In this document: in pieces, positions 1-50,282 of the stretch | Position numbering within the stretch: position 1 is the first letter of the stretch | Layout of the letters: each line of letters starts with the position of its first letter | Source of the DNA: an uncultured Candidatus Poseidoniales archaeon | GTDB taxonomy: Archaea; Thermoplasmatota; Poseidoniia; Poseidoniales; Thalassarchaeaceae | Assembly (NCBI GenBank): GCA_902514485.1 | Contig: CABXQY010000003.1 | Coordinates: 1 to 50,282 of the forward strand | DNA: 50,282 nucleotides | Direction of reading: 5' to 3' | The notes under the pieces: model-generated | What the model saw: only the letters and a program-made list of their open reading frames with translations | What the model was told of the DNA's origin: nothing | Database searches by the model: none | Program-made: the position numbers and the translations under genes

Positions 1-681
1 AACCATCCAAATAGAGAAGAAGAAGAAAATAAATTTGTAACTGCAGTTAAGAATATAGTCAGAAGAGGAGGAGTGGCATTAGTACCTGCATTTGCATCAG
101 GAAGAGGTCAAGATATTCTCAGAATTCTCCATCGAGAGGTGCCCGAATTGAATGTACATTACGACGGAATGGGGACTAGGCTGACAAGAAAATGGTTCGA
201 TAACCCTCAACATATTCGTGATCCGAGTACCTTAGAAGAAGTATGGAAATGGACGAAAAAAGTTTCCAGTAAATCAGATCGAAAAAAGGCCCTTCAAGCA
301 GATGTAATAGTAACTACAAGTGGAATGTTGGACGGAGGGCCAGCTCTTTGGTATCTAAACCGTCTTAGAAACGATCAAGCAAATGGGATTTTAATAACTG
401 GTTATCAGGCAGAAAATTCGGGAGGAAGAAAACTACTCGATGAAGGTAAAATAAGCATATTTGGTAACATGACACAAATTGATTTAGAAGTATCTCAATT
501 TCAATTATCAAACCATGCGGGACATAGTGAATTATGCGATTTTGCGAATGGTTGTAACCCTCAAAACATGATATTATTTCATGCCCCGGAAGAAAGTCGA
601 GATGTTATTTTTTCCGAAATGGGTGAAAAAATCAAAATCCATTTACCGGTTAATGGCACTCCTATCCTGATTAATTCTTGA
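1..681 (+). CDS. Beta-CASP metallo-beta-lactamase family RNase/exonuclease, 5'-truncated at window edge
   Basis: Frame is open from base 1 (NHPNREEEENKFVTAVKNIVRRGGVALVPAFASGRGQDIL); the 'VPAFASGRGQ..L' and 'VIVTTSGMLDGGPALWYL' motifs are typical of archaeal beta-CASP nucleases. Confidence 0.85.
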   Translation, partial: NHPNREEEENKFVTAVKNIVRRGGVALVPAFASGRGQDILRILHREVPELNVHYDGMGTRLTRKWFDNPQHIRDPSTLEEVWKWTKKVSSKSDRKKALQADVIVTTSGMLDGGPALWYLNRLRNDQANGILITGYQAENSGGRKLLDEGKISIFGNMTQIDLEVSQFQLSNHAGHSELCDFANGCNPQNMILFHAPEESRDVIFSEMGEKIKIHLPVNGTPILINS

Positions 682-769
682 TTCAAGGGCTCCGAACAAT
701 TCATAGGCCTTATGTAATAAGGAAGACTTAATCAGGCCACGTCCTGAAGAAAGAAAACAGGTGAAAAAG

Positions 770-2365
770 ATGGAAAACGCAAAAGCAGACGAATATTTTG
801 GATATACAGAGAAGGGCGGAACCTTCGATGGCGAGATTAGAGCAGGGTTCACAACCTTCCTAACAATGGCATATATCCTGCTAGTAAACCCAGCAATGCT
901 AACAGTAGCAATTGGTGATGGTACAGATGCAGGTAATGCCACAGCCTTCGCAGACATACTCTTCGCCACAGCAGTAGCGGCCTTTATCGGCTGTACTGTT
1001 ATGGGATTGTGGGCAAATTTACCCTTTGCCTTGGCACCAGGAATGGGGCTTAACGCATACTTCACATTCGGTGTCGTATTAGGAATGGGTATTGCTTGGG
1101 AAGTTGCATTATTTGCAGTATTTGTAGAAGGTATTCTATTTATGATAATGTCTCTACCTCAAGTAGGTTGGAGAACAGCAATGATAAATTCAATACCAAC
1201 CGATCTCAAGATAGCAACTGGTGCGGGTATCGGAATGTTCCTTTCAATCATTGGTTTGAGAGAAATGGGTTGGATCCGAGATGATGGTGCAACGCTTGTA
1301 AATATCGCAGATACAGAAAAGTGGGGCGCAACATCATACGGTATTCCCGATGGATTTTGTTTAGAAGACCATTATGACGCTGCAACAGACTCAATGGTTT
1401 GTGACGTGGTTCAAGACGGATATCTCGAATTAGGAAGTTATGGTCTCCACCAAGAAGGAGCAATAATAGGAATGTTAGCTCTAATCGCAATAGCAGTACT
1501 AATGGCTCGTGGCATCAGAGGTGCTATGATTTACGGTATTATCGTGGCATCAGTATATGGTTGGGCTGTAGGGGCATCAGATCCTTACAACTTCTACTTC
1601 GAAGGCGCACCGGGATGGGGCGGACACGAAGCAACTGCACCTGCATTAGCATCAATAGTCAGCATGCCTTCAATGCCTGAAACCACGCTCTTTGCAGCAT
1701 TTGGTGACGCAGGAATGGGCGCTCTAGAAAAGTCAAACATGGGCGACTTCCTTCTTGTTATGATTGCCTTCCTTTTCGTAGATATATTTGATACGTCAGG
1801 TACTCTTTATTCCGTCGGCCGACAAGCAGGATACGTCGACGAAAACGACGAGTTAATGAACTCCAATGAAGCATTCATGTCAGATGCAGCTGCAACAATC
1901 GTAGGAGGTATGCTAGGTACTAGTACTACGACCACATACATTGAATCAGCAGCGGGTGTTGAAGACGGTGGAAAGACAGGATTGGTTGCCGTTACAGTTG
2001 GTGTGCTAATGCTTTCCGGACTGTTTTTCACAGATTTATTTGCAGCAATACCTCAGTATGCTATGGCATCCGCTTTAGTAATTGTAGGCGCAATGATGAT
2101 GAGGCAGGCAGCAGATATCGATTGGCATGACGCGGAGATGGCATTACCAGCTTTCATTACAATGGTGATGATGCCATTCACTTACTCAATTGCAGATGGT
2201 ATTGCATGGGGTATTATCTCATGGGTAGCTATCAAAGCAGGTATGGGCAAGTTCGATGAGATCAATAAAGTCATGGGCATTCTTTGCGTATTGATGATAA
2301 TGTTCTACATAGGGCCTGGAGACGAATCTACCTTTGGTTGGATTCTCGGCATATTAGGATTCTAA
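770..2365 (+). CDS. NCS2-family (AzgA-like) purine permease
   Basis: GGTFDGEIRAGFTTFLTMAYILLVNP, PGMGLNAYFTFGVV, DIFDTSGTLYSVGRQAG motifs; many TM segments. The ORF track begins at an upstream GTG; ATG at 770 is more likely. Confidence 0.88.
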   Translation: MENAKADEYFGYTEKGGTFDGEIRAGFTTFLTMAYILLVNPAMLTVAIGDGTDAGNATAFADILFATAVAAFIGCTVMGLWANLPFALAPGMGLNAYFTFGVVLGMGIAWEVALFAVFVEGILFMIMSLPQVGWRTAMINSIPTDLKIATGAGIGMFLSIIGLREMGWIRDDGATLVNIADTEKWGATSYGIPDGFCLEDHYDAATDSMVCDVVQDGYLELGSYGLHQEGAIIGMLALIAIAVLMARGIRGAMIYGIIVASVYGWAVGASDPYNFYFEGAPGWGGHEATAPALASIVSMPSMPETTLFAAFGDAGMGALEKSNMGDFLLVMIAFLFVDIFDTSGTLYSVGRQAGYVDENDELMNSNEAFMSDAAATIVGGMLGTSTTTTYIESAAGVEDGGKTGLVAVTVGVLMLSGLFFTDLFAAIPQYAMASALVIVGAMMMRQAADIDWHDAEMALPAFITMVMMPFTYSIADGIAWGIISWVAIKAGMGKFDEINKVMGILCVLMIMFYIGPGDESTFGWILGILGF

Positions 2366-2390
2366 TTAATTTAAATTAGGAACGTAAAGG

Positions 2391-2413
2391 GCCCCGGGTC
2401 TTAGATCCGGGGC
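2391..2413. promoter_or_regulatory. Strong GC-rich hairpin between purine permease and apt
   Basis: GCCCCGGGTC-TTA-GATCCGGGGC: 10 bp stem (one G-T pair), 3-nt loop, in an otherwise AT-rich 77-bp intergenic gap. Confidence 0.6.
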
Positions 2414-2442
2414 TCCTCCCCTTCTCTAAACGAGCGATTAGC

Positions 2443-2985
2443 ATGTCAAACAATATTACAGAAATTCTTCGAAAGACAATAAGGACAGTGCCAAACTTTC
2501 CGATAGAAGGTATATTGTTTCGGGACATTTCCCCAATTCTTTCCGACGGAGACTTGTTGGAAAAAATAACAGAGAATTTCTCTGAAATAATACAAACAAA
2601 CAATCTCAAACCCGATTTAATTTTAGGGCCAGAATCTCGCGGATTTATCTTCGGCTCATTATTAGCAGCGCATTTAGGAATAGGTTTTATTCCGGTTAGA
2701 AAACCTGGAAAACTTCCATTCAAAAAAATACAAATCGAGTATTCTTTGGAATATGGTACGAACATTTTGGAAATGCATGAAGATGCAATATCTGCTGGCC
2801 AAAGGGTAATAATCATCGACGATCTTCTTGCGACAGGAGGGACAGTAGAAGCTTGTACCAAATTATGTGAGCAGTTAGGAGGAGAAGTGATTTCAAATTT
2901 GTTTGTTATAGAATTAGAAGGTTTAGGTGCCAGAGAAAAATTACATCCCATCCCTTGCATTTCATTGATTAAATATCCTGCATAG
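2443..2985 (+). CDS. apt: Adenine phosphoribosyltransferase
   Basis: VPNFPIEGILFRDISPIL, GPESRGFIFGSLLA, PRPP loop VIIIDDLLATGGT. Confidence 0.93.
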   Translation: MSNNITEILRKTIRTVPNFPIEGILFRDISPILSDGDLLEKITENFSEIIQTNNLKPDLILGPESRGFIFGSLLAAHLGIGFIPVRKPGKLPFKKIQIEYSLEYGTNILEMHEDAISAGQRVIIIDDLLATGGTVEACTKLCEQLGGEVISNLFVIELEGLGAREKLHPIPCISLIKYPA

Positions 2986-3054
2986 AACCATAAAAAGGAT
3001 ATCATGCCCCCGATTCTTTGAAAGAGTCCCCCGCTTTGCCAATAGAGGATAGTC

Positions 3055-3504
3055 ATGGCAGATAAGGCTCCACCACCACCACCAAAGCCTCCACAAAGGC
3101 CCCCTAAATCGCCTTCAAAACCCTCTCAACCACAAAAGAAAAAACCAGCACCACCAAAAGGAAAACCAAAAGGAAAACCAAAAGGAAAACCAAAAGGAAA
3201 ACCAAAAGGAAAACCAGCTCCTAAGAAGAAAAAACGCCGAAGAATAAAAATAAACACAAAACTCGGACTAAGGCAAAAGAAAATAACAGACCAAGAAGAT
3301 AGTTACACGGATCAAATAGGTTGGACAGCAATGGCAGAATCATTCGAAGACTATGAAGAACCTACTCCCGCCGAACCAGAGATAGTAACTCACCAATGTT
3401 CAATGTGCGGTTCGACAATGAGAATCCCTAGGCCCAAGAGAGAGCGTTACAAAGTTATCTGCGCTTATCCTGAATGTGGACATTCTGATATGGTTGGAAT
3501 ATAA
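3055..3504 (+). CDS. Pro/Lys-rich basic-tail protein with C-terminal zinc ribbon
   Basis: N-terminal PPPPPKPPQRPPK...(KGKP)n...KKKKRRR, then CSMCGSTMRIPRPKRERYKVICAYPECGHS. Confidence 0.75.
   Translation: MADKAPPPPPKPPQRPPKSPSKPSQPQKKKPAPPKGKPKGKPKGKPKGKPKGKPAPKKKKRRRIKINTKLGLRQKKITDQEDSYTDQIGWTAMAESFEDYEEPTPAEPEIVTHQCSMCGSTMRIPRPKRERYKVICAYPECGHSDMVGI
3154..3213 (+). repeat. Five perfect tandem copies of 12-bp unit CCAAAAGGAAAA (encodes PKGK)
   Basis: Directly counted in sequence; in-frame within the zinc-ribbon CDS. Confidence 0.95.
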
Positions 3505-3505
3505 T

Positions 3506-4345
3506 CTAAACTACAAGTATGAACATTCTTCTTATTGAAGCAATTACTAGTACTGAAATAAGCAAATATCTAATTGCTGATTGTTGTGCTACTTGAGAGC
3601 CATATTTTGAACCTAAGTAGCCACCAATTAATACTGCAAAAACAAATGGCAATAAAATTTCAAACTCGATGTCCAATTGTCCCGAAATACTCGCACCAAA
3701 TAATCCTGAGATAGAATTTAGTAAGATAAAGAGAGATGCTGTTGCAGCAGTTGTTTTGGGCGTTGCCCATTTTTTAAGCAATATCACAGGTGAAAGAAAA
3801 ATTCCTCCGCCCACGCCAATGAAACCACTCATTAGGCCGACCCCAGCTCCCACTGGCACAGCAACTGAATATTCTGGAACAACAAAATCTTCTTCATCAC
3901 TATTCTCCTTAGTTTGGAATAATTTGTACGCCGCCCATATCAGAGTAACAGAGAGGAGAGTGTCATAAATTGCGCCATCGACTTTCATGTATCCTCCAAT
4001 AATTGCAAAAGGGATACTCGCCAAAACAAACGGTAATGTAAGTTTTGGAATATGAAAACCAGCCTTTCTATAGTGATAAAAGGCTATACTAGCAACGACT
4101 AAATTTAGGCACCAAGCGTGCTGTTTCAGCCAACTACTATCATATTCTCCGTAAATAGTCAAGGATAATACTGCCAAATATCCAGAAGCACCTCCATGCC
4201 CTACACTAGAGTATAATAGTGCAACGAAAAATAATGCTAGAAGAATTAAAAAATCTGCTTCCGTAAACACAAAGTGTCCTAATGATAAATAATATTTGAA
4301 GAACACCATTATCAATTCAAACACATTATTCATGTGCTTAGACAT
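3506..4345 (-). CDS. TauE/SafE-family sulfite exporter-like membrane permease
   Basis: VALLYSSVGHGGASGYLAVLSL and GLMSGFIGVGGGIFLSPVILL duplicated TauE/SafE motifs. Start codon uncertain. Confidence 0.85.
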   Translation of the reverse strand: MSKHMNNVFELIMVFFKYYLSLGHFVFTEADFLILLALFFVALLYSSVGHGGASGYLAVLSLTIYGEYDSSWLKQHAWCLNLVVASIAFYHYRKAGFHIPKLTLPFVLASIPFAIIGGYMKVDGAIYDTLLSVTLIWAAYKLFQTKENSDEEDFVVPEYSVAVPVGAGVGLMSGFIGVGGGIFLSPVILLKKWATPKTTAATASLFILLNSISGLFGASISGQLDIEFEILLPFVFAVLIGGYLGSKYGSQVAQQSAIRYLLISVLVIASIRRMFILVV

Positions 4346-4352
4346 TCTCGAT

Positions 4353-5570
4353 ATGCCTATGGAGAGAGGAATAACCTTGGAAAGAGCAATTTCTTTAGTC
4401 CAAAAAGAGAAAAAAGAATTGTCTATAGAGACAATTCTTTTAGATGATTCTCATGGTAGAATTTTAGCCGAACCCTTAGTGTCGAAAGTAAATGATCCGA
4501 GATTTGATAACTCGGCAATGGATGGATGGGCAGTCAGAAAGGAAGATTTTCTAGAGAGTAAAAGTATCAATTTATCTATCGTCGGAATTAGTAAAGCAGG
4601 AGGATCTTCTCCGCCATCTGTTAACTCAGGAGAGGCGTGTAAGATTATGACAGGAGCCCCAATTCCTCGGGGAGCGAATGCAATAGTTATGGTAGAAGAT
4701 AGTGAGATACACGGAAATAAAGTAATAATTTCAGGGCCAGCACGAGAAAATTATATTCGATTAAAAGGAGAGAATATTTCAGAAGGGGAAGTTATACTTT
4801 CAAAAGGCCACTTTATGGACGCGCCTTCGATTTCGCTTGTAGCTACAATGGGATATGATTGTATTCCAGTATTCTGCAAACCTATCATAGGGATAATTAG
4901 TACAGGGGATGAATTAATCCCTCCAGGTTTCGAAATAAATAATTGGCAGATATATGAATCAAACTCTTTTGGAATAGCCGACTTAGTTAGAAAAATGGGG
5001 GGCACGCCAATCCGTTATCCCGCAGTAGTAGATTCTCTTGATATATTGAGAAAATCATTAGATGAAGCTGCAAAAAATTGTGATTTGATAATAACTAGCG
5101 GAGGGGTTTCAATGGGAGATTTTGATATTGTAAGAAAGATAATGGAATTGGAGGGTGAAATTAATTTTTGGCGTATAAAAATGCGGCCAGGAGGCCCACC
5201 TATTTTTGGAAAATGGAGAAAAACGCCAATATTTGGCTTACCTGGAAATCCTGTCAGCAGCCACTTAGTATTCTTGATGATTATTTGTCCATGGTTTAGG
5301 GCATCATTTCAAGCAGATGAAGATTCAAAACCCCGTTTGGGAAGAAAGGTATCTGTAAAAATACTAGATAGTGTTAAAGGAGCCGTTGGAAAAACCTGTC
5401 TCCGCAGGATAAGAATTGTAAATGGTGAAAAAGGGTTAACTGCGACCACACACACTCATCAAGGAAGTGGAAATATTCACAGCATGGTTGCACATAATGG
5501 GGTTACTTTGCTGCCACCAAATTACGACGCTAATGCTGGTGAAATAATAGAAGCGTTCTGGCTAAATTGA
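4353..5570 (+). CDS. moeA: Molybdopterin molybdenumtransferase
   Basis: DNSAMDGWAVR, IMTGAPIPRGANAIVMVED, GIISTGDEL, TSGGVSMGDFD, FGLPGNPVSS. The ORF-track start at 4296 overlaps the divergent gene; ATG 4353 preferred. Confidence 0.92.
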   Translation: MPMERGITLERAISLVQKEKKELSIETILLDDSHGRILAEPLVSKVNDPRFDNSAMDGWAVRKEDFLESKSINLSIVGISKAGGSSPPSVNSGEACKIMTGAPIPRGANAIVMVEDSEIHGNKVIISGPARENYIRLKGENISEGEVILSKGHFMDAPSISLVATMGYDCIPVFCKPIIGIISTGDELIPPGFEINNWQIYESNSFGIADLVRKMGGTPIRYPAVVDSLDILRKSLDEAAKNCDLIITSGGVSMGDFDIVRKIMELEGEINFWRIKMRPGGPPIFGKWRKTPIFGLPGNPVSSHLVFLMIICPWFRASFQADEDSKPRLGRKVSVKILDSVKGAVGKTCLRRIRIVNGEKGLTATTHTHQGSGNIHSMVAHNGVTLLPPNYDANAGEIIEAFWLN

Positions 5571-5637
5571 AAGAAAAAAGAATACATGTCTTCAAGGGCG
5601 GCCAATATTTCGAATACTACACAGAGGTACGTAGAAG

Positions 5638-8616
5638 ATGGCTTCCAAGCAAAAAAAACTAGCAACTAATCATGGCTGGATTGAGGTCAAAGGCGCTAGA
5701 ACGCATAATCTGCAAGATATCGATGTTGAAATCCCAAGAGGAAAATTTGTAGTTATTTCAGGAGTTTCTGGTTCGGGTAAATCCAGCCTTGCATTCGATA
5801 CTCTGTATGCTGAAGGTCAACGGAGATATGTAGAAAGTCTGAGTTCATATGCACGACAATTTCTAGGTCAGATGAAAAAACCGGATTGCGACTCGATAGA
5901 GGGGCTTTCACCCGCTATAAGTATAGATCAGAAACAAGGTAGTCATAATCCCAGGTCTACCGTTGCGACAGTAACTGAAATTATGGATTATATGAGATTA
6001 CTTTGGGCAAGAGTTGGAATCCCACATTGCCCCGATTGCGGCCGCGAAGTAGCAAGAAGAACTGTACAAGAAATAGTAGATGACGCGATGTGGCGTTTTG
6101 AAGAGCACGCAATCGCAATTTGGAGCCCTACAATCCGTAATCGAAAAGGAACTCATGTAGATTTATTCAAAGGGCTTGTCGAACAAGGATACTTAGAAGG
6201 TAAAATTAATGGCCGTATGGCTAGTTTTGAAAACCCCCCGGAATTAGAAAAGAATCTGAGGCATGATGTTGATGTTAGAATTGATAGATTAAAAATCAAT
6301 CGAGCCAATAGACAAAGATTGACAGAAGCAATAGAGTCAGGATTACACTTAGGTGCCGGAACCATTGCAATAGAAAGTTTAGATAAGCCAAAGAGTAAGA
6401 ACAGTAGAAACGAACAGGCCGAAAAAACAGAAAAAGGCCAAGTAACACCATATTCTGAAGAATTTGCTTGTCCTGAACACGGCGCCTTTTTACCTGAAAT
6501 GTCGCCAAGAGTATTTTCTTTCAATAATCCCCTGGGGGCATGTCCAAATTGTCAAGGACTGGGTGTACAAAGAGAATTTTCTCCAGATTTAGTCATCGAT
6601 CGAACTGCTTCTGTAGAAGAAGGATGTATTCGTCCATTCAGATCTTCGATGATGTCGGGGTGGTACAAAAGTCAAATGAGGCAGGTTTGCGAGCACTACG
6701 GCATCTCTTCTAATGTGAAGTTTGGAGATTTGAATGATGATGAACAAGATATCTTACTTTATGGCTCGGGGGGCACAATGATATCCTTTGAATTCACGTC
6801 TGAAAAAGGCTCTTCGTATCAAATGATGAGGCCGTGGGAAGGCGTATTCAATAGAATACGTAGAACTTATAATGAAACTTCATCTGATAGAACAAGATCT
6901 AGGATGACATCTTTCATGAACGATGAACCATGTCCTGATTGCCAAGGTAAGAAATTAAATAATGCAGTTAGTAAAGTAATAGTCGGAGGCGTTTCATTAC
7001 CTGCGATATCCTCCTGCAGTGTTTTAGAAGCACTAGCCGTAGTTCAATATTGGCGAGCAGGAGACTTAGATGATACATGGGAAAAATTAGGTCGAGACAA
7101 ACCAAGTAGCAAAATAATTACAATGACAAATCAACTTTCTGAACGTTCAATATTTATTGGAACGGAAATAATCAAAGAAATAGAGGCTCGACTCAGGTTC
7201 CTTGCATTAGTAGGTTTAGATTATTTGACATTGGACCGTCGAGCAAGTACACTTTCAGGAGGAGAATCCCAGAGAATTAGATTAGCCACCCAGATTGGTA
7301 CAAGATTAACTGGAGTAATGTATGTTTTAGATGAGCCCAGTATAGGTTTACACCCAAGAGATAACGACAGGCTTTTAGCAACTCTCAGAGAACTTACAAC
7401 TTTAGGAAACACCTTACTTGTAGTTGAACACGATGAGGCAACTCTCAAACAAGCTGATTGGCTTGTAGACATTGGACCTGGCGCCGGTAAGGAAGGCGGC
7501 AAAGTATTAGTTAGCGGTGAATTAGATGAACTATTTTCTAACGATGAAAGTATAACTGGGGCTTATTTGTCTGGAAAGAAAAGTATACCAATTCCAGATG
7601 ATAGAAAAATACCCGAAGAAAATAAATGGTTACATATCCGTGGAGCCAGAGAAAACAATTTACAAAACATAGATGTCTCAATTCCTCTTGGTTGTGTAGT
7701 AGCAATCACAGGCGTTTCAGGTTCAGGAAAATCCTCGTTAATCGCCTCTACATTGGCCCCTACTCTACTTCGTGAAATACATGGTACCGATGCATCACCT
7801 GGGCGGCATGATAGTATCGAAGGATTTGAAGAAATAGACAAAACAATTGTCATAGATCAATCTCCAATTGGCCGTACCCCGCGTTCGAATGCGGCGACTT
7901 ACACGGGGGCATTCGGACATATTAGGAATTTATTCGCTGAAACAATAATGGCAAAGGAAAGAGGATATATGCCAGGTCAATTTTCTTTTAATGTAAAAGG
8001 GGGCCGATGTGAATCCTGTAAGGGCGCAGGCTCAATAAAATTAGAGATGAATTTTTTACCTGATGTATGGGTGACTTGTGATGTTTGTAAAGGTAAGCGA
8101 TATACAAGAGAAACTCTAGAAGTTGAGTGGAAGGGAAAAACAATCCAAGAAATCTTAGAAATGTCAGTGGCCGAAGCAGTATTGTTCTTTGAAAACCAAA
8201 AATCTCTACATAGAATTCTTACTACTTTGAAGGATGTAGGCTTGGGTTATGTTCGATTAGGGCAACCAGCGACAACGCTATCAGGTGGAGAAGCCCAACG
8301 AGTAAAACTAGCATCAGAATTACACCGCCCCACCAGAAGTCACACTGTTTATATTCTAGATGAACCGACAACAGGGCTTTCATTATTCGATGTCCACCAA
8401 CTGACAGAGGTCCTCCTTCGTCTACGCCGAAATGGACACACAGTGATAGTAATAGAGCATCATCTTGACGTCATTAAATGCGCGGATTGGGTCATTGATT
8501 TAGGGCCTGAAGGAGGAGAATTAGGCGGACTAATAGTGGCAGAAGGCCCCCCTGAAAAAATAATCAAGGTGAAGGGCAGTTACACAGGATTACACCTTAA
8601 AGAACTACTAAACTAG
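5638..8616 (+). CDS. uvrA: UvrABC system protein A (excinuclease ATPase subunit)
   Basis: Two Walker A motifs (GVSGSGKSSLAFDTLYAEGQRRY; GVSGSGKSS), LSGGESQRIRLA and LSGGEAQRVKLA signatures, zinc-finger Cys pairs. Confidence 0.98.
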   Translation: MASKQKKLATNHGWIEVKGARTHNLQDIDVEIPRGKFVVISGVSGSGKSSLAFDTLYAEGQRRYVESLSSYARQFLGQMKKPDCDSIEGLSPAISIDQKQGSHNPRSTVATVTEIMDYMRLLWARVGIPHCPDCGREVARRTVQEIVDDAMWRFEEHAIAIWSPTIRNRKGTHVDLFKGLVEQGYLEGKINGRMASFENPPELEKNLRHDVDVRIDRLKINRANRQRLTEAIESGLHLGAGTIAIESLDKPKSKNSRNEQAEKTEKGQVTPYSEEFACPEHGAFLPEMSPRVFSFNNPLGACPNCQGLGVQREFSPDLVIDRTASVEEGCIRPFRSSMMSGWYKSQMRQVCEHYGISSNVKFGDLNDDEQDILLYGSGGTMISFEFTSEKGSSYQMMRPWEGVFNRIRRTYNETSSDRTRSRMTSFMNDEPCPDCQGKKLNNAVSKVIVGGVSLPAISSCSVLEALAVVQYWRAGDLDDTWEKLGRDKPSSKIITMTNQLSERSIFIGTEIIKEIEARLRFLALVGLDYLTLDRRASTLSGGESQRIRLATQIGTRLTGVMYVLDEPSIGLHPRDNDRLLATLRELTTLGNTLLVVEHDEATLKQADWLVDIGPGAGKEGGKVLVSGELDELFSNDESITGAYLSGKKSIPIPDDRKIPEENKWLHIRGARENNLQNIDVSIPLGCVVAITGVSGSGKSSLIASTLAPTLLREIHGTDASPGRHDSIEGFEEIDKTIVIDQSPIGRTPRSNAATYTGAFGHIRNLFAETIMAKERGYMPGQFSFNVKGGRCESCKGAGSIKLEMNFLPDVWVTCDVCKGKRYTRETLEVEWKGKTIQEILEMSVAEAVLFFENQKSLHRILTTLKDVGLGYVRLGQPATTLSGGEAQRVKLASELHRPTRSHTVYILDEPTTGLSLFDVHQLTEVLLRLRRNGHTVIVIEHHLDVIKCADWVIDLGPEGGELGGLIVAEGPPEKIIKVKGSYTGLHLKELLN

Positions 8617-8664
8617 TATTTGTAGGGCTAAGATTTGAGTATGACTACCCTTTGAGGTTGAGTC

Positions 8665-9420
8665 ATGTACCGTTCAGGGAACCCCGCACTAAATGACTCA
8701 ACTTTTGAAAAAAGTGCTTACAAAGAAGCCTCTTGGTGGGAAGATAGCGAATCAAATTTGATGTCAATGAACGGCGTGGTGGACAAAACAGCGTTATTAT
8801 TAACAATCGTCACACTTACTGCAATTGCAGTTTATCTCACAGTTCCTATCTCTCTATTCTTAACTTTCTTAGGTGCTATAGTTGGATTTGTAGTTGCACT
8901 GATAATAATATTTTCCGGTTCAATGAATCCAATATTAATTTGTACGTATGCAGTATGTCAGGGTTTATTTCTTGGAGGCATAACTTGGATAATCGAGAAA
9001 CAAGTAGATGCCCCTGGTTTAGGAATCATAGCAGCGGTATTGACTCTCTTAATTCTAGGCGTTATGCTTTCCATATATCGCGCGGGCTTAATTTCTTGGA
9101 ATAAGAACATGCAAATCGCAGTAACTTCTTCTATGGTTGCAATTTTGCTAATATATCTTGCTTCATTTATAGGCTCTTTTGTAGGTTTTGAAGTTCCTTT
9201 AATACATGGTAATGGGATTGTTGGTATTGCATTTTCTGTATTTGTCGTAGGAATCGCCTCATTATGTTTAGTTGCAGATTTTGATTTTATCGAAAGAGGC
9301 GTCGAAAGAGGCGCACCAAAACAGTTGGAATGGCGAGCAGCCTTTGGATTATTAGTCACATTAATTTGGTTATATTTGGAAATACTAGAACTTCTTGCAA
9401 AACTAGCATCACGTAGGTAG
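8665..9420 (+). CDS. Bax inhibitor-1/YccA family membrane protein
   Basis: About 7 TM; MSMNGVVDKTALLLTIVTLTAIAVY, AFGLLVTLIWLYLEILELLAKLASRR C-terminus typical of the family. Confidence 0.85.
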   Translation: MYRSGNPALNDSTFEKSAYKEASWWEDSESNLMSMNGVVDKTALLLTIVTLTAIAVYLTVPISLFLTFLGAIVGFVVALIIIFSGSMNPILICTYAVCQGLFLGGITWIIEKQVDAPGLGIIAAVLTLLILGVMLSIYRAGLISWNKNMQIAVTSSMVAILLIYLASFIGSFVGFEVPLIHGNGIVGIAFSVFVVGIASLCLVADFDFIERGVERGAPKQLEWRAAFGLLVTLIWLYLEILELLAKLASRR

Positions 9421-9431
9421 ATGAGGGTAAT

Positions 9432-10070
9432 ATGGAAACTGATTTAATATTGGCATTGGCTTTAGCCGGTGTTACTTTGGGCATTGTAGAAGGAATTAAG
9501 CCAGGCCCTCTTCTTACTATGGTAATCAAGGAGACACTTTCAGGCGGCCTTAGAGCGGGTGCTTGGACGGCAGCGGCACCAATATTTACAGACGGCCCAT
9601 TAGTAATCATCAGTCTATTCGCCGCAGGATGGTTTGCCACTCAACCATTCGCACTTTTTACAATCTCAATAGTTGGGGGAATATTCCTTATCAAGATGGG
9701 GATCGACTGTTTTTCAATACAGCCTCCAGCTAGTGATGAATTACTTATAGACGCTAAAGGAGCATTTCAAAGAGGACTTTTGACAAATCTATTGAACCCA
9801 AACGTGTATGTATTTTGGTTTTTGATTGGTGGGCCTTTGATGGCAACTGCCGCTAAGGAAGAACCATTAGCCCCTATTGCATATGCTCTATCATTCTTGA
9901 TTTCAATAATATTAGTCAAGACTTTCATAGCATATATTTTTGACAAAACTCGAGGCAACATTTCAGTTAAAATGTATAAAAATGCATTATCATTATGTGG
10001 AATTGCGATGCTTATATTTGCAATAGGATTCATTATACAAGGTATTGAAATTTGGTCCACGGAGTTCTGA
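9432..10070 (+). CDS. LysE-family translocator
   Basis: Six-TM protein with GIVEGIKPGPLLTMVIKETLSGGLRAG N-terminal signature. Confidence 0.85.
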   Translation: METDLILALALAGVTLGIVEGIKPGPLLTMVIKETLSGGLRAGAWTAAAPIFTDGPLVIISLFAAGWFATQPFALFTISIVGGIFLIKMGIDCFSIQPPASDELLIDAKGAFQRGLLTNLLNPNVYVFWFLIGGPLMATAAKEEPLAPIAYALSFLISIILVKTFIAYIFDKTRGNISVKMYKNALSLCGIAMLIFAIGFIIQGIEIWSTEF

Positions 10071-10072
10071 AC

Positions 10073-11545
10073 TCAAGCCAAAGTGGGAAATCCACCTTCT
10101 GGTAGAGGATTCAGAGGAACAGTCGATCCCCTGAGGCTTGGACCAAGCATCATAGTCCCATATATCCCTTCGTCGGTAATACCATTTCCAATGTTATGAG
10201 AAAGGCCGAACCAGGGTCTTCCATAACTGTCGACTAGAATATCTATGAAATCACCAAATCCTCCACATCTATTGTATCCACAACCAGGCTCTAAACTCAA
10301 GGGGTCACCAAAGTTATTCACTTGAACGGTGGTGATTAGAGGCGTGTCACTAAACGAATCGGTCATAACAGAAATATAGCCATTCCAAGTATCTCCTCCG
10401 GTGTCTCCAAGATATGCAAAGGCAACACGGCCACTATCTCCTGCAGCGACAGCAGGAAAACCGGTTCCATTCAGGCCCGGAGGAGCTATCATCATCGGCC
10501 CGCTCCAAGAATCTCCTTGATCTAAAGAGTATGAATAATATGGTAAATCGTCTACACCCATCCACATGGCATGTAGATTATTTTCTTCATCCGGATAGAT
10601 TTGTGCTTCTTCCGCATTCCAAGTAGCAGCTGTACCGGTATCATCAGTGGGGAGTTCGTGCTCAGTCCAGGTCAGACCACCGTTAGTGGACCTGTAAATC
10701 GAATATCCTTCTCCATCGCAACTAGGATTTCCTCTATAGAAATTACCATCATTAGCTCCTACCATATGACCAGTCAAACCCCCACTGTTACAATTCGCCG
10801 GAGCACCGGGAACCTGTTGAGTCCAAGTTAACCCTCCGTCAAAACTCGAAGAACACAATGGCGACTGCCAGTTTCCATTGATGCAAAATACCCACGTTGT
10901 TGGATGTAAAGGCGCAGGATAAGGAGAAGAAGCAATTGTTTGATGATCTTGAATTGAAGTGCCTGAAGCACCAGTGGGGAATGGTGACCAAGTTTCCCCC
11001 TCATCATCTGAGGTCTCAACCGTCATTCCTAATAGTGCGTGCATATCAAATTTCATTATTCGATCAGTCCAAGGATCTACGTATACATAGGGATCATTGG
11101 AGTTCCCTACTGGAATTAACGTAGGAGAGTAAACATCTTGACAAGTATAATCTGAAACATTAGTCATCTGGAAAAGATTACTGCATTGAATAATCGCAGT
11201 CGCACCAGCAACCCCGTTCCCATAACTGCTCATGTAGATATTATCCTTTGAAGTAATTCCAATAGTGGGCTCGAAAGTTGAAAATCCAATGCCGTAATAT
11301 GTCCCTTCTGTACATATAGGGATATTTTCGCCCTGTAAAACCGAAGTCCCGTTAATAATATGTGGAACAACTAGAGCGTTAATAGCTCCGGGGTAATGGT
11401 ACCATGTATTGTTAGCAATTCCATTTGGGCAGAGATTATCAAAGGGACTATTTTCTTTGATTTCTTCGACCGCATTCCCCGCAAAACAACCAGATATCAT
11501 AGGGGCTAAGAGAAGCAGGACCAAGCAACCGGCTATTGTACGCAC
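10073..11545 (-). CDS. Asp-box (sialidase-like/BNR) beta-propeller lipoprotein
   Basis: Lipobox LLLAPMISGCFAGN; repeated SxDxGxTW-like motifs (SDDEGETW, SFDGGLTW, STNGGLTW, SLDQGDSW). Confidence 0.8.
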   Translation of the reverse strand: MRTIAGCLVLLLLAPMISGCFAGNAVEEIKENSPFDNLCPNGIANNTWYHYPGAINALVVPHIINGTSVLQGENIPICTEGTYYGIGFSTFEPTIGITSKDNIYMSSYGNGVAGATAIIQCSNLFQMTNVSDYTCQDVYSPTLIPVGNSNDPYVYVDPWTDRIMKFDMHALLGMTVETSDDEGETWSPFPTGASGTSIQDHQTIASSPYPAPLHPTTWVFCINGNWQSPLCSSSFDGGLTWTQQVPGAPANCNSGGLTGHMVGANDGNFYRGNPSCDGEGYSIYRSTNGGLTWTEHELPTDDTGTAATWNAEEAQIYPDEENNLHAMWMGVDDLPYYSYSLDQGDSWSGPMMIAPPGLNGTGFPAVAAGDSGRVAFAYLGDTGGDTWNGYISVMTDSFSDTPLITTVQVNNFGDPLSLEPGCGYNRCGGFGDFIDILVDSYGRPWFGLSHNIGNGITDEGIYGTMMLGPSLRGSTVPLNPLPEGGFPTLA

Positions 11546-11590
11546 ACCCCTCGCAAAAGCACTGCATACATCAGAATAACGGATAATAAA

Positions 11591-13111
11591 TCATGACATC
11601 TTTAGAGTTGAATTACCTCCAAGGGGTAGTTCAGGTAGGCTAATCAAATCACCATAAAGTGCTGGACCAGTCACGAATGTACCAATAATGGCCTCTTGAA
11701 ATCCAGCGGTATTATGCGCCAAAGCCACCCAAGGCCGCCCCTCATCATCAATTTCAACATCTATGAAATCTCCGAAGCCACCACATCTAACATTACCACA
11801 ATCAGACGTATCATCTAAAGGGTCTCCAGGAAGATTTACTGCTATACTAGTAATCAGTGGGACATCATTGAATGCATCAGTCATAATTGCCATGTAGCCA
11901 CCCCAACCAACTCCTCCTGAGGTGCTATTATTTGCTGTGACATCGTTCATTTCTCCAATATATCCAATTACTACTCTACCTGAATCTCCAGCAAAAATTG
12001 TTGGAAAACCGGTCTCTTTTATTCCAGGCGCTGAAACCATCAAAGGACTCCCCCAGGATTCACCATGGTCTTGGGAGTTAGCATACCAAATCATTTGATC
12101 AGTTGATATCCAAGTAGCATGAATATTTCCCCCTTCATCAACAGCGGTAGCAACTTCGTGTGAATGCCAACCTTGTTGCATACCAACTTCAGTGGTAATG
12201 GTATGCTCACTCCAAGTGTACCCTCCATCGCTGGATGCATAGACTGCCGGACCTTCACAAGAAGGATTACCGCGGTAAACCCAACCATCCGAACCACCAG
12301 CAACATGTCCGTGTAAGCCAGAGCACTGATTGCCAAAGCTCTCTGTAGGATATCCTATTTGTTGAGCATCCCAAGTATGTCCGCCATCAAGAGATCTTGA
12401 GCATTGCGCGCCAGCAGCAGGTGAACCAGTATTGATACAGTAAACATATACGACATCCCCAACTATTGCATTAGAGTGGGGCATAGATGCAATACTCTGA
12501 TGATCCTGTGGAGCATAGTATCCTTCAACCGGGAAAGGGGTACTCCAAGTCTCTCCATCATCATCAGAATATTCAACGAACATAGCAGTAAGAGCGTGCA
12601 TATCGAATTTAACCAATTTATCATTGAATTTATCAACATAAAGATACGGATCATTAGAGTTAGGCGTTTGTCCTTGATCGTCACTCATTCCGAATGGACC
12701 TACATCCTCCCAACTCAAACCTTGATCAGTGGAACGGATGATATGCGTCCCATCTCCCAATCCATTATAATTTGTAAAAAATATAGCTCCAGAAGAAGTA
12801 ATGCCGAGAGTAGGCTCGAAGGTATCCCAACCTGTTCCATAATAGGTCCCTGATGCGTAAAATGGGATATTATTTCCAGAAAGATTTACAGATAAATTAG
12901 CGCCTAAAACAGCATCAGGGTTCGTAGCATCGACAGCGATTGGATTAGAAACAGTACCCGGATAATGATACCAAGTCGTTATTGAAATTTCACCTTCTTC
13001 AAAAGAAAAAGGCCCACTTTCTTCAATATTTTCTATTTTTTCTCCTGCGAAACAGCCAGATAAAGTAGGAACAATCATCAACAAACCGATCATGATTGTA
13101 AGAGTACGCAT
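11591..13111 (-). CDS. Asp-box (sialidase-like/BNR) beta-propeller lipoprotein, paralogue of preceding gene
   Basis: Lipobox VPTLSGCFAGE; Asp boxes STDQGLSW, SDDDGETW, SLDGGHTW, SSDGGYTW, SQDHGESW; shares RCGGFGDFID and TFEPT(I/L)GITS with the neighbour. Confidence 0.8.
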   Translation of the reverse strand: MRTLTIMIGLLMIVPTLSGCFAGEKIENIEESGPFSFEEGEISITTWYHYPGTVSNPIAVDATNPDAVLGANLSVNLSGNNIPFYASGTYYGTGWDTFEPTLGITSSGAIFFTNYNGLGDGTHIIRSTDQGLSWEDVGPFGMSDDQGQTPNSNDPYLYVDKFNDKLVKFDMHALTAMFVEYSDDDGETWSTPFPVEGYYAPQDHQSIASMPHSNAIVGDVVYVYCINTGSPAAGAQCSRSLDGGHTWDAQQIGYPTESFGNQCSGLHGHVAGGSDGWVYRGNPSCEGPAVYASSDGGYTWSEHTITTEVGMQQGWHSHEVATAVDEGGNIHATWISTDQMIWYANSQDHGESWGSPLMVSAPGIKETGFPTIFAGDSGRVVIGYIGEMNDVTANNSTSGGVGWGGYMAIMTDAFNDVPLITSIAVNLPGDPLDDTSDCGNVRCGGFGDFIDVEIDDEGRPWVALAHNTAGFQEAIIGTFVTGPALYGDLISLPELPLGGNSTLKMS

Positions 13112-13167
13112 ATGTTTCCGAATTTACAATAGCATAAAACATACACCGTATCATTGTGTAAGTACAG

Positions 13168-14223
13168 TTATTCCCAACCATTATCTATAATATTTGGAAT
13201 CGTATCAATTATTGTTTCATCCAGGCTCTTCCACTTCATTTCTAAATCATTTTCAGCCGGAGTCGCATCCCAATACAATTTATTTTTCAAATGCCTTTTA
13301 GCCCATGAAATACTGACTTTTGGATGAAACGCGCAAACTATCAATGCAATAAAGTAAGGCAATTGTCTAATTGGCCATTTTCTGTTAGAATATTTCTTTT
13401 TCAGGAGTTTAGAAATATCACTCCACATCATTTCTCCTGCAACAGTGAGATATCTTCCCTTATTTTCTCCCATTGTTAGCGCTCTCACATGAGCTTCAGC
13501 AACATCTCTAACATCTACTATATTTATCTGCATGGGCAATATTAATGGCAATTCTCTTCTCATAAGCATCATTATTACAGATAACGATCCACTCAAATGC
13601 CTCGAAGAAAGTGGAGGTCCAAAGACCATACAAGGGTGGATAGTAATCATTTTTATTTTCTCCGAATCTTCTAGATTGTCGTGCCAATCTCTTACAATCA
13701 TTTCGGCACTATATTTTGCCAAACCATAAGGGTTTTCTTCTAAAGTTGCATCCGAAGCGAATGTTTTAGCCGTAAGAGTAACACCATTTTCCCATTTTTC
13801 AGGCCGAATTGCTGCAGTAGATGAGGTATGAACGAATCTCTCAATTGTACCACTTTTCTCAATTGCAGAAATCACATTTTTTGTACCAATAACACTCGGA
13901 TCAACAATTTTTGCTTGAGGATTTTTTGATCGAACTATTACAGCAGCAGCAGTATGTATGACATCAGTCGCCCCAGTCATAGCGGAATCCACGCTTTTAG
14001 AATCGAAAAGATCCATTTCCACAATTTCTAAACTACCATTCTCTTCAATTTTGAGATTTTTGAGATGTTCGACCCTTTCGAGGTCGTTTACATCTCTGAC
14101 AGTAGCCCTTACATTTTTTCCTTTAGATAATAAATTGGAAACAACATGGCTTCCGATGTATCCACTGGCTCCAGTAACTACTACGAGATCAGCGCCCATA
14201 CCCTTTCGAAACAGGCCTAGCAC
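13168..14223 (-). CDS. NAD-dependent epimerase/dehydratase (dihydroflavonol-reductase-like SDR)
   Basis: VVVTGASGYIGSHVV Rossmann motif, DVIHTAA, YGLAKYSAE. The start may be the internal MGADLVV. Confidence 0.88.
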   Translation of the reverse strand: MLGLFRKGMGADLVVVTGASGYIGSHVVSNLLSKGKNVRATVRDVNDLERVEHLKNLKIEENGSLEIVEMDLFDSKSVDSAMTGATDVIHTAAAVIVRSKNPQAKIVDPSVIGTKNVISAIEKSGTIERFVHTSSTAAIRPEKWENGVTLTAKTFASDATLEENPYGLAKYSAEMIVRDWHDNLEDSEKIKMITIHPCMVFGPPLSSRHLSGSLSVIMMLMRRELPLILPMQINIVDVRDVAEAHVRALTMGENKGRYLTVAGEMMWSDISKLLKKKYSNRKWPIRQLPYFIALIVCAFHPKVSISWAKRHLKNKLYWDATPAENDLEMKWKSLDETIIDTIPNIIDNGWE

Positions 14224-14238
14224 TTCGACTTAGTGTAC

Positions 14239-16575
14239 TTACTCTTCCTCTGATTGGTCATCCTTCTTTGACAACCAATTAGGAGCCCACCAATTTATGT
14301 CGCCCATTAATCGCATCGTCGAAGGGACAACCAATGCTCTGACTATACTAGCATCAACGGCAACGCCCAATGCAAGCATAAAACCGAATTGTTTCATCAG
14401 AACAACTGAAGAAATACCGAATGCAGAAAACACAGTTATCATAACTAAAGCTGCGGATGTGATTATCCTCCCACTCTTTTGCAATCCAACTGCTACTGCC
14501 TTTGTATTATCCTTGGTCCGCTCCCACTCTTCATGGATTCTTGACAACATCAAAACTTCATAATCCATACTCAATCCAAATAAAATTGCAAAAATCATTA
14601 CAGGAGTAGTAGGGTCAATAGGTTGAGGTGTGAAATTTAGTAATTCTGCACCATTACCTTCTTGGAAAATCCATACTAATACTCCGAACGAAGCACTGAC
14701 GGATAGTACATTCATTACTAGCGCTTTTAGTGGTAAAACCACAGACCTAACTTGTAAGAAGATAAGGACATAGCTCGAAATCAGAATAAACGCCAAAGCA
14801 ATTGGCATGTTCTCAGCAACCGCATCCAAAATATCTTGATTATATGCTGCAATGCCGGCCACATTAACAGTGCTCTGGTTACCGAATTGGTCATTCTTAC
14901 TTTCAAGAGCCCGAATACTGTTCACAACATTTCTAGAATCTTCACTAGATTGTTCCCCTTCTATTCCAACTATTACTAAAATTACGTTATCTCCTACGTA
15001 ACTTTCAATGTGGTATTTTCTCTGTAAATCTAGAACGCGCGCGTCCTCAGAAGACAAATCTCCGTCATCAGAATTATTCCAAAACGCAATCACCTCATCC
15101 TGGCTCATCGACGAATTAAAATGCACATACGTGTATACATAACTAGTATGTTTAATAGTCATAATTTCTTTTGAAAAATTGTATAAGTCACGAATATTTT
15201 CTTCTGAGAAAGGATCAACATTTTCCCCAATTTCAAAAACAATTTGAGCAGTATTTCCGGTATTTTCCGGCCAATAAACATCTGTCAACTCCAAACCATT
15301 TCTCGATTCATCATCCGGGCTCAAAGCCTTGTATGTGGTTATGCCCCAATCTGCTTGAAGAAAAGGAGAACCAGCGATTAGTAAAACCATTACCGCTGGG
15401 ACCAGTACTGAAAAAGGGCGTTTCATTACTCTCTCAGCAATCCATGACCAAAAACCATCTTCTTTGGTAGTATCGGTCATTGAGAAAGGGACCTTCAATG
15501 AATTTATTCTATCTCCTAACAAGGACAATATCGCTGGTAAAAGAACTACTGATGAAACCAAAGCAACAAGTGCGGCACATATCCCCCCCCAACCCAGTGA
15601 TGGTAAGCCAGTGTTTTCGAAAAATAACATGCCCATCAATCCAACCATTACAGTCATTGCAGAGAAGAAAATAGCCCTGCCCGCAGTTGCACTAGTCATT
15701 GCAATTGCTGTTCTATGGTCTCTTCCTCTACGCAACTCTTCCCTGAATCGGTTAACTATGAATAATGAATAATCCACGCTCAACCCAATACCTAATAATG
15801 ATACAATATTATTTGCATAAATCGTGATATCATCAAAAATATATGTTAGACCCGTAACAATACCCACAGCTGCAATGACCGTGTAGATGCCAGTTAGAAC
15901 AGGTAAACCAGCCGCAACAAGACTGCCAAACACGAGTAGTAAGATAAGTAAGGTAAGGGGTGCAGAAATCAATTCAGCTTTGATTAATTCTTCTTCAAGC
16001 GTTAAGTCGAATACAACATCAATAGCCAAGTTTCCAGTAACCCATTTTTCCATTCCTTCGGGCGCATCTTCTGGCAAATCTAAACTCTCAATAGTTTCCT
16101 TTAGCAAAACCTTCGAATCTTCTCTATCTAAGTTAACTTGTATACGTATTCTAGACCAAGATTCATCAATTGTACTAATTAGATTCGATTTATTTGCCTC
16201 ATTAGTGAACCACGGGTAATATATTGAAACATCTTCATTAGTTTGGAACACCCTAACAGTTTCTTCCATTGCCGTTCTAACTTCTTCGTCACTAGAGTTT
16301 CCACTTGGGTGATGAAAGAGAACATAAAAAACCTCATAAGAACTTTCATTTTCATCAGCAAAACCTGTTGCGATAGCATCCCATCCATGAACGGATTCCA
16401 GATCGCCTTCGCCGAACCCTTCGATATATTTAGGTTCCAGAGTGATTAACCCAGCAAGCCCAACTCCTAAAAGTAAAGTAGCAATTAATACAACTTTAGC
16501 ATTATCATAAACAAAACCGCCAATTTTGTAGTATAACCTATCTTGTAAAACAGAGGGATCAGTAGTTCCTTCCAT
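14239..16575 (-). CDS. MMPL/RND superfamily (HAE3-like) transporter
   Basis: About 12 TM in two halves; GIGLSVDYSLFIVNRFREEL and FGLSMDYEVLMLSRIHEEW signatures. Confidence 0.92.
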   Translation of the reverse strand: MEGTTDPSVLQDRLYYKIGGFVYDNAKVVLIATLLLGVGLAGLITLEPKYIEGFGEGDLESVHGWDAIATGFADENESSYEVFYVLFHHPSGNSSDEEVRTAMEETVRVFQTNEDVSIYYPWFTNEANKSNLISTIDESWSRIRIQVNLDREDSKVLLKETIESLDLPEDAPEGMEKWVTGNLAIDVVFDLTLEEELIKAELISAPLTLLILLLVFGSLVAAGLPVLTGIYTVIAAVGIVTGLTYIFDDITIYANNIVSLLGIGLSVDYSLFIVNRFREELRRGRDHRTAIAMTSATAGRAIFFSAMTVMVGLMGMLFFENTGLPSLGWGGICAALVALVSSVVLLPAILSLLGDRINSLKVPFSMTDTTKEDGFWSWIAERVMKRPFSVLVPAVMVLLIAGSPFLQADWGITTYKALSPDDESRNGLELTDVYWPENTGNTAQIVFEIGENVDPFSEENIRDLYNFSKEIMTIKHTSYVYTYVHFNSSMSQDEVIAFWNNSDDGDLSSEDARVLDLQRKYHIESYVGDNVILVIVGIEGEQSSEDSRNVVNSIRALESKNDQFGNQSTVNVAGIAAYNQDILDAVAENMPIALAFILISSYVLIFLQVRSVVLPLKALVMNVLSVSASFGVLVWIFQEGNGAELLNFTPQPIDPTTPVMIFAILFGLSMDYEVLMLSRIHEEWERTKDNTKAVAVGLQKSGRIITSAALVMITVFSAFGISSVVLMKQFGFMLALGVAVDASIVRALVVPSTMRLMGDINWWAPNWLSKKDDQSEEE

Positions 16576-16633
16576 AGCGGCCCGAATTACTTTTGATATT
16601 AAAAGAACTGGGATGACTGATTATAACAATCGG

Positions 16634-17416
16634 TCAACATAAAGACGATACAGAATCAACAATCAAACTTGGTTGCTGAGGTGCCTTTTCAGCATCATCT
16701 CTTGTTGCTTCTCCGGATAGAACCAAAATTCCATGGACCCCCGCTCTGTCTGCCATTTCCATATCAGTGTACAATCTATCTCCAACCATTGCACAAGCAT
16801 CTAAATCTAAGTTTAATTCGTTAATTTTATGTAAAATCATTCCAGGATTAGGCTTTCCACATATGTGAGTAGGGACGACCCCAGTCGTTGCTTCGAACAA
16901 TGCCATATAAGCCCCAGTATCGGGCAAACCTCCATCAGGAGAGGGACAAACCATATCTGGATGACTGACCACCAAAGGCACTCCTTTCTGTAAATAAATA
17001 GAACCTTTAGTTAACTTTTCATAAGTTATCTCTGTATCATATCCCAATACTACAAATTGGGGATCTTCTGAGTCCGTATTTATTCCGACCTCTTCTAACA
17101 TCATCCTCATTCCTTCTGTTCCAACGAGGTATGTTTCTGAGATATTTTCTAATTTTAGCCAGGACAATAGGTCATGTGTTGAAAGCAACACCTCCTCCTT
17201 ACTAACCGGTATTCCCATTTTTTCTAATTTTGTCAAATATTGATTGACCGATTTACTTGAATTATTAGATAAAAAATATCTTTTTATCCCCCTATCTTCT
17301 ATACGATTTAAAAAATCAATAGCACCTTCTATCAAATTATCTCCCATATATATGGTCCCATCTAAATCAAGAAAAATTGCTTCTATATGTTCTAAATTTG
17401 AAGTTAAAGTTCGCAT
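16634..17416 (-). CDS. HAD-superfamily IIA (NagD-like) phosphatase
   Basis: FLDLDGTIYMGDNLIEGA, YFLSNNSSKS, CGKPNPGMI, AMVGDRLYTDMEMA. Confidence 0.92.
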   Translation of the reverse strand: MRTLTSNLEHIEAIFLDLDGTIYMGDNLIEGAIDFLNRIEDRGIKRYFLSNNSSKSVNQYLTKLEKMGIPVSKEEVLLSTHDLLSWLKLENISETYLVGTEGMRMMLEEVGINTDSEDPQFVVLGYDTEITYEKLTKGSIYLQKGVPLVVSHPDMVCPSPDGGLPDTGAYMALFEATTGVVPTHICGKPNPGMILHKINELNLDLDACAMVGDRLYTDMEMADRAGVHGILVLSGEATRDDAEKAPQQPSLIVDSVSSLC

Positions 17417-17428
17417 AAAATAAAACCC

Positions 17429-18808
17429 CTAAGGAAGCAATAATGTCTTCATCAAAAACCACGGACTCCATAATTTTGTCTGACTTTCTTTACTAGCAAT
17501 CATTTCAGACATCATTTTTCCAATCTCCTCTTTCTTTGATGCCTTCTTAACAAACCAATTAGTCAAGAGTTTCCATTTCATGACTTTTTGCAATGTCTTT
17601 GAATTTGTTAATTCCGACCCCAAAGCCGCCCATAGTGCGACCATATATTCGATACCAGCATCTTCAGTAAAACCCTCTTTATGAAGATCTTTATCAAAAT
17701 GTGATGCAGTTAATTTTGCTGACAGTAAAGCGTTCCCGATCCCTTCTCCACTGAATGGGTCTACTAAACTCGCAGCATCCCCTACACACATTGCTCCCGC
17801 CATAGCAGCTCTTCTAGGTTGATAGAGAGGTGACGGATTTTTCCTCGGAGAGCCGAAAGGCAACTGCCATCCTTTTCCCGACCCTGGAACCAAAGTCGAA
17901 TTAGCAAATCTATCTTTAAATCTAGGATGTTCATTAATCACCCATTTTTGTATTTTCTTTAAAGATTTCTTTTTATCTCCTTTTAATTTTCTATGCTCAG
18001 AAATTAACATACCAATTCCGACATTAACTCTATTTCCCTGTACTGGGAATAACCAAAAGTACCCTGGCAAAACTTCGTCTATGAAATGTATTTCAATGGC
18101 CCCTTTTTCTCCACCTAAACCTTCTACATTGTCCCAATATTCGCGATATCCTCCGCAGAAATGATCATCATCTCTATGATCCTCGCCATGTAATTCAGTA
18201 ATTACTCGAGAAACAGGGCAATTATAGCCACCAGCGCCTATAGTAATAGCAGAAGTGAAAGACATGTTTTCATTACCTGACCTTGCGCCCCCAATGTTCC
18301 CAGTGATTCCAGTAATTTTATGGGTATTTTCGGTTTTTTCTACTTTTATTTCGTTAACAGAAAATCCTTGAATTACTGCACCGCCGTTTTCTCTGACGAT
18401 TTCTTGCGCTCTCTTAAACATCATATAATCAAATTGCATTCTTGGTAAAGAATAACCAGATTGCAATCCCATTTTTTCATATGCTTCTTCAGGAAGCATG
18501 ACACGTACTTCGGCTCCGTTTGCACTGCCGAATACTATAGAATCGACAACATAGTGAGGGGTCGACTCAATCATATCCAAAACTCCTAATTCTTTGACAT
18601 GAGAAAGAGATTTTCCGCCAACTGCGTCACCACAGATTTTATCTCTTGGCCATATTTCTTTCTCAATTAGAAGAACTTTACAACCATTCAAAGCATTGTA
18701 AGCAGCAGCAGCAGACCCGCCGGGCCCCCCTCCAACAACAATCACATCAAAATGCGCCCCTGACTCAGGAATTTTTCCCGAATCAATAGGTTTTTTCCAT
18801 TCGTCCAT
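17429..18808 (-). CDS. FAD-dependent geranylgeranyl reductase family protein
   Basis: DVIVVGGGPGGSAAAAYNALNGCKVLLIEK, KICGDAVGGK, GDAASLVDPFSGEGIGNALLSAK. Confidence 0.88.
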   Translation of the reverse strand: MDEWKKPIDSGKIPESGAHFDVIVVGGGPGGSAAAAYNALNGCKVLLIEKEIWPRDKICGDAVGGKSLSHVKELGVLDMIESTPHYVVDSIVFGSANGAEVRVMLPEEAYEKMGLQSGYSLPRMQFDYMMFKRAQEIVRENGGAVIQGFSVNEIKVEKTENTHKITGITGNIGGARSGNENMSFTSAITIGAGGYNCPVSRVITELHGEDHRDDDHFCGGYREYWDNVEGLGGEKGAIEIHFIDEVLPGYFWLFPVQGNRVNVGIGMLISEHRKLKGDKKKSLKKIQKWVINEHPRFKDRFANSTLVPGSGKGWQLPFGSPRKNPSPLYQPRRAAMAGAMCVGDAASLVDPFSGEGIGNALLSAKLTASHFDKDLHKEGFTEDAGIEYMVALWAALGSELTNSKTLQKVMKWKLLTNWFVKKASKKEEIGKMMSEMIASKESQTKLWSPWFLMKTLLLP

Positions 18809-18889
18809 CTTCTCGCCGTAACTTCGGAAGCATACACAGGAATTGAATATATGCTATAGGCTATATTAGAAAGCGGCTTACGATATACT

Positions 18890-19207
18890 ATGGTAGATAC
18901 AGTGTACGTTGTTGAAACAACACTATCCGGCAAGTTAAACGAAGCAGAAATCGGTCATTGGAGCCAATCAATGATCGATACAAAATTAGTAGCATGTGTA
19001 AATATAGAAAAGATAACCTCAATTTATCGTTGGGAAGATAAAATAGAAAGTATCTCCGAATGGAAAGTTCAGCTATTTACTACTGAAAATTCGAAGAATA
19101 AAGTGATATCTAAAATTAAGTCCGAACATCCTTATGATATTCCTAAAATATTGTGCTGGGCTGCTGAATCTACAAAAGAATATTCTCATTGGGTGAAAGG
19201 TGAGTAG
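18890..19207 (+). CDS. cutA: Divalent-cation tolerance protein CutA
   Basis: LVACVNIEKITSIYRWEDKIES, EHPYDIPKILCW. Confidence 0.92.
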   Translation: MVDTVYVVETTLSGKLNEAEIGHWSQSMIDTKLVACVNIEKITSIYRWEDKIESISEWKVQLFTTENSKNKVISKIKSEHPYDIPKILCWAAESTKEYSHWVKGE

Positions 19208-19210
19208 CCC

Positions 19211-19885
19211 TTGTTTAAATTAGCCAAAAAAGTTCCAACAACTACTTGGAGTTCCGACAACCCAATGTCAATTCGGCCAAAATTAAAAACTCTAATAATT
19301 TTAATAATAGGTTTATGGATATTTGGCACTGGAGATGCTGTGATTATAGCCGCAGGACTAGGTGTTGCACCATGGACTGTGTTAGCCCAAGGAATTTCCA
19401 ATCAATTAGGCTGCACAATAGGCCAGGCGACATTTTTTGTTAGCGTTGTAGTCTTATTTTTATGGATCCCACTCAAGGAAAAACCAGGTGTTGGAACTAT
19501 ATTAAATGCAATTTTAATTGCAGTTGCAATAGACGTAATGGAACCCATCCTCCCTCATCCCGAAGATCAAGTATTACAGGTATTTCAAGTATTAATTGGA
19601 ACTATTTTTGTTGGAATCGGTAGTGGATTTTATTTGACTGCAAACCTAGGGCCAGGTCCACGAGATGGTTGGATGACAGGTATTCAAAGAATCACTGAAG
19701 TACCAATAGGTAGAGTGAGGACAACAATAGAAATCATAGCACTTGGAATTGGATGGAAATTAGGCGGTATTTTTGGTATCGGTACGATAATATTTGCAAT
19801 ATTAATAGGTCCAATAGTGGCATTATGTTTACAAATTACCAGTATTTGGAGTATTCCTGAAGAAAAGGTCAACCTAGAGACTTAG
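19211..19885 (+). CDS. YczE/YitT-type integral membrane protein
   Basis: GLGVAPWTVLAQGIS, TANLGPGPRDGWMTGI motifs; several TM segments. Exact start uncertain. Confidence 0.7.
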   Translation: MFKLAKKVPTTTWSSDNPMSIRPKLKTLIILIIGLWIFGTGDAVIIAAGLGVAPWTVLAQGISNQLGCTIGQATFFVSVVVLFLWIPLKEKPGVGTILNAILIAVAIDVMEPILPHPEDQVLQVFQVLIGTIFVGIGSGFYLTANLGPGPRDGWMTGIQRITEVPIGRVRTTIEIIALGIGWKLGGIFGIGTIIFAILIGPIVALCLQITSIWSIPEEKVNLET

Positions 19886-20339
19886 CCGCTCCCGAAAAGC
19901 TGTAAAATGAAACTAATGTTTGCGTATGGCCTACTCCTTCAATATTTGATAATTGATCGAGTATGGAATCTCCTAAATTAGCCATATCTTTTGCCACCAC
20001 TTCGACAATAAAATCCCACTGCCCCGTAACAATATGAAGTCCGACAACAAATGGCATTTTACAAATCTCTTCAGCGACAAAACGCCGATCAATTTCATCT
20101 CTCTGTCCGACCCAATTAGCCAATATAAAACCGTGAAGCGGCCAACCCAATTCTTTACGATTTACTTCCACAGTAAATTTATCGATTATATTCCTCTCTT
20201 GTAATCTTCTAATCCTATCATGTACAGTAACTCTCGGCATATCTAGGGCATCGGCAATTGCTTGAGTCGTCGCTCTAGAGTCTTGATTTAGCATTTTTAG
20301 AATACCTGCATCTTTAGCATCTAAATTAGAAAAAGGCAT
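19869..20339 (-). CDS. Lrp/AsnC family transcriptional regulator
   Basis: N-terminal HTH (DAGILKMLNQDSRATTQAIADALDMPRVTVHDRIRRLQERNIID) plus RAM-like C-terminal domain. Confidence 0.92.
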   Translation of the reverse strand: MPFSNLDAKDAGILKMLNQDSRATTQAIADALDMPRVTVHDRIRRLQERNIIDKFTVEVNRKELGWPLHGFILANWVGQRDEIDRRFVAEEICKMPFVVGLHIVTGQWDFIVEVVAKDMANLGDSILDQLSNIEGVGHTQTLVSFYSFSGAAKSLG

Positions 20340-20473
20340 AATTAACGGAATTACCCCCTACTCTTAATATTTCCGTCATAAAGTCGGCAAATGTCTCTCT
20401 AACCGTCATTTTTTCGACAACAACGATTTTTATTCGCCGTTTAGTTGATTTATCAATACCCCTTCCGACATAC

Positions 20474-21676
20474 ATGGCAAGTGATGAAACCGACAAAAAG
20501 TTTGCAACCAAAGCAGTACATTCAGGAACAAATCCAATAGGAGGTGGTGTAAATACCCCCGTTTTCCTTTCATCTACTTATCACTTAACAGATGAGAGAT
20601 ATGCTGGTTGGGCGGCAGGTGCTCAGCACGCAATGCTCTACGCTAGGTTATCCAGTGTTAATTCCGAAGCTGTTGCTGCAAAATTAGTTGCAATGGAAGG
20701 TGCTGAAGACGGAGAAACTTTTGCCAGTGGAATGGCGGCAGTATCAACCACTTTGCTCGGATTGTTATCTAGTGGAGATCATGTAATAGCCAGCCCCGAT
20801 GTATATGGGGGAACTTATGGCCTACTAACAGAAGACCTACCTCGTTTTGGCATAGAAGTCACGATGGCAGATATGCGCGACCCTTCTTCATATGAGGCTG
20901 CAATCCAAGAAAATACCAAAATGATATATGTCGAAACAATATCTAATCCCGTTCTGAAAGTTTGTGATTTAGATGCTATGGCAGAAATAGCAAAGAAAAA
21001 CAATCTCATCTCTGTTGTTGATAATACATTTGCATCTCCTTGGGGGTGTAATCCTGTAGAACATGGTTTTGATTTAGTAATACACTCAGGAACTAAATAT
21101 TTAGGGGGGCATTCAGATTTAATAGCTGGATTTGTCGTAGGTAAGAAAGATTTAGTTGCACAAATATTCCCGAAGAAAGTACACTTTGGAGGTGCAGCCG
21201 ATCCCCATATGTGCTATCTGTTAGAAAGAGGTATGAGGACTTTACATGCACGAATGCCAATACACGTATCAAATGCGGCCGAGTTAGCAAAGAGACTCTC
21301 TCAACACCCAATGATTCACAGTGTAAATCATATTTCTTTACCGGATTATGATGATTATGAATTAGCAAAGAAAATAATTCCCAAAGGAAATGGTATGTTA
21401 GCTTATGTGGTGAAGGGTGGCGATGCAGCCGCTCTAAAATTCATGAAATCTTTGAAAATAACACTAGAAGCAACAAGTCTTGGAGGTGTAGAGACTCTTG
21501 TTGAATGCCCATTTAATTCGAGCCATATGTTCGTACCAGAAGAAGTTAGGATGGAAGCAGGAGTAATCCCTGGCTTCGTTCGAATGAGCGTTGGTATCGA
21601 AGATGTGGAAGATATCTGGAACGACATCGAGCAAGCATTACTTGCAGCAGGTGTAGAGTTAGAATCCCGTGCTTAA
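20474..21676 (+). CDS. Cys/Met metabolism PLP-dependent enzyme (cystathionine gamma-synthase / methionine gamma-lyase type)
   Basis: FATKAVHSGTNP, YARLSSVNSEAVAAKL, VVDNTFASPWGCNPVEHGFDLVIHSGTKYLGGHSDLIAG (PLP lysine). Confidence 0.92.
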   Translation: MASDETDKKFATKAVHSGTNPIGGGVNTPVFLSSTYHLTDERYAGWAAGAQHAMLYARLSSVNSEAVAAKLVAMEGAEDGETFASGMAAVSTTLLGLLSSGDHVIASPDVYGGTYGLLTEDLPRFGIEVTMADMRDPSSYEAAIQENTKMIYVETISNPVLKVCDLDAMAEIAKKNNLISVVDNTFASPWGCNPVEHGFDLVIHSGTKYLGGHSDLIAGFVVGKKDLVAQIFPKKVHFGGAADPHMCYLLERGMRTLHARMPIHVSNAAELAKRLSQHPMIHSVNHISLPDYDDYELAKKIIPKGNGMLAYVVKGGDAAALKFMKSLKITLEATSLGGVETLVECPFNSSHMFVPEEVRMEAGVIPGFVRMSVGIEDVEDIWNDIEQALLAAGVELESRA

Positions 21677-21685
21677 GTGATCTCA

Positions 21686-22282
21686 ATGGAAACAGATTTG
21701 CTAATTGCTGCTCTAGTTTTTATTGTGCCAATGTGTTTTACCCCTGGTCCCAATAATGTTCTTTGTGCAGCACATGGTTCGCAGTATGGTTTTCGAAATA
21801 CATTACCTTTGATTATGGGTATGGCAATAGGTTGGTCTACACTGGGGTTATTTGTCGGCGGTGCAACTGTTTTTATAGAAAAAAACCAGTCTTTTTTTGA
21901 TATATTAACATACGTTGGGGCAGGATATATTGCATATCTTGGTTACAAAGTCTGGCAATCTTCTCCTTTGTCTGAAGATGAAAAAGAAAGCTCCAGGTTA
22001 GGGATAAGAACAGGATCTATTATTCAAATAGTCAATGGAAAAGCATGGATACATTTCTTAGTTTTAATGACTCAATTTGGCCATCTGTTCGGAGCAACCT
22101 TTGCTGCCAAGGCAATGCTTGTTCTTCTAAATTTACTTTTTGGGCTCCCAGCAGTAATGTCATGGGCTGCATTCGGGACTCAGTTGAGGAAGTTATTTTC
22201 TACACCTAAATCCGCTAAATTACTAAACAGAATTATGGGTTCTTCTTTACTAGCTGTAGCAATTTGGATAGTATTGGCCTAA
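21686..22282 (+). CDS. LysE-family translocator
   Basis: CFTPGPNNVLCAAHGSQYGFRNTLPLIMGMAIGW signature. Confidence 0.85.
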   Translation: METDLLIAALVFIVPMCFTPGPNNVLCAAHGSQYGFRNTLPLIMGMAIGWSTLGLFVGGATVFIEKNQSFFDILTYVGAGYIAYLGYKVWQSSPLSEDEKESSRLGIRTGSIIQIVNGKAWIHFLVLMTQFGHLFGATFAAKAMLVLLNLLFGLPAVMSWAAFGTQLRKLFSTPKSAKLLNRIMGSSLLAVAIWIVLA

Positions 22283-22291
22283 AAATTTAAT

Positions 22292-24049
22292 TTATGGTTT
22301 AGATAATTTCCCTGCACCTGATATTTCTGCGAGTTTCTCCATAGCAACAATGTAATCCTTTCTAGCATCTTTTTGATTATGCAGTAATATTTTTTCTGCA
22401 GAATCCCATAGCATCTTTAGAGCCGGAACCCAATCACTCCCCTTGTCTCGTGAAGACGAATCGAATCTCCAGGCATCTGACTCGGTTCTATCGTGAACAA
22501 CCAACCAAGCCCAACCCATGGATGATTCTAAACCACTGCCTTTTCTAGCCATTGAAACCGTAGAAGCGATTCCATGATCTCCTGCTTTTCGAATTAATTT
22601 ATCTGCAAAGTTTAGAGGTACTGGTAACTCATTTGTCTTCCATGGTAATAAATCGAGTTTTTTAGCAGTAGAAAGATTCGCATCTAATTCTCTTAAAAAG
22701 GCGCCAAAACCTTGCTTTCTCTGTAACTGTTTTTTGTAAATTAAATCCGCTTTTTCACCGTTTAAATCGAACATTTTTTCAAGAACAACCATTCCATATT
22801 CTTCCCATAAAGAAACCAGTAGGGGGTGGCATGAACTTTCCTCAAATCTCACAACATCGTCTTCCAAATCGAAAGTTTGACCATCTTGTCTGACGTGTAT
22901 CCCAGAATCCAAATTATCTAGTATCGTTGAAATTGCCTCTTTTTCATTCTCACTACCTGACAAATATTCTAATAATTCATTTTTACCTTCACTATCAAAC
23001 CAATTATTTCCACATACATAACCGTCTTCTATGGAATTGAGAATACTGATTCTACATTCCCTAGCTAAAACTGAATCGTCCAAAGTCATAGACATCCAAG
23101 CCAAAATTATTTCCTCTAATTTTTCCAACCCCTTTGGAGGTAGAGGTTTGTCTTCGGGCCATCCAGTCGGTCTCCAAATCCATTCTGCCTCTACAATTTC
23201 AGAAATTTTAGGAGGAAGCATTGTTAATGCAATCGAGGGAATAAAAGCCTCATCGGGTTTTGAGAGAGAACTTTGTGACAATCCTGCAACGACCCCATTC
23301 TGAAATGTAATTTTCAACCATCCTGAGTCAGTGAACATTTCATTAGTAACAGTTTCTTCATCTAGACCTTTAGACCACCTTATTTCGTCACCGGAGAACT
23401 TTATTGATGCATTATTTAGGGCGGATTCAATCCAGTCATCTGGAGCTAAAGGGGATAATCCGGTGTATTCAAATCCGTTTTTCCAAGAGAAAAACCAATG
23501 TCCAGATTTTGCATGATCATCCCAAACTAATAATCTGAGTTTATGATTATTAAAATTCTGAATGCCTGCTTGATGCGATTGTTTGCCATTACCTCTTCTA
23601 ATGAAACTAGATGACCCATAAACCGGATTGTTGAACACAGATACGGTGGAATGATCCCCATCTAATGCAGCTAACAGACTTCCAGCTAATGAGCGAGATA
23701 TCACGCAACCTCTTCTCTTCACCATTCTTTTTGCTAACCATCTTCTGTCGTGTCTCTTTGATGCAACATAGTCTATTTCTTTCAAACTAGCAGCCATCAT
23801 ATCTCTTCGAGGTTTTCCTAAATTAACATTTATTTTTGGTAGAAATATCAAAGGGTCTTCTATTAGCGAATCTAAATCTTTTTCTAACCTTTCTTGAATC
23901 TGTTTAGATGCTTGTTTTATGCCCCTCACTCGTACTTTTTTTCTGCGATTTTTATCGCCAGGAAAACTAACTTCAGCGGGACCTGCCATATTATACAAAC
24001 TAGCGAAACGATTCCTACCCTTGAGTTCGTCGATTAAAGGTTCAACCAT
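22292..24049 (-). CDS. Conserved-looking protein of unknown function
   Basis: Long ORF with no domain I recognise; overlaps the end of the dphB-like gene by a few bases, suggesting co-translation. Probable start MVEPLIDEL rather than the track start at 24064. Confidence 0.65.
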   Translation of the reverse strand: MVEPLIDELKGRNRFASLYNMAGPAEVSFPGDKNRRKKVRVRGIKQASKQIQERLEKDLDSLIEDPLIFLPKINVNLGKPRRDMMAASLKEIDYVASKRHDRRWLAKRMVKRRGCVISRSLAGSLLAALDGDHSTVSVFNNPVYGSSSFIRRGNGKQSHQAGIQNFNNHKLRLLVWDDHAKSGHWFFSWKNGFEYTGLSPLAPDDWIESALNNASIKFSGDEIRWSKGLDEETVTNEMFTDSGWLKITFQNGVVAGLSQSSLSKPDEAFIPSIALTMLPPKISEIVEAEWIWRPTGWPEDKPLPPKGLEKLEEIILAWMSMTLDDSVLARECRISILNSIEDGYVCGNNWFDSEGKNELLEYLSGSENEKEAISTILDNLDSGIHVRQDGQTFDLEDDVVRFEESSCHPLLVSLWEEYGMVVLEKMFDLNGEKADLIYKKQLQRKQGFGAFLRELDANLSTAKKLDLLPWKTNELPVPLNFADKLIRKAGDHGIASTVSMARKGSGLESSMGWAWLVVHDRTESDAWRFDSSSRDKGSDWVPALKMLWDSAEKILLHNQKDARKDYIVAMEKLAEISGAGKLSKP

Positions 24050-24863
24050 TCTTCCTTCTTTCAAAGGCCTCTAACTCATTGTCATTCATATCCGACGGTA
24101 TAATCATACAGTGTATCCACCCATCTTTTAATTTAGAAAGTTGAGAAAGATTTCCCGCCCTAACTTTCTCCTCTTCCATAGAGATATCAGTCAATAAAAT
24201 CCCATTCCATTCATCGACCGGTTTTTTTAATATTTCAAATGTTGAAGTTTCTTGCAAAATTTTATTCGCCATCTTTGTTAGGAGGGCGATTGCCTCGGCT
24301 GGCTTCATTGGCGTTGGATTGACCACCCCCATTCCAGTTGGGTCCAAATCTAATAATACAAGTGTGTGTAATTTATTTTCATAATTTTTACAAATCATTT
24401 CCAGAGGTGAATGCGGCAAGTATTCACCGTAAGAAAAAGGAATGGTGACTTGTCTTCCAAATCGATACGATTGTAATCCAGATAGAGATACTGCAAGCGC
24501 CGTCGCAGTGATTCCGGGAACTACATTAAAATTAATTCCCAATTCATCACATCTTGCTTCTAAATCGACATGCGTCGTTGCTTGCATAGGATCTCCTACG
24601 ATTAAAAGAGCAACGGGGATTTCTTTGGCCATTTTCAACAATTCATCTGGGTTTTCTATATCGGGCCTCATCATCCGTTCCCATTTTCCTATCACAGACT
24701 CTAGTCTTTCTTCTTGTTTTGGAGGTAAAATTGCAGTATAACCTTCTAAATAACGCCTAGAACATGACTTTGCAATATCACTAGCATACTTACTCATGTA
24801 GTCTAAATTACCTGGTCCTAGCCCTACAAGCCAAAGGCCCGCTGGCAAACCTGTCTCCGTCAT
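24042..24863 (-). CDS. dphB: Diphthine synthase (SAM-dependent, tetrapyrrole methylase fold)
   Basis: LWLVGLGPGNLDYMSKYASDIAKS, LLIVGDPMQATTHVDLEARCDELGI, GLQSYRFGRQVTIPF. Confidence 0.9.
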   Translation of the reverse strand: MTETGLPAGLWLVGLGPGNLDYMSKYASDIAKSCSRRYLEGYTAILPPKQEERLESVIGKWERMMRPDIENPDELLKMAKEIPVALLIVGDPMQATTHVDLEARCDELGINFNVVPGITATALAVSLSGLQSYRFGRQVTIPFSYGEYLPHSPLEMICKNYENKLHTLVLLDLDPTGMGVVNPTPMKPAEAIALLTKMANKILQETSTFEILKKPVDEWNGILLTDISMEEEKVRAGNLSQLSKLKDGWIHCMIIPSDMNDNELEAFERRKNG

Positions 24864-26079
24864 GGTGAAGCGTCCTAGCCTTCTGCACATGATGAACATG
24901 ATGCGGCACTTGTTAGTACCGAATAGGAAAGTAGAGGATATTCTCTCTTTGATTATGGAGAATAATTGGTTGGCCGAAGGACAGAGAATTTTCTCATCAG
25001 ATGACGGTTTTTCTAGACTAATCCCCCTCTCACCTTCGGCAGATGCTGATCTTCCGAAATCATTTTCCGACTTTGAAATAATAATTTGTGAGGGGAAATT
25101 GGATGAAAGAGTAGATACTGATTGGTGGAACCATTTAACAGAATTACTCGGTAAAGAAGTAGTATCAAAATACCAAGAATCATGGCCATCTTCTCATGAA
25201 TTTTTAGGAGATATGATGGTAGTCAGGATAAATGATGACATTAAGTCATATACGTCGGAAATCGCGAGAGCCAAACTCCTCGCCCATCCGTCGATAAGAT
25301 TGATATTATCTGATGGGGGCGTAATGGGGGAATTCCGGATTAGAGAACTAGAGGTGATTGGAGGTAGAAAAGAATCGACAATATATACTGAAAGGATTCC
25401 CTCTGAAATCAAGAGTACTAAAGTTCTGATCAAAGAATCCGGAAGATATATTTCTTGTGACCCAAAAGTTGCCTATTACTCCACTAAACTTCAAACAGAA
25501 AGGCTGGAAACTCTTGGTTTCGCCAAAGAATTGCGCGCCGAACTAAATCGTCCATTATCAATATGTGATCCATTTTGTGGAGTTGGTCCCGCTTTATCTA
25601 CATTGATTGCCGAAGAAGACTTAGTCGGTGACCTACTTGCTTCCGATTTGAATTCAGCAGCCGTAGAATTATTATTCGAGAATCTTCAAAGATGGGACAA
25701 AAGAGATTATCCTATTGAATCCGGAAATCTTCAGCGGTATTATGATGATAGAATAGTTGGATTGGCCGATGCTACAAAGATTTCCTTGAATCCTGAGTAT
25801 GCCGGAAAGTGGGATTTATTATTAGTCAATTTACCACATAGAACAGTAGAATTCCTTCCCAAGTTAGTGCCTTTACTTAATCGAACTAACACTTCAATGA
25901 TACGGGGTAGAGTAATAGTTGCCGAATCCGAAATCCCCTTAGTAAATCAAAAAATTAATCAAATCCTTCCTACCCTTGCGGCCGGTAAACCGAAGCCCGA
26001 GTTAAAAATCAAGAGAGATTATAGTAGTGCATTACGACTGTGTTCATTCGAAGCATGGATTGAGAAAGATACCATATAA
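24862..26079 (+). CDS. Trm5-like class I SAM tRNA (guanine) methyltransferase
   Basis: AKLLAHPSIRLILSDGGVMGEFRIRELEVIGG, VAYYSTKLQTERL, CDPFCGVGPALSTLIA, DLLLVNLPHRTVEFLPK. The true start may be ATG 24889-24901. Confidence 0.82.
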   Translation: MVKRPSLLHMMNMMRHLLVPNRKVEDILSLIMENNWLAEGQRIFSSDDGFSRLIPLSPSADADLPKSFSDFEIIICEGKLDERVDTDWWNHLTELLGKEVVSKYQESWPSSHEFLGDMMVVRINDDIKSYTSEIARAKLLAHPSIRLILSDGGVMGEFRIRELEVIGGRKESTIYTERIPSEIKSTKVLIKESGRYISCDPKVAYYSTKLQTERLETLGFAKELRAELNRPLSICDPFCGVGPALSTLIAEEDLVGDLLASDLNSAAVELLFENLQRWDKRDYPIESGNLQRYYDDRIVGLADATKISLNPEYAGKWDLLLVNLPHRTVEFLPKLVPLLNRTNTSMIRGRVIVAESEIPLVNQKINQILPTLAAGKPKPELKIKRDYSSALRLCSFEAWIEKDTI

Positions 26080-26140
26080 CAGATTCTTAGTCCAATGGTG
26101 ACCCCCTACATCATATATATCTCTTAATTCAGTCATGTTA

Positions 26141-26875
26141 TCAACTCTCTATTCTTTTTTGCGAAATAATCTTTCCTGAACCTAGTTCAAAAGCTGAAAT
26201 TCTTGGATTCGCATCTCTCTGGAGATATACTCCTGTATCGATTCCAATAGCAGAAGGCCTACCATCTTCGAGTAATTTCTTACTAATCCAAACCCTATGG
26301 TCGTCAAAAATTCCATAATTCTGAACAATGGTGTGGCCAACAATTACAGTTCTTTTTAGGTCAAATGGATAATTTACTGTAAAAATATCCCTTGACCAAA
26401 GCCTCTCATTATCTGTCTGTTGATCTAGACTCGCCATATAAGGCATATCGCAATATCCTGCATGAACTAATCTAAATTTATCTAATATGATTTCAGTAGG
26501 CAGTAAAGAAATAAATTTTCTAATTCTCTGCATTTCCTCTCTTGATAATGACTTTATCGAAGACCAAAACCCAGTTTCGGAATAATTTCCAAAACCATCA
26601 GTCTTCAGCCAATCCATCAGCAGCATTTCTTCATGGTTCCCTTTCAATGAATACAGGTTATCTTCATACATAAATAAATTTACAACGCCCACACTATCTG
26701 GGCCTCTATCTACCATATCTCCCAGACAAATTGCAATATCTTCCAATCCCAAACTAAGATTATCTATCAAGGATTCCAAAGTTTCTTTATATCCGTGAAT
26801 ATCGCCAATAATCCAAACTTTATTTCCGGAATCTAAGACATTTTGAATTTTTTTTTCTAACCGCCTATTCCTCAT
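26141..26875 (-). CDS. Calcineurin-like metallophosphoesterase (PPP/ApaH-like)
   Basis: VWIIGDIHGYKETLESLI, CLGDMVDRGPDSVGVV, LKGNHEEMLL, VHAGYCDMPY, VIVGHTIV. Confidence 0.9.
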   Translation of the reverse strand: MRNRRLEKKIQNVLDSGNKVWIIGDIHGYKETLESLIDNLSLGLEDIAICLGDMVDRGPDSVGVVNLFMYEDNLYSLKGNHEEMLLMDWLKTDGFGNYSETGFWSSIKSLSREEMQRIRKFISLLPTEIILDKFRLVHAGYCDMPYMASLDQQTDNERLWSRDIFTVNYPFDLKRTVIVGHTIVQNYGIFDDHRVWISKKLLEDGRPSAIGIDTGVYLQRDANPRISAFELGSGKIISQKRIES

Positions 26876-27210
26876 TCTCCATCTCCTTTTTCAGAATTAG
26901 TAATTTTATCGGAAGGAATGATCCCAAGTTCGGGCCAAATCATCTCTTTATCCAATGTCCAACCACAATATAATGCCGACATTCCTGAAGACCAAACACT
27001 AAGAATATCCCAACGGCCTGATACACTAAATTTCCTGTAATATTCTGAAATTATTGTTATTCTTACACCCCAGTCATCAGTATTAATTTCGACAATTCCT
27101 GGAAATTGTTGCATTCTTTCTTGAAACCACATTTCAGTTCCATTCCATGATTGTACAAGAGATTCAAACAGTTCTCTTTTTTCTTTGATTTTTATTTCTT
27201 CACTCATCAT
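26872..27210 (-). CDS. Small protein of unknown function (about 112 aa)
   Basis: ORF overlaps the downstream phosphatase start by 4 bp; ATG 27210 overlaps the stop of the 53-aa ORF (ATGA). Confidence 0.7.
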   Translation of the reverse strand: MMSEEIKIKEKRELFESLVQSWNGTEMWFQERMQQFPGIVEINTDDWGVRITIISEYYRKFSVSGRWDILSVWSSGMSALYCGWTLDKEMIWPELGIIPSDKITNSEKGDGE

Positions 27211-27368
27211 TCCCACCCCTTTGAACTTAGTTCGGCTGAGAATGCCTTGTCCAGTGTACGTTGACAGGCAGGTGGATTTTTACATACATACTTGAGATCC
27301 GACCCTCGATGGAAGTTACAGGCCTTGTTCCAGAAAGCAATAGCTTCGGGTATAGAATAGGGACACAT
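27207..27368 (-). CDS. 53-aa Cys-rich microprotein, candidate metal-binding; not in supplied ORF track
   Basis: Hand-translated: MCPYSIPEAIAFWNKACNFHRGSDLKYVCKNPPACQRTLDKAFSAELSSKGWE*. Starts directly after the upstream stop with GGAGGTG 8 nt upstream; ATGA overlap with the next gene. Confidence 0.6.
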   Translation of the reverse strand: MCPYSIPEAIAFWNKACNFHRGSDLKYVCKNPPACQRTLDKAFSAELSSKGWE

Positions 27369-27764
27369 TCAAGCCACCTCCGGCCCAGGTTCTTCGACAG
27401 GAGGGGCGACAACATCTTCTACGGGAGCGTATGGCGTTACGACAGCATAGGGGTCTATCTGTAGATTAAGTCCTATTTTGTTGCAGGTCATTTTTATCAT
27501 AGCTAACACATGGTATGGAGTTTTATGGTCAACTACTGTGATTACCCTGAGGGTTTTTTCGTTCACTCTTTGTAGGGTGATGCCTGCGTCGTCCATGCGC
27601 CAGTATTGCCCATCGAGACACCCCATTTGTCTTAGTAGATATGACATATTTCCATTAGATAGGGCATACGTTTCTGCCTTCTCATTTAGTGTGGGCAAGC
27701 GTTCACTTACTGTCATCGTTTTGTTATTCTCTTCATCATTTTCTTCCATTTCTTTCATTATCAT
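27369..27764 (-). CDS. Small unknown protein, paralogue A2
   Basis: Similar along most of its length to 28094-28489 (ITLQRVNEKTLRVITVVDHKTP... vs VHIQKVTEDTVRCIAVVDHWLP...). SD GGAG overlaps the upstream stop. Confidence 0.75.
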   Translation of the reverse strand: MIMKEMEENDEENNKTMTVSERLPTLNEKAETYALSNGNMSYLLRQMGCLDGQYWRMDDAGITLQRVNEKTLRVITVVDHKTPYHVLAMIKMTCNKIGLNLQIDPYAVVTPYAPVEDVVAPPVEEPGPEVA

Positions 27765-27769
27765 TTTTT

Positions 27770-28093
27770 TTATCTCCTTTCCATATTTAATTGATAGTTA
27801 TACATTGTAGACCATACTTTTACTAAAGCATCATGATAATCATGATCACTCCGGCACTCATCCTTGAAACTCGTATATCCAACTTCTTGACCCAACTTTA
27901 ATAAAATCGGAAAAACCTTTTCTTTTTCTATTGTTATTCTAAATCTATAATCGGCCCAATCTATGACTTCTATGTCCATTTCTGGCCACAATATCTCTAG
28001 TGGTTCAACCACTCTTGATTTTACTTGAAAACAATCTTCAAGCGAGTTATGCTGCACTACACTAAAAAATCCATATTTTGTAAAAATCCACAT
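27770..28093 (-). CDS. 107-aa 'MWIFTKYGFFSVV' family protein of unknown function
   Basis: MWIFTKYGFFSVVQ ... DYRFRI ... YTSFKDE ... YHDALVKVWSTMY resembles a small uncharacterised family I recall from many bacteria. Starts immediately after the stop of A1. Confidence 0.75.
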   Translation of the reverse strand: MWIFTKYGFFSVVQHNSLEDCFQVKSRVVEPLEILWPEMDIEVIDWADYRFRITIEKEKVFPILLKLGQEVGYTSFKDECRSDHDYHDALVKVWSTMYNYQLNMERR

Positions 28094-28489
28094 TTAAGCC
28101 ACCTCCAAGCCAGGCACACTCCCATTGTCATCTCCGGAGCCACCTTCTTCGACTGCTATGTATGGCATAACCAGTGTATAGGGGGCCAACTCTAACTCTA
28201 TGTTTGCAGCTTCGAAAGCCACCTTCATCACCATGAGGCCAGAAAAAGGCAACCAGTGGTCGACTACTGCTATGCACCTTACAGTATCTTCAGTTACCTT
28301 CTGTATGTGTACGCCCTCCACCCACAGCGTTTCACCAGTCCTGTACGCGTCCATGAACCCATGGGCCCAGGACAGGTTTTGGTGACTTAGCGCGGCCACG
28401 ACGTCTGCTTCGTCCAACTCTGGCAGGTCTCTTGGAACCTCTCGAGAGGCAGTCTCTTGCGTGTTGTTATTTTTATTACTTTCATTCAT
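28094..28489 (-). CDS. Small unknown protein, paralogue A1
   Basis: Paralogue of 27369-27764; upstream AAGGAG SD; conserved PGLEVA C-terminus. Confidence 0.75.
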   Translation of the reverse strand: MNESNKNNNTQETASREVPRDLPELDEADVVAALSHQNLSWAHGFMDAYRTGETLWVEGVHIQKVTEDTVRCIAVVDHWLPFSGLMVMKVAFEAANIELELAPYTLVMPYIAVEEGGSGDDNGSVPGLEVA

Positions 28490-28503
28490 AATTTTTGTCT
28501 CCT

Positions 28504-28517
28504 TGGGGTTTTCCCCA
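28504..28517. promoter_or_regulatory. Perfect inverted repeat/hairpin TGGGG-TTTT-CCCCA directly upstream of the A1 ribosome-binding site
   Basis: Minus-strand leader: TGGGGAAAACCCCAAGGAGACAAAAATTATG; 5-bp stem, 4-nt loop, abutting AAGGAG. Confidence 0.5.
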
Positions 28518-28590
28518 CACTAGAGACTACTATTAGAAAAAAAAGCATCACTGAAAGCCTTAAATCAACTTAGTGCATCACATTATTAGT

Positions 28591-29637
28591 ATGGGCGAAT
28601 TTAAGGGTGGGGGAACGTCATTTCCTACGGAGATCCCGTGCCCTATTTGTGAAGGTAACAAATGTAGTGTATGTGATATGGGACCTTCATTGGAGGATAT
28701 TATTCATTGCACACATTTTGATTTGAAAGGGAAAAAATACCGTAAAAGAATATGTGAATGCGTTGAAGGAGAAATTGGCTGGACCAATAAATCAGGGAAA
28801 TGGGAGAAGCTAGGTGAAAAAACAATCAAGACCAAAGAAAGGGACTTCATCACCAAACCGGTCATTAAACAATTAAAGATAGTCCATACGACCAGATGGG
28901 AAAATAAATACAATCTTAAAAAAAGGTTCGGAAACAGAGCCCGCTCATCTTTAAGAATTAGCAAAAACGTCCTTGACATATTGAATAGCCAAACCGGTCC
29001 AGCTGGTAGAAGTGCTAGGAAACAGTTTGCACAAGGCCTTCCGGCTAGTGGAAATACGCATAGAATGCGGAGACAAATACTTCTTTTATTCCATACAGAT
29101 AGCGAATATTTACTCAGGCTTCTTGAAAGTTATTTGTCCAACCCCGAATATAGGAAAAAGATAGACTCAATAAGAGGTAAAGAAATTCACAATGTAGTCG
29201 CCCATCTACCAGTATTAGAGCGAGCAACCGATGATTTAATCGATAAAATCTTATTGAAAAAGGAAGCAACACAGTCCTCTATCGCTGAAAAAAAATTAGA
29301 ATTTTTAAAACATCCACTTTTGAAAGAGAAATCAATGTGGCGATGGAATTTATGCAGATTAATTGAACTTAGAGTTATACATAAAAAATGTCAATTAGAA
29401 TTTCCACAAGACGTAGATACAGAGACTACTGCCGACGCATATGATCGCTTGTATGGAAAAACATTTGCCATTATAACTGACAAAAATGCCAAAAATGATT
29501 CCATTGAAATGATAGAAATCCCTTTCATAGATAAGATTTCAGGCGAATGGAAAGAGAGAACCGTGGAACTAAGGCGAGATACCCAAGATAAAACCCTAGA
29601 CGAATTTGGAGATGAAGAAGAAGCAGAAGGGCCTTGA
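28591..29637 (+). CDS. Cys-rich N-terminal (putative Zn-binding) protein of unknown function
   Basis: CPICEGNKCSVCDMG...HCTHFDLKGKKYRKRICECVEG then a mostly helical, charged body; no recognised domain. Track start is GTG 28573. Confidence 0.7.
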   Translation: MGEFKGGGTSFPTEIPCPICEGNKCSVCDMGPSLEDIIHCTHFDLKGKKYRKRICECVEGEIGWTNKSGKWEKLGEKTIKTKERDFITKPVIKQLKIVHTTRWENKYNLKKRFGNRARSSLRISKNVLDILNSQTGPAGRSARKQFAQGLPASGNTHRMRRQILLLFHTDSEYLLRLLESYLSNPEYRKKIDSIRGKEIHNVVAHLPVLERATDDLIDKILLKKEATQSSIAEKKLEFLKHPLLKEKSMWRWNLCRLIELRVIHKKCQLEFPQDVDTETTADAYDRLYGKTFAIITDKNAKNDSIEMIEIPFIDKISGEWKERTVELRRDTQDKTLDEFGDEEEAEGP

Positions 29638-29686
29638 AAAGTGTACAAAGGATTAGTATTATGTATCTCATTAGTGTCGTACAACA

Positions 29687-30730
29687 ATGAGTCGTTTGAA
29701 AATCAAGGACGTTCTCAAGACAAAACGAGATAAAACAATCGCTATATTCTTAGTATCTACATTCTTGTTCTCAGTCGCTTACATCGGTATTGGATATACC
29801 GTCGCATCACAAGGGATCTCCGCAAATCCTGGTTGTGGCATGTGGGCATCTAATACACCCGATAATTGGACCACTAACGATGATTGGGAGAGTTTCGAAC
29901 CATGGAATGATTCCGAAGAGCGTATTGACATAAGAAAAAATTTCGATGTATCTAATTATCAATACCAGTATGAAAACGCTTCATTTGAACCTAGAGGCGA
30001 ATCTGGCATCACTTTACGTGGTTGGTATATAGAAATTGATCCAAATGCTCCTGTAGTTATACAAACACACGGAATGCCTCAGAATGGTAAATGCAAACCA
30101 GAGATGTTGTTGATGCAAGGATATCTTGCAGAGGCAGGAATCAATAGTCTTTCTTTCGATCTAAGAAATTATGGAGATAGCGACGTTGTAAGCGATTATG
30201 TCAGTATAGGGCAAAAAGAATACAAAGACATCCTTGGAGCTTATGATTGGTTAGTTTCTGAAAAGGGATATTCACCCGGAGAAGTTGGAATGACTGCCTT
30301 CTCACTTGGTGGTGGAGCGGCAATTGCCTTTGCAGATGAACCAGGAATAGGGGCAATGTGGCTAGATAGTGCCGTACTTGACTTCCCATTAGTCATAAAG
30401 AACGAATTAGATCGATTGGGATTCCCGTCTAGCTTCGCAGGACCAGGTGTCAGAGTTGGAGGATGGCTCGCAGGAGTCAGCCTTACTGAACGTTCACCAC
30501 TAGAAGCAGCAGATAATGCGGAAGGCCGACCAGTATTCCTTACACACGGAAAAGAAGACCCCAGAGTATCAATCGAACATTCTGAAACATTTGAGGAAAG
30601 AATGATTTCTAATGATGCTAACGTTACAACATGGTATGTTGAGCAAAGAGGACATGTAGATGCTTTATGGGGCAATTCAGAAGAATATAGCTCCAAATTA
30701 GCAGAGTTCTTCTCTAACGCCCTAGTTTAG
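29687..30730 (+). CDS. Membrane-anchored alpha/beta hydrolase
   Basis: N-terminal TM; VVIQTHGMPQNGKCKPEML, GMTAFSLGGGAAIAFAD nucleophile elbow (GxSxGG-like), C-terminal RGHVDALW His. Confidence 0.85.
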   Translation: MSRLKIKDVLKTKRDKTIAIFLVSTFLFSVAYIGIGYTVASQGISANPGCGMWASNTPDNWTTNDDWESFEPWNDSEERIDIRKNFDVSNYQYQYENASFEPRGESGITLRGWYIEIDPNAPVVIQTHGMPQNGKCKPEMLLMQGYLAEAGINSLSFDLRNYGDSDVVSDYVSIGQKEYKDILGAYDWLVSEKGYSPGEVGMTAFSLGGGAAIAFADEPGIGAMWLDSAVLDFPLVIKNELDRLGFPSSFAGPGVRVGGWLAGVSLTERSPLEAADNAEGRPVFLTHGKEDPRVSIEHSETFEERMISNDANVTTWYVEQRGHVDALWGNSEEYSSKLAEFFSNALV

Positions 30731-30739
30731 TATTCTAAG

Positions 30740-30815
30740 TGGCGCCCCGACCGGGATTTGAACCCGGGTCGCAGCCTCGACAGGGCTGCATGATAGGCCA
30801 CTACACCATCGGGGC
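30740..30815 (-). tRNA. tRNA-Asp (GTC), CCA encoded
   Basis: Reverse complement GCCCCGATGGTGTAGTGGCCTATCATGCAGCCCTGTCGAGGCTGCGACCCGGGTTCAAATCCCGGTCGGGGCGCCA; 7-bp acceptor stem, anticodon loop CTGTCGA, TTCAAAT T-loop. Confidence 0.95.
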
Positions 30816-30924
30816 AGTAACGTTACGACAAAGGTCGTGTATTTCAATCGCACTCTGCAGGGGGTTTCGAATTAGAAGTCATTTCGGGGGATAATTCATG
30901 ACCCTCTCTCTGCTGGATTAGGTT

Positions 30925-31518
30925 ATGTCAGAGGAGAAATTGGTAATCGACGTAATCGATAATGGCGGCCAATGGACTCATAGGGAATGGCGAATGCTAA
31001 GGTATCTAGGAGTTGAAACCCAAATTTTTTCAAATAAAACCCCACTTTCAGATTTAAGAAAGGTAGATGGATTAATTCTTTCAGGTGGAGCTGCAAGAGT
31101 AGGATTAACGGGAGAATTGGGTAATTGTGCAGAATTCTTAACATTAAATGTGCCAATACTAGGTATATGCGCTGGCCACCAATTTATGGCAGGATATTAT
31201 GGTGGCGAATCTCAAGAAGCCCCCCGTCCCGAATTTGGTGCCGCTACAATAGAATTGGTTGATGGCGGCGGCGAGTTATTCGCCAACACTCCCGAGAAAC
31301 AAGGAGTTTGGGAAAGTCATAATGACGAAGTAGTAAGGGCTCCCGATGGGTTCAAAATTACTGCAGTAAGTGATAATTGCGCAATTCAGGCAATGGAGAA
31401 CAAACAAAAGAATAGATTTGGCCTACAATTTCACCCAGAAGTGAATGACTCCGAGTATGGAGATAAGATTTTTGAAAACTTTGTCAATGTCTGTTTGAGG
31501 GCTCGCGACACTCAATAA
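30925..31518 (+). CDS. guaAA: GMP synthase glutamine amidotransferase subunit A (stand-alone)
   Basis: GLILSGGAARVG, PILGICAGHQFMAGYYGG (catalytic Cys), GLQFHPEVNDSEYG. Confidence 0.9.
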   Translation: MSEEKLVIDVIDNGGQWTHREWRMLRYLGVETQIFSNKTPLSDLRKVDGLILSGGAARVGLTGELGNCAEFLTLNVPILGICAGHQFMAGYYGGESQEAPRPEFGAATIELVDGGGELFANTPEKQGVWESHNDEVVRAPDGFKITAVSDNCAIQAMENKQKNRFGLQFHPEVNDSEYGDKIFENFVNVCLRARDTQ

Positions 31519-31560
31519 TTCAACCACAGATTGAAGAAGGGTGCGCTGGTCGGCCGGTTT

Positions 31561-31830
31561 ATGGCTAAGAGCGCTGAGAAACTGATACTTCACAAATGTC
31601 GTCAGTGTAACCGTACTGATAGAAGACCTTGGAGTGAAACTGATTTACCAAAGTGCAATCATTGTGAATCTACTATGGATCCTTTAGAGATTCGATATAA
31701 ATGCCTTAGATGTGGCCATTTAGCTTGGTCGGAAGCAGGATCTACGGGCAAATCTTGCAGATCATGTGGATATCGTATATTCGTAAAACCACGTAAAGGT
31801 GGTCGGCACAAGGTTCTGAAAGCAGAATAA
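31561..31830 (+). CDS. Small double zinc-ribbon protein, C-terminal half RpoP/Rpo12-like
   Basis: CRQCNRTDRRPWSETDLPKCNHC then YKCLRCGHLAWSEAGSTGKSCRSCGYRIFVKPR. Confidence 0.7.
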   Translation: MAKSAEKLILHKCRQCNRTDRRPWSETDLPKCNHCESTMDPLEIRYKCLRCGHLAWSEAGSTGKSCRSCGYRIFVKPRKGGRHKVLKAE

Positions 31831-31870
31831 GAAACGTTCAGTTCAAGACCCTCCTCTTCGAGGCTAAGAC

Positions 31871-33010
31871 GTGGCGAGTTGGCTGAGTGAACATTCCCCT
31901 CAAACATTCGAGGAGTTGGCAATACCTGAAAAGTTGCGTCAGACGTTGACTTTAGCCAGTATTTCGACAACTCCTCCTAATTTTCTGATTACTGGACCGG
32001 CAGGAGTCGGCAAGACAGCCTCTTGGAAATTGGTAGCGAGACAAATGTTAGGCCCTGGTTGGCGTTCCACCACTCATGTTTTGCAGTGTCGCGATTTAGC
32101 TAGGACAAGTGGTGCGATGGCTAAATTTGAGAATTTCTTAAGACCAGGAGGCACAGATTCTTCGGACACATTGGCAGGGAGAATGTCATTGGATGCATTT
32201 GATAGAAATATAATTTCAACAAATTCATCGGATATCGCTCCAGCGGGCAAAGAAATAGAATTGAAAGAAGGACAATTACCAGTCAGTAGATTAATTGTTT
32301 TAGAAGACGCAGACCATTTGGGACATATAAGGCAAGCCTATCTTCGTAGAATGATGGAAACAGTGGGCAACGCATCTAGGTTTATTTTAGTCGCAAGAGC
32401 ACCAAGTAGAATAATTGATGCATTGAGATCTAGAACCCAGATGATTAGAATTCCTCATACTTCGAAGCCTCAATTGATAACTACTCTTGAATCAATTTGC
32501 GTGAAGGAAAAGATACCCCCTAATGATGGAGTAATTGGAGATATAGTGTATGTTTGTGCAGGAAATCTTCGAAAATCTATATTTACGTTAGAAATGTTGA
32601 GCTCTAGGGGCCTAACTTCCGACCGAGCAGCAGTCCATAAATTAGTTCAGGCAACGACACTTCAGGCAGGGCGTCATCTGCTAGAATTAGCATTAAGAGG
32701 CAAAGTAGTGGAATGGAAATGGGAAAAACAGAATGGTAAGAATCGAAAAGTTTTGACCGGAGCAATAGCCGAGGTTGACAAGTTAATGAATGAGCATGGA
32801 TTAGATTCAGATGATGTAGTTTCTCAAATACACGATGTTGTAGTAGGAAGAAGACTTTCTATTACAGATGAACTTCGTTGTGAAATATTAGATGCATTGG
32901 CTGATTGCGATACAAATCTAAGAAATTCTATGCATGCTAGAATCCCAATAGAACATTTTCTTCACAGAGTTGCTAAGGCTGGAAGAAGCCATGGGCTGGC
33001 TTTTTCATAG
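31871..33010 (+). CDS. RFC small-subunit-like AAA+ clamp loader ATPase (divergent)
   Basis: LITGPAGVGKTASWKLVARQML Walker A; LIVLEDADHLGHIRQAYLRRMMET; ALRSRTQMIRI at sensor/Arg-finger position. Confidence 0.82.
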   Translation: MASWLSEHSPQTFEELAIPEKLRQTLTLASISTTPPNFLITGPAGVGKTASWKLVARQMLGPGWRSTTHVLQCRDLARTSGAMAKFENFLRPGGTDSSDTLAGRMSLDAFDRNIISTNSSDIAPAGKEIELKEGQLPVSRLIVLEDADHLGHIRQAYLRRMMETVGNASRFILVARAPSRIIDALRSRTQMIRIPHTSKPQLITTLESICVKEKIPPNDGVIGDIVYVCAGNLRKSIFTLEMLSSRGLTSDRAAVHKLVQATTLQAGRHLLELALRGKVVEWKWEKQNGKNRKVLTGAIAEVDKLMNEHGLDSDDVVSQIHDVVVGRRLSITDELRCEILDALADCDTNLRNSMHARIPIEHFLHRVAKAGRSHGLAFS

Positions 33011-33087
33011 TGGCGGGCGATCCAGGATTTGAACCCGGGTTCTCGGCTTAGGAGGCCAAGGTGATATCCAGACTACACTAATCGCCC
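33011..33087 (-). tRNA. tRNA-Arg (CCT), CCA encoded
   Basis: Reverse complement GGGCGATTAGTGTAGTCTGGATATCACCTTGGCCTCCTAAGCCGAGAACCCGGGTTCAAATCCTGGATCGCCCGCCA; anticodon loop CTCCTAA. Confidence 0.93.
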
Positions 33088-33192
33088 AGCCACGCGAGAG
33101 CATGTGCTTCAAGAAATGTAAGGGTGGCCAAAACTGCTTTTTTTGACATTATCTTCCGATGCCATCAAGGATATTGAATACCTCGTAGTGTC

Positions 33193-34623
33193 GTGAAGGG
33201 CTCTCAAGTAGAATTGCCAACCCCCTATGCGGCGGAACCCGAAACCAATTCAAACAAATCAAAAGCCTATTCGAAAAGGATAGCTAGAATCGATTCCCAG
33301 AGGAAATTTTGGACTAAAATTTCCACTATTAGGTACATGCCTTCAATCCGGTTTTGGTTTTCAATAGCCGCACCTGCATCGGCTGGCGTAATATTAACGA
33401 AATGGGAATACTCATCAGTCGAGGTTGCAATAATATTCTTTTCAATTCTCTCAATTCTTCTTTTACCTCCGCATTTTTCATCTTTATTTGCCAAAATGTC
33501 AGCTAGGCACCGCCTCCAATTACGAATTGAAGGATTCAAGTCAAAAGAAGCATATCCTGGCGTTGAAAGAATCCTTAATACACTTCATGAGAGAATATTA
33601 AGGGAAAGGGTAAGGCTATTCTCAGCAATTCTATCTGCTTTATCCTTATTCGCAGTGTGGGAAATCGAAACAGGATATGTATTAGGGCAAATACTAGTTA
33701 GTTTTTCAGTAATACTCGGTTTCATATCTTGGTTGAATACTTTCTATTTGGAAGGCTCGATTCCTATGCGTTCGAATAAGTTCCCCCTTCTTTCTTTGCA
33801 CGCACCTACTTTACATGAGAGTGTTTTGAATAGAGTGTTAACTGATGTTTTAGTTGCTCATTTAGATCCTGAAACTGCAGGAAGTTGGGATGATTGGACA
33901 ATGTCGTTAGAAGAAAAAGTCAGAGACGGTCATTCTCCTTCTGACGCTTTAGAACATATGTTGACTGCTTTACATTTGAACGATAGAGGATTATTAACTT
34001 CCGAGGAGATGATGAGTTCGATTAAAGAAGTATACAAAATATCAGCTTTGGATAAATTAAAAGACACCAATGTAAAAATAAATATTGTTAGTATTCAAAG
34101 CCTCTTAGCTCACACCAGAGCATGGCAACCCGGCTTGTTTCGTTTGATAGATAGATTACATGATTCATCAAAGAACGGCGAATTAATTTTGAGTGAAAAT
34201 AAATGGAGAACAGATTTAGATTTGCCTCCGCGTTCTTCTGATGGCCAATCGGACTTATTTGTTATGGTTCACAACGGGAGTGATTCTGATATGACCGTAG
34301 AAGTCGAAATAGTGACAGCTCATGGAGAACCAGAAGTTCAAACCCTTAGAGTGCCATGTAGGCGGACCAAGATTAAAGAAGTAGTAACTTTAGATGGATT
34401 ATTAGATTCAGCCTTAGTTTTGTGGATAGGTCTAGCGTGGCCTAGCACGGTATCCGGGCCGCATCCAGTACAGGTCACGATAAACGGAGATGATGGCAAT
34501 ACACTTTCTTCGACAATCGTCCAAACGACTTTGACCTCCAGTTTACATCCAGAAAGTGCAGGAGTTAGGATGGCAGATGCGGCAGAAGAAGTTCGAAGGC
34601 TGGCACTTTCCGTATCTGAATGA
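33193..34623 (+). CDS. Membrane protein of unknown function
   Basis: Two pairs of hydrophobic segments, then a soluble C-terminus with a beta-sandwich-like region (LFVMVHNGSDSDMTVEVEIVTA). Confidence 0.7.
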   Translation: MKGSQVELPTPYAAEPETNSNKSKAYSKRIARIDSQRKFWTKISTIRYMPSIRFWFSIAAPASAGVILTKWEYSSVEVAIIFFSILSILLLPPHFSSLFAKMSARHRLQLRIEGFKSKEAYPGVERILNTLHERILRERVRLFSAILSALSLFAVWEIETGYVLGQILVSFSVILGFISWLNTFYLEGSIPMRSNKFPLLSLHAPTLHESVLNRVLTDVLVAHLDPETAGSWDDWTMSLEEKVRDGHSPSDALEHMLTALHLNDRGLLTSEEMMSSIKEVYKISALDKLKDTNVKINIVSIQSLLAHTRAWQPGLFRLIDRLHDSSKNGELILSENKWRTDLDLPPRSSDGQSDLFVMVHNGSDSDMTVEVEIVTAHGEPEVQTLRVPCRRTKIKEVVTLDGLLDSALVLWIGLAWPSTVSGPHPVQVTINGDDGNTLSSTIVQTTLTSSLHPESAGVRMADAAEEVRRLALSVSE

Positions 34624-34692
34624 TTAATTTTTGGATACTGCCGGGGGCGTCATCTTCTTGAGAAGGAATCTTCTCGAAGAGTCCGAGAGAAC

Positions 34693-36108
34693 ATGGAATC
34701 TTGGGATGTTGTAATTATTGGTAGCGGTCCTGCGGCCCTTCGCGCGGCGATAGCATCTTCAGATGCAGGCACAAAACCAATTGTTATAGACAGTGGAAGT
34801 ATAGGTTCAGCAACGGGTGCAGCACCAGTTAGTGGTATTGCTATTTCTTTTGATGAAGTAGACTCAACAACTCATCGAGACGATACTATTTTACTAGGAG
34901 GCGAATCATCAGATAAATCTGTTATAGCAAGAATATGTGGGAAAGGAATTGACGTATTAGCGCAATTAGAGAATTGGGGCTTAGTACTTCAAAGACGAGA
35001 TGGCGGTTTACCATTTGCTTCGGCTGGAAGTGGCCATACCCGCCCTAGACTAGTAGGGTGTGGAGACTCGACCTCTCGAGAAGTAACAAGGATTTTAGAA
35101 GAACAAGTAATGAAAAGAGGAATAGTCCGAAGAACCGATTTACAAACATTATCTTTAGTTATGGACAATAAGCAAGTAAGAGGCATTACAGTATTAAATT
35201 CACAATCTGGCGAGGTTTTTGCAATACAAGCAAAGGCAATAATTTTGGCGACAGAGGGGTATCAAGGCCTTTGGTCAGATTTGTCCGAAGGGCCAGGGAT
35301 CGGAGCAGCACTAGCGGCCTCAGCCGGCATCAAACTCCAAGGAATGTCAAATATTCCTAAGCATCAACTGACTGTTCGGGGTACAAATCTCCATCTTCCT
35401 ATTGACATTCTCAGCGTAGGAGGGAGGTATAGGACTGAGTCCGGGCAAGACATTGCTCTTGGTGAAAATACGACAGACGAAGGCTGCGTGTTAGATTTAA
35501 GGAGTTTAGAATCAGATGCTCAAATCTGGTATGCTCAGACCATTCGAAGGGTCGAAGAAAGAACCGGATTGGATCCATTATCTGATGTCATCCCTCTCAC
35601 AGAAACGGTAGCGTTTACATTAGGGGGTGCTCCAGTTGATGATAGGGGCAGGGTTACTTTCAAGTCTGAAACTATGTGGTTCACAGGACTCTATGCAGCA
35701 GGGCGTTCTGCAAACACTGGAATGCATGGCGAAGGATATTTGTCAGGAAATTTACAATTAGAAGACCTAGTCACAGGAGAAGCAGCAGGTAGCGACGCCG
35801 GAAAATGGTCCCAAACGGTACAGTTTGGTGGCAGCGAAAAAATATCCAAAGAATTAACCAGAACATCCAAAAAAATTGATAAATATTATTCATCAAATGG
35901 TCCGTCAGTAGGCGAAATTTCAAAGAAAATTTCGGTAATAGCGAAAAATATGGGTAGTATTAACGAATCTACATTATCTGTTATTAAGGAGCTTAAAAAC
36001 ACCCAGATAGGACTGACCGATGAATCCAAGGCAATGAATACTGAACTACTAAGGGCAATACAAATTAATGCGGCATTTAGTATTCTAGAATCTGCCGCAA
36101 CAAATTGA
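34693..36108 (+). CDS. FAD-binding flavoprotein, fumarate reductase/succinate dehydrogenase flavoprotein-like
   Basis: WDVVIIGSGPAALRAAIASSDAGTKPIVIDSG, VAFTLGGAPVDDRGRV, GLYAAGRSANTGMHGEGYLSGNLQLEDLVTGEAAG. Confidence 0.78.
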   Translation: MESWDVVIIGSGPAALRAAIASSDAGTKPIVIDSGSIGSATGAAPVSGIAISFDEVDSTTHRDDTILLGGESSDKSVIARICGKGIDVLAQLENWGLVLQRRDGGLPFASAGSGHTRPRLVGCGDSTSREVTRILEEQVMKRGIVRRTDLQTLSLVMDNKQVRGITVLNSQSGEVFAIQAKAIILATEGYQGLWSDLSEGPGIGAALAASAGIKLQGMSNIPKHQLTVRGTNLHLPIDILSVGGRYRTESGQDIALGENTTDEGCVLDLRSLESDAQIWYAQTIRRVEERTGLDPLSDVIPLTETVAFTLGGAPVDDRGRVTFKSETMWFTGLYAAGRSANTGMHGEGYLSGNLQLEDLVTGEAAGSDAGKWSQTVQFGGSEKISKELTRTSKKIDKYYSSNGPSVGEISKKISVIAKNMGSINESTLSVIKELKNTQIGLTDESKAMNTELLRAIQINAAFSILESAATN

Positions 36109-36131
36109 TTTTTATCAATTGAGGTAAATAA

Positions 36132-36425
36132 ATGCGTTTTTTCAATATCACAGGTATCGCAGAAAGCGGTTCAGCAATTAGCTTATTCTTCATTGCCATG
36201 CCATTGAAATATATTGGTGGAAATGAAATTTTAGTCGAAATCATAGGGCCAATCCACGGACTTCTTTGGATAAGTTATATTGCTCTGCTTGGCATAGGAT
36301 ATATTCGAAAAGAATGGAATATTCGTGCTTTGGTTTTAGGCGGTTTCCTGTCAATTTTACCTGGAGGCCCCATTTGGCTAGAACGTCGAATTCGAAATGA
36401 AGAGTATCCCTCCTCAATCTCTTAA
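36132..36425 (+). CDS. DUF3817-like small membrane protein
   Basis: FNITGIAESGSAISLFFIAMPLKYIGG...GPIHGLLWISYI...LPGGPIWLERRI. Confidence 0.75.
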   Translation: MRFFNITGIAESGSAISLFFIAMPLKYIGGNEILVEIIGPIHGLLWISYIALLGIGYIRKEWNIRALVLGGFLSILPGGPIWLERRIRNEEYPSSIS

Positions 36426-36477
36426 AAACCAAATAAGTAACCGGTGTATTCTCAACTAGACACCAATTCGACAGTGC

Positions 36478-37971
36478 GTGGTAGACTCTAGCAGCGCCCC
36501 GGAAATCCTTCCTGAATTATCTGCTGCCGCACATAATTTTAACCGAAAAAAGTTAGAAAAAGCTCCATACAGTCTCGATGGGACCCATCCTGGGAACTTC
36601 TTTTTTGGGCAATTATTTCGAATAATGATTTCTTCAGGGCTTTCAATAATATTTCGAACATTTGAATCAGATAAGATCCCTCCAAATTCAGGTGGTAGAA
36701 TCTCTGTAGCAACTCATATCAATGGCTTAGTAGACGCAGGTGTGATGATTAAGACACAAAAAAAACGGATAATCTCCCTCGGCCGACATGACTTAATCAC
36801 AGGCCCTATTATAGGGTGGTGGTCACGTAGAAATGGCGCACAACCAGTTTTAAGAAAGGCAGAGATAGAGGCCGGATTAACTGATCCCGAATTTGCTAGA
36901 AAAATTAATGATAGAAGTATGCTAACAATTGCTAATTGTTTAGCCGGAGGGCATGGAGCAGTAATAATGCCTGAAGGCAAATCCCATCAAGATTCAAAAT
37001 TACATGCATTAAGAACGGGAGCTGCTCGTGCGGCGTTAGTTGCAGCAGCAATAGCCAATGAGAGAGGAAATCCTCCACCAGTAATTCAACCAACGGGACT
37101 TCATTGGAAAACTCATTACTGGTTCAGAACTGGTTGTTTTGTAGAATATTCCAAGCCAATTGATATAAAATTAGTTTTCGATAAGCAGGAATCAACTAGA
37201 TTAGCATCAGGAGAATGGATTGAGCCTCCCGCTTCGGCTGTTCATGATTTGAAAGACCAAATGTTCAGTGCAATTTCTCCTTTAACTCCCGATTCTCCCG
37301 ATTGGGAAACATTTAGGGCGTTGAAACTACTTGCCAATCTTAAGGCTATAAATAATCAAAAACGCTTTACAACCCTTCGTGAAGAAGTACTTTCGACAAG
37401 AAATATAAGGGACGATAATAAGGCGAATTCTAATTTTGAAAGAATACTCCCTGAAGCTATCGAAGCAGCCGAAATTCTTCATTCAAACAATCTTGATTGT
37501 AGCTCGATAGGGGCGGATTACAAACTTAGAAAGTTGAATTTTAAATCTCGAATTAATGCATTAATAGGGTTATTATTGATGTCCTTTACACTAATACCAA
37601 GCATCATAGGTTCTGGGATACAGTCGGCTCTTGCCCGTTATATGGCAGAAAAAAGTGACGAAGGCCAAGATGCTAGGACAACATATTTCTTCTTAGCAGG
37701 AATATTTTCGCCTGTCTTTTTTTGGCCATTTGTATCTGTCTTAGCAGTCTCTCTTTCCGATTTAACTTTACTCTCTATCTCAGGTATTTTTGTTGCTGTA
37801 GGCATTATTCTTAGTTTCTACATTTCATCATTAATATTTTTACTAGGCTACGACCTTTGGTCGGATTATGCCACGGCTCGAGTCAGAGCTAAATTATCTG
37901 AATCCGAAGATGGTACAAGATTTGAATTATTGATGAAAAATTTGAATTCACAATTAGGACTTCTCATATAG
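36478..37971 (+). CDS. PlsC/GPAT-type glycerophospholipid acyltransferase with C-terminal TM region
   Basis: THINGLVDAGVMI (H-x5-D-type block I) and MPEGKSHQDSKLHALRTGAARAAL (PEGxSH...L..G.AR block). Starts at a GTG in the track. Confidence 0.8.
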   Translation: MVDSSSAPEILPELSAAAHNFNRKKLEKAPYSLDGTHPGNFFFGQLFRIMISSGLSIIFRTFESDKIPPNSGGRISVATHINGLVDAGVMIKTQKKRIISLGRHDLITGPIIGWWSRRNGAQPVLRKAEIEAGLTDPEFARKINDRSMLTIANCLAGGHGAVIMPEGKSHQDSKLHALRTGAARAALVAAAIANERGNPPPVIQPTGLHWKTHYWFRTGCFVEYSKPIDIKLVFDKQESTRLASGEWIEPPASAVHDLKDQMFSAISPLTPDSPDWETFRALKLLANLKAINNQKRFTTLREEVLSTRNIRDDNKANSNFERILPEAIEAAEILHSNNLDCSSIGADYKLRKLNFKSRINALIGLLLMSFTLIPSIIGSGIQSALARYMAEKSDEGQDARTTYFFLAGIFSPVFFWPFVSVLAVSLSDLTLLSISGIFVAVGIILSFYISSLIFLLGYDLWSDYATARVRAKLSESEDGTRFELLMKNLNSQLGLLI

Positions 37972-37985
37972 GGCGGCGGTAATCA

Positions 37986-38621
37986 GTGACTATGGATGAG
38001 ACGGGGGCCGCAGATGCCATAAGAAAATGGCTTGATAGTGAAAAACTAGAAACAAGAGAGGTAAAAGACCCTCAAAATTTCCTTCATTTACATGTTCGTT
38101 ATCCTCCTACAAAGGCAGCACATGTATTCAATATCGTTATACCAAAAAATAGAAATTTAGTATTAATATATTCAATAACTCGCGTAGATGAGGGCCAACA
38201 ATCAGAGATGAAAGATCATTATTCTACGGACCAACATGGTTGGGAAACTTGGTTACATGATATTCGAATTCTTTTAACTCAAGCAGATTTAGACTGGGTC
38301 CTTCATATAGGGAAAAAAGACGAAACTCCGGGGCCACTCCAAGCATTCAATCTTTCAAGGCCTATTTGGTTTGATGGACTAACTCAAAATGAATTTATGC
38401 ACACAATGAGACACGTCTGGCTCACCAAATTAGCGCTTATTCACAAGATCAAATTCGGATATGGGCCAGGAATAGGTAAACCCGGCCCGGTAGATGATTG
38501 GATATCCAAAAAGTTAGAGAAGACATCAAAAAGCTCTTCTGCTGATGAAGAAAAAATGAATATCGACATAGATGAAACCGGCGGTTTTGGTCGAAGTTTC
38601 GATAGAGATGAATGGGCATAA
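37986..38621 (+). CDS. DUF2299-like protein of unknown function
   Basis: LHLHVRYPPTKAAHVFNIVIPKNRNLVLIYSIT pattern; soluble. True start probably MDETGAAD (ATG 37992). Confidence 0.55.
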   Translation: MTMDETGAADAIRKWLDSEKLETREVKDPQNFLHLHVRYPPTKAAHVFNIVIPKNRNLVLIYSITRVDEGQQSEMKDHYSTDQHGWETWLHDIRILLTQADLDWVLHIGKKDETPGPLQAFNLSRPIWFDGLTQNEFMHTMRHVWLTKLALIHKIKFGYGPGIGKPGPVDDWISKKLEKTSKSSSADEEKMNIDIDETGGFGRSFDRDEWA

Positions 38622-38723
38622 TTTCTATCCGAATAAGAAATTTAAAAATGACCCGAAAGGGTCGAGGTTAAGTATAGTGAATCGACAAAGCAAGTTGTTA
38701 CAGCGTTAGCTGGAGTGAGAATC

Positions 38724-41700
38724 ATGGATAGGAACAAGGAAAGAACCAGCGTAATGATAGTTACATTGATGTTAATGAGCTTATTTGTCGCAATGGCTGC
38801 CCCACAAGTTACTGCAAGCGAAGTTGTACTTACAGATGCGGTCCAAATCGTCAATGGAGGCGGCCAAAATGATCGAATGGTCGCTCTTGATTCCGACTCG
38901 GAAGGAAATGTTCATTTCGTATGGAGTCGAAATACTCAACATTTGTATTACAAGCTAGTAGATGCTAGAGGCGAGACACTAATTGAAGCCACACAAATTT
39001 CTAATGCAGGTCAAAGTAGAGCATGGCATCCAGATATTGCAATAGATGATAATGATAGAGCACATATTGTTTGGGCGGATAGGGCAGGAAATTGGGCAAT
39101 CAAATACACAGTCATAGACCCATCTCAAGATGACCTTGATGGTAGCATAGCCATCGATGCATCAATTTCAGTCATCGATGACTTCGAAGTTTCTCGTCAT
39201 ACACAAAATAGAGATTGGCCAGCAATCGATACAGATTCACAGTCAAACGCACATATTGTCTGGGAAGATTCTTATGAACAATTGGATAAATATTACCAAC
39301 AGCCACAGATTTACTATGCAATGATAGAAGCCGACATAGTCGCTAGAACTGCGATAGTAGCAGTCGATGAAACATTGCTTACACCTATAATTGGGCACAA
39401 GGGACACCCCGATGTAGCCGTAGATCTTGACGATTATGTCCAAGTGGTTTGGGACGATACTCGTGGAGGTAAGGTAGAGATGGTAGTTCCGATCGATACT
39501 TCAGGTTCAATGAATGCAGAATGGGCCGATATGTGCGCTGTATTTTATGGTGGTTCATTTGCTAGTGGTTATAATTTCGAAGGATTAAAACCAATGCTTG
39601 AAAGAGCGAACATGACTGTATATGAGACACTATATGCATTGAGTGGTAATTGGCCATCTGCTGCAACTAGTGGAAACTGTGCAGCGGCATATTCAACAGG
39701 CGGTAGTGGAAATCAAGGACCGAGAACAACGGCTTTAGGATTACAACCAAATGATGACTCAGGAGGAATACGAGAATTAACAGAAGTTGTGTATTCTAAT
39801 GGAGCTATAGATCTTCCAACAGATGGTGGTTATTATAGCGAATTTTGGGGACCTGCATCAACTTGGGCTTGCTTCTCTTGGCACGATAATTTAGGGAACG
39901 TACCTGGAAATCCACCAACAATGTTAGACCATAAATGGAATCCAAACGCTACAAAAATTGTGATACCGATTTCTGACGAAGGCCCATACGGAGGAGATCC
40001 GGCAGGAGATTCCGACGACACCCAATCGATATTAGAGGCGCACAATGCATGTGTCAATGCGGGAATTATCCCCATTCCTCTTATGGCCGCTGGATTCGGT
40101 AGCGGTTCTACTGAAGTGGGTTCTCACATGATGGATTTAGCACAATGCCCTAATGGTTTTACGAGTCTCAATACTAGAACATGTAGTGGTGCGACATTAG
40201 CGCTAACTAATGCTGAAGGTATGATGTACAGTTTCCCAACAGGTTCTGCTAATCAAGCAGAAATGCAATTGATGGTTGAAGCATTGGTCTATCTATCGAC
40301 TAATAATTCTAGAGAAATTTTCCTTACTGTTCTCGACCCGCTCGGTTTACTAGAGTCTCCTTGGGCTGGTTGGAGTAAAGGCGACTCCGGAACTATTGCC
40401 GATGAGACTTCAGATTCATACTATGAAGATCTAGGCGCATCCCCGGATGCACTTGGTTATGGGCACTTGGTCGTTGTTAATGATACTAGAATAACATTGA
40501 ACGACGCATATAGTTTACATCCAGCAATTGCAATAGATAATTCTGGAAATACTCATTTAACTTGGATGGATGGTAGAGCCTATGGTTTCGACATTGATGT
40601 AAATTATGAGATATATTATACGCGTTTAAGATTGAGTTCAGCGGGTGCATGGGACGGAGTTAGCGAAGGGCTCCCTTCCTATGCCATAAAACAAATTGCG
40701 GATGCTGCAATATCTAATGTTGAAGGCTATGAGGGAATAGCTCCAGACAGGCCATTTAGTGCAAATTCACACATGCCTTCAATACTAACGGATTCATTCG
40801 ATAATGTCCATTTGACATGGCTTGATAATTATAATGGAACACAGGGAGAAACACTAATGTATTCCCGTTTAAATCATACAAATAATGACTATCCTTCAGG
40901 TTTCCCTCTTAATTCGATAGCATCTTCTATCTTCGATCCATGGGAATTGATTCCAATTACTGAATGGCAATCGGATAAATTAGGTCCGAATTCACCAGCT
41001 CTTCCAGAACTAGGACAACCACCCGCTTTTGCTAATGATATGGGGAGCGGAGCACATGTTGGTTGGTCAGACACAAACAAATGTAATGATGAAAATAATG
41101 GTGGTTCTTACACATTATGTTATGTTCATATTTTAACTGGATTAGTAGATGTATCCTTATCTGATTCGGAGACATTTTACCACACTATAGAGCCAAGTGA
41201 ACAAACCACATACAATATGACAATTTCTAACCCAACACCGGGTCCAGCAGATTTAGTTGCAGACATATTTTCATTAGCGATAGAGGGAGTGCCGACAAAT
41301 TGGAGTGCTAGTATTTTCTTCGCTAGTAATCATACCCCAATTTTTGATTCCACACCTGTATCTCTTCAAGGCGGCGAATCTATTTCATTGTACATGAGAG
41401 TACGTGCACCAACAATTTACCAAGCGAATGAGGATGAGTTAGCCACAATCAAGGTAACAGCAATTTCATACAAAGATCCTGCAATCAGGGACGAAGCGAT
41501 AACGTTGACTCTGATGGATGTTGTCCATGGTATTGAATTAGATACGAGTCATTTCCAAGCAGATGTCGAGCAAGGGCAACAGGCGACATTTTCAATTTCT
41601 ATAACTAATACAGGAAATGTATACGATACCTTTGCTTTCTATGACCCAACTACTTTGGAAGGACAAACAGAATGGGCATTGCCTTTCGGTTGGGGCATTA

Positions 41701-43796
41701 CCTTCCCAACTTCATTATCTCTAGATCCAGGTCAATCAATGACTAGAAATTTACAGATAGATGTCCCCACCTCACAGGAACCAGGAACTTTTGTTGTATA
41801 CTTGAAGGGCTGGTCGACCGGTGAGCCTGTGCTGTCTGTGGACAAAGGAACATTCGATATTCTCGAATTATGGGTCAATGTCTCAATTAAGAGTACTGGT
41901 AATATTGTATTTGAATTGGGAGATACAACTCAGCATGTATTACCAGGTGAATGTTCTGAGTTCGAAATCGATGTAACGAAGCATTTCACACCCGGTCATT
42001 TAGTATTCACTACACCCGGTGGTCCCGATGAGAAGCCAGACGAAGTTTCTGAGCAAACATGGAGATTCGATCATTGGACGGTGAATCTAGACTTTTCAGA
42101 AGCACCGGGAGGAAATAGTGTTCCACAGGATTCACCCAGATACTGGTCTGTAGTTGATATGCCATACAAGGTAACTGCAGAAATGTGTGCACCATACAAT
42201 GCCACAGCAGGAATAGGTGACTCTGTAACTGTTAAAGCAACTCTAGATGGCGCTCCAAAAGTTAGGGACTCTGTTGTTTTAGTCACAAATGTCATCCAAA
42301 GATATGACTTAGAAGCTACAACTGAGACCATACTGTCTCTGTACCCTGGACAGGAATATCAGCTTGATACTACAATAGAGAATACAGGTAATGGAGCAGA
42401 TCGTTATGACATGGCGATTAACTCGATAACTAATCAAGATGGTGAAGCAGATGTTTGGGACATTGTAATCCCTCGTATATTATTCCAGGAATTAGACCGT
42501 GATGAAGTTCAACAAATCCCAATAATGATAAATGTCCCTGAACAAACATTAGCAGGGCAATATACTGTAGTAATTGAGATACTCAGTGAAGAAACTTTCG
42601 AAGGGAGCAAAGTCAGAGATTTAATTACCTTGCAAATAGAGGTAGTTGAATTCCATGATATGAGGATAACAATCGATCCTACTGTTGAGAGCCGAATAAA
42701 GACAACTGCTCCTGGAAGAGTAGTTAGGTTTACAATGAATGTGACTAATTTCGGAAATGTGGCAGATCAACCTACGGTGCATAATCATACTGTAGATGGA
42801 TCTGGTTGGGATACTGTACCAGGTCTCAATACACTCAGTACATGGAACATCCAATATGCATTATTGGAAGGTTTCGGTTCCGAATATCCAATAGAACGTC
42901 CATGCGTAGTACTCATGGCCGGTGATCCAATACCTACAGATGGGTGCTTTAAAGATTCTAAAGGCAGAATAACATTACCCGAAATGCCTTCTTACACCAC
43001 ACTACAATTAGTTGCAATAGTGACAATAGATCCTTCAGCCGCCCTAGCAGATAGGGAAATAGGAATAAAACTAAAATCGAGCTTCGGTGATTCCGAAGCT
43101 GGTGGAGATTTCGACGAAACTCCAGTTTGGACAGATTCTTGTACAATCGACATGAATGAAGACGGCTTCCCAGATAACTATCGTCCAAATTGTGATACTA
43201 ACGAACAAGTCTTAGAATTAAGATTAAGAGCACCTGATTTACGAATTATTGAAGCTAAAGTAGGAGAAACTACCGGGCAAATCGGGGATATGTTGCCTGT
43301 CAGTGTTACTATTGCAAATGATGGCAATTCTCATGCTACAGATATTAATGTTATTTTGTGTGTTGACCAATCGGTCAGCTCGATAAAGAAGAACGGATGT
43401 GATGAATCTAATATCGTATATCGTCAATTAATCGAAGCAATAATGCCAACATCAGAGGGAGACGAACCCCCTTACATCACTCTGTTATATCTTGTTGAAG
43501 CGGGGACACATGAAGTTGTAGTCGTACTTGATCCAGACAACATAATTGTAGAAACAGATGAACGTAACAATTTCCAATCTGTAGGAGATATGGGTTCGAA
43601 CTATGGTGCACTTGACGTTGGAGTCGAACTCATCGCTACTTATTCAGTACCTGCAATAATTTTAGGAGCAACGTTTGCTCTGATATCAGTAGCTGGAGTG
43701 GTTATGTATGGTCGAAGAATGGAAGCATTGGATAGATTTGCTGAGAAGAGTAGTATGTTATCGAATCAGGATGACGATTCGGATTTAGAATTTTAA
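38724..43796 (+). CDS. Large secreted/surface-anchored protein: signal peptide, propeller-like repeats interrupted by a VWA domain, CARDB/NEW3-like repeats, C-terminal TM
   Basis: Hydrophobic N-terminus ending AAPQVTAS; seven 'xxHxVW' repeats; VVPIDTSGSM MIDAS motif; repeated NTGN-type beta-sandwich modules; C-terminal TM and short acidic tail. Confidence 0.82.
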   Translation: MDRNKERTSVMIVTLMLMSLFVAMAAPQVTASEVVLTDAVQIVNGGGQNDRMVALDSDSEGNVHFVWSRNTQHLYYKLVDARGETLIEATQISNAGQSRAWHPDIAIDDNDRAHIVWADRAGNWAIKYTVIDPSQDDLDGSIAIDASISVIDDFEVSRHTQNRDWPAIDTDSQSNAHIVWEDSYEQLDKYYQQPQIYYAMIEADIVARTAIVAVDETLLTPIIGHKGHPDVAVDLDDYVQVVWDDTRGGKVEMVVPIDTSGSMNAEWADMCAVFYGGSFASGYNFEGLKPMLERANMTVYETLYALSGNWPSAATSGNCAAAYSTGGSGNQGPRTTALGLQPNDDSGGIRELTEVVYSNGAIDLPTDGGYYSEFWGPASTWACFSWHDNLGNVPGNPPTMLDHKWNPNATKIVIPISDEGPYGGDPAGDSDDTQSILEAHNACVNAGIIPIPLMAAGFGSGSTEVGSHMMDLAQCPNGFTSLNTRTCSGATLALTNAEGMMYSFPTGSANQAEMQLMVEALVYLSTNNSREIFLTVLDPLGLLESPWAGWSKGDSGTIADETSDSYYEDLGASPDALGYGHLVVVNDTRITLNDAYSLHPAIAIDNSGNTHLTWMDGRAYGFDIDVNYEIYYTRLRLSSAGAWDGVSEGLPSYAIKQIADAAISNVEGYEGIAPDRPFSANSHMPSILTDSFDNVHLTWLDNYNGTQGETLMYSRLNHTNNDYPSGFPLNSIASSIFDPWELIPITEWQSDKLGPNSPALPELGQPPAFANDMGSGAHVGWSDTNKCNDENNGGSYTLCYVHILTGLVDVSLSDSETFYHTIEPSEQTTYNMTISNPTPGPADLVADIFSLAIEGVPTNWSASIFFASNHTPIFDSTPVSLQGGESISLYMRVRAPTIYQANEDELATIKVTAISYKDPAIRDEAITLTLMDVVHGIELDTSHFQADVEQGQQATFSISITNTGNVYDTFAFYDPTTLEGQTEWALPFGWGITFPTSLSLDPGQSMTRNLQIDVPTSQEPGTFVVYLKGWSTGEPVLSVDKGTFDILELWVNVSIKSTGNIVFELGDTTQHVLPGECSEFEIDVTKHFTPGHLVFTTPGGPDEKPDEVSEQTWRFDHWTVNLDFSEAPGGNSVPQDSPRYWSVVDMPYKVTAEMCAPYNATAGIGDSVTVKATLDGAPKVRDSVVLVTNVIQRYDLEATTETILSLYPGQEYQLDTTIENTGNGADRYDMAINSITNQDGEADVWDIVIPRILFQELDRDEVQQIPIMINVPEQTLAGQYTVVIEILSEETFEGSKVRDLITLQIEVVEFHDMRITIDPTVESRIKTTAPGRVVRFTMNVTNFGNVADQPTVHNHTVDGSGWDTVPGLNTLSTWNIQYALLEGFGSEYPIERPCVVLMAGDPIPTDGCFKDSKGRITLPEMPSYTTLQLVAIVTIDPSAALADREIGIKLKSSFGDSEAGGDFDETPVWTDSCTIDMNEDGFPDNYRPNCDTNEQVLELRLRAPDLRIIEAKVGETTGQIGDMLPVSVTIANDGNSHATDINVILCVDQSVSSIKKNGCDESNIVYRQLIEAIMPTSEGDEPPYITLLYLVEAGTHEVVVVLDPDNIIVETDERNNFQSVGDMGSNYGALDVGVELIATYSVPAIILGATFALISVAGVVMYGRRMEALDRFAEKSSMLSNQDDDSDLEF

Positions 43797-43814
43797 TTAA
43801 TTTTATAATTTAAT

Positions 43815-44555
43815 CTAACGAACTAGCCACCAAGGTAGAGGTGTGTCTTTATTGATTGAAACGAAATTATTTCCGTTAATTACGAAATCTTTCATTAGTC
43901 GACCCCTTATATTTTCCATTATTTCGTGTGCATCAGCAGGTTGAATACGTATATTCTGTGAAAAAACATCCAAATCCAAAGGCCTTCTAGGATGTGTCAT
44001 CATTTCTCTAGCCATTATTCTTTCTTCATAAGATTCAGAATTTTCAGATACTCCTTTAGAGGCTTTATTCATAACTTGTTGGTGTAAGGCAATAATAGCG
44101 TCCCTTTGGTCATCAATTTTTTCTAGAACTAAGTCTAATTGAGAGAGTAAATTCATTGCCTCTGACATTGGTAATTTTCTCCTTGTGCCCAAACGGTCAA
44201 TTAATGGATCAAGTTCGGCTGGTAATTTATTCGATAATCTCATAGGGCCGCCAGAAGGCATCTGTCTATGCTCTGCTCTGAATAAATCAGGCCCCAAATC
44301 AAGCCTCAAAGAAAACGACTGATTTACTTTATACATCTTTTTAGGCGGCCCGCCCTTTTCAGATGGAACGGTTTGAGAATCGATAAAACCAGCCTTTTCC
44401 AATATTTTTACATGTTTCATAACTGCTTGCTGACTTATTTCTAATAATTCGGAAAGTTGTAATGGGTAATGTGGCTCCTTAACTAAATGTCTGAGAATAT
44501 CTCTTCTTGCCCGATTTTCAAGAATATCTATGGCCTCATCAAAGTCCACCATCAC
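43815..44555 (-). CDS. ArsR-like winged-HTH transcriptional regulator
   Basis: ARRDILRHLVKEPHYPLQLSELLEISQQAVMKHVKILEKAGFI, followed by YKVN. Confidence 0.85.
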   Translation of the reverse strand: MMVDFDEAIDILENRARRDILRHLVKEPHYPLQLSELLEISQQAVMKHVKILEKAGFIDSQTVPSEKGGPPKKMYKVNQSFSLRLDLGPDLFRAEHRQMPSGGPMRLSNKLPAELDPLIDRLGTRRKLPMSEAMNLLSQLDLVLEKIDDQRDAIIALHQQVMNKASKGVSENSESYEERIMAREMMTHPRRPLDLDVFSQNIRIQPADAHEIMENIRGRLMKDFVINGNNFVSINKDTPLPWWLVR

Positions 44556-44632
44556 TTACCAACTCAGAGTTGGGTAGTGGGCCTACATCTAAAAACCCAA
44601 CTTATATCGTTCATATCTAATTCAGATGGAAA

Positions 44633-45433
44633 TTACTGACCCTCATCCCATATTTTCCAGCGGTCAGATTCTTCTTTCGAGCTATCGACTTCTTCATTTT
44701 TCAATTCAGGAACCACATGATATTTTTCTTTAGGGCTCTCCATTTTAATATTCTCACTAGAAATAAATGGCTCAGGAATCTCCTTCTCTCCATCCAAATT
44801 ATTTTTCTTAAATAATTCATCAGTTGTCATGATATTTTCTCGTATTATGATATTTTTTTCCGGGAGCCGCTTCCCTCTTCTCCATAATATCAATGCTCCA
44901 ATTAAAGTAATAATACCCAGAGGAAAACCTAAGCAACAACTAATCATAGAAATCAGAATCCACCCATCTGATAACAAACTTGATTGAATCTTCAAATCAT
45001 CAATTAACCAAAGCGTAGTGTTTCCTTCATTTACTATACTATATTCTCCATCATCTCTTATTTCAAAAACCCTAATAGGATCATAAATTAAATTTCCCTG
45101 AGAGTCAGGTCTCTTATTGATTGACTCAATTAAGCCCGGTTTTTGCCCTTCTATTTCTACCCCCTCTATGTCAGTTAATTTTAGTTCAGGAGACGATTCG
45201 TTACCATCTATTCTGAGAGCCATATAATATCCAATTGTAGATAAATCTACATTTCCTTGCTCTCCTGCTTCTAATTTAATAATATAATTTTCTTCATTAT
45301 CTATGTCCATTTTATCAATAATATTCTCAGTCGATTTCCAATAAGAGGCTACAAATACTATAATTAGAACTAAGGAAATAGCAGTCAATCGCTTGATCCA
45401 CAGTTTTCCCCGCGCTTCCATAATTAGAAGCAA
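44633..45433 (-). CDS. Membrane protein of unknown function
   Basis: N-terminal TM, extracellular beta-rich domain, second TM (ISMISCCLGFPLGIITLIGALILW), charged tail. Confidence 0.7.
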   Translation of the reverse strand: MLLIMEARGKLWIKRLTAISLVLIIVFVASYWKSTENIIDKMDIDNEENYIIKLEAGEQGNVDLSTIGYYMALRIDGNESSPELKLTDIEGVEIEGQKPGLIESINKRPDSQGNLIYDPIRVFEIRDDGEYSIVNEGNTTLWLIDDLKIQSSLLSDGWILISMISCCLGFPLGIITLIGALILWRRGKRLPEKNIIIRENIMTTDELFKKNNLDGEKEIPEPFISSENIKMESPKEKYHVVPELKNEEVDSSKEESDRWKIWDEGQ

Positions 45434-45460
45434 CGGGTATTATCATTTCACATTTGGCTA

Positions 45461-46570
45461 TCAATAGGCTAAACCGATATCAGCCAATTTCTCTGGAAGA
45501 TAAGTATCAGTTACGAAATCAAGTCCATATTTGGCGAGAGATTGCTGTTCTGCCTTTTTACCAATCTCTTTCATTAAATTTATTTGATCCTTCCAATATC
45601 CAGTATTGAATCTAGGGTCAGTTAACTCTGAGTCTAACGCGCCTAAGTCTTGCTTAGTTAATTCATCACTTGGTAAATCATATGCTAAAATATCATCAGC
45701 AGTTATTCCCAGATACGTTGCTTCTTTTGTTGCTAGATATTCGGAAATATGAGCAGTCTTAATCGCCCCGTATGCAATACTTGCAAATATTCTAAATGAC
45801 CAAGGGTCGCAGTCGGCGAATACAAGTATTGGTTTATTCCATTCTTGACTCATTCTTTTCATGATTCTTCTTGTAGATCTTGCCGGCTGACCCTTTAGAT
45901 GAATTAGAGCGCATCTAGCTTCTTCATCAAATCCATTTTCTACAAGCCTATCGAACATTCCTCCCGTTTCAATGGCCATTATAAAATCAACATCTTCATC
46001 TATCAGGGTTAATTTTTCAGATTCAACATTATATGGTACTCCATATCCCGAATCACCAACATCATCTCTACAATTTATTCTCATCCAATCGCCCTTTCGA
46101 TTTCTTTCTTCAAAAGTAATATTGCCAATTATTCTAGCACCATCTTCTTCTGGTCTTAGTTTGAAATCTTCTCGTAAACATTTTGTGACAATTTCTAAAT
46201 CTTCAGCTAAATTGTTACTTTCGTTCTGTGACCCAAACTTACCGTGCCCCCATCCTTCACTAATATAGTACATCTCTCTTAATGTAGAAGACTTACCAGA
46301 GTCAATCATTTGTTCAATAAATTCAGTTACATGTAAAGAACGAAGTAATTGTCTCGCCGAACCTAAACTAGTAGCATCTCTTGTACTCTTTTTCTTACCG
46401 TACTTATAGACTCCTAATTTATTATCAAAACCAATATTTGTTTTCGCTCTGACTGGCAAGGTCATAGATGGAGGGACACCCTTCTCCATCTTGTTATGCA
46501 TCTCTGCAGCAATTCCTTTCAAGGCCTCTTTGACTTCTAATTTTGACTTTCTTTGACCTATCTCACTCAT
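45461..46570 (-). CDS. top6A: DNA topoisomerase VI subunit A
   Basis: [32 protein letters not shown] (catalytic Tyr region), [22 protein letters not shown] Toprim. Confidence 0.95.
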
Positions 46571-48663
46571 ACTTCATCCTCCTCGAATTTGCTAAAAATA
46601 TCTATTTTTTCTTGATTTGTACCATTTTCTGTAACTACATGTATGACTTTTTCTTCACCGACATCTGTGTCTATATTATTTACTTCATGAATCTCTTTTC
46701 GTACGGCACTCAAGGCTTCAGTCTTACGAATTTCTTCTAGTATCTTCTCATCTATTTTTGTAGCTCCTATAATATCTCCATTACCTCTGAAAAATACATC
46801 TGTATCTGTCCAGTCTCCTTTACTAAGTCCTGAAAGAGATATATGAATAGTTGTAGAAGAACCTGGATTTAGAGTATCTAAACGCCAAGCCCAAATCCCC
46901 CTTGCTTCTTTTCTTCCTCCATTTGAATTTTCCACAATTGAAACCATATCACTTTCTGGCCATTTAAGCAATATTGTATATGCCCTAGCCCTAGCTGTAT
47001 AATTGAAGATTTGAATTGAACAAGTGGCTAACTTTCTTTCTTTATCCCAACCTAACTCTTCTTCGCAAAAAACTGCATTCATGATTTGAGTTATTACGGG
47101 AGCCAAATCGGGTTCTTCTCTTCCCAATATTTTCGAGGTCTTTTTAGCGATTTCAGGCAATATAACGTTAACTAATTCAAATTTCTCTCTCGCTTTCTTC
47201 CTTTGAGTATTCTTCTTTAGATGATTTTTCAAACCTCTCCCTACTTCCAAAAGACCTTTCCTAATCTCATTGGAAACTTCTTCATTATCTGAGACAGCTT
47301 CTTTCGCTTCACTAGTAAATTGAACATTAGTTGAGGCTAAATGTATCAATACTGCAGCCGCACCTTTGGGTAAGCCCTTTCCGCCCGGATGATCTAACCC
47401 GTATTGCTTCCAATTGATAGATTCAATTGCTTTGGTTAATGCACATCCTCCTTGTTGATACATTAGAGGGACCCTATTTGCGAATCTTAGTACTTCTATC
47501 GGTCCGTCTGCAGACAAATCCCCTCCAAAAACAAGGCCCACTTCAACTTGAAACGGATTTCCTTGACTAACTGTCGGTAACCTTGTAACTGTTGATGCGA
47601 ATCTAGAATCTATGGCCTTAGATAGCCCCTTTTTAATCAATAAATCATCTATCGGAGATAGACAATCTGTTGGAGGAGGTAAGAGTTTTACTTTTTGAAA
47701 GGCTTCAATTAATTTTTTTGCATCTTCAGAATTGATTCTCTTAGGATTTCTAATTTCTTCTATTTCAGATGATGACAATAGTTCTTTAGCGGCTCTCATA
47801 CTTACTCCTGAGAAATTATGTCGGAGAAAAGAAGTCATTCTCTTCTCTTCAGACTCTCTTAACATTCGTTGCAAGGTCCCTAATTGAATTCCATGAGGGT
47901 GAGGTTTTATTTCTTCTACAACTCTTGGCAACCTTTCACTTGTTCTAATCCATTTTGCATCCTCTATTATTTCTCCATCTCTATCTCTAACTATGAGAGA
48001 AATTGTGGCATGCGGATTAACTATCGACGTCATTCTCAGATATTGAAATACAGATTGTTTTCCACGTTGATATTTTGCCTTCATTATAGTTGCAATCTTC
48101 AATCCATGAATAACTTCTTTTCCTGTATTTTCATCCAGCCAAACATCTCGTCTTTCTTTAGATTTGATGGCTTTATTCTTCCTAGTATCTAACCCCAACT
48201 CTACAAAAACAGCCGAAGAATCATTTTTTATTTTTGAAACCACTCGTGTTTTGGCCCCTGTGGTTAATTGAGAATACATCACTACGCCTGTGATCCCTAT
48301 ACCCTGCTGCCCTCTAGTTTGCCTTATTGCATGGAATCTAGAGCCTAGCAAAAATTTACCAAAGACATTTTCTATAGCATCTCGTGGTATACCTGGTCCA
48401 TTATCTTGTGAAATTAATTCTATATCGTCACCCTTTAGCCTATTAATTTCAACTTTTATTTCAGGAAGGATTCTCGCTTCCTCACAAGCGTCCAATGAAT
48501 TGTCAACAGCTTCTTTAACTGCTGTAATCAATGATCTTTGCAGGGAATCGAATCCTAAGAAGTGTTTATTTTTCTCAAAAAATTCACTTACGGCAATTTG
48601 TTTTTGTTTACTAGAAATGTCGCGTGCATCTACCATTTTAATCCCTCCACTTGGTCCTCCCAT
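46567..48663 (-). CDS. top6B: DNA topoisomerase VI subunit B
   Basis: GHKL ATPase: AVKEAVDNSLDACEEA, ISQDNGPGIPRDAIENVFGKFLLGSRFHAIRQTRGQQGIGI. ATGA overlap with top6A. The start may be MVDARDIS. Confidence 0.96.
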   Translation of the reverse strand: MGGPSGGIKMVDARDISSKQKQIAVSEFFEKNKHFLGFDSLQRSLITAVKEAVDNSLDACEEARILPEIKVEINRLKGDDIELISQDNGPGIPRDAIENVFGKFLLGSRFHAIRQTRGQQGIGITGVVMYSQLTTGAKTRVVSKIKNDSSAVFVELGLDTRKNKAIKSKERRDVWLDENTGKEVIHGLKIATIMKAKYQRGKQSVFQYLRMTSIVNPHATISLIVRDRDGEIIEDAKWIRTSERLPRVVEEIKPHPHGIQLGTLQRMLRESEEKRMTSFLRHNFSGVSMRAAKELLSSSEIEEIRNPKRINSEDAKKLIEAFQKVKLLPPPTDCLSPIDDLLIKKGLSKAIDSRFASTVTRLPTVSQGNPFQVEVGLVFGGDLSADGPIEVLRFANRVPLMYQQGGCALTKAIESINWKQYGLDHPGGKGLPKGAAAVLIHLASTNVQFTSEAKEAVSDNEEVSNEIRKGLLEVGRGLKNHLKKNTQRKKAREKFELVNVILPEIAKKTSKILGREEPDLAPVITQIMNAVFCEEELGWDKERKLATCSIQIFNYTARARAYTILLKWPESDMVSIVENSNGGRKEARGIWAWRLDTLNPGSSTTIHISLSGLSKGDWTDTDVFFRGNGDIIGATKIDEKILEEIRKTEALSAVRKEIHEVNNIDTDVGEEKVIHVVTENGTNQEKIDIFSKFEEDEV

Positions 48664-48690
48664 GTCCTAATGACCTGGGGCCAACTTGTG

Positions 48691-49032
48691 ATGAATGAAG
48701 GCGAACTCCTTAGGCTATTGAAGGATGCGCTTAGAATCGGTCCGAAAGACTATATTTTTGATGATTATAGCATCGTCATGATTGAGCAGATAGTTGATTT
48801 CGCCCATGGCGAGATAGTAGCATACTTCGGAATGATACTTATTTTGAGTGCATTCTTTTTAGAGACAAGAGACGTTTTAGAGAGTAAAGCTCCGACATAT
48901 CTTATGTTAATGGCATCTGGTTCTGGTCTTCTAGCAGTAAGGGCTTATCTTATCTCAGAATGGGCATTTTTAATTTTAGAAGTAGCATGGTTTGCAGCAG
49001 CGGTTTTGGGAATCTTAGCATTAAGAAAATAA
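48691..49032 (+). CDS. Small membrane protein of unknown function
   Basis: Three hydrophobic segments after MNEGELLRLLKDALRIGPKDY; the track ORF begins antisense to top6B, so a downstream ATG is preferred. Confidence 0.6.
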   Translation: MNEGELLRLLKDALRIGPKDYIFDDYSIVMIEQIVDFAHGEIVAYFGMILILSAFFLETRDVLESKAPTYLMLMASGSGLLAVRAYLISEWAFLILEVAWFAAAVLGILALRK

Positions 49033-50282
49033 CTCAGGATCCCAGGCCGTAATATATCCTGTAAAAGCACTGGTCATAACAGTTAAAGGACTTGCAAGGT
49101 ATAACTTCCCCGGGCCTGATCTTCCTTGGAAATTACGATTTATGGCGGAAATTGACACTTGCTCATCATTGTCGCTGACTCCTGGGCCAGCGCCAATACA
49201 TGCGCCACATCCAGGATCGATTAATTTAATTCCAGCTTTTTCAAACATATCCGTCCATCCATTTTTTCCAGATAGATCTTTAACTGTTTTTGAGCCAAAT
49301 TGAATATAACATTCTACTCCGTCCGCTACTTTCAATCCAGCATCAAGAGCCGCCTTTGTAACTTTAGCATAATATGCAAAATCATCATCTTTACCGGCAG
49401 TACAAGATCCTGCATATGCTATATCGATATTAACCAACCCTAAGTCTTTGATATAAGCTCCATTTGTAGGGTCCGATGGTACCCCCTTATCTGGATCTCC
49501 TGGGTGAGCAACCATAGGCTGAATGTCATCTAAGTCAATGTCATGTATTCCCCCATCATATTTTGCGCCCTCATCAGCAAAAACAAATGAATTATAAATT
49601 TCTTCTCTAGATAAGCCGGGTCTTCTTTTCATTAACCATTCAATAGTTAAATCGTCCGGGTCACAAATACCGGTTTTAGCGCTGCATTCAGTAGCCATAT
49701 TGCACAAAGTAGCCCTTTCATCCATTGAAAGACTTGAGAGCCCCGGCCCCCCGAATTCCATACTACGATCTAATGTTTCTGAATTAGCCGCATATTTCCA
49801 TAAAATATGTAATATTACATCTTTTGCCGTGCAACCTGGATCTAAACTACCTAGCAAATTAAATCTGATACTTTCAGGAACCTTGACGAATGCGAATTGA
49901 TTATGGATCAAATTTGCATATTCTGTAGATCCCACACCATAAGTTAGGGCATTGCTGGCTCCTCCCATGCAAGTGTGGCTATCCGTTGCCTGAATAAAAT
50001 CTCCAACATCAATAAATTCTTCTCTTGCTACTTGATGGCAAATCCCTGGAGAAACTCCATTCACTGCCGAGTAGTCTCTAACTCCAGTATGTTTCTGAAA
50101 GGTATTTTGTAAATCTCTTAAAGTTTGAATTTTATCTTTAAATTTACCAAATCTAGGTACGCCAGTCGCATATAACAGATGGTCTTCGAATACGGCAAAT
50201 TTTGGTGGATTCGGTATTGAATAATTTTCACCGTATTCTATTTTCAAAAATTCATGAACTTGGGCTGTAGTAAATTCATGAG
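49021..50282 (-). CDS. Aconitase-superfamily dehydratase large subunit (LeuC/3-isopropylmalate dehydratase-like), 5'-truncated at window edge
   Basis: QATDSHTCMGGASNALTYGVGSTEYANL, GSCTAGKDDDFAYYAKV, DPGCGACIGAGPGV; frame stays open beyond the track's 50247 start to the window end. Confidence 0.88.
   Translation of the reverse strand, partial: HEFTTAQVHEFLKIEYGENYSIPNPPKFAVFEDHLLYATGVPRFGKFKDKIQTLRDLQNTFQKHTGVRDYSAVNGVSPGICHQVAREEFIDVGDFIQATDSHTCMGGASNALTYGVGSTEYANLIHNQFAFVKVPESIRFNLLGSLDPGCTAKDVILHILWKYAANSETLDRSMEFGGPGLSSLSMDERATLCNMATECSAKTGICDPDDLTIEWLMKRRPGLSREEIYNSFVFADEGAKYDGGIHDIDLDDIQPMVAHPGDPDKGVPSDPTNGAYIKDLGLVNIDIAYAGSCTAGKDDDFAYYAKVTKAALDAGLKVADGVECYIQFGSKTVKDLSGKNGWTDMFEKAGIKLIDPGCGACIGAGPGVSDNDEQVSISAINRNFQGRSGPGKLYLASPLTVMTSAFTGYITAWDPELFS

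Follow-up and report, generated by a model that had tools for sequence, protein, structure and literature searches.

Among described systems, the closest to the locus analysed here are the ARG-centric anti-ADP-ribosylation conflict systems, in which rhodanese-type (R-P) or calcineurin-like phosphatases are accompanied by small predicted chaperones (Iyer et al. 2022, PMC9503650). In these systems calcineurin-like phosphatases can replace the R-P ones, and a WYL or Nudix transcription factor is present in ~42% of the published cases (PMC9503650). Phosphatase modules can also defend against phages, as is reported for the antiphage KKP (kinase-kinase-phosphatase) module (PMC11341870), and antiviral defence in archaea is, according to a recent survey, poorly characterised (PMC12988326).

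Here we analyse a compact gene cluster in a 50,282-nt stretch of DNA (hereafter the window) from an uncultured Candidatus Poseidoniales archaeon. Poseidoniales are very abundant uncultured marine archaea. The operon in the window represents, in atypical form, a cassette that recurs in Poseidoniales, and it shares with ARG-centric systems the presence of an R-P or calcineurin-like phosphatase: the calcineurin-like g6 in the window and a cysteine phosphatase (PTP) in its relatives.

Gene content of the island

The window carries a 3.6-kb accessory island (26080-29686) between a TRM5/TYW2-like gene (24862-26079, plus strand) and an alpha/beta-hydrolase-like gene (29687-30730, plus strand). It holds six minus-strand genes, g1 (28489 to 28094, 131 aa), g2 (28093 to 27770, 107 aa), g3 (27764 to 27369, 131 aa), g4 (27368 to 27207, 53 aa), g5 (27210 to 26872, 112 aa) and g6 (26875 to 26141, 244 aa), as well as a divergent gene, up354 (28573-29637, plus strand, 354 aa), which has a CxxC zinc-ribbon-like N-terminus and for which the ATG at 28591 may be the better start. 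All six minus-strand reading frames lie where the initial annotation had placed them, and the tight packing that it described corresponds to junctions of 0, 5, 0, -4 and -4 bp from g1 to g6. Its unit was correct for these six genes and too short, as the divergent up354 is also a member. The paralogy it proposed for g1 and g3 holds (~34% identity, E ~1e-13), and so does its recognition of g6 as a PPP/calcineurin-like phosphatase (Pfam Metallophos, 7.7e-14), the sole member with a convincing Pfam or NCBIfam match. Neither library gave anything convincing for g1-g5 or up354, in line with its suggestion that the unit may be undescribed; PHROGs and PADLOC gave nothing useful for the same proteins, with zero PADLOC matches among the window proteins scanned. 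The claim that the first four genes are GC-richer than their surroundings is right for g1 (51%), g3 (44%) and g4 (46%), which exceed the window gene mean of 39.3 +/- 2.4%, and wrong for g2 (32.7%), which falls below it together with g5 (34.5%) and g6 (35.2%). Since GC-rich g1, g3 and g4 stand beside AT-rich g2, g5 and g6, the operon is a compositional mosaic. A sigma-70 promoter scan is uninformative for archaea.

g1 is composed of a g1-family domain and a low-confidence tail with the terminus G-L-E-V-A, while g3 is a second g1-family protein ending in G-P-E-V-A; the family has ~30 Poseidoniales members, with a C-terminal G-M-E-V-A after a variable linker. In the DNA the end of these genes reads ATG GAG GTG GCY, and in most of them the stop codon then runs straight into the following start (usually TGAATG, also TGAGTG and TAAATG), so that the GGAGGTG within this sequence stands 6 nt ahead of that start. 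In the window this Shine-Dalgarno site occurs on the minus strand for g2 within the final g1 codons (28100-28106) and for g4 within the end of g3 (27375-27381), where sequence and codon bias both mark it. The GAG codon is used by 28 of 29 g1-family genes against a background of 31% (P ~1e-13) and the GTG codon by 26 of 29 against 22% (P ~1e-14), both P values being uncorrected for relatedness, and the 26-nt surroundings of the g3/g4 site recur, 85% identical, at the g1/g2 junction. These sequence signs point to ribosome-coupled translation of g1-g2 and of g3-g4. As the glycine of this terminus keeps synonymous variation, the tail may also have a role at the protein level. The AF2 model of g1 (pLDDT 82, fair) has the helix-strand order a-a-b-b-b-a-b-b, which includes the a-b-b-b-a-b-b order of T3SS/YbjN chaperones, the kin of the TY-chaperone-type small proteins looked for in ARG-centric systems; Pfam matches and significant PDB fold matches are lacking. 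We regard this modelled likeness as a lead, and g2 would fit a permuted form of the same arrangement.

g2 belongs to an MWxFxxxGFxSIV family with the invariant residues M1, W2, G8, S11, V13, H15, R27, D48, Y49, R52, Y73 and K77, and its AF2 model is good (pLDDT 93.5). In the PDB, the models of g1 and g2 had no Foldseek match at E<0.001, and their profiles matched none of the sequences; recurrent Foldseek matches of g2 to LAGLIDADG proteins were weak (E 0.17 and worse) and were not accepted. Against viral models, g2 had significant matches to two unnamed proteins only. g4 is a Cys/His microprotein (C-x2-H ... C-x5-C) with eight family members in cassette loci, among which the motif Cx2HRG...CxNxxAC is conserved, and is a probable zinc binder judging by this motif. 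The one g5 homologue found lies in genome G133, where it adjoins g6 as it does in the window. Homology of up354 to T7-like RNA polymerases was tested and none was found.

g6 has the GDIHG, GDMVDRG, GNHE, HAG and GHT motifs of PPP-family metallophosphatases intact, as read in its sequence, matches the NinI-like phosphatase family phrog_246 in PHROGs (4.5e-33) and has 2qjc and 1g5b as relatives in the PDB. It is a predicted metal-dependent phosphatase. Related PPP phosphatases occur in 67 of the 146 genomes of the order, mostly outside the cassette.

Distribution, sites and surroundings of the cassette

g2 is present in 28/146 genomes of the order, and we mapped 31 loci, window included, by profile matches. 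Conserved co-occurrence, the lack of which the initial annotation had named beforehand as grounds for giving up the unit, is what these loci display: g1 and g2 are joint and adjacent across Poseidoniales. In 27 of the 31 loci, that of the window among them, g1 lies upstream of g2 on the same strand, directly beside it or with g4 between, which argues that the packing of g1-g6 is not due to chance; three of the four remaining loci stop at a contig edge within ~80 bp and the fourth, in G035, is atypical. At the genome level, g2 accompanies g1 in 17 of 18 genomes and PTP in 18 of 20 (P ~5e-14 in each case, uncorrected for relatedness). The profile matches give the order divergent up354-type gene, g1, (g4), g2, cysteine phosphatase, (g1b), where g1b is a second g1-type domain. 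The cysteine phosphatase is usual rather than universal (19/31 loci); an up354-type gene is found in 12 loci including the window, g1b in nine and g4 in eight. The g1 and g1b profiles are related with an hhalign probability of 95%. Two further forms of g1b were seen downstream in the cassette, one making up the C-terminal part of a 283-aa protein (L039 7774-8625) and one the N-terminal part of a 243-aa protein (L035 10400-11131).

The copy in the window departs from this order: g1 and g2 are followed by the second g1-type gene g3, by g4 and g5, and by the PPP phosphatase g6, and no PTP gene was found in its cassette or elsewhere in its own (incomplete) genome. G133 has both phosphatases in one cassette (g1-g2-PTP-g6-g5), an arrangement that by its gene order looks like an intermediate between the usual form and that of the window. 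In G010 (L032), a g1-type domain is fused onto the C-terminus of PTP.

The initial annotation had taken the block for an acquired unit, and the island is indeed missing from the same site in the closest relative. In that genome, G147, whose TYW2-like protein is 95% identical, the flanking genes are 41 bp apart and the site is empty. At the same site G089 keeps ~90 codons from the 3' end of up354, and in G126 there is a stub that aligns with the 3' end of g6 (local score 56, against a maximum of 35 in 500 shuffles); by their sequences, these stubs are deletion scars in two sister species. Because of the empty site and the two scars, we conclude that the island is both gained and lost within the genus. 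It is a recently gained, swappable cassette, and comparison of the genomes establishes its composition, its gene order and its mobility at a clean site. The start of the hydrolase gene and the preceding bases (29638-29790) resemble G089 and not the otherwise closest G147, which fits an arrival of the island by homologous recombination and suggests that local recombination may have brought the hydrolase gene start along.

Horizontal transfer is likely also because in the g2 tree the window clusters with genomes from both families (support 96/90). In a sample of the phylum outside the order, g2 was found in one genome only, as a weak match in an assembly with 7% contamination, and a scan of genome contigs reached Poseidoniales and, by two weak matches, Nitrospinota. 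Outside archaea, relatives of g2 occur in phages and bacterial plasmids. On the Aeromonas media plasmid pE31A (L164, 3501-4685), g2 forms one protein with a NUDIX hydrolase, and the neighbouring genes include ARG and WYL; a Sphaerotilus plasmid (L165) carries Sir2, a MavL-type macrodomain ADP-ribosylhydrolase, PTP, g2, a gene of unknown function, MoxR and vWA; and several related phages have a NUDIX gene directly 5' of g2, with an annotated ART further upstream in two of them. All three of these contexts hint at ADP-ribose chemistry. The best plasmid relatives of the cassette PTP are ARG-associated. The viral and plasmid neighbour set of 134 proteins, which is less selected than these individual contexts, has mixed members and two ART matches, with no visible enrichment of ADP-ribose enzymes around g2. 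A simple NUDIX-box pattern, which failed to pick up NUDIX genes of phages that Pfam does find, was discarded.

Several relatives near the window copy occupy, judging by their neighbours, conflict or mobile surroundings. In G124 (L038 1462-6626), g1-g4-g2 is divergent from an SF1 helicase gene and a gene whose product has two HxKx4D (PLD) motifs; the set of neighbours that includes this pair has PADLOC MkoA/B/C matches up to 5.5e-101, a score that belongs to the set, the assignment of individual proteins being made from their domains. In G133, JAB-type, E1-like and small genes precede the cassette, and its contig also bears a T7-like RNA polymerase; G116 has two copies divergent from T7-like RNA polymerases, one of which is seen as an N-terminal part only. 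Several other cassettes are surrounded by ordinary chromosomal genes, for instance by one gene set that recurs in several Poseidonia genomes.

The T7-like single-subunit RNA polymerases (PF00940) are an observation in their own right. They occur in 7/146 Poseidoniales genomes (L036 2860-6747, L041 6582-10415, L140 1-1221, L178 6797-10864, L179 6720-10646, L180 6228-9086, L181 323-3388 and L182 1486-4044), with motif A (LDASCNGxQH) intact in several and motif C (HD[AS]FG) in most, and the contigs of some are long and chromosomal, with enolase close by in G047 and a HisS-like gene in G078. We found no report of an archaeal T7-like RNA polymerase in the literature searched. In two genomes (L182 1486-9041 and L041 3374-10415) the polymerase is accompanied by a zinc protein, E1-like/Ub-like genes and a JAB-type gene, and in L182 also by a TFB-like gene; going by these domain names, which were assigned partly by eye, a new polymerase-plus-ubiquitin-like system is possible. 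One chromosomal site, marked by a 117-aa DsrE-like gene and a 1038-1058-aa MmpL-like gene, is a shared insertion hot spot: G010 and G064 have the cassette there, and in G108 the position is taken by a T7-like polymerase (L180 5321-9086, L032 8539-10744, L040 8280-9932).

Possible roles of the cassette

The caution of the initial annotation about any role was justified, and what follows is what we infer. We tentatively favour the explanation that this is a horizontally moving accessory cassette whose small adaptors are made with a phosphatase and steer it to a marked molecule during conflict. The g1/g3 proteins, g2 and the zinc microprotein g4 would be these adaptors, a role supported by the fusion of PTP with a g1-type domain and by coupled translation. 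On the model of the G010 fusion, g1-type domains would hold or position the phosphatase, and g2, with its invariant basic and aromatic residues, would bind a phosphate-bearing ligand. By analogy with ADP-ribose-linked conflict systems, the phosphatase would then act on modified macromolecules of the host or the virus and strip their terminal phosphates, the marks possibly being of the ADP-ribose type or phosphoproteins, and the setting would be conflict with viruses or other mobile DNA. In short, the cassette may be a tool against viruses or other invading DNA. Speaking against this explanation are the rarity of ARG in the order, the mixed neighbours of g2 in viruses and plasmids, the cassettes among ordinary chromosomal genes, the lack of significant PDB fold matches for g1 and g2, the many g6-related phosphatases outside the cassette and the lack of PADLOC matches. 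A bolder version of this proposal, which we consider a lesser possibility, is that the archaeal module has not been described before and that its conserved g1-g2 pair serves recognition and, with a zinc microprotein, works with unrelated phosphatases as interchangeable catalytic ends; g2 would then belong to a widespread family, as yet without a name, that reads ligands of the ADP-ribose type or phosphorylated ones and is shared with phages and bacterial plasmids.

The cassette could instead serve phosphoprotein signalling, the phosphatase reversing Ser/Thr/Tyr phosphorylation of host proteins in physiology or stress, with g1, g2 and g4 as regulatory subunits and no role in conflict. The classical protein phosphatases include enzymes of the PPP and DSP/CDKN3 types, the use of two unrelated protein phosphatases in related cassettes points to a phosphoprotein, and many cassettes sit at stable chromosomal sites, such as the recurring gene set in Poseidonia. 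We nevertheless judge signalling somewhat unlikely, in view of the patchy presence of the cassette, the island with its scars and mosaic composition, the Mokosh-like pair and T7-like RNA polymerases among the neighbours, and a window cassette in which no kinase was recognised.

That the cassette is cargo, by which integrated Poseidoniales viruses or plasmids counter host defence or seize host functions, is unlikely. Phages do carry relatives of g2, some of them 3' of genes for NUDIX and ART, T7-like RNA polymerases lie divergent from three of the archaeal copies, and one chromosomal site holds either the cassette (G010/G064) or the polymerase (G108). However, the island in the window has no integrase, capsid or terminase gene, scans of viruses with archaeal g2 or the polymerase as query yielded no Poseidoniales or other archaeal virus bearing the cassette, and many copies stand in ordinary chromosomal surroundings.

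It is very unlikely that the cassette is, in the strict sense, an archaeal branch of the ARG-centric systems. The choice between R-P and calcineurin-like phosphatases is the same and the bacterial relatives of g2 and PTP adjoin ARG, macrodomain and Sir2 genes, but the defining ARG enzyme (PF03747) is absent from the cassette and nearly so from the order, where it occurs in 1/146 genomes (G091, which is without g2), and the cassette has no recognisable WYL or Nudix regulator; with ARG missing, strict membership was dropped. A chance cluster of unrelated short ORFs, or a misannotation, as the short proteins without database matches might suggest, has practically no standing left, being refuted by protein-level conservation in other genera, conserved order and coupled translation.

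The cassette opens two questions to testing: which ligand the phage-shared g2 family recognises, and whether phosphatases of unrelated kinds can work in a single conflict module. It is small and clearly bounded, comes with an empty-site comparison, and is built from families absent from the main protein libraries searched.

Comparison with described systems

As a phosphatase-containing module the cassette is like KKP in general make-up; it differs from KKP, which has two kinase genes with its phosphatase, in that kinase matches are absent among the six genes and up354. Mokosh defence (helicase plus PLD nuclease) is linked to it through the Mokosh-like pair back to back with the G124 cassette; the pair is a neighbour only, and the cassette itself has neither helicase nor PLD. 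With NinI and lambda-type PPP phosphatases g6 shares the phrog_246 match and the PPP motifs, but it is archaeal and operonic with g1-g5. The usual cassette phosphatase of the relatives, with its HCxxGxxR loop, belongs with the CDKN3-like/Tc-R-P cysteine phosphatases, the type that the window's own incomplete genome did not yield.

The likeness to ARG-centric systems extends furthest. Both have a rhodanese-superfamily (DSP/CDKN3-like) phosphatase or a calcineurin-like alternative, both add small proteins and swap parts, and bacterial relatives of g2 and PTP adjoin genes for ARG, macrodomain, Sir2 and NUDIX proteins. Unlike those systems, the cassette is without an ADP-ribosylglycohydrolase and without a recognised WYL/Nudix regulator (no Pfam match for up354 or g1-g5), and its g1, g2 and g4 match no Pfam model. 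Lacking ARG, it is not classed among the ARG-centric systems; resembling them in its choice of phosphatase, it may work in a similar way.
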